DNA of 64,000 nucleotides from Hydractinia symbiolongicarpus (lineage: Eukaryota > Cnidaria > Hydrozoa > Anthoathecata > Hydractiniidae): positions 24,118,501-24,182,500 of the forward strand of contig NC_079880.1 in NCBI RefSeq assembly GCF_029227915.1, in the 5' to 3' direction. This document shows, in pieces, positions 1 to 64,000 of the stretch (the stretch's first letter is position 1; every line of letters begins with the position of its first letter). The position numbers and the translations under genes are program-made. The notes beneath the pieces are model-generated. The model saw only the letters and a program-made list of their open reading frames with translations, did not search any database and was not told the DNA's origin.

Positions 1-113
1 AGCCGGGCGCTACGGGAAAATAGCGACGGAGGTTGTGACGTCATGGACCGAATGCAGTAAGGTCAATACAAACAACCGAGGTTGCTGTTTTCTCACGTAG
101 CGCCTGGGTAAAC
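1..113. repeat. Inverted-repeat remnant at the window edge
   Basis: The segment near position 7 (GGCGCTACG, then G-A-rich) reappears inverted near 97-107 (CGTAGCGCC). The two arms keep about 15 of 18 bases and face each other across roughly 75 bases. This looks like a small foldback or MITE remnant cut by the window edge. No coding content is visible. Confidence 0.35.
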
Positions 114-549
114 GGTTCACAATCCATTTAGTACCTAGTGGCCCAGAAAATATAGGAATTAAAGTGATCTTTAGCCAAAGTAGATTTAAGTCACAAAAAC
201 ATTGACATTCGTATGAAAAATATAATACAATATGTTTATATACATTTAGAAACCATGTTTTCTGAAAATATAAACGTTCGTTCAACCGAAGTAGGAAGTT
301 CTTTTCGAACCCAATAAAAACATTCTTATAGTTTTATTCTGAAAGTTCTGAAATTAGCGGTTGGTGGAGTGGTTGTGTTTGTTTTAAAGCTGAACGAGCA
401 ATTGTTGAAATTAACCAGAATTAAACGAAAAAATGTAGACACATCACATTAAACGTTTTTTTTGAAGAGATATTTAAGTGGATTTTTCCACGGGTATTAT
501 CGACTTTGCTAAATCTTCTTGCTAACCAATAAAGGTTAATTTTCTTTTT
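114..549. other. Gene-free stretch
   Basis: AT-rich sequence with no convincing reading frame, repeat or RNA. It precedes the 5'-truncated retroelement copy that becomes recognisable near 550. Confidence 0.5.
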
Positions 550-2266
550 TAACAACATGTGAAAAATGATTTATCTTGGAGAACAATTCTTTCACTGCCA
601 CGATGTCTAACTTCCTTTTGTATAGGCGCAACCTACGACACCCTTCCCTCTCCAACCAATCTTGTGAGGTGGGGAATTGAGAAAGACAAAAGTTGCATTC
701 TGTGCAAGAAACCATCCTCAAATGTCTCTCACATATTGGGTGCCTGTAGGACCTCCGGCCGGTCATCCACCATCTAAGAAGAGGCATACAAAGTGTCCAG
801 GCCATCTTCACCTTGCTTCCGATTGGAAAATACTGTCAGATTTAGATTCCGTATTAGTTGTTCCACCATACATTGCAATAACACAACTACGCCCAGACGT
901 GTTAATAATATCCAGTTCTTCCAAAACTGTAATTATGTTAGAACTGACTTGTCCATGTGAAGAGAACGCGGAATATTGGCACAAACGAAAGCTTAACAAA
1001 TATTCTTCACTTTGTTATGCTATGAAAAACAATGGATGGATCGTGCATTTCTTTGCCATTGAGGTGGGTGCAAGGGGTTTCTGTTCAGAATCAGTAGGGA
1101 CCTGTTTTCGTCGCCTTGGTTTCCCTAACAAGCCTTTACGTTCCCTATTAAAATCCCTAACTTTTTCCTCCATGAGTGCTTCTTTTTACATCTGGATGTC
1201 TCGAAATTCTACCACTTGGGTTGAGCCTGGAAAGGACCCAATCATTCCTGAAATTTCTTCTGTTACAAATATGGAATGTAAGAAATCAAAACCCCCTGAG
1301 AAATCTTCCGCAAGTCACACAAAATCTTGTAAAATCAAAAAACCCGAAAAACTTGCTACAAGGTCTTCCAAAACAACAGTCGCACTGCCATCTAACCTTG
1401 ATTTTAGGAATAGCGGTCTAAAAAACTTGGGAAACACATGTTATGCAAACATTACAATGTTTTTATAACCTCCAAAAGTTAAAGAAGTCATTTCTGTCAG
1501 CAAAACAACCTCAAAGTTAGGCGAAGCATTTGTAGGTGTTCTTCAAAGTTTGGCTGTTTCTAGAAGTCCAGTTGATCCCTCCCATTTTTTGCGTGCTATG
1601 AAACATCATATCTCACCTGCGAAAGGAAGTGCATTTAATATCTTTGCTCAGCACGACGTCCCCGAGGTTCTTGAATATCTCCTACCTGTTCTGTCATTAA
1701 ACTTTCCATTTCTTGGAAGTCTTTTTAGTATTGGCATCAAGACATCAACCACTTGCAATTCATGTCATATTACCAGCTCCTCAGAAGTTATAGCACCATG
1801 CATCCAACTCTCTCTGCACCCTACGTTACAATCTTCCTTAGATAATTTCTTTGAAAGCGAGGAGTTGTCAGACACCAATGCCTTCTGCCATGTTTGCAAC
1901 ACTCATCAAACTGCTCTAGTTGAAAAAGAGGTAGTGTCATGCGGTTCCCATCTCATTTTACAGCTAAAACGTTTTGCCAATGCCAACGGCCTTGTGTTAA
2001 AAATTGCCTCTCGTATTACTGCTTACCCTGGTACCCTTTCCATACCTTTAACCGTAGATGGAGAAGTGAAATTTCGTAAAAATTTTCAATTAAGGGCTAT
2101 TATCAACCATTGCGGCAACTTAAATAATGGTCACTACACAACCATAGCCTTCGACCAAATGGTACACAGGTGGATACATTGCAACGATAGAGCAGTAATT
2201 TTCTGTGGTGACCGCCTTATTAACAGTCACGAGTCATATGTTTTCTTTTTAGAAGAGCTGAGATAA
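550..2266 (+). pseudogene. Retroelement copy A: Cys/His finger, restriction-like endonuclease and USP protease domain
   Basis: This is the 3' half of a non-LTR polyprotein. From 559, a first frame gives the DLSW...LPSP region and a finger C-x2-C...H-x4-C (ILCKK...HILGAC), typical of REL-endonuclease retroelements. After a frameshift near 775, the second frame reads RPD (codons 890-898) then ELTCPCEE (from 941), a PD-(D/E)xK endonuclease core. About 150 residues on comes a ubiquitin-specific protease domain. Its Cys box is GLKNLGNTCYAN with Cys at 1439-1441, followed by a QHD..E motif near 1650, two CxxC pairs (zinc ribbon), and a His box GHYTT with His at 2132-2134. An Asp lies in CND at 2186-2188. 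The REL and USP parts share one frame and are broken by a single TAA at 1466-1468. The 5' end is truncated. USP domains cleave ubiquitin isopeptide bonds. Its job in a retroelement is unknown, and self-processing or protection from degradation are guesses. Confidence 0.8.
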
Positions 2267-2290
2267 GAATATTTTAACCGGAATGAGTCA

Positions 2291-2535
2291 GCAAGGCAGC
2301 TTGACTACACTCAGTCTTGTCTTTGGAGAGTGACGACTCCACTTATTACCCCAGTCAAGAATAAAACAAAATCAAATTAAAAATTAAGTTAGCAAGGGGG
2401 TTTGATCATACTAGGTCTTGTCTTTCGAGAGTGACGACTCCACTTATTACCCCAGTTAAAAAAAAAAAAAGCAGGGGGGTTTGATCACACATGATCTTTT
2501 CTTTGGAGAGTAACGACTCCACTTATTACCCGAGT
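2291..2535 (+). repeat. Three tandem 65-nt units in the retroelement 3' UTR
   Basis: Units lie at 2291-2355, 2392-2456 and 2471-2535. Each starts GCA(A)GG and ends near ATTACCCCAGT. Each is followed by an A-rich tail (a run of 14 A after the second). Units 1 and 3 contain a small hairpin, TGGAG...CTCCA. In non-LTR elements, 3'-UTR structures are recognised by the reverse transcriptase, so repeated copies of a recognition hairpin are plausible. Repeated tailing on retrotransposition is another possibility. Confidence 0.7.
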
Positions 2536-2595
2536 TAAAAACAAAGAATAGCACAGTTGAACAGAAAGTGGTCAAAGTTAATTTTAGGAAGATAG

Positions 2596-2658
2596 GGATG
2601 TCTAGTTTCTGCTGATGACCGTCCGCGGACCTCTTCGAGGTGACCCAGCTAGACATCC
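2596..2658. other. Stem-loop with a perfect 10-bp stem
   Basis: GGATGTCTAG at 2596-2605 pairs exactly with CTAGACATCC at 2649-2658. Inside the 43-nt loop is a second hairpin, ACCTC-ttc-GAGGT, and the palindrome GTCCGCGGAC. It lies between the two retroelement copies. Its function is unknown and I cannot assign it to a ribozyme class. Confidence 0.45.
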
Positions 2659-3004
2659 AGGGTACTTAGGTTCAGAAATATGGGTCGAAACCTACCTGCC
2701 CTTGGTTAAAGTTCTGTTCATCTTTTCAAATGTGTTGTGTCCTTTTTATTTTATTTTTTATATTTTTTAATTAATTCCTTGTAAAAAGGGAGAATTGTGC
2801 TTTTAGAGGCATGTTCTCTAGAGGAGTACAACCTCTAGCTTGTTTCCAAAGACCAAACAGGTTGAGTTCATCATTGCGGTGGCTTGCCACCTCTTTGTAA
2901 ATTATTTTCTTAAATATGGTACACATCAAGGTAAGTTAATTTAAATAATATTTATTTATACTACCCTTGTGCTTTTGCACTTCTTTTATAAACAATTTTT
3001 TTGT
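2659..3004. other. Non-coding spacer between the retroelement copies
   Basis: T-rich sequence with two short perfect hairpins (CTAGAGG...CCTCTAG near 2818-2838 and GGTGGC-tt-GCCACC near 2878-2892). No reading frame is supported. It may be residual UTR of either retroelement copy. Confidence 0.4.
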
Positions 3005-5402
3005 CTGCGTAACTAACTGTCATTGGATATGTATCTATTAAAGATTATCGGTCTATTGCCAAGCAAGCTTTTATTCAGTCTTGTATCAAGACGGTTAGAA
3101 GCCAACATAATTTATAACAGAAAGTTTATCAATACGTCACTCCAAAAAGGTTGTATGGAAAAGGTTCCAGGTTGCTGGAAACACATGTCGATGGTTCAAG
3201 CTGCTCCTGAAGAAGCCCGAATTAACAAATCAGGGCTCGCCACAATATGGCTGGATATCGCAAATGCTTATACATCCACACAATTTAATATTTTTTCACT
3301 GGAAAGATATGGAGTTGCTCCAAGCTGGATATCGTTCCTTAAGACGTATTACATCGGTATTTATAGACCAAGCAATTTGCACAGGCACGTGCGTGGAATT
3401 TTCGCTGGGTGCACCCTTTCCATTATTTTGTTTCTTGCCGGTATCAACATCATCCTTGAATACACTACTCTCCTATCTGATGCCTCCAATTTTGTTACTT
3501 CGAAGAAGGTATCCCTACCAGTAATTAGAGGTTTTATGGACGATATCAACCTTTGTCATCTTCTGTTTCGGAAGCTCAGAACCTCCTAACCCGATGTACT
3601 ACTGCTTTGACGTGGGCCAGGATGACTTTCTGTCCCCGTAAGTCAAGAAGCATAATACTTTTAAGGTCAGTAAACACTACCCTGCTTTCTGTTACCCCTC
3701 CATCTACACCAACTGACTTTTCCTCCTCTATCACATCAGTACACTCCTCACCTGTTCGTTTCCTTGATCTCATTATTGACAGTTCAATTTCAGACGCAAA
3801 GGCAATCGGAGAGCTAGACAATAAGTTAACAACTGGGCTTACAGTTATAAACAGATCTTCTTTTAAAGGAACTCAGAAATCCTGGATTCTAAAAAATCTA
3901 CTTATCCCTCGAACACAATGGCCACTGCTTATTTACGAGGTTCCTAGATCCCAAATTTCAAGGCTGGAACAAAAGACATTCAATTTACCGATCCACTACT
4001 AACATCTGTCTGTACAGCTCCTGTTCGCCTTTTCCCCTGCCAATCAAAAGTCTGATATCACTACTGAAGTCCTTCAAAATCAGCGGCCATCTACTTTTAA
4101 GAGACTTTAAAGATTCACTAGTCCCAAACAGCGCCCGCTCTTTAAAATTGGGTAAGTGGAAAGTAAAAGACGTAGTTACGACGGCAGAGACAGTAGCGAC
4201 AGTTCGATCCATGATAGGTACTCCCCAACCGGGTAGAGCTGGCCTAGGCATTCAAAAAGGTTTTAAGATTCCCACTTCCAGACAGTGCTATGCTTAACAC
4301 AGCAAAAGATATAGACAAGGAAGCGAACATGAGTAGAGCCATGCAGTTACAAGTACAAGGGCAGTTGACCAGATGGGAGAATTACATCTAAAATGACCTG
4401 TCCTGGAATTCCATTCTTGCCATGCCACCAAACTTTTTTCTTTCTGGTTGGCCTATACTTGTGACGCTTTACCCTCATCCAGCAACTTAAAACGCTGGAA
4501 GATTTGCACTGAATCCAGTTGTTCCTTGTGAGGAAAATTTTTATGCACCACAGCACATGTCTTAAGTTCTTGCAAGGTTTCCCTTTGTCAAGGTCGATTT
4601 ACTTTCTGACATGATTCTGTTCTTTGCGAGCTTTTTCTAAACCTTAAAGAATTTTTCACAAATTAAACCATCACCGAAAAGTAAATTGTAGAAAACACCA
4701 TTTTTAAAGCAGGTACATGTACCTCTGGAAAAAGATCAAAGCCAACAGGTCTTTTCCATCACGCCAGTGACTGGGTGATATTATCTCACTTATACAATAT
4801 CTTTGTTCCCGGTCACATAGCTGTTACATCACTCAGACCAGACATTGTAATGTATTCCAACTATTCCAAGATTGCCATTCCAATCGAACTTACCTGCCCT
4901 TGTGAGGAGAATATGGAGTCCTGGCACTGTACCAAACTTCTTAAATGCTCCTCTTTAGTTGAACTGATACGTAGTAAAGGTTGGTCTCCACATCTTTACG
5001 CTGTTGAATAGGTGCTAGAGGTTACAATTCTAGATCGGTTACATGTTGTTTAAAAAATCTCGATTTTTCCAGCAAATCTGCATATATAACTGCACGCAAA
5101 CTTGGTGACATATGCATGAAAACATCATTTTGCATTTGGTTTGCTAGAGATTCTCTACAATGGTCCCAACAGCGCAGTCCCGCAACATCCACAACCTCAA
5201 AAGTTCCCAAGTGGTTTCTTTGGCATCAAACTCTTTTGCCGATAACGGTCCGTATCCAGCCACACCATTACCAAAACCCCCACTTGATCGAAAGACCAAA
5301 TCCAAGCAGAAAGCTAACAACGTTTACGCCGGTTTGATAAACAAAGGTAACACATGCTATGCAAACTCCATCAATAACTATCAGTTAGTAAACCCAATAT
5401 AA
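3005..5402 (+). pseudogene. Retroelement copy B: reverse transcriptase, finger, endonuclease and start of USP domain
   Basis: This is a second, more decayed copy of the element at 550-2266, here with the reverse transcriptase. Recognisable RT stretches are QKGCMEKVPGCW, ATIWLDIANAY (catalytic Asp), AGCTLSIILF and GFMDDI (catalytic Asp pair) up to about 3560. Then, after a frameshift, come TWARM.F.PRKSRS and LIPRTQWPLLIYEVP to about 4000, with the thumb or connection region continuing to about 4270. A degraded DLSW/finger region follows (4390-4560). The endonuclease core LRPDIVMYS...IELTCPCEE is at 4835-4920. Last is a USP Cys box, GLINKGNTCYANS, with Cys at 5355-5357. Several frameshifts and stops separate these parts. 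The sequence stops matching after about 5400, so the rest of the USP is missing. Domain order matches copy A wherever they overlap. Confidence 0.8.
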
Positions 5403-5579
5403 ACTGTTTTATCTACCTCGCATTGACCTCGCAAGCTCGGTCTATACTTTTGAACTCAGGCTATATTTCTTAATGTATTCTATTAATATAGTTTATTTTT
5501 ATATCAACTTAAAATGAAAATGAACCTGAAATGATTAATATTTGTGTATTTGTTCCTAACGTTATTTTAGCTAAATTGA
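5403..5579. other. Spacer before the Penelope-like element
   Basis: AT-rich sequence between the end of retroelement copy B and the left edge of the Penelope-like element. Nothing is recognised in it. Confidence 0.4.
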
Positions 5580-5714
5580 AAATTGACAACAAAAAAAACT
5601 ACATTATTCGCGACGTTTCGGATGTTCACACACCCATTTTCAAGCAATCAAAAACATACAATGTTCTCCTAAATATATACAAGTTTAACAGCAACCATAG
5701 TTACAGATTAAATA

Positions 5715-6964
5715 CTAATTGTATAAATACAATGGAGCAGATCTAATGTTGTTATTCAACTGGGGACTATCCCCCACTATGAACAAACTCTCTTTAATCT
5801 CTAGCAAATACCGGTTGTTACCCCTAGAGAGTATACTAAAATCGTCAAGAGATGATGTGGTGTGACAGGCTTTAAGATGATCTTTAATTGCCGTGCAATT
5901 AGATGAGGTTGATTTCTTACCTGTTAAGGGAGACACTCCGAGGTGCTCGCTTGCCCGAACCTTAAGATGACGCGACGTCTCACCTATATAAGTGGCGTTG
6001 CAGCCACTGCACTTATATTTGTAAATGACGCCTGACTTTAATTCTTTGGGCAACAGGTCTTTAAATCTGAAGAAGTTAGATAAGCGAGTGTGAGTTCTGA
6101 AAACAACAGAAAGTTTACAACAATGCAAAGTAGATTTAAAAAGTTTTTCTAACTTCGTTCTCGTTTGTAAAGATGTTTTACCTAAAAAAGGGAGAACAAT
6201 CAAAAGGTTTTTCTTCCCAGCTGTGTGGGTGACTTCTTTGGTTTTGCGAGATATTGAAAAAAAGTGTTTTATGACCTTGTCAATAAATAGTTCTGGATAA
6301 CCATTTCGAATAAAGATATCTTTGATTCTAATAACCTCGTGATGAAACATTGACCAACTTGAACAAATTTTAAAACAACGATGAAGCAAAGTATAAATTA
6401 AGCCGAATTTATAGCTTTCAGGAATAAAACTATCGAAGTGCGTGTACACTCCGCTAAAAGTAGGCTTTCTATATATGGATGTAATAAACTTTCGGTCCAC
6501 ATCACGAGTAATGGATATGTCAAGGAAAGATAATTTAGTGCTCTTTTCCGTCTCTGATGTAAAAGAGATGTTAGGATGGCATTTATTCAAGTAATTTTGA
6601 AATTTTGGCAAGTGGTCCGGGGATGAAAACAACACAAAAATATCGTCAACGTACCTTTTAAAGTAGACGGGCTTGAATTCTGTTGGACAATTGTTCAACC
6701 AGTTTTGTTCATGATGGCACAAAAAAGCATTAGCAAATGTGGGGCCTAAGGGTGAACCCATAGCCACTCCATCAATTTGTTGATAAATTTTGTCATTAAA
6801 AATGAAATATGACTCCTTGGTAGCTAGCTCTAAAAGAGATTTAAACTCACTTCTAGTTAGACCTTGACACCTATCACATTGATCAAAGACCAGGTTGGTA
6901 CATATTTCTATCGTTTCATTTAACGGAATGTTGGTAAATAAAGAGTCAATGTCAAGGCTGGCCA
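5715..6964 (-). pseudogene. Penelope-like element: RT palm and GIY-YIG endonuclease
   Basis: An open frame of just over 400 codons. It begins at RT motif A (SLDIDSLFTNIPLNET), then VAMGSPLGPTFAN, and the catalytic YVDD (KRYVDDIFVLF). The fingers lie on the other side of the hAT insertion (11098-11559). The C-terminal part has CSGCNATYIGETSRHLKVR, the GIY-YIG nuclease signature with an adjacent CxxC, as in the Neptune/Poseidon branch. The enzyme would copy its RNA at a nick made by the GIY-YIG domain. The frame itself is open, so the hAT insertion and the 5' truncation are the main lesions. The apparent ATG at the left of motif A is an internal Met created as a start only by the insertion. Confidence 0.85.
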
Positions 6965-7256
6965 CAGGGGCGGATATAGAATTTATTTTATGTCAGTCAC
7001 AAATTTTGCGAACCAAAAAAGCGCAGTCGTTTGCGTAGCAAACCGCTGCGCGCCAAAACAGCTTGGGGTTTTTGGGGGCGCTGTAAGCCCCCCAAATGGG
7101 GTACGGGGCTAAAGCGTTAACAGGCTAAATCAAAGTCCAATCTCCTCTTACTCTTTAACGTGTAAAACCACTCTTTTGCGTTAATTTTGGAAAAATGTAT
7201 TTGTTGTATAAAGTTAGGGGATAATAAAAACAACGGTAGGAATTATATATTATCAG

Positions 7257-7299
7257 ACTGTTTCGCCCAATATCAGGGCTCATCAGCTTGCCTAGGCAA
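7257..7299 (-). ncRNA. Hammerhead-ribozyme-like motif
   Basis: Read on the minus strand: CTGATGA (7286-7280), stem II GCCC...GGGC (7279-7265) and GAAA (7264-7261), then C-A-GTC. This gives the hammerhead core with a very short stem III and cleavage after GTC. The palindrome TTGCCTAGGCAA (7288-7299) sits just 5' of the core and could be part of an internal-loop stem I. Flanking A/U segments can pair weakly. Such minimal stem III hammerheads are known from Penelope-like elements and retrozymes. It lies inside the hAT element, so it is probably a nested fragment. Confidence 0.6.
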
Positions 7300-7362
7300 C
7301 ATTCAATAACATTATATATTATTTAGTGTGCCAGACAAGTACAGTCAGCTAGCGCTCCAATA

Positions 7363-7530
7363 AACCGGGTACTATTAGCAGGAGCAAGCTAAACCCTGGG
7401 GGTAAAGTGCGTGGAGGTGATATAAAACGAAATAAAATAACGTAATAGGTAGTTAAAAGTTGCCATAAAGCTCCTGACAGGAGACTCCTAGAACAGGTGC
7501 TATCAGCCAGAGCAAGCTGAACCTGTAGAA
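7363..7530. repeat. Two copies of a 36-nt stem-loop motif
   Basis: Positions about 7364-7400 and 7493-7529 share a pattern: GGTnCTATnAGC, then AGAGCAAGCT or AGGAGCAAGCT, then AACCnTG. Each is self-complementary around AGCnnnAGCAAGCT. They lie between the hammerhead-like motif and the end of the hAT transposase gene. Function unknown. Confidence 0.4.
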
Positions 7531-7644
7531 AGGAAAAAGAAGTAGCAGGGTTGGGGTAGAAAAGTATATAAAGTTAAAGTGTATAGTAAAGTAATTACAT
7601 AAGGTAAGTATTTTATTTGTATCTAATTATTTATTTCAAATTTA

Positions 7645-8480
7645 TTAAATAAGTTCAAGATGTCTTTTGTCTTTAGCAAACTTATTTATGACTTGATGCA
7701 CATCCGGCACTATTTCATTATGTATGTACATGAGAGCAAGTCCATTAAGTCTGTCAGAGACCATAGTTGTGCGAGTATAGCTTTTTAATTTTCTCATGGA
7801 TGAAAAAGAGCGCTCACACTCACATGTTGTGACAGGTATAGTGGCTAAGATACGCAGTGCCACATTTAAATTTACAAATACTTTTAAATCAATCGACTTT
7901 AAAGTTTGGGCAATTGTTTCAGGCCTGGTACCTTTGAAATCTAGCCAGTACCTTTCCCATAGTTCTAATTCGCCACATAAAGCTAATGCATTAGGAAGAT
8001 CATCTTCATAAAAAGAGGAAAAAGATGTAAATTTTTCTTTCCAATTAACCTTACCATTGGAAAGAAGGTTTATCATTTTAGCAGGGAGAATACATAAGCC
8101 GTTATATACACTAAGTGCAATAGGTTCAAATCTAGACTTCATTTCACTGTTAAGGTGGTCTAAGAGAGGGTTAGTAACAGCTTTTTTGTAGAAGTCAAAC
8201 ATACAGGTGAAAGGATGATTATCCCTATTAATTTGTCTTCCAACAGTCCTCTTTTTTTCCTCCTCTATACCAACCTTTGCACAGAGAGAAAGAGTTTCCT
8301 TGTACCATAAGTCATGAAAATGGTCGACGTTGTTTCTTGTCTGTCTTAAAACATTTTGTAAAGTTTTTATTAAATCTATTGAGTCCATTATATCTATAGA
8401 TTTATTTTGAAGCAGTTGTGTCACAGGCAGAGTAACATCAAAAATACTTCTTGTAATTACAAGAGTGACAACAAATTCAA
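7645..8480 (-). pseudogene. hAT transposase C-terminal half with dimerisation region
   Basis: An open frame on the minus strand starts at about 8424 (LPVTQLLQ-type region) with related sequence just upstream to 8480. It ends at 7645. Near its end are CECERSFSSMRKLKSY and LNGLALMYIH, the hAT C-terminal dimerisation signature of ZMYM1/52-kDa-repressor-like transposases. The zinc-finger half (8616-9975) lies upstream, but the intervening DUF4371-type catalytic segment is largely missing. Only about 200 bp separate the halves where family members have roughly 300 residues. The element is therefore an internal deletion derivative and cannot encode a working transposase. Confidence 0.8.
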
Positions 8481-8615
8481 AGTTGGCTATTTGATGAAAA
8501 AAACCAACTGCTTGTTTTGAAGTATCATGGTTGTATTTCCTCTCTTAATTTAACTTCATTTCTTCCAGGGTAACATGAATTGCAATATATAGCTCCTGAA
8601 AAGTATCTAAACCAG

Positions 8616-9975
8616 TTATTCTTTCAACCCAATTGGTTGGGACTTACCAAAATAATTACTTATAAAGCTAGTAAATACAGCTGATGTATCAGTATGAAGT
8701 CTAGTGCTAGAATTATGCTTGAGGAAATGAGCATTGGCATCTGGCCAATATCTAAATGACTCAGAAAACAGTTTTTTAATTTTGTTGGTTTTGGTTGGAA
8801 ATTTCTCTCCAAATAAAACACACGGAAGACAATATGCACCATCAACTGCTGGTGAATAACACAACCAAGGAAATTTGTTTAACCATTCAAAGCGAAAGCA
8901 TCTTTTAGTTTTTGGGAACACATAATTGTTATTTGGTTTAAAAACGTTTTTAATGAGGTCTTGAATTGCTGAAGTGTCATTTTTCAAAGTTCTCATTTTT
9001 TCACGGTACAATGACACATCAAATCTATTCACAGGTAATAAACTGTCTGGCATGTTACTACAAGGTGATGGTGTAGGAAAGGGCATTTTTGTAACTGCAC
9101 AAGCTTCTGAAATTACAGTTGATTGTGAAATCTGTTGTGTGACAATGCTTGTTGTTGCAACATGGGATTGGACAGGTGGATGACAAATTGTATGTGAGGA
9201 TTCAAAAAATGAGACTATTGCTGTCTAAACTTGGTGTGATGGTTAAAGGATTTGACACAACAGGTTTATGAACATTTATTAATGGCATAACTTTTGGAAA
9301 AATTAAAGTGTCACTACATTTATCAGTCCAAAAACTGAGCTTTGACTGAACTGAAATTTTTTTGGTAGGCACACAAGACATTTTTTCTTTTTTTGTGATG
9401 TGCGGTAACTTTCGCTTTGTACCGTTAGGCACAAAAATTATGGGAACAAAATGATTAGGCTTAAAGGTGATACTTGAGTCAACATTAAAACTTTGTAAAC
9501 AAAATAGAAATTTCAATGTCCTTAAAGAAGGAGTGGGATTTCTTGGACTGATTATACAATTGAATAAAATTTTATCCCTTGAGTCACCACAATCCGGAAA
9601 ATATGTATTAATGTTGGCCAATGACACTGACGACAAAGCAAATATGCAAAGTAAGCTACACCACTTTTGATTTTTACAGTTACCAATGGCTTCATTTTTT
9701 ACCAAATTATTAGAGCACGAAGAACTTGAAGCATCAAGAGCTTCAAAAGATGTTACAATTCGCAAAATGCTATCAACAGATTTAAATACCTTACCTTTGT
9801 GTTCTTCAAATAACGACAACAAAACAGGGTGCCTACTGTAATATTCAGAACACAGAAACAACTCCAATGACGTTAAAATTCTGAGATCCTCGACCAACGA
9901 ATTGTCACCAACAAGCAGGATGGAAGCAGAACTGTACAAGCAATTTCCAGTACTTTCAGAGCTAAATAAAAACAT
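8616..9975 (-). pseudogene. hAT transposase N-terminal part with TTF-type zinc finger
   Basis: Two minus-strand frames joined by one frameshift near 9205. The first (9975-9202) encodes a stretch I do not recognise as a named domain, including CFPDCGDS-like and PNHFVPIIFVPNG motifs. The second (from about 9204 to 8616) contains the TTF zinc finger of ZMYM-type hAT proteins: KRCFRFEWLNKFPWLCYS, then CLPCVLFGE, then a His-containing tail. TTF fingers bind DNA at transposon ends. The frame stops at 8616 just where the catalytic domain should begin. Confidence 0.75.
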
Positions 9976-10386
9976 AAGTCTTGAAGAGCTTTGTCAAAGC
10001 TATAGCTATATAGCTCCCATTTTTAAACTTTTATTTAACAAATCAAAGGCTAGCAAGCACTGTGATGGAGAGCGACTGAAGTTTGTTTACATTTGAGTTT
10101 GGTTTAATTTAGCAAATCTTCTTATCAAAATATTAGCTGACAAGATCTATTGTATAAATTTAATGATCTTCTATTGTTCCCATAATCACTGTGTGATTAT
10201 GGGAACAATTGACAGTGCAGACAGCTGCTAGCTACTTTAAATAAAAGAGCAATGGAGCCAGCTGAATAATTAAATGATTAAAAAAATATCCATGGTTACC
10301 TAATAGAGCTAGCTATGACACAAAAAACAAGTAAAAACTTAACACCCTTACCACAAGGCTACTGCACACTTGTTAAGGTCTTTTCG

Positions 10387-10572
10387 TTAAATCTTTGGAA
10401 GATAAACTTCAGCATTAAAATTTCTCAATATGTTGTTGTTATTGATTGAGTTCAATATATCTTCGTTTGAGAACGAAGGAAGATTCTTTATTTTATTACA
10501 ATATTTCAAATATATATCTTGTATATAACACAAATCATTCTTTTGCATAGCTAGACGGACCAGCTCAAACAT
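10387..10572 (-). CDS. Possible first exon of the hAT gene
   Basis: A 61-codon minus-strand frame starting with ATG at 10572 (MFELVRLAMQKND). It lies upstream of the transposase reading frames inside the hAT element and on the same strand. The sequence looks protein-like (helical, charged) but matches no domain I know. It could be a leader exon of the transposase or chance. Confidence 0.3.
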   Translation of the reverse strand: MFELVRLAMQKNDLCYIQDIYLKYCNKIKNLPSFSNEDILNSINNNNILRNFNAEVYLPKI

Positions 10573-11097
10573 GCTCTCGGCAGCCGTGTTTGAACAAAAA
10601 GAATAAAATCAAGGGCGAACATATAACCTTAATCAAGGGTGGGAGAGTTCTTGGCCACTGACGGGTCCGCAAGATAACACAACCGGTATCGGTTCTTCTA
10701 TGTTTACACAATTTTATACTCGCGCAGAAGTAATACTGCTTTCGGCTGACCTTGAAATTAGGAATGTCAGTCAAAACCCAACAACCAATCAGAACAGCCA
10801 AATCAACCGTTTTGACCAATCAAATCAACAAAAAATATACGAATTCCAGTCGCTTTTTGACTTACATCAGCAGAAACGGCGAAAGGCAGAAGACAAATAT
10901 ACGCCATCCACAACCTAATACACAGACCACGTAAATTCGAACGCCACACGCGCGTCAGGTCCGGGGCCGAACAAAATTCCGTAATATCGGTTGCTGGTTG
11001 ACCGGCGTTTTGTTTTATTTTTCACTTATCTACATTTCTAAGGTTTGAAAAGATGTCAGTCGCTTGCCGGTTCTGACGTACGCTAGATCCGCCCCTG

Positions 11098-11559
11098 GGC
11101 CATATAGAGACTGCCATCTTGTTGAATGATGTCTTCGGCAAAGGAGAATGAGTCATGAACTGTATATTCGTTTTTCGTGACGTTAGATAACACAGGGACA
11201 AAAAACTTAGCTAACTTATAGACCGGTATACCAATAGCAGATAAGATAGGTCTAAAGGGTGGACATCCATTAATACACTTTTTATGGACCTTGCAAAGCC
11301 CATAAAGTATACCAGGTTTGGAGCCTACAGGGCGAAATTTATTGTAATTGGCTTCACTCAGCCCGCCAGGTTTTAAGAGAGCCTTATAAACATTGGTAAT
11401 CTTTCTCTCTTGACCAATGGTAAAATTCAAAAGCTTATCAGATGGTAGACTGAGCTTTCTAAATTTGCTGCTGTCAGATAGAATTTCTTCCATTCTGTTG
11501 TTGTAGATGTCTTTGTCAACTAAAACAACAGAATTACCTTTATCAGAATTGCACGGCAA
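11098..11559 (-). pseudogene. Penelope-like element: RT fingers, 5'-truncated
   Basis: This minus-strand frame begins abruptly at the inverted junction (about 11550) with SDKGNSVVLVDK, then LYGLCKVHK and PPFRPILSAIG, which are the RT finger motifs of Penelope-like elements. It ends in SLYMA at the hAT insertion point. An annotated start at 11559 would be a TTG inside the junction and is not genuine. The missing N-terminus was lost by 5' truncation. Confidence 0.8.
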
Positions 11560-11867
11560 TTAAAGATCATCTTAAAGCCTGTCACACCACATCATCTCTT
11601 GACGATTTTAGTATACTCTCTAGGGGTAACAGCCGGTATTTGCTAGAGATTAAAGAGAGTTTGTTCATAATGCGGGATAGTCCCCAGTTGAATAACAACA
11701 TTAGATCTGCTCCATTGTATTTATACAATTAGTATTTAATCTGTAACTATGGTTGCTGTTAAACTTGTATGTATTTAGGAGAACATTGTACGTTTTTGAT
11801 TGCTTGAAAATGGGTGTGTGAACATCCGAAACGTCGCGAATAATGTAGTTTTTTTTGTTGTCAATTT
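11547..11867 (+). repeat. Inverted copy of the Penelope-like 3' end
   Basis: The plus strand here repeats the end of the element's coding region (IKDHLKACHTTSSLDDFSIL and on to LYLYN stop) and its 3' tail, which on the main copy lie at 5892-5580 on the minus strand. The match ends at GTTGTCAATTT on both sides. It includes CCGAAACGTCGCG, matching the 3' half of a hammerhead core (GAAA-C-GTC). The upstream CTGATGA half is not intact. Confidence 0.8.
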
Positions 11868-12419
11868 ACTAGCGCGATGATTCTTCATCATTATATTGAA
11901 AATATCTGTATCATTTCTCAGTTATCTTTATTTTAGAGATATTGATAAATATCCTTTTTTTTAAAAAAAATATTGGTGCTTACTTAACGTGGTAGTTATG
12001 TATAATGTGGCATTTTTTATTAATCGTTGTAATTGGAATCAAAAATAATGTATCACTGTTTCCTTCAAATCATATTTCTGTTTTAGCCCAAGTACATATT
12101 ACCTTCGTTACACCCTGATAACCACCTGGTGATCAAGATGCATGTAAACTACGGTTCTTCTCTCGAAAAACCTCCTTTCTTTCATTAAACTTTCTGTCTT
12201 AAAAGGTTAGTTATATCTACATTGCGATGTAGTTACTTCAATTATCTTACATAAGTAATACAACAATTTATTACATTTACATCTACCAGGTCAGCATTTT
12301 TCAAAATTCCCCCAAAATATAACACACGCCTAATTGAAGTTAAGAAAGGTCACATTATTTCAGTACTTAATCATATAGACAATTTACGCCCACGCAAGAT
12401 TATTGAAACTATCAATTTC
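11868..12419. other. Gene-free stretch
   Basis: AT-rich DNA without a supported gene. Positions about 12190-12240 (TTAGTTATATCTACATTG, GATGTAGTTACT) resemble 32660-32705, a short dispersed repeat. Confidence 0.4.
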
Positions 12420-12994
12420 ACACAATAAAAATAGAAGAGGTGTGCCGTCAAGTTATATATTTTATGGCCAGATTACATTTACAGAATTTTATATAGAATG
12501 TTCTTAACGTATACAACATATACATTGCCTTTAATTGCCTTATGTTCCTCCAGCTAGTTTGCCCTCGTTCTGAATATCAAGTTTTAAGATGGCTATTTCA
12601 CGCCTTACTTTTTAGAAATATAAACAATTAAGATTGTTTTGCTTATGTTATATCAAATTAAAAATCTTACGCATACTATTTTATCAATACTGTCAGTACT
12701 CGCTCTACTTTTACTGCTGTACGTTTCTGATTCAAACATGTGTGATTATTATATGTTCACTTTAAAAATGTTAAAAATTATGCCTTTTAAAAATTGTGTT
12801 GCCTTGTGTTTGTTCCATTTATGTTTACACAGGATAGCTTCCTTTATACATGATACGCCCAACTTGTTTACATGCTTTAAACCAGTGGGGTGGTTTGGTA
12901 AATCTTCGGTCCTGTCACCAAAACAATACTATAAACAATATATGCAGACTAACACACAAATATTCACAACAACTTATCACAACAACTTATCACT
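12420..12994. repeat. Downstream flank shared with the second receptor locus
   Basis: This 3' flank of the first receptor aligns, with many substitutions and indels, to about 58895-59651 downstream of the second one. Examples are TTGCCTTGTG(T/C)TTGTTC near 12800 and 59480, and GTCAAGTTATATATTT near 12448 and 58922. It shows that the receptor copies arose by DNA duplication, not by separate retroposition. Confidence 0.65.
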
Positions 12995-15442
12995 TTATGG
13001 GTTTTGACGGTTTTCTCTTCTCGTAATTTTTATGTTTACTCTCTCTGTTGTGTTATTGTACAATACTTTCTTAAATGCTCGAATATTGTTTTTTTCGGGC
13101 TTAAAGATAATTATCCATACTTTAAATGCAAACATAAAAAACAAAATGCAAGAATTTATCAGCCAGGTAAGGAGCTGAAAATGGAGAAATTTATAATTGA
13201 AGCCTTTTAAACTTGGATGCAACAATGCAGCTATGATTAATGTTAGGATGACGACAAATGATGCGTATAGTATCTTTCCTCCATCATTGTAATACGAAGG
13301 TAGCTGTCGTGCACGAAAGGCTTGAACCATACAAACAGCGGTGAGAAGTAATATAAAAGTAAATTGAGATACCATCAGAGTAAAATTCTCACATATTAGT
13401 TCATTAACAAGCGTGTCTTTGTTTTTCACGTGAGTAATACCATATGGTGAATAATAAAGAGCAGCAGTGACAATCAATCCATAAACTATTTGGATGATTA
13501 ACAGCCAGACATGTTGAAAAGATCTTACTATAGTGGAACGTGCAAGCACTGTTTTGCTTTGGAAAACACCTACAAGGAACATGGTTTTTGAGAATATGAT
13601 TGATAACAGAAAGCATATTAATTGACCTTGCATCACTAGTGTAATTATGCAAGATGTGTCATTTATCTGACCAATTGATGCCAACGGTGCGAAAAAGAGA
13701 ATAAGGTGAGTAAATAACTGAGTTATGGATAACGAAAAAATAGATGAACGAACAACTGGTGTTGCTTTATGCCTTATAAACAAAATAACAAACATTAAGG
13801 TAACGATTACACCAACTGCCATTAAGGTTAGTACAACATAAGCTTCCTTATAGTTATATGTAATGTATTTGTTCGTATAAGGAGAACATAACGTTCTATT
13901 TGTGTTTGATTCTGTATCAGAAGGACACTTTAAACAATTTGATTTGCCATGGCTTGGCTTATAATAACGTTCCTCACATTTTTCACATATAAAGCAACAT
14001 TTTTTATTTGTATAGATAGGCTCAAAGCCTGCCTGACAAATATCGTGACAGTTTGATACCGGAGCTGTGTCTTTGTATCCTGCCCAAACACTTTTTCCGA
14101 TTTTAGAGATACGCACTACTACATCACGAGTGTCCACAGTGGCGACAGTTGCAAAATTTACTGTCCGATTTATTTTATTGATTTGTAAAATTTGTATTTC
14201 TGCCAAATTTAATTGAGTTGGTTTAAAGTTCACGGAATGCCTTTGAATTTGGTTAATAATATAGCTATTAGGTTTTGAGTAATGCTTGAGGATATGTTTC
14301 CTAATGTCTTGTTGAAATATCATTAGAGTAGTCACAGTATCATCCAGCAAATCAATGGTATGCGGTGTTATTTGTTCTGCCAAAGACTCCAAATGTGTTT
14401 TGTTAAGACCCTGCAAAGTTGTAGTATTGGTAATTTTACCCCATTTGGCTACATTTCTCGGTCTTAGTAAATATTTGGGATTTGAAACAGTCTCTCTTTT
14501 GACGATTATCATTCCTTGTATCACAAATGGTTCAAACGACCGAAAATAATATGAAGGAAGGTATGAAATGGCAGGACCTGCTAACCAAGTTCTGTTAAAT
14601 ATTGAAAATTCTTTTGCTAGATGAAAGAAATGGATGCTATCTTCAACTGTTAGCCACAATATAACAACATCAATGTATGAATCCCTCTTAAGTGTTTTCA
14701 TTACAGCGTCATTACTTTTATTATGAGTACCACTAGTAAACATGTAATAAGCACTGAAACAAAAGTACTTCTTCTTAAATATATCCAGTGACCTTAAATA
14801 CCCTGTTACGCCATATGAGTTATTAGAATAAATTAGACCAAAATTTTTCCATTTCATCTCTTTTATAATCTTAACATATACTTTAAACACATCAAAGTTT
14901 TGAGCATGTGATCTATAATTGCCTTTATTGGATTGATCATAATGATAATGCCAGTTGTCACGAGATAGTGCAACAAATGGTTTGTTCGCAACTAGTAATA
15001 AATTCATTAACAAAGATGATTCATCTCTTCGCAAGTTAGCTAATACGAGTATCTCATCCTTACGCGAAGGATAAGCAGCACAGCAACTACGGTTACATCT
15101 GGACAAGGTGTTTACATGCTCCAAACCAATTTCAAAAACATCTTTTATTGCGTTTTCAGATTCACCGCATGTATCGTAAATCACGTAGCCTGATGTTATT
15201 CCACCATTCTTTCTCCTTTGAAGAAGAAGTTTTAAAAACAGGTTATTTCTATTTGTTTGCGAATCGATAGCTTCCAACATCAACAGGGAATCTACGTTTA
15301 ATCTTCTGTTCAGACACAAAGATAAAAATACTGCTATGTTTATATCTCCTTTCTTTGAGATAATTCTTACGCTACCATCGATCAGTAAATCCCAGGAAGA
15401 AACAAAAGAAATGAGAAGATAAAGCTGTCCTCCCACCAACAT
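12995..15442 (-). CDS. Class C G-protein-coupled receptor, single coding exon (copy 1)
   Basis: 815 codons from ATG at 15442. Residues 1-20 form a likely signal peptide (LYLLISFVSSW). GSVRIISKKGDINIAVFLSL opens a Venus-flytrap ligand-binding domain (about 22-440). A Cys-rich NCD3G linker follows (about 455-525, with CC, CxxC and KCPSDTESNTNRTLC). The seven-helix domain starts near 532 (YVVLTLMAVGVIVTLMF) and the tail is basic. This order matches metabotropic-glutamate and calcium-sensing-like receptors, which signal from the plasma membrane. The ligand cannot be inferred. The coding region has no intron, and a polypyrimidine-AG acceptor lies 4 nt before the ATG (minus strand CCATTTTAG then TATA-ATG), implying an upstream 5'-UTR exon. 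A paralog lies at 59652-62099. Confidence 0.92.
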   Translation of the reverse strand: MLVGGQLYLLISFVSSWDLLIDGSVRIISKKGDINIAVFLSLCLNRRLNVDSLLMLEAIDSQTNRNNLFLKLLLQRRKNGGITSGYVIYDTCGESENAIKDVFEIGLEHVNTLSRCNRSCCAAYPSRKDEILVLANLRRDESSLLMNLLLVANKPFVALSRDNWHYHYDQSNKGNYRSHAQNFDVFKVYVKIIKEMKWKNFGLIYSNNSYGVTGYLRSLDIFKKKYFCFSAYYMFTSGTHNKSNDAVMKTLKRDSYIDVVILWLTVEDSIHFFHLAKEFSIFNRTWLAGPAISYLPSYYFRSFEPFVIQGMIIVKRETVSNPKYLLRPRNVAKWGKITNTTTLQGLNKTHLESLAEQITPHTIDLLDDTVTTLMIFQQDIRKHILKHYSKPNSYIINQIQRHSVNFKPTQLNLAEIQILQINKINRTVNFATVATVDTRDVVVRISKIGKSVWAGYKDTAPVSNCHDICQAGFEPIYTNKKCCFICEKCEERYYKPSHGKSNCLKCPSDTESNTNRTLCSPYTNKYITYNYKEAYVVLTLMAVGVIVTLMFVILFIRHKATPVVRSSIFSLSITQLFTHLILFFAPLASIGQINDTSCIITLVMQGQLICFLLSIIFSKTMFLVGVFQSKTVLARSTIVRSFQHVWLLIIQIVYGLIVTAALYYSPYGITHVKNKDTLVNELICENFTLMVSQFTFILLLTAVCMVQAFRARQLPSYYNDGGKILYASFVVILTLIIAALLHPSLKGFNYKFLHFQLLTWLINSCILFFMFAFKVWIIIFKPEKNNIRAFKKVLYNNTTERVNIKITRRENRQNP

Positions 15443-15944
15443 TATACTAAAATGGAAACAAACTCAATTACATATTAGTTACACAAATTTTTCTGAAAGA
15501 TAAATCTAATTAATTAATAATTTTGATTTTTTTTGTCATGTAGTATTTGGCCTCCACGAATTGAGTATTATTTGCATGTATAACTTTTCACATAAAGTCA
15601 TACTTTGAAGTTTTTAATATATACTTAATTGCTGCAAAAAAAGGATTTTAGTAAATATGATAGACTGTAGACAAAAAATGAAAGAATTGTTTTTGGGGGT
15701 ATTAAATAAACTAAAGCGGACAAAAAAGTGGCTGGCTTTTCTAGATCAATGTATGAAGAATAAACAAATTAAATAATTGGAAACTCTTTAACTGTCATTA
15801 ATTTGATATAACTATGTAAAAATAATAACTACAGGCTAAATAATTAACACCTAGATCTTACTTCCAAAAAAAGAAATATATATATAAGCCAATGCATGTG
15901 ATGTGTATATAATATAAATGAAAGAAAAAAAACATGTATTAAGA
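15443..15944. other. 5' flank of receptor copy 1
   Basis: It holds the probable splice acceptor at about 15447-15462. Otherwise it is AT-rich with no coding frame. Similarity to the 5' flank of copy 2 fades within about 25 bases of the ATG. Confidence 0.4.
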
Positions 15945-15981
15945 CACAATATATTTCGGCTAACAAGCCTTCATCAGTTGT
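15945..15981 (-). ncRNA. Minimal hammerhead-ribozyme motif
   Basis: On the minus strand: stem I strand ACAA (15981-15978), core CTGATGA (15977-15971), A, stem II GGCT-TGTT-AGCC (15969-15958), GAAA (15957-15954), and a loopless stem III in which AT pairs with AT. The cleavage triplet ATA follows, and then the stem I partner TTGT (15949-15946). All conserved core positions are present and every stem pairs. Penelope-like elements and retrozymes carry hammerheads with this tiny stem III, which are thought to work as dimers. No Penelope coding sequence is seen next to it. Confidence 0.7.
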
Positions 15982-15984
15982 AAA

Positions 15985-18394
15985 ATATTATAATCAAGTC
16001 ACATCTTTTATGTAAAATTGGGAAATATAATACGCTTGAGCGATTAACAGCAAAAGCATTGCTATATAAATACGTTTAGAATAACATAAAAAGTTTTTAA
16101 TACTGTGGGTATAAATCGCTAAATAACAAGTCTTTGCATATGTACATAGTTAAAATTACGGATGTTTTAACATATAAACAATTAAAAATGATTATGTACA
16201 GAATTTTTACAATAAAAAGTCTATTGACAATTAAAAGTGTGGTAAATTAGCAAAAGAACAAGTAAACCGATCATTGCTTAAATTAATGACACTGTGACGT
16301 AGCTGGGAGAAAGAAAATAAATAAATCATAAAACAGTCCCTACCCATTCCAGCTGGACAGAATGTGCAGAGTACACATTGAAGTTTTGAAGTACAGCTGA
16401 TATCCCAGGAATGGATTAATGGGAGACCGTAACTTAGGCTTTATCAGCAAGCAATTATCCGGCACATAGAACCGGGTTGTATAGAAAAAAAAAATCATTA
16501 AAATATGAAACCTCACAACATCCCGGACTGGGTCTTATAACTTGAATGCCCAGCAAATGCTTACCTCCATCTAAGCCGTATAGGTTGTTCCCATCCGCCT
16601 AAGACCCGTTATACCTTGAGATGTTCCCAAACTGTACCGTATTATCTTCAATAAAAATAAAATAAAATCTAGTGTATATATGTGAAGAGGCTAATAGTTT
16701 TGGATATGATGAGGTTGGTTGACAGTGAAAAAAAAATGCTACTAGCCAAAGCAGAAACGTTTTTCATCGTAGTTCAACCTTCTGCACCTAAAGTCTGCCT
16801 TTTTTCAGCTGTCAAATTCTCAAATGTCTTGATGCGCGAAAATCTCATGAAAATAAAAACATGGGAAACAATCATAGAAAAAAGTTATAATCGGATCGCT
16901 ACGGCGGACGTGCATATGGATGCAACTCTGCAGGCAATCATCAGCAGTTACATGACATGGACATCTTTGTTGTCTATAACAATTAAACAGTATAACGATT
17001 TATGAGAATTGAAGTATCTAATTCTCCAGCAACAATAAAGATCATTTAAAATAACAGATATTTGTAAATGAGAGACAATTCAGTACATGAAATTAGGATA
17101 CAGTAATTGTTTGTTTTTCCGTTGAAATATGATATACCGTGCAAGTAATGCCTAAAGTCCACAATTCTTTAAAGTTTTGACTAATCTTCTAGGCGTACTT
17201 CTTGGAGGTGTATTTATCGCGTGTAAGCAATACTTACTTATTCCAATTTCTATCAGAAGCTTTTTAAAAACAAAATGTTCAAAGAAAATGTATTAGAAAT
17301 TACAATTAAAGCCACAAAGAATAAATTCTGTGTTTCTTCGTTCGTTATTACGTGAACATAGAAATAATAAACATTGAACAATATGGATAGTGGTGAACTA
17401 TATGCTAACTTACAATTAACACGTCTAGCAAATTAGAGAACTTTTTAAAATTAATAACGAAAAATAAAAATTAATATGGTCTTATTTTATAGCAAAAGTT
17501 TATTTTGAGCAACTATTTTACTGTAAAATTTATGATGTCCGTTTTAGTTTCCCGAGTATTTCAGGAAAATTTTTTTTTTCTTTTTAATTAAGTTTTATAT
17601 TTCACAGTAAAACATTAAAACAGGTCGGTGTATGGTAGTTTCATTCAAATTGCACAAAATATCAACTTTAGCATATTATGAGTCTGTCGCAGCTTTTACT
17701 TGCGCCAAAAACATGTCTTTCATTTGCGAATTTTTTCGTTTAAAATTATATTTATGGATTTAGAAAACAAACATGAAATATAATGAAAAAGTCCTAATAC
17801 TTTGAAATACATTGATGTTGACCTAAATTAGATTTCAATGCATACATGTCAAATTATATTTATTTACTCGTTTTTTTAAAAATTACATTTATTTTAACTA
17901 TAGTAACTATCGGTCTTGTTTATTTATTTTGCCTGTAGTTATTATTTTGACTTGACCAAATTCTTAGAGCAGTACGGCTGGTTTTCTTTTAACAAAAATG
18001 CGCAGTACCTTTTATGAAACCCTACCCTTCATGAGTTACGGCAATCTAACTTTGGGTTTGTTTTTTTCTACTTTTTGACCGTAAAAAAAGTATGAGTACC
18101 CGATGTATAATATCCATGGAACTTAAAAGAAGCAAATTACTACCTTGGAAAAAGGGAGGATGTTCGTTCTCCCAAACGTAAGACGTCATAAATATCATAT
18201 TTCTCCATGGATAAGTCCACCTGTGGATAAGTTCAACTTTTTATCAACAAACGACGGATTGTGTGCTAGTCCTGCACGGATGGCCACCTGCAGATAAATC
18301 CATTTAAGAGTCAAGAGTAAAATTAATAATATTCACTAAATGATTTTAGTCCCTTCGGTGAGCAACAAATGTGCTGCGTTGAGAATATCTGTCT
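15985..18394. other. Mostly gene-free stretch
   Basis: AT-rich. The part at 16330-16660 is less AT-rich and could be the body of a non-autonomous element carrying the hammerhead motif. One 107-codon open frame (16682-17005) is listed separately. Nothing else is recognised. Confidence 0.35.
16682..17005 (+). CDS. Unrecognised 107-codon open frame
   Basis: An open frame of this length is uncommon in such AT-rich DNA. The displayed start is GTG, and internal ATG codons follow. The product has no domain I recognise, no signal peptide and no neighbours to give it context. It may be chance or a transposon remnant. Confidence 0.15.
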   Translation: MKRLIVLDMMRLVDSEKKMLLAKAETFFIVVQPSAPKVCLFSAVKFSNVLMRENLMKIKTWETIIEKSYNRIATADVHMDATLQAIISSYMTWTSLLSITIKQYNDL

Positions 18395-18552
18395 TAAGGC
18401 GGGGCCAAACCAGTCCAACATTTCATCCAAAATTTTTTTCCATGATGGATGAACTATTGGATGAAAAAATAAATGCATATTGGGTGGAGCAAAATTTTGG
18501 GTTTGTGGGACTGCTTTTAAAAACATTCGAACGATGAAGAGTTCATTCATTT

Positions 18553-19790
18553 ATGAAAAACAAAATGGAGGACGGAAGGAATTCTGCAGTGCTGCTTATT
18601 TTGCTGAACGAACTCGTCCATTCAGACGATGAAAAACCAACCCGCAGAAAAACAAGAGAGTGGATAAAGATGAGGGACCACATTGGATATTTTAGTTGCA
18701 TCATTAAAGAATTGAAGATTGAAGACAGATTCGGATTTAGGGAAATGTTTCGGATGGATGTAGGGGATTTCGATTTCCTCCTTAATGAAATATACAATCT
18801 GATATCACCGGGGCAGATGAGCAACTGTGGTGGCCACAGACCAACTATGGCAGAAGAAAAACTCGCCCTTACACTTCGTTTTCTTGCGACAGGAGAATCA
18901 TTTCAATCACTTCATTTTCTGTTCAGAATTTCTTTGAATGCAGTATCCTATATAATAAAAGGGTGTTGCAGGGCTTTGGTGGATAAATTAGTCCCAAAAT
19001 TTCTTCAACTACCATCATCCGAGAAAGAGTGGCTAGAAATTTCCGAGACTAGGTGCAACTATCCTTATGCATTAGATGCAATAGATGTGAAGCACATTAC
19101 TGTAAAGAAGCCTGCCAATTGCGGCTCCTACTACTACAACCACAAACATACTCAATCGATAATCCTTTTGGCGATTGCTGGTCCTGAGTACGAATGCTTG
19201 TACGCTGATGTTGGGTCTGACGGACGAGTTAACGACTCAGGTGTGTGGAACAACAGTTCCTTGCTACAAACCATTCAAGATAGGGCGGTGAAGCTTCCAA
19301 AGGATGATGATTTGTTTAGTGGTGTTTCTTTGCCCTATGTTTTTGTTGGTGACGATGGTTTTCATTAAAAATATTTATGATGAAACCTTATCCTCAGCAA
19401 AACTTTACTGAAGATAAACGAATCTACAACTGACACAAGACGAATTTCCGAAAATCTGTTTGGTATTCTTGCCAACAGATGAGTCTTTTTTACTACAATA
19501 AATTTGGAGCCAAAACATGTCGAAAACATAGTCCTTTCAGCTTTGGCATTGCACAACATGCTTATCAAAAAATCAGCTTATCGTGCGGTAAATTAAGCAG
19601 ATTCTATCCTTCACAATGGTAATATTCGAGAAGACGAATGGCGTGATAATGTTGCCACGGAGACATTTCATTCCCTCCAAATGCCTAAAAAGTGGTCACA
19701 TTGCATCTGTTCCAGCTAAAGCAAGCAGGGACGATTATCAAGATTATTTTATGAACAAAGCAGTTGTAGACTGGCAGTGGAAATATTGCT
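18553..19790 (+). pseudogene. Harbinger transposase (HARBI1-like, DDE_Tnp_4)
   Basis: Open from ATG 18553 to a stop at 19368, then continuing in shifted frames to about 19790. The N-terminus carries the helical DNA-binding region. The catalytic core includes LDAIDVKHITVKKP (first Asp), GSYYYNHKHTQSIILLAIAG and ADVGSDGRVNDSGVWN (second Asp). The remainder, with the final Glu and the LALHNMLI motif near 19540-19560, lies beyond the frameshift. Harbinger transposase works with a Myb/MADF-like partner, and one lies convergent at 20040-21032. At least two frameshifts make this copy inactive. Confidence 0.85.
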
Positions 19791-20039
19791 AAAGAACAAT
19801 TTATTTTTTATGAACAGGACTTTATATCCTTAGATGTCTTGTAAAAGTGTTTTTCCTAGTGATATAAAACGAAATAAAATACAATGTTTGTGAGCTATGA
19901 AAAATACTCATATTCCTAGAAAAGTTTGTTTGTTATATCAAATTGCATACTTTAATTTCCTAGTAATATAGTAACAAATACAACGTTTCTTTAATAAAAA
20001 GTATTCCTACTCCTAGAAAGAATTTTTTATGATATCAGT
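19791..20039. repeat. Intergenic segment with two diverged direct repeats
   Basis: Between the convergent Harbinger genes, TTCCTAGT(G/A)ATAT...CAA(T/C)GTTT occurs twice (about 19854-19890 and 19959-19995), each followed by a TATTCCTA stretch. This would be the shared 3' region of both genes. Confidence 0.4.
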
Positions 20040-21032
20040 TTAGCTATGTGCTTGTACTGGTGGTGTTTTGTTGGCGTTACTAAAAGAACTGCTTCCAATG
20101 TTCTTTTGCACTGGTGTGCTATTAAAATAAGACTGATTGGAATAATTCCCATAGATCATTGGTCGGTTTACATGCTCGTCCTTGTCGGATTGCATCTCAA
20201 CATCGAACAGAACGTCAGAAATTCGCTTTTCAGCGTATCTTCGTTCACGGTTTCCCAATTTAGACACTTTTATCTACGTAGGCAGCAAAGTTCGAGGTGG
20301 AATTCTTGTTAACCACGGGAGAGGTAGCACCGGTGGCTTTGGCTGGTTTGGTAATCGCCTCATTGCATTTGGATAGTAAATCTAATTTGCGCTCAGAAAT
20401 GCTTTTTTTCTTGTGGGTTGGCACCTTGGAGTCTTCATTTTCGTCATTTTCGAGATTTTCCACCTCAATTGTACATTTATGAGTGTCTTTACTTTTAGCT
20501 GATTTAACCACAGGCACTAAGAACAAAAGGCGCTGATAATGGACCCAGTTGGGAACATACAGTTTGTCAGTGCTCTGTCCACTCTTTGTCTTGTTCACTT
20601 TAACCAATTCCCTTCCAAATTGTGCCCTCACGCCATTTATTTTAGTTTTTAGCGATGTTACAGTTACGGCTAAAGTACTTGCAATTTCCGCATAGGCAAT
20701 ATCTCTTACATCTCGTTTCGAGTATTCTTTATCAAAGCAGTCCCACAAGCAAGGTCCTTTCTTCAAACATATCTATAAGGATAGATACTTCCATCTTCCA
20801 TCCAATCTTTGGCTCCTTTTTTCTCTCCTTTTTCCTCTTTGGTGTTCTTGTTTTTGGCAGAATTACTTTCCCCATCTTTGTTCTTTTTATTCTTAGCAGT
20901 TGAACCTTCTCCTTTTTCTTCTTTATTCTTCTCTTCCAAAGCCTTTTCTCGTGCTATTTTCTCTTGTTCTTTTCTGTGTTGTTCGAATGTTTTTCCTTTC
21001 ACAGGGTATAGCTCTTCCTCACTGCTAGACAT
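20040..21032 (-). pseudogene. Harbinger accessory protein with MADF/Myb-like domain
   Basis: Three minus-strand frames in series: 21032-20763 (acidic/basic Lys-Glu-rich N-terminus from MSSSEEELYPVKGK), 20766-20260 (MADF-like domain: CLWDCFDKEYSKRD, VTSLKTKINGVRAQFGRE, KSGQ) and 20267-20040 (C-terminal helix with KRISDVLFDVEM). They overlap at their ends, which is what frameshifts in a once continuous gene would give. In Harbinger elements this protein binds DNA and brings the transposase to the nucleus and the ends. The gene converges with the transposase. Confidence 0.8.
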
Positions 21033-21384
21033 TCTTAAATCTTTGTAGTAGAGTACTGATCCTATCTGATATGCCTGCCGAAATGATGTTTTTATTGAAA
21101 CGCATCAAATTAAAAGCATTCCATTTAAAAACTCGAACGTTCGAATGTTTTCGAACGTCAATTTCGAACGTTTCATCGTTTGAAATTCGCTGGATTTTTT
21201 ATATGTTGGATGAAAAGTACCACCAAACCAATCCACTATGAAAATTCATGCAACTTAATTTCTTTGAACTTGCCGAAAATGATGGATGAAATGTTTGACG
21301 GCGATTAAACTTCATCCAACATCGTCCAACACGATTTTTTTCTTCTTTTTTAAAAATTTCAAATTTTTTCAAAATTTTAAAGTG

Positions 21385-21455
21385 ACTCAAACCAGTCCAA
21401 CATTTCATCCAACATCACAAAAATCGCATGTTGGATGAAATATTGGACTGGTTTG
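21385..21455. repeat. Subterminal hairpin at the right Harbinger end
   Basis: ACCAGTCCAACATTTCATCC at 21390 is repeated in inverted form ending at 21452, giving a stem of about 25 bp with one mismatch and a 12-nt loop. The left end has a single diverged second copy (GGATGAAC near 18445). A cluster of TTCGAACGT palindromes lies close by at 21128-21185. Confidence 0.7.
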
Positions 21456-22683
21456 CCCCCGTCTTTAGCCTAAGTGCGCTGCATGCTTGACCTGAACTTC
21501 AGAGCTTAATTTGGCGCTTAACGCCAGCTAGTCAATGTTATAATAGCTACGAGTAACAGCACTATATGCTTACGGTTTGCCTCTGTTAAACTCAATTAAA
21601 TAATTAGATATTAAGTCAGCAAAATAAAATCATTCTTCGTTATACACGCTTCTCTTTGCAAAAAAAATTATTTTCTTACGTTATTGATGTGGCACTTGAT
21701 AAGACTCCTTTTGCTTTATTTGAATCGTCATATACCCTTGATGGTCTCGCAACATTTGATGCAATAATGCGAACTTGGTTTTAATACCAAGTGCTTTTTG
21801 TTTTTGAAAATAGAATTAAATAAATCTTATAATAATTAAAAAACAAAGACGAAAGCCGTAAAAATAGAATGTCTGGTCCTATAAAGAATAGAAATGAATT
21901 AAACCCGACATAGCGGAACGCTTTTTCTATTTTATTTGCCAAAACTAGGTTTTTTAAAAATTTATTTCACTGTTTTTTTCTTGCTGGTTAGACACAACTT
22001 GGTATTTCCATCAATTTATAATAAATAACTTATGCCAATAGGAAAACAGAGAATAAATTTAGGCGCAATATTTCTGGGTTTTTTTCTTCTATTTTTTCTT
22101 GCCCATACCCACTGCTAGGATATCGCATAAAGGAGGGACTAGCTTTTTGTTATTGGAAATTTTAGGCGTAAGTTTTGCGTTAAAATTAAGAATTTTCTCC
22201 ATTTATTCATATTTATCTCACTGTCGGAATTTTACATCAAGGAGGGACTTAATTTTAGAAAGATAATGGTAACACCAGCTAATTCACAAAGAACACCATC
22301 AAACGCCGCATCTAAAGTTACAGAAAAGCATAATAAAAGTGTTAAAGCATTTTAAAAAATTGTTTTCGCTTTTCATTCTGCAACATGCCCATATTTCAAA
22401 GAGAACTATAGAAAGTGTATTTACAATACTAAAGGAAGGCAGATGTAGGGTTGAAATAAAAATAAACATCTGGCGTAAAAAATGTACTCAGTGCCTTATT
22501 TGCAAACCTATGAAATAAAACTTTTTATATGTGTAAATTGAAAGAAGTTCTTTAATATAAATATAACTCTTAACAACAGTCGAAATTCTCTAGAAGGGCA
22601 GAAAGGAAGCGTACAAATAGATAGACCGTGCATAAACTTAAAAAAATATTTATCTTTATTACTATGACTCAACACATAATCGT

Positions 22684-23022
22684 TCAAAAACATTTTATAG
22701 ACATTTTTAGGGTTGTTGCCATTATTAAATAAAGATTCAAATGCAGATCGAGAAAATTAATGGATATATTGAGGTTAAATTTTGTTTTGATGTCTTCACC
22801 ATCCAAACGGGTAAATCGGTCGAATCTGATAAAATGGCCAATTTTCACATAAAATTTATAGGAACGATTGTAAAGTATTGTAAAAGTGCTTATATTTAAA
22901 AATATATATGTCTCTTTTATTGCCCATTTATGTTTAGTAATGCGTACAATGTTAAACCGATGTTTTCCGATTTGTTTTTTTTCGGATTTTGCACTGCTAC
23001 CAAGTCCACAAATAACGCACAT
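22684..23022 (-). CDS. Small Cys-pair ORF, possible first exon
   Basis: From ATG 23022 the product starts MCVICGLGSSAKSEKKQIG and KHRF, which looks like the opening of a zinc-binding domain (CxxC, basic, H). A possible donor (ATT then GTACGC) follows the KHRFNI codons at about 22951, so only about 70 bases may be exon. The rest of the frame is hydrophobic and AT-driven. I cannot name the family. Confidence 0.2.
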   Translation of the reverse strand: MCVICGLGSSAKSEKKQIGKHRFNIVRITKHKWAIKETYIFLNISTFTILYNRSYKFYVKIGHFIRFDRFTRLDGEDIKTKFNLNISINFLDLHLNLYLIMATTLKMSIKCF

Positions 23023-23815
23023 GCGCTGTTGGAAGCGCACCTAATGTAAATTAATAAAATACGTTTTTTAATTTAATACTGGTCTTTAGCTCTTGCAACG
23101 GGTTGTTATCATTGTGAATCGACATCGAGACCACAATCCTGGATATAAATTACCATTTTCTTCAAGACAAATGCACTCTTTTTACGCCAAAAAACAATGC
23201 GTTAATCTAAAGCACAGTGATTTTGTCGAGGTTAACCTAGTCGAGCTTCTCCATCAAAGTCGCATCGAGAAAAAAAACGTATTCCATAGGGAAAAGATAA
23301 TATTAATCATATATTTGATGCTCGTTAATAAATATTTGAATTTTCCATAGTTTTAATACGAGAACTCAAAAATTGTTACACAGCATTTGATGGACTACTT
23401 TTGATGTAAGAAGTGGCTAATATTTGTTTATGATGAAGATAAAACATATATATTTAGGAGTTGCATGGACAGATAGCCAGCGCATGCTACGATTTCACTA
23501 AACTTACATAACCTTACTAAACCTCTAGCGAAATAATGGAGAAAATAAGGCATACGTAATACTATGCAATTAGATCACGGAGATCAGTCAACGAAAGGTT
23601 TTCATCATACAAAGTAACATGCTTATATTGTAAACAAAACGAAAAGAAATTATATTCTTTCACAGCAGTCAGGTGCGCCGCTTGGTTTAACATGTGCAAG
23701 ATAACGTGTGCAAATATGATTTGTGTAGGCAGTTTAACATCAAATTACCGCCTGTGTGGAACCCCAGAGAATTTAAGCAAACCGCACCCAACATTCTTAG
23801 AAACTGATAGTTGGA

Positions 23816-24100
23816 TCAATTTCGAAACTTTCGAATATATCGAAATTTGCAAAATTTACATACGACCGATTTGCCGATGGGTAGAATTTTAGAATCAAAA
23901 GGGTCAACTCCCAGTTCCATTGTATTGATTCTTTTAGTGTTATTGCGCTTACTTTCAATTCTACTCGTCAATTTCAAAAGCTTTGTACCCCTGTTTTGTA
24001 AATGGGAGAGGTTTTTATTCATGCCAAACAGTACAAAACAAAAGGTCTTCTTTTCAGCCTTTATGGCTGTCATCCTATTTGTGGGCAATGTAAACAACAA
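23816..24100 (-). pseudogene. Possible BED/zinc-finger fragment
   Basis: The minus-strand frame ends with PIGKSVVCKFCKFRYIRK, resembling the start of a BED-like or CGBP1-like finger (VCKFC). It stops before the His half. Likely a decayed transposon piece. Confidence 0.2.
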
Positions 24101-24765
24101 ACAACGAATATTTTAAACACTATATATAAGACTAATTTGAAGAGTATTTTAAAAATGCCTAAAAAGAGTCACTTAAATAATACCCAAACGGTAAATAGTC
24201 ATGACTGGTTTAAGACCGACTTTTCATTCAACGAAAACTGACATGTCGTAATGTTTCTAACTTTAACACAATTAGAACCAACCCGTGTCTTAAAAGCTGG
24301 ACGTGTAAGATTTGAACTTTTAGAAATTTAAATTAAAATTTTAAACTTGCATGTTGAGCTGTTTGGTCGTTGATTGTTTAATCAAAATGCTTCATTTGTC
24401 AATCATCTAAAAACATAACAATCAAGATGATCAAGAACCAAACGCAGTAAAAGCTTTAAAATTTGTGGCTTTAAGTGGCTTTTTCTGGAAATGCGAGTCT
24501 GAACAGTGCTACAAAAGAAAGTAAAAATAGTCTTGAGATGTTTTTCAAAGATTTCTTATTTCACAGTTAAATTTTGTTTTGAATTCAACTTTTGAAGAAA
24601 TACTCATTAACATTATCAAAAGAGAGGTTGAAATACATTATTTGTTTCTCTAATTTTTAATATTGACAATTCCACATCCGTTACTTTTTAAATACGACAA
24701 TATTTATATTATTTTTTAAGTAAAACCTATCGCTCACAATTCAGTTTTCGTTGAATGGAAATAAA

Positions 24766-26080
24766 CCTTAAAGGACAGGCCAACTGTACTGCGTCACGGC
24801 TGCTGAATAAAAGTTCATGATGACAATGTTGGTTTTAAAGACCAGTTTGACTGTACTTGGTTGCTCCATAACAAGAAAAAAAGTGCTGAACAAAGACTAA
24901 GAATATTTTAAATTGAAAATATTCGTAAAGTTTTATAAAAATTGATGTCTTTCACATAAATAGCGATATTTTCACGTAAAACTTTGCGGAACTACAACAT
25001 ACTGGACACAAAATACAATACAGTCTGTTATAAACACCAGGTTTGTTTACGTCTTTGTAAGCGCTGAATTATTTATAGTTCAGTATTTTTACACATTTGC
25101 CAAACGAGTGGCTAAATTGAAACACAATGGAATATATGTCTTTTTTGATGACCACAGGTCAGTACACACAAAAAAATTAAACAAGAGAAAGTTAAATATC
25201 AAAGTAGCAGAAATGTTAAAAAAACAAGTGACGAACATATCTTTATTATTTTATACTACTAAACATTTATATTACTGAACAAATTTGTAAGTAATAATAA
25301 AGATGAAGCGCGTTCGATTTTTTGTTGAATATTTTCGGTTATATCATAGTTGTATCGTAGGCGACGACCACCGACGTGGTTTACGCAATCTATCCCTAAA
25401 TTGTGTTGGACGACCCTCCCATACTGCATTGAAGTTAATAATGGCGACACATATAGGAGAAGATTACTTGGCTGGAGATGATCTTGATGATTTATTACAG
25501 TTAATGGAGGATGGAGGTTTTTTGAAAGATAACCTTAATTTAAAACGCAGAATTAGATGCTGTTGTAATAGAAGTTGAAAGTTGCAAGAAATATGACGTT
25601 TACCGTTGCGATAAAGTTTGAAAACTACAACATGGTCTAACCAGACATTGCAATACTGAGCATGCCTTGTCAGAAGTGCCAGATGCTAGCTCTTCTCTGT
25701 CTGTGTCAACATTGTCAAAAGAACAAAAAATTCTATTATCATTAAAATTATTTGTGAAAAAAAGTTGTTCAACATTTTTGCCATTTTGATCTTCAACTTT
25801 TTCTAATCAAATCACTTTGTGTACATTGACCCCGTGACCATCACAAAAAAGAGAAATATATCTCATTGTTTTTTAATTTAGCCACCCGTTTGACAAATGC
25901 GTAGAAATACTCAATTATAAATAATTTAGCACTCACAAAAATGTAAACAAAATGATGTATGGTTTATAGTTATAGTTTATGGAGCAGGCAAGCAAGCCCA
26001 TCGGTCTGGTCTTTAGAATCAACACTTATAAACTTTTATTCAGAAGCCATGCTGCAGCGCATTTTGCCTCTCCTTTAAGG
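24766..26080. mobile_element. Foldback element with long inverted arms
   Basis: The left end CCTTAAAGGACAGGC (24766) matches the complement of the right end GCCTCTCCTTTAAGG (ending 26080). The arms (about 24766-25225 and 25740-26080) are diverged inverted copies, sharing for example the complement of TTGTTCAACATTTTTGCC and the GGTCTGGTCTTTA region. The centre carries a decayed C2H2-like ORF. A further arm-type copy lies at 32304-33215. Superfamily not determined. Confidence 0.7.
25441..25760 (+). pseudogene. C2H2-like zinc-finger ORF inside the foldback element
   Basis: The plus strand reads from ATG 25441 (MATHIGEDYLAGDDLDDLLQ). Then, after a frameshift near 25545, it gives VESCKKYDVYRCDKV and, after a small disruption, GLTRHCNTEHALSEVPDASS. 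The C...GLTRH...EH pattern is a C2H2 finger that has lost its second Cys. The frame runs on into the right arm. Such fingers accompany DNA-transposon proteins, and no catalytic domain is visible here. Confidence 0.5.
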
Positions 26081-26585
26081 GAAGAACATTTGACGGAAAA
26101 AAAATCCGGCGGATTTGGCAGTTTAGACAAAATCAGCCAAATAAATTCCGGCTAAAAATTTTTTTTTTCGCCCTCCACTATATTAAATTCCGCCATTTTT
26201 TTTCTAATTTACTTCTCACTAAATTTTCTTCCCGCTAAAAAACTGTGCCATTCCTTCGAAGCGATTAAATTTCCTCTATAAATATCACGTTTTAAAGGGC
26301 GGAAGCATGAAACACCCTGTGTAAGCCAGTTGAAAGTAGTGTTGTCAAAAAATAAAGTGTCTTTCATAAATGCTTTAAAATTTATCTTTCGTTATGAGGC
26401 ATGCTTAAAAATTAGCTGATTTAGCTCCTTCTTCTTAATTTTGTCAATGGTTTTAGAATATAGTTCACAGTTTGCTAGGTAGTTCTATTATTTTAACCAA
26501 AAATAACAAAATGCATTTACGCCCAAAGTTACCAGACAAAGAAATTTCGAATAAAATCTATCATTTTTCCTATTTTAAAAATTAG
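26081..26585. other. Element-end-like AT-rich stretch
   Basis: Positions 26096-26250 contain several GGCGGATTTGG, AAATTCCGGC and AAATTCCGCC motifs in both orientations, typical of the ends of DNA transposons. They probably belong to the relic at 26590-27075 or the pogo-like one downstream, which has related ATTCCGCA repeats at 29716-29862. Confidence 0.4.
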
Positions 26586-26589
26586 CAAA

Positions 26590-27075
26590 ACTATCAGTCG
26601 TAAAAGATTCCCTGGAAATATTCTGAACTAGTCTCCCAATCATCGTAATCTATTATAATAGATTTCCTTTTTACTGATTCTCCGTAACGTTTCTTCTTCA
26701 CTGGAATTTTTCCTGATTTATTAAAAAAAGCTCTGATGTCTTTCTGTGCATCGTTATTGTTCGTCAAACATCATCGTTCTTCTTCAGCTTTCTTTTCCCC
26801 CTTTTCTTTTGAGGCTTTTCTTTCGTCTCTTGAGATGCCAAATAAGATCCAGCAACAAAGCCTTCATCACGTGGGTAAATGTTTGGCTATATCAATGTTT
26901 CAAAAAGGTAATAAGTTTTTTTGTTTTCTAATGTGCGGGGCATGTAAATTGTTACTTTACAGGGAATTTCAAGTCCATCTTGCATACAATCGAGTTCTTC
27001 TTCCACGCATGGCTGCTAATAGTTGCGATAGAAATGATACCCTCTCAGAGCAGATGAATATTCGTAGATTTTCTC
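26590..27075 (-). pseudogene. HIRAN-domain-like relic
   Basis: A nearly continuous minus-strand frame. It reads YEYSSALRGYHFYRNY, stop, QPCVEEELDC, MQDGLEIPCKVTIY, then a stop and PNIYPRDEGFVAG, then Lys-rich sequence. A frameshift leads to a C-terminus ending DYDDWETSSEYFQG. The ALRGYHFY...GLEIPCK arrangement resembles stand-alone HIRAN proteins that are numerous in cnidarian genomes. HIRAN domains bind DNA 3' ends. The middle of the domain is deleted, and two stops and a frameshift make it a pseudogene. Confidence 0.45.
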
Positions 27076-27587
27076 ACCAATGTTGCAATGCTAAAGGACG
27101 ACAAACTGTGTGGAAAAAACTGAGTTCTTTATTTTTATTTTTGAAGACATTCGAATGAAGTTAAGGCCAGTTTTCACTTACCAAATTTCCGTACGAAAAC
27201 AATTGAAGTTAATAATTCCGGACAATTTTTGCTGAAAAAACTCTCACAAATAAATTGGAATTTACTAAATGAACTGAAGGAATACAAAGCGTTGCAAATA
27301 TGATGTCACTCCAACCAAAACATGTCGTTTTGTACGAAGAAACACTGGCGTGAAAATCGGTCTTTACATGCAAATTCGAACGTGCTCACAAATGATGTAA
27401 CATATTATTTTCGTTGGCTGCTTTCTTTTGATCGACTAGAAAGAAAAAAATCAGCAAGGTATTTTTATCTCTTCACTTACCCGAATCGTTTTTAGTCTTG
27501 TTTAAGTTTACCAGTAGATTATTTCATACACCAGAAAGGTCGCATTATAACAGACAGTAGTCGTAAGTGTGTTTGGGAAATATCCCC
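27076..27587. other. Gene-free stretch
   Basis: AT-rich with nothing recognised. Confidence 0.4.
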
Positions 27588-27589
27588 AC

Positions 27590-27940
27590 TACACGTATTT
27601 TTTAAAAGAAATCCCTTTATAAGAAACTAGAGGCTATAGCTTCCAAAAAATAAGAAACTTTCAGTGCTGGACTTTTTAGGCTTCAAAAAATTAAGAAACT
27701 AATAAAAGTAGTTTTCCAGGAAGTATCTTTTTTGATGTGAATTTCTTTACCTATATGTATAACGTTCGATATTGCCAATTTCAATGGAATGTTGTTTATG
27801 TTTAACTTTTGTACGTGACACATTGAATAAATGAACGTTCTTTTCTTAACTTTGTGAAGAAACCATATAAAAAACTTCCAGTACTAAAGTTACCAAAACA
27901 TTAAGAAACTGCCACTACTAGAGCAAAAAAAATACGTGTA
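27590..27940. mobile_element. Small MITE with TA-flanked inverted ends
   Basis: TACACGTATTTTTT at 27590 pairs with its complement ending 27940, the outer TA on each side being a likely target duplication as in Tc1/mariner. AAGAAACT occurs several times inside (27618-27700 and 27903-27910). No coding sequence. It sits just upstream of the pogo-like relic. Confidence 0.5.
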
Positions 27941-27964
27941 TGTTACAAAGATTTTTTTTTTATA

Positions 27965-29539
27965 TTTTAGGATCAAGTTCACAAATAGTCTGAGGCACGT
28001 TGTGACACAAGTTGAAAGTGGTCTCGGTCAGATGGAATACACTGTGGTAGAAGCTGCTTATCAAGAGAAGAAACTCAGGTAAAAGCGTGTACAATTACGG
28101 AGGAAAAACGTTTCGAAATTGAAAAGTTCGCAGCTATTAACGGTGTAACAAAAGCTGTTAAAAAGTTTAAAAAACGCACAAACATTTGGCTTACGGTGAA
28201 AGTATTGCCCGAAAACTTAAAGCTCGTTACGAACAGTTTACTAAAAAAAAACAGAGCCGTAAGTAATAAAATGCCTCATTTGTAACGTGGAAGATCCCTA
28301 ATGTGGGAAGCACCGGATGAAAAAGGGAGAACATTTTTACTTAAGTTGAAAAAGAGGGTGGTGTAGTGAGTACTGTAGTTGCAATTGATACAGAAAATGC
28401 CGTAATTGAAAGGAGTGACAACGAACACGTTAAATCAATCGATCTTGATTCAACATCATGGGCTAAGAAATTATTCATACAGATGGGTTTCTGTAAACGT
28501 GCATGTACCACCTCAAAACCAGAAATCACGGTGTTGGCGAAACGAGAAGCAAAGATTTTGCTTCAGCAACAAGTATCAAGTTTAGTCAAAATCAATGTAG
28601 TTTTTATTCACTAATCAAGAACTTTGACTAAACTCCCGTTAAGTATGCAGCAGTACAAAGTCGCACATTAGATATCAGAGATACTTCACATGTTGCTATT
28701 GCAGGGTCTGCTTATACACAAGCCATCACTGTCACCTTTGGTATGACATTTAGCAATGGTTTCTTGCCAATGCAGCTGATTTATGGCGGGAGGACGGAAA
28801 CAAGCATACCAACATTTAAGTTACCTAAGAGCTTTGATTTCAGTGCCAACCCGAAACACTTCAGCGACACGGAGGAAATGTTAAAGCTCATTGATGGCAT
28901 CATACTACCATAAATCCAGCAGGAACGCAAAAAATCACAACTTGAAAATGACCATCCTGCATTGTTGATCCTTGGTATCTTCTCAGAACTAATGACACGT
29001 GCCGTACTTGAAAAATTGCAAGAAAGCAATATCCATTTGGTTCGTACATGACTTATTTGTTTCAATCACTCGACCTAACAGTTAATGGTGCTGAGAAAGC
29101 TGACACGAATCGACGATTCACCGAGTGGTACAGCAAAGAGATTTGGAGAGAGCTTGAGGCTGGAAGAGACCTGGACGACATTGACATTAAACTTACACTT
29201 GCATTGCTAAAACCTCTCACTCACGTTGGCTTGTGCATATTTACGACTACCTCACTTCATCTAATGGATCAGAAGTAATATCAAATGGTTGGCGGGTTTC
29301 GGGAATAACTGAAGCACTCGTCAAAGGGTCTAAGGGGATTGAAAGCCTCGACCCGTTTGCTTCTGTGGATCCTTTAGAAACGGATAATTCCATTCCAGAT
29401 GAAAGGAATATACGGGATAGTAAAGAAGATATTTCTCGCTTCGTTACACAAAATGTCAGAGGATTCGGATGATGAGTGGGAGTATGAAGATGGAACCGAT
29501 TTTACAAATATTTTCGCCATCTTAAATGATGAACTCTAA
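27965..29539 (+). pseudogene. pogo/Tigger-like transposase (DDE_1) relic
   Basis: Fragments in order on the plus strand: EKRFEIEKFAAINGVTKAVK at 28107 (helix-turn-helix), YGESIARKLKARYEQF, the IDLDSTSWAKKLFIQMGF region (28366-28614), then LKYAAVQSRTLDIRDTSHV and FGMTFSNGFLPMQLIYGG. Next come NDHPALLILGIF (second acidic region), YLFQSLDLTVNG (29048) and the C-terminal SSNGSEVISNGWRVSGI, ending in the acidic EDSDDEWEYEDG and stop at 29539. This is the jerky/pogo DDE_1 layout widespread in cnidarians. Multiple stops and frameshifts, including loss of the first catalytic region by a shift near 28620, show it is dead. Confidence 0.8.
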
Positions 29540-32303
29540 AAGTTTTGGTTATATATAAGATATCGTCACAAGACATTCAGATTTTGTTTCTTCTGTCCCC
29601 ATTATCCCTGATCTCACACTATGAACTTAGGACTTCAACACGTCTTCAGATATATAAGTTGTCTCAGAAAAAGAACCGTTTGGGACCTTGCTTGCGAAGT
29701 AAAAAACGTACGTAATCACATAAATAGAATCCGCAAATTTTATAAACATTTCGAAATCGCACTAATAAATTCCGCACATTTAACCATTTACCCAGATTCG
29801 CCCTAATTAATTCCGCATTAATATAAATCGACTCTTAATTCGCACTATTTTATTCCGCACCTTTTTATCCTCGATTTATTTTCTGCCCTTAAGGTAATTG
29901 GATATTTCAAAAATGGCAGTTTTTACCAAATTTTAACGCTTTCTATAATATTCGTATTAATCTCTATTTTTTTCCAAAATTCAATACAATATTTAATTCT
30001 TTCCTCAACAGATATTACAGAAGTTAAACACTTTCTTTAGACTGGCTGGCTGTTGGTGACTGGTCAATTTGTCCTCCAGTGTCCCTGTTGTCAAGACGCG
30101 AGGCATACATCAGCAGGATTCGGTCTTCTTCAGAGTTGGCTGTTCTTTGCCAGTTTGAGCTTTGGAATGCGGAATTTGTTGATCATGAGCGAATACCAAA
30201 CTAACGATGTGTAATATTTTCCAGCTTATTCCGACCTCTTATTTATTTAGTCCTGTGACAAAGCAAAATGAACTTATTTTGTAACTTGACATACCCCGTT
30301 GTATGCCAATAAATTCGTGTTACATGCCAAAAGAACTGATTTCTGTTGGTTTTGAATTTTTATTTGATGTGTTCTTGTTGAATTGTTGGTTTTTAATATT
30401 TTGTGTTAAACTTTTGCCAAGGAGATCGTATGCAATAGACTGAATAACAGATTTTAATACATTTTATTTGATTTTATAAAAGTTTTATTTGACTTGTTGC
30501 GGACTGTGGGAATTTAGTAATAAATTTTATTTTCTGTGACTTTATGAAATTTGTAGGAATAACATTTTAAGTGATTTAAACTTAATGATATTCAGTTTGT
30601 TCCTGCATTGTGAGTGAGTAGACCTCAAACTCTGCGAGGGAGTAATTGCTTCTCCGTCTTTGCGTTTTTTGTGTCTTGAGTATAGAGTTTTTGTCATGTT
30701 TAGTTTGTGCAAGCTTCCCGTTTGTCAGTGTGTAAAATATCTGTGTCGTGAGTGTGCGTATGCATAGTAAAGTTTGGGGAATTTTCGTGATTTAATAGGT
30801 ATGTTAGTTGTTGGTTAACCTGTGGAAAATTCCACGATGGATCGCCCATCGTACATATGTCCTGCATCGCTATTTCGTCAATCCTTTCCGCTTGAACGGG
30901 GCTATTGATACATAGGTACGAATATAATGTCATTTTTGATTAAAAAAGCCCATCATTTTTAAACAGGCTCACAGAGAGACGTGTTGGAGTATTATACAGA
31001 TCTTATTCCTGTGTGTGTTATTTCTTGTGTATGCATTAACCGTTCAGCATCAGACTTTGCAAATCTATATGTTTCTGTTATTTTATATCCAAGGTGTTTT
31101 CTGTTGTTTTAAAGCAAGCTTTTTCTTCGTTTTGTTCGTAGCGTCACGAATTCTAAAAGAAAAGTTAATGTTCCACACTTCGTGTTAGCAAACCCATCCA
31201 CCCGTCACTCGTCACTGCTAAGTTTTGGTAACACAGTTAGTCAAACTATATTAAACATTACCATGCTGCCATACTTTATCAGTTTTGTTTAAAAATAAAG
31301 GACTATGCTTTGCGTCAACGAGTCTCTTAATAGGCAATTAACAAAGAATAAATACGTCGTCATAAAATCAATTCCATCACAACAAGAATTTTCTTTAATA
31401 ATGATAATTAATTGCGTTGTCAGGAAGTCAAGGAATTCATATCCATAGCAATCATGACTTTCCTTAGATAAATAATCAAGCTGAAATATATTGTCAGGGA
31501 ATTCAAACATTAAAAGTCATAGCAACTACGTACGTTTTATGAAAGAAGAATTAGAAGTTATATAAAGCGAGACGGATCTAATTTTGACTAGGGAAGAGTT
31601 TAACAAAATATGTTTATTTTGAAAAGATTTTTCTCTATTTTTATGCACATTGATATTTATTTTTGAGAATAATACTCGTGTAGAAAAAATACTGTGTAGA
31701 AATAATACCGTGTGCTCGCAAAGAATGCAGTTTAGACTTTTCGGAGTAGATCACTTGATGATAAACCACATTCACGCTTGATATTTTCCACTATATTCTA
31801 AACTTATTGTCTGGTGAACAACCAGATTCTTGTTTTGACCGATTTCTGTGTTTGCTTACATGAAGATACACTGGCAGGTTGTTACTGAAGTTTCATTTCT
31901 TCTTGTGATCACATCCGATAGGGTTAATTTTCAGCATGCCACATTTTTAGGGTACTTGAAAGTCCCTTAAAAGTATACGACGAGTATGTTTAAAACAAAT
32001 AGGTTACATCTATATAATTCTTTCTCGATTTGTTTGTTGGCCATGCTTAACAGATTTGGTAAACGTACAATAACAAGATACGTTTAGTTAGCGAGGTTAA
32101 TTAAAAAATAGAAAATAAATGTTTCCTTATTTCTCAAGGAGTCTAAGTCTGGTGACTGTATGTCTAATTATGGATAATAACAGCTCCCTAGTAATTGTAT
32201 CTTAAACGTTTTAGTCATGAAGGCAAAATAAGAATAAAACAACTTTTGTGTCAGATGACTTTTACTTACAGATTACGCATAAAACACCAAGATAAAACCT
32301 ATA
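29540..32303. other. Gene-free stretch with transposon-end repeats
   Basis: Between 29716 and 29862 there are four direct copies of a motif like TCGCnCTAAT-AATTCCGCA, probably the right end of the pogo-like element. The rest of the stretch is AT-rich without a convincing exon. Confidence 0.4.
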
Positions 32304-33215
32304 TTAAAGAAGAGGCGAACAGCCCTAGACACGGCTGATGAATAAAGGTTCATGATGGCAGTGTTGATTTTGAAGATCAGACAGACTTGCTTGGTCTGCT
32401 CCATAATAAATCGATTTACATGTTACAAAAAAATGTGGCTGGTGTCTCGCAGTAGACAGGGGATGCTAACTCAAGGGTCCGCACCAGATCCCAACCATGA
32501 GTGAATTTTACCAATCCTCGTGTTTCCACATTCATAGGTGTTTGTTTCAGTACAGCCGAAATCCATTAGCTTTGAGATCATCCCTGTAAAAGAGAGAATA
32601 CAGAAGTTCTCCAGTTGCTTCTTATTCTTTGGAGAGAAACCCCTTTTTTTTCATTAACATCAATGTCTCAAAAGGCTAGTTATATCTGCATTGCAATGTA
32701 GTTACTCGTATCCTTTCGTCCTACACAAAAACTAAGAATGTTTTAATATTGAAAATATCGATAGAGTCATAAAAAAATAATGTTTTTTTACATAAAAAGG
32801 GTGCTTTCACCCAAAACATTGCAGAACGACAACAGAGTAGACCCAAAATATAAAGCAGTCTGTTAAAAATATTAGTTTTGTTACGTCTTTGCGAGTGCTG
32901 AATTATTTTATATTTTAGCATTTTTACGCATTTGCTAAACAGGTGGTTAAATTAAAAAAAATGGAATATATTTCTCTTTATTGTGATGGTCACGGGGCAA
33001 AACGCACAAAATAATTAAAGAAGAAAAAGTTGAAGATCAATATAGCAAAAATGTTGAACAACTTTTGCCAAACATATTTTTATTATTTTAAACTACTGAA
33101 CTTACTGAACTTACTAAAATTTGTGAGTAAGAAATATATAGAAAAAAAAAGACTCATAAATAAAGTTGAAGCCTCCATATTGAGCGTTCGATTTGTTGTT
33201 GAATGTGTCCAGTCT
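32304..33215 (+). repeat. Dispersed copy of the foldback arm, with an internal insertion
   Basis: From ATTAAAGAAGAGGCGAAC at about 32304 the sequence follows the left arm at 24766 onward, for example TGGCAGTGTTGATTTTGAAG and, after the gap, ACTAAGAATGTTTTAATATTG, down to GCGTTCGATTTGTTGTTGAA at about 33183. A segment of about 310 bases (32410-32720) is extra. Part of that insert (32660-32705) resembles 12190-12240. Confidence 0.65.
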
Positions 33216-34536
33216 GTATATTTATTAAATTTGGCGCCATTTCATCATAACAAACTTTATTGTTCGAAGCTCGTAGTATGTTATGGAAAAGGGACACAAA
33301 GCATGAAAACAATATTATTGCTGGCCATTACAGATATTTCTTAAGTTCAAAAAAGTTTAAACAAAGGTTATGAAATGCTGTTACTACTACAGTACGTAAA
33401 GTATTCTTGGTCATGTAAGGTCAAATATCTTATTAGATTTTGATGTTTATTGGTAAGTTCCTCTTAACCTGCTTACTTTACATAGAGCCATGAAAATTCT
33501 GTAACATTGTTGTTTGGAAGATATATAGATTCTTAGTTGTGAAATATAGTTATTTATTTAAAGCTATAGTAGATCTTTTATGATTTAGAACTATATATTT
33601 TTTATTCTCTGGCTAAAAATTTATTTTCTGGCTGCCACAAAATAATTTTATGTTCGCCTCTCTTTTAAATCCTCTATCTGCAGTGGTAGGTCTGTAAATT
33701 AACGTAATATGACGCATCTTTACTTAGAGTAACCGACCATTTGGCGTCAGAAGATAGACATGCATATTGTGTAGGATTTTTTATTTATTTGGCATACTTT
33801 ACGTGAACAAAGCGAGTTCCATAATTAAGGTAATCCTCTTTGATTAAATCTAACAAATATACATAGAACATTATCAATTATGATTCGCTGGATTTTTGTA
33901 ATATTTACCCTTTTTTTATCGCTATCAGCTCAAACTCTGTCACTCAAGTATTAAACACATTTTGTATCCCTTTTAATAAAATTTTGTCTGTGCAATTACG
34001 TGTTCGCATTTTTGTGTTTCAAATCCAACATCTTACTCTTACGTATTTTAATGCACCAGTAATTATATCAGTTAGTAAGTAATTTTCTTTATCTGATGAT
34101 AGCTTACTTAATTACTTGCAAAATGGCATGCTAAAAATAGACATAACTGCTAGCAGTTTTCGATTCTGTTTTCAACTTTGAGACATGGCTGTTGCATTAT
34201 TGACAACAAAGCAAAAAAAACAACAAAAATAGCACAGCTTAGGTAAGAATTCCTCAGTTATGCCTGGTTTTTAACACATTTTAGCAGGGCCAAGAGAAAG
34301 CAATTCTTTAACAAAAAATGCACTTCAACAAAACCATCTACAATTAAATATAAAATAAATGTACATTGATGCATTTAGCGATCCTTTTGCGGTTTAACTA
34401 GGTAACTCTTATCATGAATCTTAAAGCATCAACTTATGTCTACATTTCATGTTTTAGCTAAATTACACGAAACACTTTAGAGAACTTTTCTGATATAAAA
34501 AGAGATCGTCGAATTTTGCATTTTCACTCGAGTTCA
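33216..34536. other. Gene-free stretch
   Basis: AT-rich. Downstream (3') flank of the secreted-protein gene. Nothing recognised. Confidence 0.4.
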
Positions 34537-35669
34537 TTAATGGCGTTGAACATTCTGAAAGTCGATCATCGTGAGTCCCTTCACAACAGTGTCCAAACAA
34601 TTTTTAACAGAAAAGTATTCATTGTTGAGTAACTGCATGCCAGATTCAAAAACATTTCGACGTTCCCTATCGTTGTTGTGTACTAACTTCTGCCGAAATA
34701 TATTTCGTATTTCATAACCAAGTTCATTAACTTCTTTTTTCCATTCTTCTTTCGTATGAAACCTATCAATGGCTATTGTACTCTTTCCGTATTTCCATAA
34801 AAACCTTTTTGGATTTCGGAACCTTTTACCTGCAGTAACAGGTGGGAAGCATATGAAACCTGGTATGCATGTTGTTTTTGGTTTTGGTGTCAGTTTTCCT
34901 AAACATGTTGCCTTCAACCCTGATGGAATTGAACATTTCTCTTTCGCTAAAATGTAACAGGCGTAACTTATTGATACATGTTGTTAAAATGAACACTGAT
35001 TTTTTAACGCTTATCCCACCTATTATGTTGTAACGCACAAAATGTATAATTTGTTTAATAGTGGAAAGAAGGAATGGAAAAAAAATACTTACTTTGCATC
35101 TGTAGCCCGGATGCTCTTAGCTTTGGAACAATATGTGCCGTAGAATAAAGTTCTTCAGACCTTCTGACTTTTATTTTAACATTTAGTGTTGATGTGTCTC
35201 TCTGTTCTATGTTCTCAGCATGCTTTAAGTACTTCTGCGACAAACCAAATCCAACAACGTTGTATTTATCGTTGTTGTAGGTTAAGGTGATGGTGATAGT
35301 ATTTTGAAACTTCTTGCTAATCACATCTTCCAAACTGCACATTGAAGTTGTGTTGCGATAACACGCTTCAATTGCTGTAGATATGAGTGCCAAGGATTTT
35401 TGCGAAAGAAAATTTCGTTCTTTTGTTTTACTTTCTTTAATAAAAACATTTATCCTACCAATCAAAATACGGTCGCTGCTCAGCTGTGATAAGACAAGAA
35501 CTTCGCCAAAGGCATCATTGACCTATAATAGAAAAATTATCATCAAAAAATATTTAAAAATCCTGTTTTCGTTGGGATAAAATATTCCAATGGTCCTTAA
35601 ATGACGTGAAACGATTCGTACCTTCATTAAATATACCAAAGCGATCAGCAATATCTTTACCGATAACAT
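34537..35669 (-). CDS. Secreted protein of unknown family, three exons
   Basis: Exon 1 is 35669-35622, exon 2 35522-35093 and exon 3 34946-34537. Donors are AAG|GTACG and CAAA|GTAAGTA; acceptors are TATTATAG and ACATTTTAG. Phases agree (0, then 1), giving 295 codons plus stop. Exon 1 encodes exactly a signal peptide, MLSVKILLIALVYLMK. The mature part is basic, with one N-glycosylation sequon (RNTTS). Two Cys lie in exon 2 (ACYRNTTSMC) and four within about 30 residues at the start of exon 3 (KCSIPSG, ATCLGK, TTCIPGFICFPP), followed by a helical Lys/Glu-rich C-terminus. I recognise no domain. The clean splice sites and open frames make it a likely real, lineage-restricted secreted gene. Confidence 0.8.
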
Positions 35670-38600
35670 ACTCTCCTTGCACGGTTCTCTAATTACTTAT
35701 AGATCTTTCGTTTAAATGAAATTAAATATCTCTTCATTTTCATCCGTATTTATATGATCTTGGTGTATAAACAACATGCAGTCGGCTCTTTTGATATTTA
35801 TATGTCACTGCTAATGCATAATGAATAAGTTTGAGGACGACTGCACCGTTTCCTGTTAGGTATTTTTACTAGTTAAGTTGTTGTAAAAGTATTTTCAGCG
35901 CTAATTAAGGCGTCTTAAAAACCGGTATTGAGCCCTTGTTGATGTAATTATTTGCAAATTGTTTGAATGAAATTTATTCAATCTGTGCATTTTCTTCCGT
36001 TGAGATAATGCAGTAATTCGATCTGAAAATAATAAAATTGCAATGCTTTGTTTCGTGATGATAAATTTGATAATCTGTTTTTAATTAATGTTTTAATTGC
36101 ATTCTAATTAAGGTGTGTTTCATTTATTCCCGGTCTTCTTAGATATCTGCCTCGCATATACTGAGTAAATACATTGTATAATGTATTTATTGTGTTATTT
36201 ATTGTATCTATTTAATCATTAGTTTAAAAGATTTAAAAAAAACAATTATTCCAAAAACTAAGAACGCCATAATTGTATGTTCTTTGCATCACAATTTTTT
36301 TTGTAAATTGAATCAAAAGTGGGAATAATTAAAAAAAAAAATGTTATAATAAAATAGAAAATAACCCGTGAAAAACATACACAGTTAAAAGCACATGTAA
36401 TAGTCACGGTAAATTATAAAAATAATAACAGTGTATTTCTAGCATATCCATATCTCACATTTTTGCGTTCTGAACAATACTTTGATGATCTTTATAATAA
36501 TACAAAGAGCGTGTCCGTCTGTCTGTGACAGGCATAGTGGGTGTGTTCATTTGTTTTGATGTCCCCGAAATTTTTCTTTGAGGACGTAATTAAGATCAAA
36601 ATAGCGCAGCTTGATTTGCTGAAATAATTTTAACGGGTGACTTCAGAATAGGGTTACCCTTGACACAAAAATACCACAAAATAACGGTTCCTTCGTCTTG
36701 AAAAAAGTGAAAAAAGCGAAAGGTGAAGAGTTTAAAAAAGTAAATAGAAGTCTAAGTAGAAGTAGAAAAGTGAAGTTAGAAGTAAAAAATAAAGGCTAGA
36801 GTTTGAAATGGATTGGAATTCACAAAAAGTAACAATTAGATATTTTTGACGTTCAGTTTTTATGTAGCTAGAGCTGCGTGTTACTTTTTTATGTAGCACA
36901 CTTCAAATTGTCAAGTAGAATTTCATTCCTAGAAAAATCCCATTAAAGCCTCACATTGTTAAGTTTTGTATTTTACCGCGTTTTTTACAAAAAAGTTTGC
37001 ATATTTGTTTACGTTTTATTGTATAATTAATGCATCCCCTGGTGTGTAAATAATGTATTCAACATTAAAATAAAAATGCTACACTAGGTTGTCTGGATAC
37101 CAAACAATTTTGCTGGGAAAAGAGGAAATTCTGGTTTGTTAAACTCTGCGTCTCCCCAGTTTAATTAAATTTACCAGGGTGTCTTATATACTGTTGCCAA
37201 TGTTAGCTTCAAGTTTCATAGCTAGCTAACCTTTGATTTATGTTGTTATTCCTCTTTTTAGTTCATTATAGTTATCTTAGTGGTCAAACTTAGGGAGATT
37301 TTTTAAGCATGAATTATGATGTAGCAAGACAAGATTTTTATGTCCACGTTTCCTGTCAACTTTACAAAGGGGTGCATGTAATATGCCAAAAGCAACGAGT
37401 TCTTTAAAATTTAAAGTGTGTGCGTTAACTGGGGTTTATTTTATTGTTTTTTTTTAACATCCTGTTAAACTTTTGTTAGCCAAAATGGGTTCAGTTTAAG
37501 GTGTTAGGTAAAGGCAGGTCAATCATCATATACCAAACAATAATAATTTTGTGTTGTTAACCGGTTAATTTTTACATTTTGTGTATATTTTTGTGTGAAA
37601 AGATGGCACGCAATGGGATAAATGATTTTTAGAGATTTAAATGTAATGTTTTCCAGACTATGATATTTTTATATTTTTGTACAAACTTTTAGGGAAATGT
37701 TTAAAATGAGTTAAGAATTTTTTTTTTTTTGATTTGTGCATACTCTTGCAAGCCTTTTTTGTTGACACTTCAGATCTTCAATATATCATATATTAAGATG
37801 TACATATTTAAGATGTGTTATTTCTGACGTTGTTTATCGGTGTTGTATCTGTCAGTGTCGTATCTGTCAGTGTTGTAGCTGTCGGTGTTGTAACTGTCGG
37901 TGTTGTAACTGTCAATGTTGCAACTTTCTATCAACTAGATTTTACACTTGCAAGTCATTATTTTTTACATTTTGTCTAAGCTTTTGTTGGGAGAAATTCA
38001 TGCGATTTGATATTATGCGTAATATTTCAAAAACTCTTTTTATAAAGTAGGACTTTCTCGTTATTATAAACCAGAATGTTGTTCATCTACTAAGGGATCG
38101 GGAGAAGTTTTCTAAAAGCTTATAGCTGTGTTCTTGTATGATAGGACGCATATATCGCGACTACTATTCAAGTACGCGTTGTATTAGCTATGCTACATTA
38201 TTGTAGCATATGAAATGTTATTCATAGCTGACACACGGCGGAATTTAAAACGATAACATTATTCTGAATAATTAATCTGATCGCATTACGTATGATTTCA
38301 AAAGAAACAAGAAAATGATGTGGATATTAACAACCGCGGAGAAGAAAGGATGGTTTTTATGTAAAAACCAACTTATATTACATTCCATAAAATAAGAGAT
38401 CATTTTTTTCCCGCACTTTGTCAATATAGTGCGTATAAAAGTGATTTTTTTTAACAACCTTAAAAAACACCGAATTGACGGTGAGTCGAGCCGAAACCAT
38501 CGAGCTATCGCGATTAAGCAAAAACATTATTAAATCTCTTTCATTCTACCTCAGCGATATATATATTTGGTTGGGGAGGGAGGGGGAGTGGGGGTAGCCT

Positions 38601-39660
38601 GGATCTACAAAAAGGAACACGGAACATGATTTTTACGCTAAACTTAATAATTGCTGTTCTAAATTTTCTTGATGCTCATGATTGTTGTTTAGTACTAGTG
38701 AAAGTTCTGCAGATTTTGACAATCTCATGTTAAATAAAATTTAATGATTTATGTATCCATCTAATCCAAGGAAACTAAAAATTGTTTTCTATTAGCTGGT
38801 TTAATGATGATACCGACAAACTTTACGTTTTTGGCACGTGTTGAGAATCTCACGGGATTTATTACTCATGTACTAAACAAATAACTTTGCTGTGCCGCTA
38901 GGTATTAACAGATCAATTGCTAAACGATATCCATCATATTTTAGTGCACAATATCCAGCAATAAAAGATATAATTTTGTTACCAACCAGGCTATTTTTCG
39001 CAGAAATACCAAAGCATGCCTAAGTTATATCTAAAATTGTATTCCATGTATCCCATGTATTCCACGGTCTAAGTAATTTCAGATTGTCTTACAACGAGTC
39101 GAAGATCCCATAGCCGCAGGTATATAGGGAAATCGAACATTTCAAGAGTATGGATTTCACCAATTAACATTGACAGAGATAATATAGCCTATGCCTACGT
39201 AATTACTTGTGGTGGCGAACTTTTTATTTAACTTCCTTGTTTTATTATATTTTAACCCTGATTGTATTTAGAATAATATATTAAAAGCGAAGAGATCATA
39301 ACAACAATATAATAAATACAAGAAGATTATTCTCTTTGATCGTATTTATTCGAAAAAATTGAATCCCCGAAACATTTGTAAACACCTCATCTGTTCCCTC
39401 GAAATGAAGATAAAAGAAATTAAAAATGGTAAAAAAATTTCTTCTTAATCAACGAAAAATGTCGACTCACAATAGTTACAGCTATTTCATGTGTGTCATT
39501 AATTTATCACATGCAAGTCTGAACTATTTTTCGTGTTTATTTTCACTGCTATTTACAATTATAAAAAATTATACATATTTTATCCAAAGGCGTGTTTAGA
39601 TTGATAATGAACTTAAAATGTCTTCAATAATGCTATTACGCCCTCTCTTTCTTTTTACAG
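35670..39660. other. Gene-free stretch
   Basis: Upstream of the secreted-protein gene, AT-rich. It contains one minisatellite (37837-37926). No exon that I can support. Confidence 0.35.
37837..37926. repeat. 15-bp minisatellite, six units
   Basis: Six head-to-tail copies of TC(G/A)GTGTTGTA(T/A)CTG with a few substitutions, the last one decaying. Confidence 0.85.
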
Positions 39661-39797
39661 ATTCTGCAAATAAGAGAAAGAAACGTCGCGTGTCATCTGG
39701 TATCTATATTTTAAAAAACTTCGAAAGTGATGGGTCTCTTCAGACAGTAGAACCAGTAGAAATATATGCAGCACGGCACAAAGACATGTTGACATAA
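39661..39797 (+). CDS. Possible terminal exon with a basic stretch
   Basis: A strong acceptor (CTTTCTTTTTACAG) precedes SANKRKKRRVSSGIYILKNF and about 25 more residues to a stop. The Lys/Arg run looks like a nuclear localisation signal. No upstream exon could be tied to it. It may be the 3' end of a gene whose other exons I cannot see. Confidence 0.3.
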
Positions 39798-39986
39798 AAT
39801 AGTATTGCCCCAGCAAAATTACAGAACGGTTACCTTCACCACTCCAGCAATTCAAATTTGTTTAAAATAACCTGCCTCAGTGGCCTATATTGATGGAAAC
39901 TGCTGCAAGTGGAACATACTCTTGAAAAGTGGCAAAAATTGAAAAATTTACCATAAATTTAATTTCTTAAATCTAATTTTTCGTTA

Positions 39987-40121
39987 GGTTTTTTTCTTCG
40001 AGTTATTCAACAAGCTAGAGAAGCAACTTGTGCAAGCGCAAAGCCTCATACTGAAAAACAACAAAACAATTGCACAACACGATGAGAAAAAAAACGACAA
40101 AAGCTGCATTGTTGAATAAAC
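39987..40121 (+). CDS. Possible coiled-coil exon
   Basis: After an acceptor-like CGTTAG, an open frame reads FFFELFNKLEKQLVQAQSLI then a Lys/Asp-rich end and stop. Heptad-like hydrophobic spacing suggests a helix. It is close to the candidate exon at 39661 and on the same strand, but no splice path joining them is proven. Confidence 0.25.
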
Positions 40122-40360
40122 CATAAAACCAGCAAATTAACGCTTTAAATGATTTGATTTTTTTTATTTGTTAAAAAACGCTTGATAGGCGCTCACTTAC
40201 GTCTTCTTTGGTTCAAATTCAGCAGAATAAGTTAAGTTCTAATCTGTTCCCGCATTGAAGAAGCCTATTTTTAAGAAAATGTGTGACAAACGTGTCCTAA
40301 ACTGTAGAGAAAAACTACTAAGGAAAGGTAGCATTATTAATAGTTTTCTTTTTTGAACAG

Positions 40361-40462
40361 ATTTAACGACTCGGTTGAAAAGGGAAATCCTAAAATGAAA
40401 TTTCTGAACACAAAAATCTATAACATTCCTAGGATACTTGTTCTTACAAAGTATAACTTTTA
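40361..40462 (+). CDS. Possible exon after a strong acceptor
   Basis: The acceptor TTTTCTTTTTTGAACAG is excellent. The frame from the second base reads FNDSVEKGNPKMKFLNTKIY then NIPRILVLTKYNF and stop. The exact upstream partner is unknown. A short frame MCDKRVLNCREKLLRK at 40279 ends 33 bases before it. Confidence 0.25.
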
Positions 40463-40494
40463 ATCAGTTAACTTCTTCGTAAAATGTATCATAG

Positions 40495-40659
40495 ATGGAA
40501 CAAGATCAAACTGTGAAATTGACTGTAAACACCACTAAAGGTGGATTTAAAATAAAAATTAGTGCAAAACCCCCCGTTTTTTTAGACTCACCAAAACGTT
40601 ACAAGAAAGGAGCCTCTAAAAAATGGTCAAATAAATTATACTCCTTTTTTGCTCAATAA
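40495..40659 (+). CDS. Small basic ORF of 54 codons
   Basis: ATG at 40495 opens MEQDQTVKLTVNTTKGGFKI, then PPVFLDSPKRYKKGASKKW and a stop. The composition is protein-like and basic rather than AT-driven. It could be a small gene, an exon, or a transposon fragment. It follows three other candidate exons on the same strand. Confidence 0.3.
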   Translation: MEQDQTVKLTVNTTKGGFKIKISAKPPVFLDSPKRYKKGASKKWSNKLYSFFAQ

Positions 40660-43600
40660 TCTGAGCTACATCTTAGACTTTTCATACGTCTTTGCAGGTA
40701 ATCTTTGAGTTGTGAAAGGAAGAGATCTATACAGACCACCTTAATTTATAAAACACACAAATGCCATGTCAAACAAAAGAAGTGTTTTTATTCCATTGCA
40801 AGATAACTGTAGTATTTGTCTTATCATGTCCAGGGCATTTTTTAGAATATAATAAAAGTATGGCTTACTGCAGATTTACTGCCTTATTATTTACTGTCTT
40901 TTGGATTAGTATGTTATGTTTAGAATCATTCTTTTGTTGTAGTAAAATTTTCATATGGTTCCTCTTTTTGTGAGTCTCATCGAATTTTGATGACGCACTA
41001 TATTATTACATTTGCATGGAATCAAAGTAAATATATATGCAAAATTATCAACAAAAAAAGTGCCAGTGAAATATAAATTCATCTATAATGGCTTTGAATA
41101 TTTTTTGATTTTGAACGTCATATCAGTATTCAAATATTTTAACAATAGTCTTTCGTCATTGAATCATTTCTTAAAATAACAATGCGAGATGACACCTCGA
41201 ATAACTGTTTTATCTAAATTATGGTAATTACCTGCACAATATGATTGCGTAAGACGGCTTTTAAATGAATGAAAGTATACGACATATCTATCTTTTAATC
41301 TTACTTGCTCCCATTATTAAAACCTTTCTCCTGGGTCAAACAATTACATTTAAATGCATCCCGTTCCTAACATTATTTATATTTAATGCAGCTGGACAGT
41401 TGATACTGTTGCAAAGACAACAACATTAACTTTCCTATTTCCCAACGAATGATGTATTAAAACACTCACAAAAAAGATTTACTGTTGAGTTCAGTGTGTT
41501 TTTATTATTGCTTACGTAGGGGTGATTGAACCTAAACAAGAATTTTCAAAAATGATCAAAAGTTACAAGATTTTCGCTTGGTGACATTTATTTTTTTAAT
41601 AAGGTTTTTTTGTACAAGGGGAAAATTATTGAAGCTTTATAAGCAAAGAGCAACATGAGACTCAAAATAATAGTTCGGGCATTCCAAAGAAAGAATCTAA
41701 AGTCGAATACAAACATAATTAATAAGCGGGCCAAATTAAATTAGCTGGTCAGTTGTCGGTGTTAAATGGAGACTAACAAATACGTATCGTTTTATAATGC
41801 ATCTTACGACAATCACAACATTTAATCTCATTCAGACAAGTTTTGTGAGGACTCTGAAAAGCCGGGAAGGGGGGAATTGTATTGCCACAAACCACGGCAC
41901 AAATGTTAGTTCTTAGATGACGTCATCCATAAAAAACTGATGTTATCATATATTTCTGAATCCAAAACAGGTCATAACAGTGAAACGTAAACTTTAGACT
42001 AAAGGAACTTGTTTCAAACGTTATACAGGTGCTAAAGTAGTTCAAAGAAGCATGAAAAAGCGCTACCTTGACAACAGATGTGACGTCACATAAAACAATT
42101 TTTCAACTATCCTGAAACACATTATTATTAAATCTAAATTTACTAAACGTCACAAAGAATTAAAAAAAGCATGATCTATGTTTACAAATCGTATTGTGCA
42201 TCTGAAAATTAAACTAATAAAAATGTTTAAAAGAAAGAAGACACGCCCATAACAAGTAATTATCCATATTTTATGATGTATTCCTAGCTATATGATGTCT
42301 CTTTTCTGTAGTTGCAACGCATTCTGATTGCGGAAGTGTGTTAATTATTGATATATGATGACGCAGACTTTACTGCATTATCATTACTGATCGTTATTTA
42401 ACAAGATTCCTAATGACGTCAAAAAGCCTGCTAACTGTGTGAGAAGATACGTTGATTATTGATACGTTAGTTGATGCATGAATTGGCCAATTCGTCATAT
42501 AGTATAATATAAGTTTATCATAAAACAGATCAATTATACCATCAATAGTTGGATTAGTAGAAATTATGATTTCGGACTTGTTGATCTTAAGCTGTTTTTG
42601 AAGGTCAAACTTTTTCTGCTTACTGCAACATGTTAATTTGTCAAATCATTCTCAGATTGATAGACAGAGTGGAAATTTACATTTCAACTTATTGACACAA
42701 AATCCACACATCCAAAGCGAATATTTGTCACTAGATCGGGTGGTTTCCTGCTATTAGACCAATACTCAAGACAAGTAATGACAGACAACTCATCACTCTT
42801 ACTTGCATATTTTTTATTTTACAGACATTGTTGACGTCTATTATGTTCGTCGGAGATTTTAATCTTTTTCATACTGGATGAGAAGACTCCCGTTATCTTA
42901 AGTTAAAGTGTTTCTTCATCTACATGGACGTCAGTGGTAAAATCCTCAGCAAAATTATTTACTTGTATTAGCTTTCATAAAAAGAGCCGTTCCTTATATC
43001 TAAAGAATATTAAAATTGGATGTCCTGTGTTTCTATATTGGACGGCGGAAGCGGCTGTTTTAAAGCAATTCTTGATTACTGATCCCATTTTCCATTACAG
43101 CGACTGCTTTTGTAAATATTTTAAAACTAGCCGAATTCTCGTGGAAGAATCCACTGAATCTCTCATTTTTTCCGTTTAAAGTATAACAAACAAAAACATA
43201 CAACACAGTAATTTGAATTTTTTAAAATCACAATCTGCATTATTCTATATTTATAGCCGCTGAAAAGAAACGGTTAAAAATATAAGCAGGTGCAAGAAAA
43301 AAAAAATAATTATATAAAATAAAAATGCAAAATGTCCAACAACTGTTATGTAAAAAGGTAAATCTGCCAAAACTATATACTTACTTTGGAATGACTGAAG
43401 TACACCAGGGAAAATAGTATACCAAACATAAAAAAGTCCAACATATTTTGTTAAGTCATACAAAATAGGTTATTACAAAATTTCCACAACAGTTTGTAAT
43501 GCATCATACCAAATTAGCTATTTAGTCTATTGCATACAGCAACCCTTCTACAAGCCAAATTTAGAGACAGTGGGCGAAAAAAGACACAAAGTTGAAGAAA

Positions 43601-43960
43601 CCATTTTGTAGATGAAAACAACATTGTTATATTATTATTGACTTCATTCCATTCATCTGGCTCACGTTAATTGTTTAATTTGGGAAAGGTACTAAATGTT
43701 TGTTGTTGCTAAAATTAATGCGCTCTAGCTAGCTCTAGTGTACTATAGCTAGCTAGCTAAGTAACGTGATATTCTGAGATAGCTACTTAATCACATATTA
43801 TTTTTCCACGTGGTTGATTTTATTAAGAGTACGGTTAAATTTGTATGAAAATAGCTAAGTACTCTAGATGCAAATGTTTTTATCTGAATGTACAACATTT
43901 TTTCCCATTTTTAAAATTGAATCTAGGGGCATGTTGCGTCTAGTTGTAGTGCTAAAAAAA
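40660..43960. other. Gene-free stretch
   Basis: AT-rich. Several open frames are present but their residues follow base composition. No RNA gene or element recognised. Confidence 0.35.
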
Positions 43961-44282
43961 TCAATCGTAATATTTCAGCATACGACGGATCATCAATGCC
44001 CGGTAAGTCCCGATATCGCGACACAAACTGTTTAATAAGAAACAGATCTGAATTACCATTATAAAAGAAAGAGAAGAAGAAACACTGACAATCTTTGCAC
44101 ACTTATTCCTTTGAATTCGAAAAAAGTTCCAACTTTCAGCAGTTGGATTCGAATTATATACGTTTCTTTTTCTACTTCTCATCATAGTTTCTTTGCGTAC
44201 TCTTTTCGTAATAAATGGTGCATGTCATATTAAATAAGAACTACTTTGTTCATCACTAACATACTGCCAAGCAGCATATCTT
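43961..44282 (-). repeat. Inverted duplicate of the start of the adjacent non-LTR fragment
   Basis: On the minus strand this repeats, nearly base for base over about 190 bases, the plus-strand segment 44510-44698. It encodes the same peptide start (RSRKRNVYNSNPTAESWNFF then RIQRNKCAKIV). Beyond KIV the two diverge. The arms face each other around 44283-44509. Confidence 0.75.
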
Positions 44283-44429
44283 CAATATGACTTACACGCA
44301 TTATACTCGCCCGTCATGATCAGAGGTCTGATCGGGGTGAACCATTCTCTGTTGAGAATGAAATACGGATGTGCTATGATAAATATTCACCTATATGTAT
44401 ACACACCATCCGGATAAACTATCTGAGTT

Positions 44430-44540
44430 CATCGCTAACATATTGTCGCACGTAGTGTAGTGGGTTCGTCTGCGGCTCCCAGTTCTGGGGACCGCGGATC
44501 GATCCCGCTCGCTGCTTGGCAGTATGTTAGTGATGAACAA
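44430..44540 (+). repeat. tRNA-like (SINE-type) unit with inverted ends
   Basis: GCACGTAGTGTAGTGGGTTC resembles a polymerase III A box and GGATCGATCCC a B box, separated by about 35 bases, as in tRNA-derived SINEs. The unit is bounded by GTTCATCGCTAACATATTG and the complement GTATGTTAGTGATGAAC. It does not fold as a full functional tRNA. Confidence 0.55.
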
Positions 44541-44599
44541 AGTAGTTCTTCTTCAATATGACATGCACCATTTATTACGAAAAGAGTACGCAAAGAAAC

Positions 44600-46456
44600 T
44601 ATGATGAGAAGTAGAAAAAGAAACGTATATAATTCGAATCCAACTGCTGAAAGTTGGAACTTTTTTCGAATTCAAAGGAATAAGTGTGCAAAGATTGTCA
44701 GAGATGCAAGAAAGAATTATTACAGAAAACTTGACGTGTCAAAATTTTGAGAAAAAAAGCATTTTGGAAAATCGTGAAACCAAAATTTTTCGAGAAAACA
44801 ATCAAGGAAAACAGCATCATCTTCGACTAACTTCGTTACCGAGTTTGATGCAATTATTTCAAGTTTCAAAGAACATCCGAGTTTATGCTATCAAAGTGAA
44901 ATTCTCCAAAAGTGCTGGCATAGACAAAATAAAAATGAAAATGATTTTCTGTCATAATTCTGTTGAAAAATTAAAACTTTATATTGATCTTTAAAAAGTG
45001 GCAAGGCTTGTCCAGAGGGAGATATACCTGCACATCTTCTTAAAGCTCACGCAAATGTTTTTGTTACGCACTTGAGTCACTCGTTTAATGACTCAGAAGA
45101 TAGGTGTATTTTTCTTGAGTCTTTGAAATTTGCGGATGTGTCTCCACTCTACAAAGCGAAGTCTAGGGTCTACAAAGAAAATTATCGGCCAGGTAGTAAA
45201 CTACCAAACATGAAAAAATATTATTTGAACAGATTAGTGAGTTCATGGAGGGGAAAATGTCCCCTATTTTGTCTGGTTTCAGGAAAGGATACAGTAGCCA
45301 ACATGCTCTTTTAAATCTAATGTGCTTTCTTCAAAAATATTGGATTCCAAAAAGTGTGTTACTGCCTTGCTCATAGATCTAAGCAAGGCTTTTGACTGTA
45401 TTAGCGACAAGCTGCTTATTGCTAAGCTTCATGCTTATGGGTTTTCTTCTAGTGTATTATCTTTTATTTGGACCTATTTGAAGCAACGCTTTTACAGAAT
45501 AGGTGTTGATGGGGTATTTGGTTGCTGGAAAAAATTTTTCCTGGTGTACAACCGGGGTCAATTTTGGGGCCGTTACTGTTTAAAATATTTTTAAATGATT
45601 TTCTTTTCAATATGACGTAAATGTGCCATGCTCTGATATTTAAGTGTGTAACTATGCTGATGATAATACTTTTTGTGCATCTGCTGAAACCTTTCATGAA
45701 GTAAAAAATATGTTAGACAAACTTTTAGGTCAGCAGCTTTATGGTTTACCGATAACAGCTTGCGATTAAACGCAGGCAAATGCGATTTTATAATATTTGG
45801 AAAGCCTGAAAGTCCACAAATCCGGTATTTAAATTTTAATGGAGGAATTTTATCTGCATCCAAATGTGTAAAGCTTCTTGGTATTAAATTTGACAGTCGG
45901 CTTACTTTTGCAGATCATTGCAAAAGAGCTAGCTGCAAATCAAATGGCCTGAAGAGAATTTTTTGGGTTGTTAATGATAAACATTTGACATTCATAGCAT
46001 CTGAGTTCAATTATTGTCCTTTAGTATGGGAATTTGAAAGCATCTACTTCAAAGGTGGATTGAGTTTTTAAAAAGGGCAAGGTCTCAGTCCAAAATGGAA
46101 TCCACTTCTTCTATGAAAAGTATACATATGCAACATTGTAGACAATTACTAAAAAAGGTCTACAAGACGAAATGGAAATTGAATCCTTCCTACATGGAAG
46201 GTGTGTTTCAGTTTAGAAATGATACTGGATATAATTTAAGATTATCAAGTGCTTTAGTTAGATCTAGAGTAAAATCTTCAAAATATGGGCTGCAAATATT
46301 TGGATATATAGCCTCCCAATTATGGAATTCCCCACCGGGTGAAATTAAATCTGCGGAGTCTTTTGTTAACTTCTGTAGAGTTATAGGCAAATATTCTTCT
46401 TTCCAATGTAAATGTCGGATCTGTGCAGAATACATGTTTAATTTAGGATTTATTTA
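44600..46456 (+). pseudogene. Non-LTR retrotransposon reverse transcriptase relic (CR1/Jockey-like)
   Basis: Plus-strand fragments in order: the linker RSRKRNVYNSNPTAESWNFF (44605), then LKFADVSPLYKAKSR and ENYRPGS (RT fingers, 45120-45200). Next are TALLIDLSKAFDCISDKLLI (catalytic Asp region, 45364), a decayed GxPQGS box near 45550, and NYADDNTF (catalytic pair, about 45650). Then come MRLNAGKCDFIIFGK, LLGIKFDSRLTFADH, and the C-terminal RSRVKSSKYGLQIFGYIASQ and LWNSPPGEIKSAESF, ending in a CxC-x2-C motif. Many frameshifts. No endonuclease domain is visible upstream because the sequence turns into the inverted duplicate. Confidence 0.8.
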
Positions 46457-47043
46457 ATTTTTCATTGAAACAGTCGATTTTAATTAGTCTTATTAGACTA
46501 ACCACCTTCTCCAGTAGGATCTTTCATGTGTCCTGATTGGTTTTGCTAGAAAAATGGTATTTTATTATCATATTTTATTAGTATATTTTATTAGCATATT
46601 TTAAATCTTTTGTACGATAATGTACTATAATATACTATAAATAAAGCAATCTATCCATCTATCTAGCAAAAGAAAGATGTGTAGGCTTCTTAGACGCATC
46701 ATTACGTAACTAGATATTATAGCATATCAATTTTATAGTGCTTAAAATGATGATGTGAGTAGTAGCTAGTGTGAGATTATTATATTTAATAGCTGGTGAC
46801 GTTGTTAAGAGAAAAAGACCATCCTTTCAAAAAACTCAAAAATAAAACGTTTTTGTTTTTTTTAAGGATTATATTTCTTGAGAATATATATATATATATA
46901 TACATAAAAGAGAAGTTTTTTCCTATAAATTAAAGTAGGTTTCAAAATCTAGGATAGATGTAAACATAGCAATACTTAAACTGAAATAAAAATATATGTG
47001 CACCATATATTACATTATATACACAAACGGTGCGAGATTAAAT
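46457..47043. other. Gene-free stretch with an AT microsatellite
   Basis: It includes the 3' tail of the retrotransposon relic (TATTTTATTAG repeats near 46557-46603, ending in CTATCCATCTATCTA) and an alternating AT run at 46883-46902. Confidence 0.5.
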
Positions 47044-49769
47044 TTAAGCCATCTCCGTTTTAGCTTTCCTTTCCCTAAACTCCTGCTGTCTGATAACAGA
47101 TTCCATCATTTTTCCTCCCAAGTATGTGATGGTTCCGTAAAATAAAAAGCCGAAGACAATTATGCCGACAGACAATCCAATGGTGACTTCATCCATCTTT
47201 ACAATTGCAAATCCTGAGATTAACGCTGTTGTATCAGTGATGTAATTCAATGATGCTAAAGCTTGTCGATGGAAATGAGTGCCAATTACGGAGCCTAAAT
47301 ATTAAGGCAGACATGCGTTAATAAAGTGGAAAGAAGCGAGTTTTATGAACGTATATTGGTCACAATCGTGGTTGCATGGTATTGCAGCTCGTACTTAGAA
47401 ACAGGTTATTACATTATTTTACGTTTGCTGCGTAACCTTCAAATCACTTTTTGTGAACAGTTTTTTAATATTCCTTCTCAAGTTGACAAGTTAAGTCTTA
47501 AACTAATTTCTTATTACATGCTATTCTATTGTAACTTTTAAGGCAATGTGTTTTGCGCATAAATGATTTTAAACAAGAACTGCCTTTTCTTCAAAGAAAC
47601 ACTTTCAGTAAAGCTGCTTGAAAAAGGGGGAATATTTCAGAGGAGACTGGTGCAAATTCAGATAAGTGTAATTATTACTGTCTAAATAAAATGTTACCTA
47701 AAGGTGCACCGATCACAACAATTGGTATGCAGACACCAAGATACTCCCAAGTGACGGGTCGAATCTCATTTATCATCACTAATCTCCAATAGGATCCAAA
47801 CACAGTATTGATAGCCATAAGGACGACTGAAGTAGGCGTTGCAGTTTTCTCACTTACACGGAAGTACAAAGTCAGTATACTGAAACTGCAAATATCGATA
47901 CCACTGCCAGAGATGCCAGACAAAATACCTCCAGCAAAACCTAAGTGGAAATAAAGTATGATTTCGTATTGAGTCAATACATCGCTTATTTCGCCTCTTA
48001 TTCAAGTTATTTCAATTTTCTTTAAAAGAAGTAGTAAATCCTGAGGCGCAAGATTTCCTTTTGACGGATTTCAAAGTTTTGGTAAAGAGTGTTCAAATAA
48101 ATTTTACCTGTTATAAGCAAAACAATCGCTTTCCAAACATTGAATTCTGGGATGGACTTAAATGTCGTCCGTTTGTGAATACGATTCAATAAAAACAAGG
48201 CAAACGCGAATGCAAAGAACAGTGATACAAATCCCATCTTTTTGTGAGCGGGCGATAATTCCTTATCGATGAATTCATATGCAATGATACTGCCGAAAAC
48301 ACCACCAGTAGAACAGAAAACCAGAGAACGCCATTCTATGTGGACCTAAAGATTATATAGCAAATGCTTGAGTTCAATTTTACAAAATAGAAGAAATTTT
48401 TTTTCTAAACCTTATTGTGGTTATGGCGTATTTGAGAATTGAATCTTAAGAAAATAACAATACCTTCATCCAGAAGATTGTAAAAGCAGCTGCAGTCATT
48501 CCACAAGATTGAATCAAAAGTGAAAAGTCTCTCGCAACAACTGGTGCAATTTGTAATGCAAGTGTCATGATAGGAAATGCTACGGAACCACCGCCTTCAC
48601 TTGTCATGCCTAAATAAATGAATCCATAATGCGGTTTAGACAATCAACCTCCTTTAATTGAATGCAAAGGATAACCTAAATTACTATCTCTGCTTCCGCT
48701 GTTAAAAACATAATTAACCATTTGGACGCGTTACTAGCTTTATCATACCAATTTTAATTGTTGGCATAACATGCTTTTGTGTTCGTGGTTTTCATAGTAA
48801 TTAATCCAAACTTCAATTGTGACACTATTACTGAAGCTAGCATTTGAAGTAATTATAGCTTCTTTTAAATACTTTTTCGCATTCAAAACTATTTCGTAGG
48901 TTCTTTTAGATTTTTTTGTCAAGACATTTTGTTATACACACCTGCAATCATTGATCCAAAAATCATCATAATACTGATTTCATAATGCTCTTTAAATAAG
49001 TACCACGTGTTAAACTTGATGAAATACGCCCACCATAGCAGATGAAACACAAGAGCTGGGATAACCATCCCAATGACGCGACGATATTTTACCATGAATT
49101 TTTCATGCCAAGGTGCGTCGTGTCGCATGTTTGCAAGTTCATTTTTGTATTCTTCTGTTAAAGCTTGACCTAGTGTATTAAAAGCAAGTTATAATTTGTT
49201 GTCACGGTTACTTAGAATTAAAGTTCTTTTTTTGAATATTTATTTTCCTGTTGGATGAAATTCTTATTTAAAGTTATGGACAAATTTAAAACTTAATGTT
49301 TTCTTGCAATCTTAGTCAGGCACTGCGGACACTCCAATGACAGAAGAAGATTTATTAATGAGTGCCAGGATTGCTTTTTTGTACATAACATGTTATAAGC
49401 CGCATGATTAAAAAACCCTTTACTAACCGAATTAACTGCCTATTCTGCCTAAAGAGGTAGAAGAAAACAAAAAGAAACTAGAAAAACAAAAAAATATTCC
49501 TAAACCATATCATGTTCTAAAATCTATCTAGTTTCACACGAAAGAAGGGATTTATCATCATTTGATTTTTGTTGACACACTAGCCGAATCAAACACATAA
49601 TAACCTGAGTTTCGTTTTTCTTAGTGGATAACATGTAGTAAGTAAGCTAGATGAAAACAACTTCAAAACAATTACCTTCCCAAAGGTATTTTTTAATGAA
49701 CTCCATAAATGTTCTTCTCGGTTTAACTACCTTCTTAGCAGGAGCTGCATTTTCTTGTTGCTTTTCCAT
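47044..49769 (-). CDS. TauE/SafE-family membrane transporter, six exons
   Basis: Exons: 49769-49676, 49169-48942, 48609-48464, 48345-48108, 47940-47698 and 47294-47044. All introns are GT-AG and phases agree, giving 399 residues. The N-terminus is cytosolic-looking and basic. Membrane segments start at VIGMVIPALVFHLLWWAYF. GMTSEGGGSVAFPIMTLAL and GGILSGISGSGIDICSFSIL are the two repeats of the TauE/SafE fold, each a Gly/Ser-rich turn followed by a helix. YITDTTALISGFAIV and a final helix precede a charged tail. The family exports sulfite, sulfoacetate or related anions in bacteria. Animal members exist, and I recall them in cnidarians, but their substrate here is unknown. The second intron-exon pattern argues against contamination. 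Confidence 0.88.
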
Positions 49770-52700
49770 TCTTTTTGTACTTAACAAAAAAGTAACGTAT
49801 AAAATTTAGACAACACTTGCAAGCCAGCAACTACTTCAATTCTTAAACGTGGTGAGGTTCCCGTTACAGACTGATTCTCAGATCTTCTAGACTTGAATTT
49901 ATACCCTTAGGTCTATGTTTATAATTAGAATTTTTTGTCAGCATGACACAGCAACATTGCTGAAGGAAGAAATCCTTTCCCTGTTACAGTAATCGTGACT
50001 TCCTCCTCATTGCACACACAGTCTCCACCGTCAAGACGTGAAAGACAATATTGATGACTTATAATTAATTTCACTTCCCGAAATATAAACACGGTGATTT
50101 CTTCCTTCCTGTTTCTTAATTAGTTTATTTACAGGTAAACGTTTTAAAGTAACCAGTTATATTATAAGCTATTGTGATAGGGGGTGGTATCGTCAAGAAA
50201 GAGTAACCTTGTTGTAATAGAACTGGAAAGAAAGAAAGGTCAGACCTAATACATTGTTATGTACGTTTTTGCAAAATATTGCGCGTTGTGGCGAAACCAA
50301 AGCGATGGTCGATTTTATTGTTCTTATATCTCTTTGTTACCATTTTAACATCAGGCTTTGTTGTTGTTGCTTAGTTGCCACAGTTTGTTATCGAGAGGCG
50401 ACTACCTGCAATACACGAACTTTGACATAAATTGCTACATTCGTGCTTATTAAAAATGTCGAACACGACGTCTCATTTTTAACTAAACTTTTCTTCTTGT
50501 TTTCTTACCAACATGACAAACGGTAGGGTTAATTTCTTAACTCTTATTTTAAAGAAGTGCATATAAATTATGTTAGCAAGAAGTAATTTTCTTTAACTTG
50601 TATGAACTTTTGTTGCAATATCCTGTCATGATCGTGGCTAATTGCAGATGGTTTTCAAACGCAATTAAAAAGCCGCGTTCTGGCACCACTTATGTGAATT
50701 GCATTCGCCGTCGTAATTATTTTTGTTAACAACACAATTCATTAATTATACTTTTTGATTTTTTTTCTGATTCCTTGATTTTTTTTCGTAACGAAATCTT
50801 GAAATGCAGCCAGAAGAATTGAACCAACCACAAGTATCACTAGCTAAATAACTCATTGAGATTATTTCAGTGTGCGAGCGTGCTAGAGAATGTGTAACAT
50901 TTCAACGCTGTCTGCCTGGCCTAATTGTTGCAAAAGTAGCGACTTTGCAGCCTGCCGGCTTCAGCGCATTGACTGTTTACCACGTTTGTCCATATTTAAA
51001 AAATGAGAAAAAAAGCTGCCTTTGTGTCAATATTTTTGTCCAAGATTCTAGACGCTTTTTTTGCAATCTTATTTTAACACTTTTAGTTATATGGAAAAGG
51101 ATTGAGATTCCATCGTATATTTAAGCGTACATCAAAATATTCATTTTATTGAATTCTAAAAAGTAACAAGCCTGTTCGCAAAATTAAGTTCTGCAAAAGT
51201 GAGGAAAAATTTGATAAATCGTAAAAATAAGTTACGCAACTTAAGGTTAACAAATCGCAAAAATAAATTTTCCATTGAAACGTATTTATCTCTAAAGAAG
51301 TGATTTATTTCATTATTATTCTTTCATAAGATAGCACTCTTTGTAAGCATTGAAATTCTTAAAGAGCAACTTATAAACCTTTTGTTGTTATTGTTTTCTT
51401 TGGGAAATAATCAAATGTTTTTTTAATTAAAAATTAAAAGCATTAATTCTGTATTTTCTTTATGAGAACTTTTAATCACCAAAAAGTAAGTTCCAATTAT
51501 ACTTCTAACCGCAACAACTAACAGCTGAAAATTTATTTTCAAGTCTCTTCGCGGGTAAAATAATCAAATATATTCACACATTTCATTTTGTTGAAATTTA
51601 ATCCGCAGAGGAATTAATTACGTTGGATTTTATGCATTTCCGCTTGAGAAAGGCCAGGAAACCCAGCTAACATTTATTACCGACAAATATGCTTAATGAT
51701 ATACAAACAGGAAGATCCTAAATTTTCTTTTGCATCTTAGACAAGTACAATTGTGCGTATAGCAAAGTGTCCGTTAGCAAACCAAAATCGCTTGCGATGT
51801 CCGCATTTTGAAACAATTATCCTGACGGTTCGGAAAATCACAAAAGCAAGTCCTGCTGACGTCAGCAAGAATTACCACAGTTTGAGGTTTCAGATCTAAC
51901 CAAATCGCCCTTAGTCCGTTGTGAAAATTGACAATGAAATTGTTCAAATTGTGTGGGCATTTATTCTAGAACATTTTTATGGTAACACGATTACAGTCTG
52001 TAATTATTTGATCGAGCTTGTAATATTTATTTGTTTATTTTCTCTTTCACAGTTTCAATTTTAAAACATGCATTACAGAATATAATTAGATACAAAAATA
52101 ATGACCAACCTGGTTAAAATTTTCATTTTGTTATAAAAAATAAAAGCGTGTAATAGAGAAGCCCTATGCACTTATCACAAAATTAAACTTAGTTGTCATT
52201 TTTTACTCTTCTTCTTTTGCTTCGAGTTTCATTTAATGGGTTTTTCGGCAACATGTTCAAGGGGGCTTTTTTGCCACCCGGGAGATGACTTCAACAATGT
52301 TTAATCCGAAAAAAAGTACAACAAAATGGCGGCTTTCGACGAGGAAGCATATTGTAAACAAAAGAAAAATTGGCTTTATATTTACTTTATCATTTAGTAT
52401 AAATTTTGCGATATTGATGTGATAATGTACGTGTCTAAGATCTAAAACCAAGCTTTTTTTGTTACCTTTCACGACACTCGACATAGACACGTACAGGCTT
52501 TAAAATGGTACACGATACGTTTTTTAGTTCTCGTATATTTTACACCTTTTTTTTATTTACTGTACGGTTTTCTTGCTGTTGTTTCTTCAATCAATCAATC
52601 AATTAATAATTACCAAAGTCAACAAAGATTTAATTTTTTTTATTGTCACAACCTAAAAAGTTGGACCTTGGTTGGCTTTGGTATCAAAAATCAGTCCTTT

Positions 52701-52871
52701 TCACTTTAATTTAATTAATATAATTTCGCAAAAACAAAGCATGAGTTATTTTCCATATTGCATACCTACTATTTACGCACATTTAACTTTCGAAGAGTTG
52801 CTCTTTAGCTTTATTAACCAGCTTTATAATTCCTGATACACTGATAATTCTTTTGACATCGGTAACTTTGC
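49770..52871. other. Gene-free stretch
   Basis: 5' flank of the transporter gene and AT-rich DNA beyond. An ATG in good context on the plus strand (52331, MAAFDEEAYCKQKK) and another on the minus strand (about 52484, MSSVVK then a GTAACA donor) could be first exons of divergent genes, but neither can be extended. Confidence 0.35.
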
Positions 52872-52875
52872 TTAA

Positions 52876-53618
52876 CCCTATTCGGTCCGGGGGGGGGGGC
52901 GAATTCCGCCCCCCCTGACGGTTTTTTTTTTAATAACTCCTGATTGCTTTGTTATATGGCTATGATACTTACTGAGTTTAAACATTCATCTATTAGACAC
53001 CTGCATGCAAATTTTTTAAGTCCCATACCTTTCAGAGGCTTTGATATTGGCCATTACTCGAAACTACCCCTAAAAATCTCTATGACATCCTTATAATGGA
53101 GAAAACATAATAACTCCTGTTAGGATTATCCTTAGAACTTGAAACTTGCAACACAACTTTGTTTCATTAAGAAGAATCATTTTGAATAATTTGAACACGT
53201 GACTAATCCGCTTTCCCGATTTTGTCGGATTTCCCTCGAAAATCAGAAAAAAACGGATTTTCGGGCAATTTTTGGCAATTTTTTATCCGATCCATGTAAA
53301 AACCGGAAGATATGTTAAATAACTTTTATTTAGCTTTCACAAACTTCAAACAGAATGTAAAAATTCGCTCTAGAACAAAAGTAATTATATTTTAAGCAGA
53401 TAGTGGCATTTTTAACAATTTTTAAGCTTTTGATGACGTCACAGAAAATGTGCTGACGCAAACAAATTTTTTTTGGCGTCAATTTGTTCCTTTTATGACG
53501 TACTATAAGTGTGCCAAGTTTGATTCAATTTGAACAACCCTATGAAAAGTTATTGAGGGGGGGGCGAAATCCGCCCCCCCCGGTCATAGCATGTTCGAAA
53601 AAACCCGGACCGAATAGG
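52876..53618. mobile_element. piggyBac-like MITE with G/C-rich hairpins
   Basis: The inverted ends TTAACCCTATTCGGTCCGGG (52872-52891) and its exact complement (53603-53622) include the TTAA target on both sides. Ends starting CCCT and TTAA duplications are the piggyBac pattern. Just inside each end, a G run, GCGAA(T/A)TCCGC and a C run form a GC-rich hairpin. No transposase ORF, so it must have been moved in trans. Confidence 0.75.
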
Positions 53619-53622
53619 GTTA

Positions 53623-53800
53623 AATCAGATTAACTGTATTGATCTCCACCCTTTGACTCACATAAGCCAACCGATTCTATGTTTGTTTCTAAAGTGGATA
53701 AAACAAACAGAGCATCAAAAAGGCTTAATAATTATGTAGCTTTGTTCATTTAATAAATTTTCAACCGAATTTTCTAGATTTAATAAACGTTCTAAAGAAA
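53623..53800. other. Spacer between two DNA transposons
   Basis: Short AT-rich spacer, nothing recognised. Confidence 0.4.
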
Positions 53801-53954
53801 TACACCAATCCGACACTGCCGTGACCGCGTTCAATATGGAGGCCTGGGATCCATGAGGGGGTGAAAAATTCCAAAGCCGTAGGCCATTTTAACTTGAGCA
53901 AACGAAGTATAAACATCATTCACTAACAAAAACCAACAATATTTATATTTAAGA

Positions 53955-55659
53955 ATGGATTTCGATATGGTAGCAAAGATGAAAGTTGAAGAATTGAAAG
54001 TCTTTTTAAGACTTCGTAATTAAAACTTACAGGAAAGAAGGAAGAGTTAGTTGCAAGAGTGTTTGCTGTTATAGAAAATAAAGTTCAGCCTGTGAAAGGA
54101 GCTGCTGAAATCGAGCTCGAACTAAAAAATAACTATGAAAGCAAATAAAAATTCGACAGCAGAACTATTCCAGATCCATTTAAGATACCTCATGGATGGC
54201 GCGATGAAGCTGAGGGCATGGCCTTTTGGCCTTTATAATTGTACCCTGACATTTTCAGTTATTTAATGTTTTATCCCGCAGAACTGGGAAGCAAGGATTT
54301 GAGTGACTATAAAATTTGCAAAGCTTATAGTTACTATACATCTGGTTGGTTAAAGCCACTCTTATACCATGATTTGACTGGAAGGTCATATTGTATATTT
54401 AAAGGACAATGCAAGAAGTCACAGAACTTGAATGATCCACCACAATTATTGAAAAAAACCCTGTTACAATAAGAAGTTGTTATTGTACGTGTATGGCAGG
54501 TATGAGCCAAACTTGCAATCATGTAGCCGCTGCAATGTATCGAATTGAGGCAGCAGTAAGAATGGGACTTACAAACCCTGCCTGTACTAGCAAAGCTAAT
54601 GAATGGCTGCCAAATCATGCTGGGGTAGCTACCATAAAAGTGAAGGACATGAAGTTAAATCGTGACGACTTTGGTCAACGAGGAAAAAAAAAGCGGGCTC
54701 TAGTGTCAACACCAAAAAAGACTTTTGATCCACTTGTTGACTGTGACGCAAAATTGCTTCAGCTGACCGATATTGCCAATGCTGTTCAAGAAATAGCCCC
54801 TGGGAGTATTTTGTTCACGGCTGTGCCAAAACCAGAGGTGGACTTTTGTTGTGAAACTTCAGGCAAGCTAGCTGAAGAACTCAGGCTGATTCCTAGTGTA
54901 AAAGATGAGTTAGACATTTCGAATAACACAAGTGAATTCCAGGAAAAGTTATATGTGAACTTGACAAAGGAAAATATTAAGAAAATTGAAGAACTAACAC
55001 AGGGCCAAAGTACTAACGAATTATGGTTTAGCTACAGAAAAGGTGTAATCACTGCCTCAATGTGCCACGAAGTTTCCACAAAAATGGACAAAATTAGTAG
55101 AGGTGGTGGTGTCTGCGTAAATATGTGGGCATTGAACCAACGAGTATCTGGTTTAACTTTTGCTAATCCAAACATTCCAGCCTTAAAGTATGGTAGGGAT
55201 ATGGAGATTGAGGCTGTAAACTCATTTTATGAACTAATAAAAAAGAAACATCGTAATTTAAAGTTGAGTGAGTGTGGTTTGTTTTTAGAAAGATCGGTAC
55301 CAGTAATCGGTGGAAGCCCTGACCGAATAATGACATGTGATTGTTGTTTGCCAGCATGCTTGGAGGTGAAGTGCCCATTTAGTGTCAACCATATGTCACC
55401 GACCGATCCGAATGTTAGGCTACCCTACTTAGTGGTTGATAAGGACGTGGTGGTTTGAAATAAAAATCACAAATATCACACACAGTGCCAAGTGCAAATG
55501 CCAGTAACTGGGTACAAACTTTGTTATTTCGTTGTTTGGACACCTCATGGAACATTAGTCGACACTATAGTTTATGACGAACCATTGTGGAACAACTTGA
55601 AGTCTAAATTTGTTACTTATTATAATGATTTTTACTTGAAGTCAATATATTGTAAATGA
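53955..55659 (+). pseudogene. ISL2EU nuclease: SAP, SWIM and YqaJ domains
   Basis: It starts MDFDMVAKMKVEELKVFLRL, a SAP DNA-binding helix pair. Frame breaks occur near 54020, 54140, 54235 and 54470. A SWIM zinc finger follows (CYCTCMAGMSQTCNHVAAAM). From 54493 to 55458 the frame is open and covers the YqaJ nuclease: LWFSYRKGVITASMCHEV, ALKYGRDMEIEAVNSF (Glu), GGSPDRI (Asp) and CLEVKCPF (Glu-x-Lys). A single TGA at 55456-55458 is followed in frame by NKNHKYHTQCQVQMPVTG to the stop at 55659. YqaJ proteins are lambda-exonuclease-like recombinases. In this element the enzyme presumably aids repair or copying after excision, which is inference. Confidence 0.82.
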
Positions 55660-56157
55660 TGTTTCTAATAAACAACTTTTTTTGCACATTTATTTCTGTA
55701 TCTGCGTTTTTTGACCCTATGTATTATCAAATTAAATCGGGCAGCAAATGAAAAAAATTAAGGTGAAAATAAATAGAATCACTCCCGACAAACAACCCAC
55801 AAAATTCAGAGTAATCCTGACGCTTATTTATAAAGAAAATGTTACGCACGCAGACCCAATCAAATCACTAAGACAAACAAAACCGGCCAATAAAATTTCA
55901 TAAAAATGTAAACATTAGAATTGAAGCCGTATTTGTTTTTTTGTTGCAAAATTTTGTAAATAAAAACTTGAAAGCTTTTAATAAAAAACTTATCCTGGAA
56001 ATAAGTGCTAGGAAGCCCTGGAATTTAGTTTGTCTGTTAAAGTAAGGCCAAGGATCTTGTCCAAAGGGAAAACAACAACAACAAATGAATTACTTTAGCT
56101 ACAACAGCATGTATTAAAAGTGTAAAAAAGAATAAATAACTTGTACAATCATGTTTG

Positions 56158-57777
56158 TTAACGTATAAGTCTGGGCTTAAGATTACATAGCGCAGCACAT
56201 GCCTTGACAATGTCATCAGCATGCTGCATCATAGTAATAGGTAAAACAGTTTTCAAGATGAGGAAGAACTTCACACGATTAATAGCACGCTCCACATGTA
56301 TTCGTAGATTGGCAATTTCTTTAGTGTTCTTGCACTCAGTTGATGTCATCTGACTTTTAATTCTAGCACCAGGTGAAACACTCAAGCTACAAAATTTTAG
56401 CAGTAGTTCTTCTCTTATTTAAAACCCTCTATCAGTCATTACTTCGTCGTCCCGTTCTAACAATTCATAAAACCCACTATCCTTTGTTATATATCGATCG
56501 CTGGCCCGACCACCATAACAGTCAGATAAAAATGTTATGAAACCTGCAGATGATATACCAATTAAGAATTTTATTGTGTTGTGGTGCTTGTAATCGGACC
56601 ATGTAGCTGCTTGGTTTAGTAAAGATTTTGGTATTGCAATAAACACCTCAGTACAGTCAATAATTACTCTGCATTTCGAGTGTCCAGTTTTAGTAAAGGC
56701 ATCAGGTAAATTGTCTCTAGTCGCTTCTCTTGGTAGCCATACAACAAGAGCGTTGCCCAGAATTTTGCTTAAAATCTGTATCCATGTCGTGAAAGTGTTG
56801 GAACAAATAGTGGGTGAAATTCCGAAGCGGTCAGCAAGGTCTTCATTTAGTAAACCTAAACGCAACCTCATCAAAGTTAGCAAAAATTCGTCACGATGTG
56901 TAAGGATTTTGCTTGCTGGAGTAGAATAAGTACGTTTGACTTTGCTGTAGCTATTTGCACGTTTAGGGCCTCTCCAGTATCTGATCTTAGATAAGTATGG
57001 GTTCAAAAGTTGAAATACTGATTCAAACATGGCAATAGATACTATGCCAGTGTAAAAATTCATTTTTTGGTCTGTCTTTATTTTTCGCCATGTAAAAACA
57101 CTTTTTTTAGTATTGAAGACTTTCACTCTGTTGGCAGTTTTAACTTGTAATGTTAACATATTTATTTTTGATACAAGAGAATCAATAACATTTTTCTTGT
57201 AGCTACATCCCTCACATTGCTGAGTTAATGATGATGAAAAATAGGAATGTTCCGATACTGGTGAAAAGAATGATGATGATTGACATGGTAATTCATTATT
57301 AACATTATCATCAACATTAACATTATCATTAACAACATTATCAACATTATCATTAACAACTGCTTCGTCAACTTCTTCATTTAACAATTTTTTTTTCTTA
57401 CAGTTAGGTACAACACCTGAACGAAATAATTCTCTTCTTGGTCGTTTTTGTAAGAGTTCGTAACCCATGTTCAAAGTTGGATCTGGATTGGCGGCAGTGG
57501 GCACCCCATCAGCAAAATGAAACGAACACACTCTGTCACTTCCAGCAGGAGTCCATTTTGATTTATTATGTCCTTCTCGCTTGATAAGTTTAATCCAATT
57601 CTGCCTTTGCTCGTTGTTGTTCTTAATGCTCGCAAAACAATATAAATAAAATGGTCGTTCGCATCCACATAATTCCTTGATAACATTGTTGTGTATATCA
57701 CGCAATTCTTTCTTCCACTTTCGAATTTTATACTGGCTATTCGTACAACCATTAACAGGACAATTTACGCTGGGCAT
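56158..57777 (-). pseudogene. ISL2EU transposase: THAP finger and DDE_Tnp_4 domain
   Basis: From ATG 57777: MPSVNCPVNGCTNS opens a THAP C2CH finger closed by RVCSFHF. An Asn/Asp-Val repeat follows (57290-57365 in the DNA), then a helix-turn-helix (FLLTLMRLRLGLLNEDLADR). The DDE core has VIIDCTEVFI (Asp), SDCYGGRASDRYI (Asp), DDEVMTDRGF and, after one in-frame TAA (56418-56420), ARIKSQMTSTECKNTKEI and HVERAINRVKFF (Glu) to the stop at 56158. Apart from that single stop the 540-codon frame is intact. THAP fingers recognise the element ends. The gene converges with the nuclease gene. Confidence 0.87.
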
Positions 57778-57952
57778 TTTGTTTTAAAAATAACAGTTTG
57801 TTTATGGCTATATTTATTTTGTATGGATCATTTTCTTCTTTCTTTTCACTCTGTTTGCTCCTCTCTCAACTAATTTTTCACCCCTTCTTCGCGCCCAGTC
57901 TCAAGATCGCGCCGCTATACAAAATGGTAGCCCAGCATGTCGGATTGGTGTA

Positions 57953-58894
57953 TTAGGCAATCGTTTTAACTAAAAAACAGCAGCGAATTCCATAAAAAAT
58001 CTTTCCCTCGCTCAAATGGTGTGATGGTGATACAATGCTGTACAATGCGGAATTTCCCTTTATTTATTTACGTGAGTTGTCGTTTTATGATAGCTGTTCA
58101 AAACTGAGTTTAAGATTTCAAAAATTAAAATTTTAAAATGTGCATTACCGTACTTGAAATGATCGAACGTGAAATTTGCTTTTAGCAAAAATGTCTAATA
58201 GATCATTCATCTGTTAATTAATCTGACGCAATAACATGCTTTTGAGTTTCTGTACCTTTTGCATTAGTAGTTATGTATTTGGGCATGTGGAGATAACCAT
58301 GTGTACTTTTTTGTTTACTACAACTACCATATCGTACTTCGAATTATTATTAAACATATTTGCAACTAATAATTTTCACATCAAAACTTGTTTAATTTTA
58401 ATGTTGGAAAGGATTGGTAGCTGATGCATTAAATCAGAACCGTCTTCGTCTTGCTTTGATACGTTGTGATATATTTCTATATTAACTGTTGAACAACAAC
58501 AACAAATATGACCTAAAAATCTATCTAGTAATGGAGTATTTTATAAAGAAAAACATTGAAATCTCTGAGCGCAGAATGATACATTCATATCTAGGCTTTT
58601 TTTGGACCTTTTAAATCAATGAAAGAGAGTTTCTTGCTTAAGTGATGAAACTTGGTACATGTATATATCTTAATACAAACCTATTCTATGTACAAAAATA
58701 TTTAACGCAATCATAAGGATTAGAAATGACACCATGCATAGACCAATTTTGCATAATAGTATAATATCTCACACCCCATAGCCCTAAATTGTTTCCTATC
58801 AAATCCCAATAAAAGTTAGGAAATTTCAAGATACTCAGCTCCTTATCACATGGTTATTTTATGCCCCCTCCCCTGCGCAGGTATAAAGGAATTA
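57953..58894. other. Gene-free stretch
   Basis: AT-rich; nothing recognised before the duplicated receptor flank begins near 58895. Confidence 0.4.
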
Positions 58895-59651
58895 AAAATT
58901 TCACACAATCAAAAATATGTCGTCAAGTTATATATTTCACGGTTAATTAACAATGCCTTTACATTTATATTAATAAGGTTTTTTCTAAACAATATATCTA
59001 TTGTCTTTAAATGTTTTATGGTTGCTACAGAAAGTAAATTTCAACCCAGTAATTAAAACTATTCTTTTGAATAGAGATGAAAAATTCCCCACAATCCTTA
59101 TTTAAATCGTGCTTGAGTGTAGGTTTTAGGATGATATGTTTCTACCTGGTGTTTTCATAGCTGAGTCTACCACATCTTTCCAAGGATTTCTGATTAAATA
59201 TCTTTCTAACGTTTAATTTATTATTGTAAATGATCAAAGGCTTATTCACATACTTTACCTGATTGTTGAGCAGAATTTTTATAGACAATGATAATAATTT
59301 TTACATGTCTTTGATCAAATTAAAAAGTCTTACGCGTGCTATTTTGTCAATGCTAGTAATACTCTATATTTTTCATTCTTGCTCCAAATAAGGATCTGCT
59401 GTCTTTCAATTATAGATGTATTATTATTTTATTTGTACTTGTAAAAATGGAAAAAAATATGCCATTTGAAAACTATGTTGCCTTGTGCTTGTTCTATATA
59501 TGTTTTCAATCTTGATTTTCGCGTGATGCGTCAAACTCGCTCGCATGCTTTAACCAACGGAGTCTTTTTTGTTCCATCTTTTAAATCCTAGCAATGAAAC
59601 TGTTATTACGAAAAATAAGTACAGATCATGACAAAAATTCATAACAACCTG
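58895..59651. repeat. Downstream flank of receptor copy 2, paralogous to 12420-12994
   Basis: It shares diverged blocks with the first locus, for example ATCAAATTAAAAAGTCTTAC at 59318 against 12651-12671, and the block around 59460-59500. It is non-coding. Confidence 0.65.
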
Positions 59652-62099
59652 TTACCGATTTTGACGGTTTTTTCTTCTTATAATTTTTGAGTTAATTTTC
59701 TCTGTTGTGTTATTATATAAAACTTCCTTAAACGCGTGAATATTGTTTTTTGCAGGCTTAAAAAGAATAATCCATACTTTTAAAGCAAACATGAATATCA
59801 AAACACAAACGTTTATGAGCCAGTTGAAGAGCTGAAAATGAAGAAATTTATGATTGATGTCTTTTAAACTTGGATGCAACAATGCAGCTATGATTAATGT
59901 TAGGATGACGCCAAATGATGCGTATAGTATCTTATCTCCATCATTGTAATACGAAGGTAACTGTCGTGCACGAAAGGCTTGAACCATACAAACAGCGGTT
60001 AGAAGTAATATAAAAGTAAATTGAGATACCATCAGAGTAAAATTCTCACATATTAGTTCATTAACAAGCGTGTCTTTATTTTTCACGGGAGTAATACCAT
60101 TTGGTGAATAATAAAGAGCAGCAGTGACAATCAATCCATAAATTATTTGAATTACCAACAGCCAGACATGTTGAAAAGATCTTACTATAGTGGAATGTGC
60201 AAGCACTGTTTTGCTTTGAAACACACCTACAAGGAACATGGTTTTTGAAAATATGATTGATAACAGAAAGCATATTAATTGACCTTGCATCACTAATGTA
60301 ATTATGCAAGATGTGTCATTTATCTGACCAATTGATGCAAGCGGTACCAAAAAGAGAATAAGGTGAGTAATTAACTGCGTTATGGATAACGAAAAAATAG
60401 ATGAACGAACAACTGGTGTTGCTTTATGCCTTATAAACAAAATACAAAACATTAAGGTAACGATTACACCAACTGCCATTAAGGTTAGTACAACATAAGC
60501 TTCCTTACAGTTATATGTAATGTATTTGTTCGTATAAGGAGAACATAACGTTCTATTTGTGTTTGATTCTGTATCAGAAGGACACTTTAAACAATTTGAT
60601 TTGCCATGGCGTGGCTGATAGTACTGTTCCTCACATTTTTCACATATAAAGCAACATTTTTTATTTGTATAGATAGGCTCAAAGCCTGCCTGACAAATAT
60701 CGTGACAGTTTGATACTGGAGCGGTGTCTTTGTATCCTGCCCATACACTTTTTCCGATTTTAGAGATACGCACTACTACGCCACTAGTTTCCACAGTGGC
60801 GACAGTTGCAAAATATATTGTCCGATTTATTTTATTGATTTGTAAAATTTGTATTTCTGCCAAATTTAATTGAGTTGTTCTAAGGTTTACGGAATGCCTT
60901 TGAATTTGGTTAATAATATAGCTATTAGGTTTTGAGTAATGCTTGAGGATATGTTTCAATATGTCTTGTTGAAATATCATTAGAGTAGTCACAGTATCAT
61001 CCAGCAAATCAATGGTATGCGGTGTTATTTGTTCTGCCAAGGACTCCAAATGTGTTTTGTTAAGACCCTGCAAAGTTGTAGTATTGGTAATTTTACCCCA
61101 TTTGGCTACATTTCTCGGTCTTAGTAAATATTTGGGATTTGAAACAGTCTCTCTTTTGACGATTATCATTCCTTGTATAACAAATGGTTCAAACGACCGA
61201 AAATAAGATGAAGGAAGGTATGAAATGACAGGACCTGCTAACCAAGTTCTGTTAAATATTGAAAATTGTTTCGCTAGATGAAAGAAATGGATGCTATCTT
61301 CAACTGTTAGCCACAATATAACAACATCAATGTATGCATCCCTCTTAAGTGTTTTCATTACAGCGTGATTACTTATATTATGAGTACCACTAGTAAACAT
61401 GTAATAGGCACTGAAACAAAAGTCTTCCTTCTTAAATATATCCAGTGACCTTAAATACCCTGTTACGCCATATGAGTTATTAGAATAAATTAGACCATAA
61501 TTTTTCCATTTCATCTCTTTTATAATCTTAACATATACTTTAAATACATCAAAGTTTTGAGCATGTGATCTATAATTGCCTTTATTGGATTGATCATAAT
61601 GATAATGCCAGTTGTCACGAGATAGTGCAACATATGGTTTGTTCGCAACTAGCAATAAATTTAGTAACAAAGATGATTCATCTCTTTGCAACTTAGCTAA
61701 TACGAGTATCTCATCCTTACGCGAAGGATAAGCAGCACAGCAACTACGGTTACTTCTGGACAAGGTGTTTACATGCTCCAAGCCAATTTCAAAAACATCT
61801 TTTATTGCGTTTTCAGATTCACCGCATGTATCGTAAATCACGTAGCCTGATGTTATTCCACCATACGTTCTCCTTTGAAGAAGACGTTTTAATAACAGGT
61901 TATTTCTATTTATTTGCGAATCGATAGCTTCCAACATCAACAGGGAATCTACGTTTAATCTTCTGTTGAGACACAAAGATAAAAATACTGCTATGTTTAT
62001 ATCTCCTTTCTTTGAGATAATTCTTACACTACCATCGATCAGTAAATCCCAGGAAGAAACCAAAGAAATGAGAAGATAAAGCTTTCGTCCCACCAACAT
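59652..62099 (-). CDS. Class C G-protein-coupled receptor, single coding exon (copy 2)
   Basis: 815 codons from ATG 62099, the same length as copy 1 and without indels. I count about 65 differing residues, close to 92% identity. Signal peptide (LYLLISLVSSW), Venus-flytrap domain, Cys-rich linker (Cys pattern conserved) and seven helices are all intact. The linker-to-helix-1 junction changes NYKEAY to NCKEAY, adding a Cys. About 19 of the differences fall in the last 75 residues, around helix 7 and the tail. An acceptor lies 4 nt before the ATG here too (TTGACATTTCAG then CAAG-ATG), implying a separate 5'-UTR exon. Likely a functional chemosensory or neuromodulator-type receptor, ligand unknown. 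Confidence 0.92.
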   Translation of the reverse strand: MLVGRKLYLLISLVSSWDLLIDGSVRIISKKGDINIAVFLSLCLNRRLNVDSLLMLEAIDSQINRNNLLLKRLLQRRTYGGITSGYVIYDTCGESENAIKDVFEIGLEHVNTLSRSNRSCCAAYPSRKDEILVLAKLQRDESSLLLNLLLVANKPYVALSRDNWHYHYDQSNKGNYRSHAQNFDVFKVYVKIIKEMKWKNYGLIYSNNSYGVTGYLRSLDIFKKEDFCFSAYYMFTSGTHNISNHAVMKTLKRDAYIDVVILWLTVEDSIHFFHLAKQFSIFNRTWLAGPVISYLPSSYFRSFEPFVIQGMIIVKRETVSNPKYLLRPRNVAKWGKITNTTTLQGLNKTHLESLAEQITPHTIDLLDDTVTTLMIFQQDILKHILKHYSKPNSYIINQIQRHSVNLRTTQLNLAEIQILQINKINRTIYFATVATVETSGVVVRISKIGKSVWAGYKDTAPVSNCHDICQAGFEPIYTNKKCCFICEKCEEQYYQPRHGKSNCLKCPSDTESNTNRTLCSPYTNKYITYNCKEAYVVLTLMAVGVIVTLMFCILFIRHKATPVVRSSIFSLSITQLITHLILFLVPLASIGQINDTSCIITLVMQGQLICFLLSIIFSKTMFLVGVFQSKTVLAHSTIVRSFQHVWLLVIQIIYGLIVTAALYYSPNGITPVKNKDTLVNELICENFTLMVSQFTFILLLTAVCMVQAFRARQLPSYYNDGDKILYASFGVILTLIIAALLHPSLKDINHKFLHFQLFNWLINVCVLIFMFALKVWIILFKPAKNNIHAFKEVLYNNTTEKINSKIIRRKNRQNR

Positions 62100-64000
62100 C
62101 TTGCTGAAATGTCAACAAAAATTTTTGTTTATAGGAATTTACATGCAATGTACTTTGATTGTTGCACTACTATTTTGTCTTCAGGAAAGAACGGATTATT
62201 TTCGCACGGGTCATACTTTACGATATATTATTGCCAAAAAACGAACTGGAGAAGAAAGGCAAAGTTTCTTGTATTAAATGTTTACCGCCAAATATTGTAA
62301 CAAAAATGAACTTAGCATTGTTTTTTAAAATATATAGTAAGGGGTACATACCGTTGTAAATTGGACAAAAACAGCTACATAGTTGAACTGTCGTAACTCC
62401 TGAGGAGTAGGTTGTAATAATGTTTTTGAAAGAAAATAATTAGCTACCCAGTAGTCATAAACAGGAATCATCCAAGTTGTTTTTTTAACCAGCTATGGCA
62501 ATTTGGAAAGCTAATTATTTCTCTGCTAAATAATTACAGAATTATCCACCAATTTTATACATAACATCTTTTGTAACTTTGTTGCAAATGTGCGTGTATG
62601 TAGAAATACTTAATGTTCGTTTTCATTCACATTCCAATGATGTTTATAATGCACGTATATTTTTTCGTAATCTACGTTTTCTCACTTTTATTCATCGTTT
62701 TTCTCAAAGCCAGCAATATTTATATTTTTATCTTTGAGGAAAAAGTGAAGAAAAAATATTAAGAAGGAACACATGAGATGCTTAAATGTCTGGATTAAAA
62801 CAAACAAAAAAATAGAATTTGAAAATTCAAAGATTACATTAGAGATAAAACACAAATTGATTGAATAGCCTAAAAAATTATTTAAATAGATTGTTTAATT
62901 TTAACATAAACCATTCTCTTTCCCAGGTTTACTTACGCCATCAATGTCATCACAAAGCAAAGTACCCTGGTAAATAGATTGTGTATGAACCATTTGCAAA
63001 AAAAAAAATTACCCAAAAAAAACTTAAAAGAGCGGCGAAGAATAAACCTTTTGTGGTAGGCGAACAATAATTCACAAAACAAATTCTCAAAATCTAATAT
63101 CTTTTATATAGTAAAAAAATTATTTTTTACAACTAAATATCTAATTCTCTTACAGGAAACAATTATGGAACGTACTTAGCACTAAATATCAAAAATAATG
63201 TCTCTAACTTAAGGTACCCTCAAGTATTATAGCAGGGCCAGCAATTTAGAAACTTTGGTATACTTTTAGGAACTTTGTGTGATGCAGGCCTGAATTAAAA
63301 ACTCTTTGTGCCACGCATCTCCCATAATAGTTTTTGTATTCGCAATATTATATTATCAGTATTTCTTCTCTCTATACAAACTATTACAAACATTTTAAAT
63401 TGCAATTTAAAATCATTTTAAATTGCATTTTAAAAACATTTTCTTTAACGTTTTTAATTTGACATTTGATTATTTTAATTTTAACAAAATAGTTAATAGA
63501 AAAAAAAAGCATGTAATGATTAATCTGATAAAATTTTGAACCTGCAGACATTTTTATTGTTCTCATTTATTCTCTTTGTTTCTTTTATTAAAATACAACT
63601 TTTCAATCATATGAGAACATGCACAAACACTTGTACAAGTCCATGCACAATTCATGATAGCAGCTGTTGGACATAAAAAAAGCCAAATTGTTTATTCGCG
63701 GCAAAACAACCTTTAATAACCAAAATTAGCTTTTTTGATGAAAAATTCAAATGATTGAAGAAATAACCAAAAATCCCAAAACGAAATATGTCTTACTAAC
63801 TCAACGTAAATCAATTAGAGACACAACGGCTATTCAAGCTATTGTACTGAGGCGCGTCCCTAGAGCAGGTGGTGCATTCATGAAAATTTAAAGTTCCCAA
63901 AGCTAAGTAGGTCTTACTAATTCAACGTCAATAAATTCTTAACGAATTATAATAATGCTTAATTTACTAATTTGATTTTCTTCTCATTTTCTTCTCATTA
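62100..64000. other. Gene-free stretch
   Basis: 5' flank of receptor copy 2 and AT-rich DNA. A long AT palindrome lies at 63392-63413. TCTTACTAA(C/T)TCAACGT occurs twice (about 63792 and 63913). No exon supported. Confidence 0.4.

Follow-up and report, generated by a model that had tools for sequence, protein, structure and literature searches.

Evidence for REL-type non-LTR retrotransposons in Hydractinia symbiolongicarpus whose polyprotein ends in a predicted USP-type deubiquitinase domain

Can a retrotransposon carry a deubiquitinase as the tail of its own polyprotein? This question is raised by a stretch of 64,000 nucleotides from Hydractinia symbiolongicarpus (contig NC_079880.1, positions 24,118,501–24,182,500, hereafter the window), where an initial annotation had read two independent copies of a non-LTR retroelement with the same order of restriction-like endonuclease (REL), linker, and USP Cys box. 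Both tblastn and profile searches find this order in copies A and B, which come from different families: copy A belongs to family 1, its USP sharing 96.5% DNA identity with its closest family-1 relative, while copy B is nearest to family 2 (about 71–73% identical).

Copy A, on the forward strand, is a 5′-truncated element. It opens with the C-terminal region of the reverse transcriptase (RT) and its CCHC zinc knuckle (556–756; tblastn to residues 826–892 of the protein P0001, 55% identity), and the reading frame shifts near 757, between the RT part and the REL. The REL (RPD...ELTCPCEE; 758–1222; REL profile positions 42–195, E 2e-64) shares one frame with a complete USP domain (peptidase C19; 1406–2254; USP profile 2–286, E 4e-76), the gap separating the two profile matches (1223–1405) forming a linker of 61 codons. 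An HMM search for peptidase C19, which the initial annotation had proposed, was positive, with PF00443 matching the segment 1469–2266 on its own at E 9.2e-19, far beyond chance. The single stop reported in the REL-USP frame is there (TAA, 1466–1468), to which small indels must be added, namely four gap openings in the USP against each of three family-1 copies and a segment directly 3′ of the Cys box that is out of register against a relative. The active site was correctly described: the catalytic Cys, His and Asp are all retained, and so is each of the four Cys of the zinc ribbon. The C-terminal end, stop codon and 3′ UTR follow (2255–2912; one blastn match to locus L003 and two to L013), with short repeats in the 3′ UTR at 2286–2553 (self-matches), and the 3′ end of the copy is likely 2912, where all three matches to these two related loci stop.

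Copy B, on the same strand, changes frame four times or more (near 3553, 3975 and 5008, and between 5211 and 5268), and it does supply the upstream RT attributed to it. This RT is 5′-truncated (3065–3975, with the frame change near 3553; tblastn to P0002 349–662, 67–71% identity) and is followed by the thumb/zinc knuckle and REL (3976–5169; tblastn, and REL profile E 2e-43 and 2e-15), of which the REL occupies 4589–5169 and is split over two frames. The last recognizable part is the end of the linker and the start of the USP with its Cys box (5268–5372; tblastn to P0002 1112–1148, 57% identity); the GNTCYAN start reaches 5372 and the remainder of the USP is missing.

In intact copies, RT, REL and USP are encoded in one uninterrupted frame, which bears out the reading of a polyprotein that ends in a USP. 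The RT is matched by RVT_1 (E 8e-16), has an FMDD motif (F-x-DD), and is matched by sequence by R2 chains among PDB sequences (E 2e-19; P0001 289–722). RVT_1 is the sole Pfam domain besides USP above its cut-off in P0001, zf-RVT scoring 24.2 bits against a cut-off of 27.5. NCBIfam gave no match for P0001 or P0002, a Pfam scan of P0001, P0002 and the L015 protein, taken to E 1, gave no peptidase C48, and an Rfam scan of positions 2600–8400 of locus L012 gave no match up to E 1. Across 40 proteins the CCHC knuckle (C538, C541, H550, C555) is invariant, as are P646, D647, E662 and K678 of a PD-(D/E)xK-like endonuclease placed after the knuckle and C-terminal to the RT, with R645 in 90% or more. 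We identify this predicted endonuclease as a REL from its RPD...ELTCPCEE-type motif, which we take to be the REL motif, together with a long fold alignment to R2. The copies are numerous and 5′-truncated, with sharp 3′ ends and no LTR; the repeats that flank them consist of fragments of another copy, varying in length and joined head to tail, rather than LTRs. In each of the seven family-0 loci that extend to the 5′ end, the 3′ end of a different copy lies upstream. These features support the assignment of the elements, from sequence, to REL-type non-LTR retrotransposons ending in a putative USP-type deubiquitinase domain.

The terminal domain has a Cys box, a His box, an Asp/Asn, a zinc ribbon and a predicted USP fold. 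Its catalytic triad is conserved across 85 proteins with the exception of P0130, which has no Asp, and at the position of the Asn just before that Cys (GN.C), 8 of the 85 show a different residue or a gap. Fold alignments to the cellular USP2, USP8, USP15 and USP36 show 22–28% identity, the element USP differing from these in being the tail of a reverse transcriptase. We consider it very probable that the element USP is active on ubiquitin. The linker had been given as 150–170 residues, a figure that covers everything between the catalytic core of the REL and the Cys box. Measured from one domain end to the other, it spans 46–61 residues in 35 in-frame Hydractinia copies (median 54 over the 85 proteins). 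Linkers are variable and slightly net basic (median 0.073), and GG occurs in 11 of the 85.

Our Hydractinia sample comprised 76 loci out of 150 UCH rows, mostly the higher-scoring ones, the lower rows often being partial matches. The two best rows (L001, L002) resemble host genes and were kept apart from the 76 loci. REL and USP lie in a single open frame in 35 Hydractinia copies, and do so in four of the five sampled families; in the fifth, USP copies are stop-free and none is in frame with a REL in the sample. Among 77 near-full-length USP copies, 12 lack a REL within 700 nt. The REL-USP fusion also occurs in many diverged proteins of other assemblies. The main tree held 124 of 156 proteins (P0099 was omitted as having no RT match, others as having an incomplete RT-REL), with a USP-bearing clade of 102 rows. 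RT-REL copies that stop before the USP, named beforehand as grounds for refutation, do exist, yet in this tree only in side branches of the clade (23 of the 102 rows), and thus the USP is not indispensable everywhere. The USP appears to have been gained once, long ago, and then co-inherited with RT-REL; in the USP tree, the split into two subclades is supported at only 63. A chance match or artefact was rejected on the PF00443 score, the intact frames and the diverged homologues.

Ka/Ks across the USP domain is below 1, the outcome that the initial annotation had proposed to look for. Within families, pairwise dN/dS is only about 0.52–0.55, for copies preselected as stop-free. Since dS between families had reached saturation over 1,086 pairs (median dN/dS 0.25 for the four with dS 1.2–3), we used a codon model on the tree, scoring a grid of omega and kappa values in IQ-TREE, which placed omega well under 1. 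The USP is under purifying selection. A prokaryote or virus origin was rejected, as two-short-peptide scans with A1 yielded no confirmed relative among 20 pattern matches in GTDB genome_contigs and 4 in IMG/VR viral_contigs. Two USP-bearing proteins, P0033 and P0153, are labelled as a Pseudomonadales metagenome assembly, which runs against the prokaryote negative; we take them as putative eukaryotic DNA within a bacterial bin.

What might the USP do for the element? The explanation that we favor, with a probability of roughly 55%, is a one-protein REL element whose tethered USP deubiquitinates its own protein or RNP in cis. The protein would run from an N-terminal region through RT, zinc knuckle, REL and flexible linker to the USP; by analogy with R2, the REL would nick the target and the RT would copy the element RNA from the nick (target-primed reverse transcription, TPRT), while the USP would strip ubiquitin off the element's own protein or RNP, so that the complex would be shielded from host ubiquitin-proteasome restriction. 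What the sequences show directly is the architecture, spread, active-site conservation, predicted fold, co-inheritance, purifying selection, and a multicopy state in which copies are 5′-truncated and end sharply at the 3′ side. That arrangement and active site have been kept over a large group suggests that the element manages host protein disposal for its own ends, and we tentatively propose, at slightly less than even odds, its own complex as the main substrate.

Alternatively, the USP could act on chromatin, deubiquitinating histones or repair proteins at the nick and thereby aiding TPRT or second-strand synthesis, which we regard as unlikely. It is tethered beside the REL, the presumed DNA-cutting domain, by linkers with a slight basic charge, and the PDB sequences matched include USP1 and 3mhh (presumably yeast Ubp8 of SAGA). 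A DNA-repair role has been put forward by Bao et al. (2010) for Ulp1 and OTU in DNA transposons. However, nothing in the elements points to a histone-specific adaptor, and the USP matches at family level only. A role for the USP as a processing protease, cleaving the polyprotein for example between REL and USP, or in acting on another ubiquitin-like tag, is quite improbable, even though USPs belong to the cysteine proteases, the fold matches include structures of USP36-FUBI and USP18-ISG15, and the ubiquitin-like APG12 weakly matches the RT/thumb (E 0.042 in P0001 and 0.0043 in the L015 protein, both below the Pfam cut-off). USPs cleave after a folded ubiquitin-like domain, and a Pfam scan of three intact proteins gave none above the cut-off; the APG12 match sits in the conserved RT part and not ahead of the linker, which is itself variable and seldom contains GG. 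Finally, that a host USP was taken up in one founder insertion or is a chance neighbour, leaving the window copies as functionless passengers, is highly improbable and founder capture was rejected, for although REL-less copies and USP-less clade rows would fit it, usual 5′ truncation could explain the former, and the in-frame copies in several families, the diverged proteins elsewhere, the conserved triad, the one old gain and the low omega contradict it.

The Hydractinia elements can be set beside known systems. A Zebulon-like fish element (Tetraodon polyprotein Q7T1J8, our P0154, presumably Zebulon) also carries RT-REL, is 38% identical to P0076, a clade member without USP, and falls in the sister group of the USP-bearing clade; it stops 12 residues past its REL match and shows no USP, whereas the Hydractinia elements continue into the USP. 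Zebulon has been described as inserting in partial tandem arrays, and Hydractinia family-0 copies likewise form partial tandems. R2, which inserts into 28S rDNA, is the best solved relative, its chains matching, by sequence, the RT part alone, and its fold alignment of 777–804 columns being long enough that it may include the REL. The R2 RT is described as capable of template jumping in vitro, which could make partial tandems. NeSL and Utopia elements of nematodes and others are REL elements too, some with an added protease for ubiquitin-like modifiers (Ulp1), as the initial annotation had said of NeSL; PMC4640811 places Ulp1 N-terminal to the RT in nematode NeSL and describes insertion as site-specific. 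That Ulp1 is an N-terminal peptidase C48, whereas the Hydractinia USP is a C-terminal C19, and the outer 3′ flanks of eight family-0 loci have no common sequence as compared by eye. A Ulp1-bearing protein (P0097, Ulp1 N-terminal to RT) lies in the sister group, in a tree set without a named NeSL reference. Ginger1, Mutator, Helitron and a Trichomonas DNA transposase have also gained a ubiquitin- or SUMO-acting domain (Ulp1, OTU or peptidase C19), with Bao et al. (2010) giving one case of peptidase C19 with transposase_11 (XP_001314237.1), but these are DNA transposons with unrelated core enzymes, while the Hydractinia elements are retrotransposons.

Among the papers listed from the open PMC literature, no title or abstract opening describes a USP in a non-LTR element, Repbase and subscription literature lying outside this search. 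Hosts ubiquitinate LINE-1 proteins as a means of control, according to PMC10716122 and PMC5570191, and an old, widespread eukaryotic non-LTR clade may carry a working deubiquitinase, fused to RT and endonuclease, as a built-in counter-defence that shields the insertion complex of the element from host ubiquitin ligases, a reading that is still doubtful enough for us to place just short of an even chance. If so, non-LTR retrotransposons would have their first known USP-type deubiquitinase, within the scope of our searches, gained separately from the Ulp1 of NeSL and the Ulp1 and OTU of DNA transposons. There is also a caution for gene catalogues, in which 'ubiquitin carboxyl-terminal hydrolase 2-like' is the name given to a Hydractinia protein that matches the element USP at 100% identity. 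That unrelated mobile elements have separately captured Ulp1, OTU and, with these elements, USP suggests that ubiquitin or SUMO removal may be a recurrent need of transposition. The proposal is directly testable, given a known catalytic Cys and the presence of intact copies in Hydractinia, a laboratory animal; if true, it would make the contest over ubiquitin between host and retrotransposon visible from the element's side.

The first 5.4 kb of the window consist of two degenerate retroelement copies, both on the + strand, in which the initial annotation had seen a restriction-like endonuclease (REL) followed by the Cys box of a ubiquitin-specific protease (USP), an order recovered in both. 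Copy A opens at 556, within the C-terminal reverse transcriptase (RT)/zinc-knuckle region; after a frame change near 757 it runs through the REL (758–1222) and a linker into a complete USP (1406–2254); its likely 3′ end is at 2912, where three matches to two related loci all stop. As annotated, the catalytic Cys, His and Asp are present and the REL-USP frame has one stop, a TAA at 1466–1468; all four zinc Cys are present too. The USP piece at 1469–2266 alone matched the peptidase C19 profile (UCH, PF00443) with E 9.2e-19. The register of copy A is lost just after the Cys box, and comparison with each of three copies of family 1 required four gap openings. Copy B (about 3065–5372) supplies the RT upstream of the REL, as had been noted, together with the zinc knuckle; its frame shifts four times or more, and only the first part of its USP, with the Cys box, is present. 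The USP of copy A shares 96.5% DNA identity with its best family-1 relative and copy B is about 71–73% identical to family 2; judged by these identities, the copies are members of different families. Directly past the break-off point of copy B lies a further retroelement fragment on the opposite strand (5715–6992, −; RVT_1 E 4e-10), which is followed by a stretch resembling GIY-YIG by eye, as in Penelope-like elements, and a hAT transposase fragment is found at 7645–8544 (−; Dimer_Tnp_hAT E 1.5e-9).

A UCH profile search of the Hydractinia genome, in which 149 of 1,015 first-look candidates were scored, gave at least 150 rows. The top two, L001 and L002, resemble host genes, since their UCH matches fall in separate pieces, while many other rows sit within one long open frame. 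Locus L012 encodes at 3278–7555 a single-frame protein of 1,426 residues (P0001), with RVT_1 at 339–609, zf-RVT at 828–892 (24.2 bits, below the 27.5 cut-off) and UCH at 1137–1423 (E 5e-32), and the same architecture was seen in L016 (1,422 residues) and L015 (1,379 residues). The 76 fetched loci L003–L078 held 77 near-full-length USP copies, 65 of them with a REL match at most 700 nt upstream; its absence in the other 12 can be explained by 5′ truncation. Fifty-five copies were stop-free, 35 of which carry REL and USP in a single open frame. The stop-free copies sampled fall into five families (22, 14, 11, 4 and 4 copies), with 18, 7, 7, 3 and 0, respectively, in frame with the REL.

Comparing P0001 against 5.8 billion proteins (7,982 candidates sharing most words scored) yielded at least 98 relatives, of which 23 span 1,346–1,474 residues, contain both PF00078 and PF00443 and are 34–61% identical (manual table count). 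With P0076, a relative lacking the USP, as the query, there were 566 matches, 120 of them listed. In all 85 proteins with an RT/REL part and a complete USP (P0001 and P0002 included), the USP lies C-terminal to the REL and ends within 9 residues of the C-terminus, after a linker of 28–313 residues (median 54). The catalytic Cys and His are present in all 85 and the Asp in 84 (Tyr in P0130), the zinc Cys in 82, 85, 85 and 85, and an Asn precedes the catalytic Cys in 77 of the aligned proteins. Among the 55 stop-free Hydractinia copies, Cys and His are each found in 54, Asp in 54 (Asn in one) and the zinc Cys in 54, 53, 52 and 55. On these comparisons, the RT-REL-USP fusion is not local to the window copies. 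No relatives were confirmed in prokaryote-genome or viral contigs, although P0033 and P0153 are labelled as from a bacterial metagenome. The element USP is matched at 100% identity by P0157, a 404-aa Hydractinia protein bearing the name “ubiquitin carboxyl-terminal hydrolase 2-like”, and numerous short USP proteins of roughly 50% identity, encoded on contigs as long as 12.7 Mb, may be element pieces or freed domains. C2H2 zinc fingers occur in P0074, P0081 and P0115, with a USP as well in P0074 and P0115.

In the RT-REL tree (124 of 156 proteins), the 72 USP rows and 6 with a partly preserved USP all fall in one 102-row clade (SH-aLRT 100); the 22 rows outside it, among them proteins of fish, amphioxus and scallop and one protein with Ulp1, have no USP. 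A second, careful tree of 47 selected rows gave support of 100/100 for the same split and required four changes of the USP label, which, given a root outside the clade, would amount to a single gain and three losses (in the P0076 group, in P0066/P0080 and in P0081). Of the 23 USP-less clade rows in the larger tree, the P0076 group accounts for 14 and the group of P0066 (P0066, P0073, P0080, P0082) for four; the other five (P0049, P0051, P0065, P0081, P0121), single or paired, may be truncated proteins or errors of gene modelling, P0049 and P0065 being Hydractinia gene models. A Cys box lies close to the end of P0123, which was scored “other”. RT-REL and USP distances correlated across 69 proteins (r 0.851, a value reached in 0 of 999 permutations), and both main RT-REL subclades are also kept apart in the USP tree, with a branch support of only 63. 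The USP of P0074 sits on a long branch and may have a history of its own.

Ka/Ks across the USP was below 1 among copies: pairwise dN/dS was about 0.52 (22 pairs, dS 0.1–0.2) and about 0.55 in closer pairs, and the best codon-model omega was 0.25 for 17 representatives (lnL −6195.3 vs −6366.1 at omega 1) and 0.2 for 10 REL-USP copies (−4642.0 vs −4771.4). The REL of the same 10 copies also gave 0.2 (−1823.4 vs −1888.1). All these values are rough, because only stop-free copies were used and between-family distances are saturated. Identity between P0001 and three relatives was 41–48% in the USP and 50–63% in the REL, vs 8–29% in the linker; USP and REL thus appear alike in selection, and the linker unlike both.

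Eight family-0 loci, picked for long open frames independently of upstream content, have sharp outer 3′ ends whose positions differ by one or two bases at most, with no poly(A) there and with differing flanks (compared by eye). L018 is 5′-truncated, and all seven that reach the 5′ end (L009–L014, L017) have another copy's 3′ end upstream, head to tail, in pieces of 111, 204, 291, 481, 1,032, about 2,450 and at least about 4,270 bp. The same arrangement, partial tandem insertion, is reportedly found in Zebulon of Tetraodon. By analogy with the R2 RT, which jumps between separate templates in vitro (PMC8857657), such joins could be made by template jumping; the authors of that work consider jumping possibly unnecessary in life, and read-through transcripts of tandem copies would do as well.

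Protease additions are known elsewhere. Ulp1 is N-terminal in nematode NeSL families and Utopia-1_TSP (PMC4640811, whose main text lacks the word ubiquitin), whereas the Hydractinia USP is C-terminal; DNA transposons carry Ulp1 and OTU, and peptidase C19 is joined to one Trichomonas transposase (PMC2836005) rather than to a non-LTR retrotransposon. Among the titles and abstract openings listed from the open PMC literature, none describes a non-LTR element with a USP or another deubiquitinase. On that literature, the elements would be an undescribed form of a known type, a clade of REL-type non-LTR retrotransposons distinguished by a USP at the C-terminus.

As to function, the favoured reading is reversal of host ubiquitination in cis; its main rival is that the USP would act on chromatin at the insertion target. 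Cutting of the element polyprotein is less likely, because no ubiquitin-like domain exceeded Pfam cut-offs ahead of the linker in the three intact proteins scanned (a weak APG12 match falls within the RT/thumb part) and GG occurs in just 11 of the 85 linkers. LINE-1 is restricted by ubiquitin ligases: TRIM41 is reported to ubiquitinate ORF2p (PMC10716122), and TEX19.1 to promote UBR2 action on ORF1p (PMC5570191). A predicted deubiquitinase tethered to the RT-REL protein would be placed to reverse such host ubiquitination in cis.
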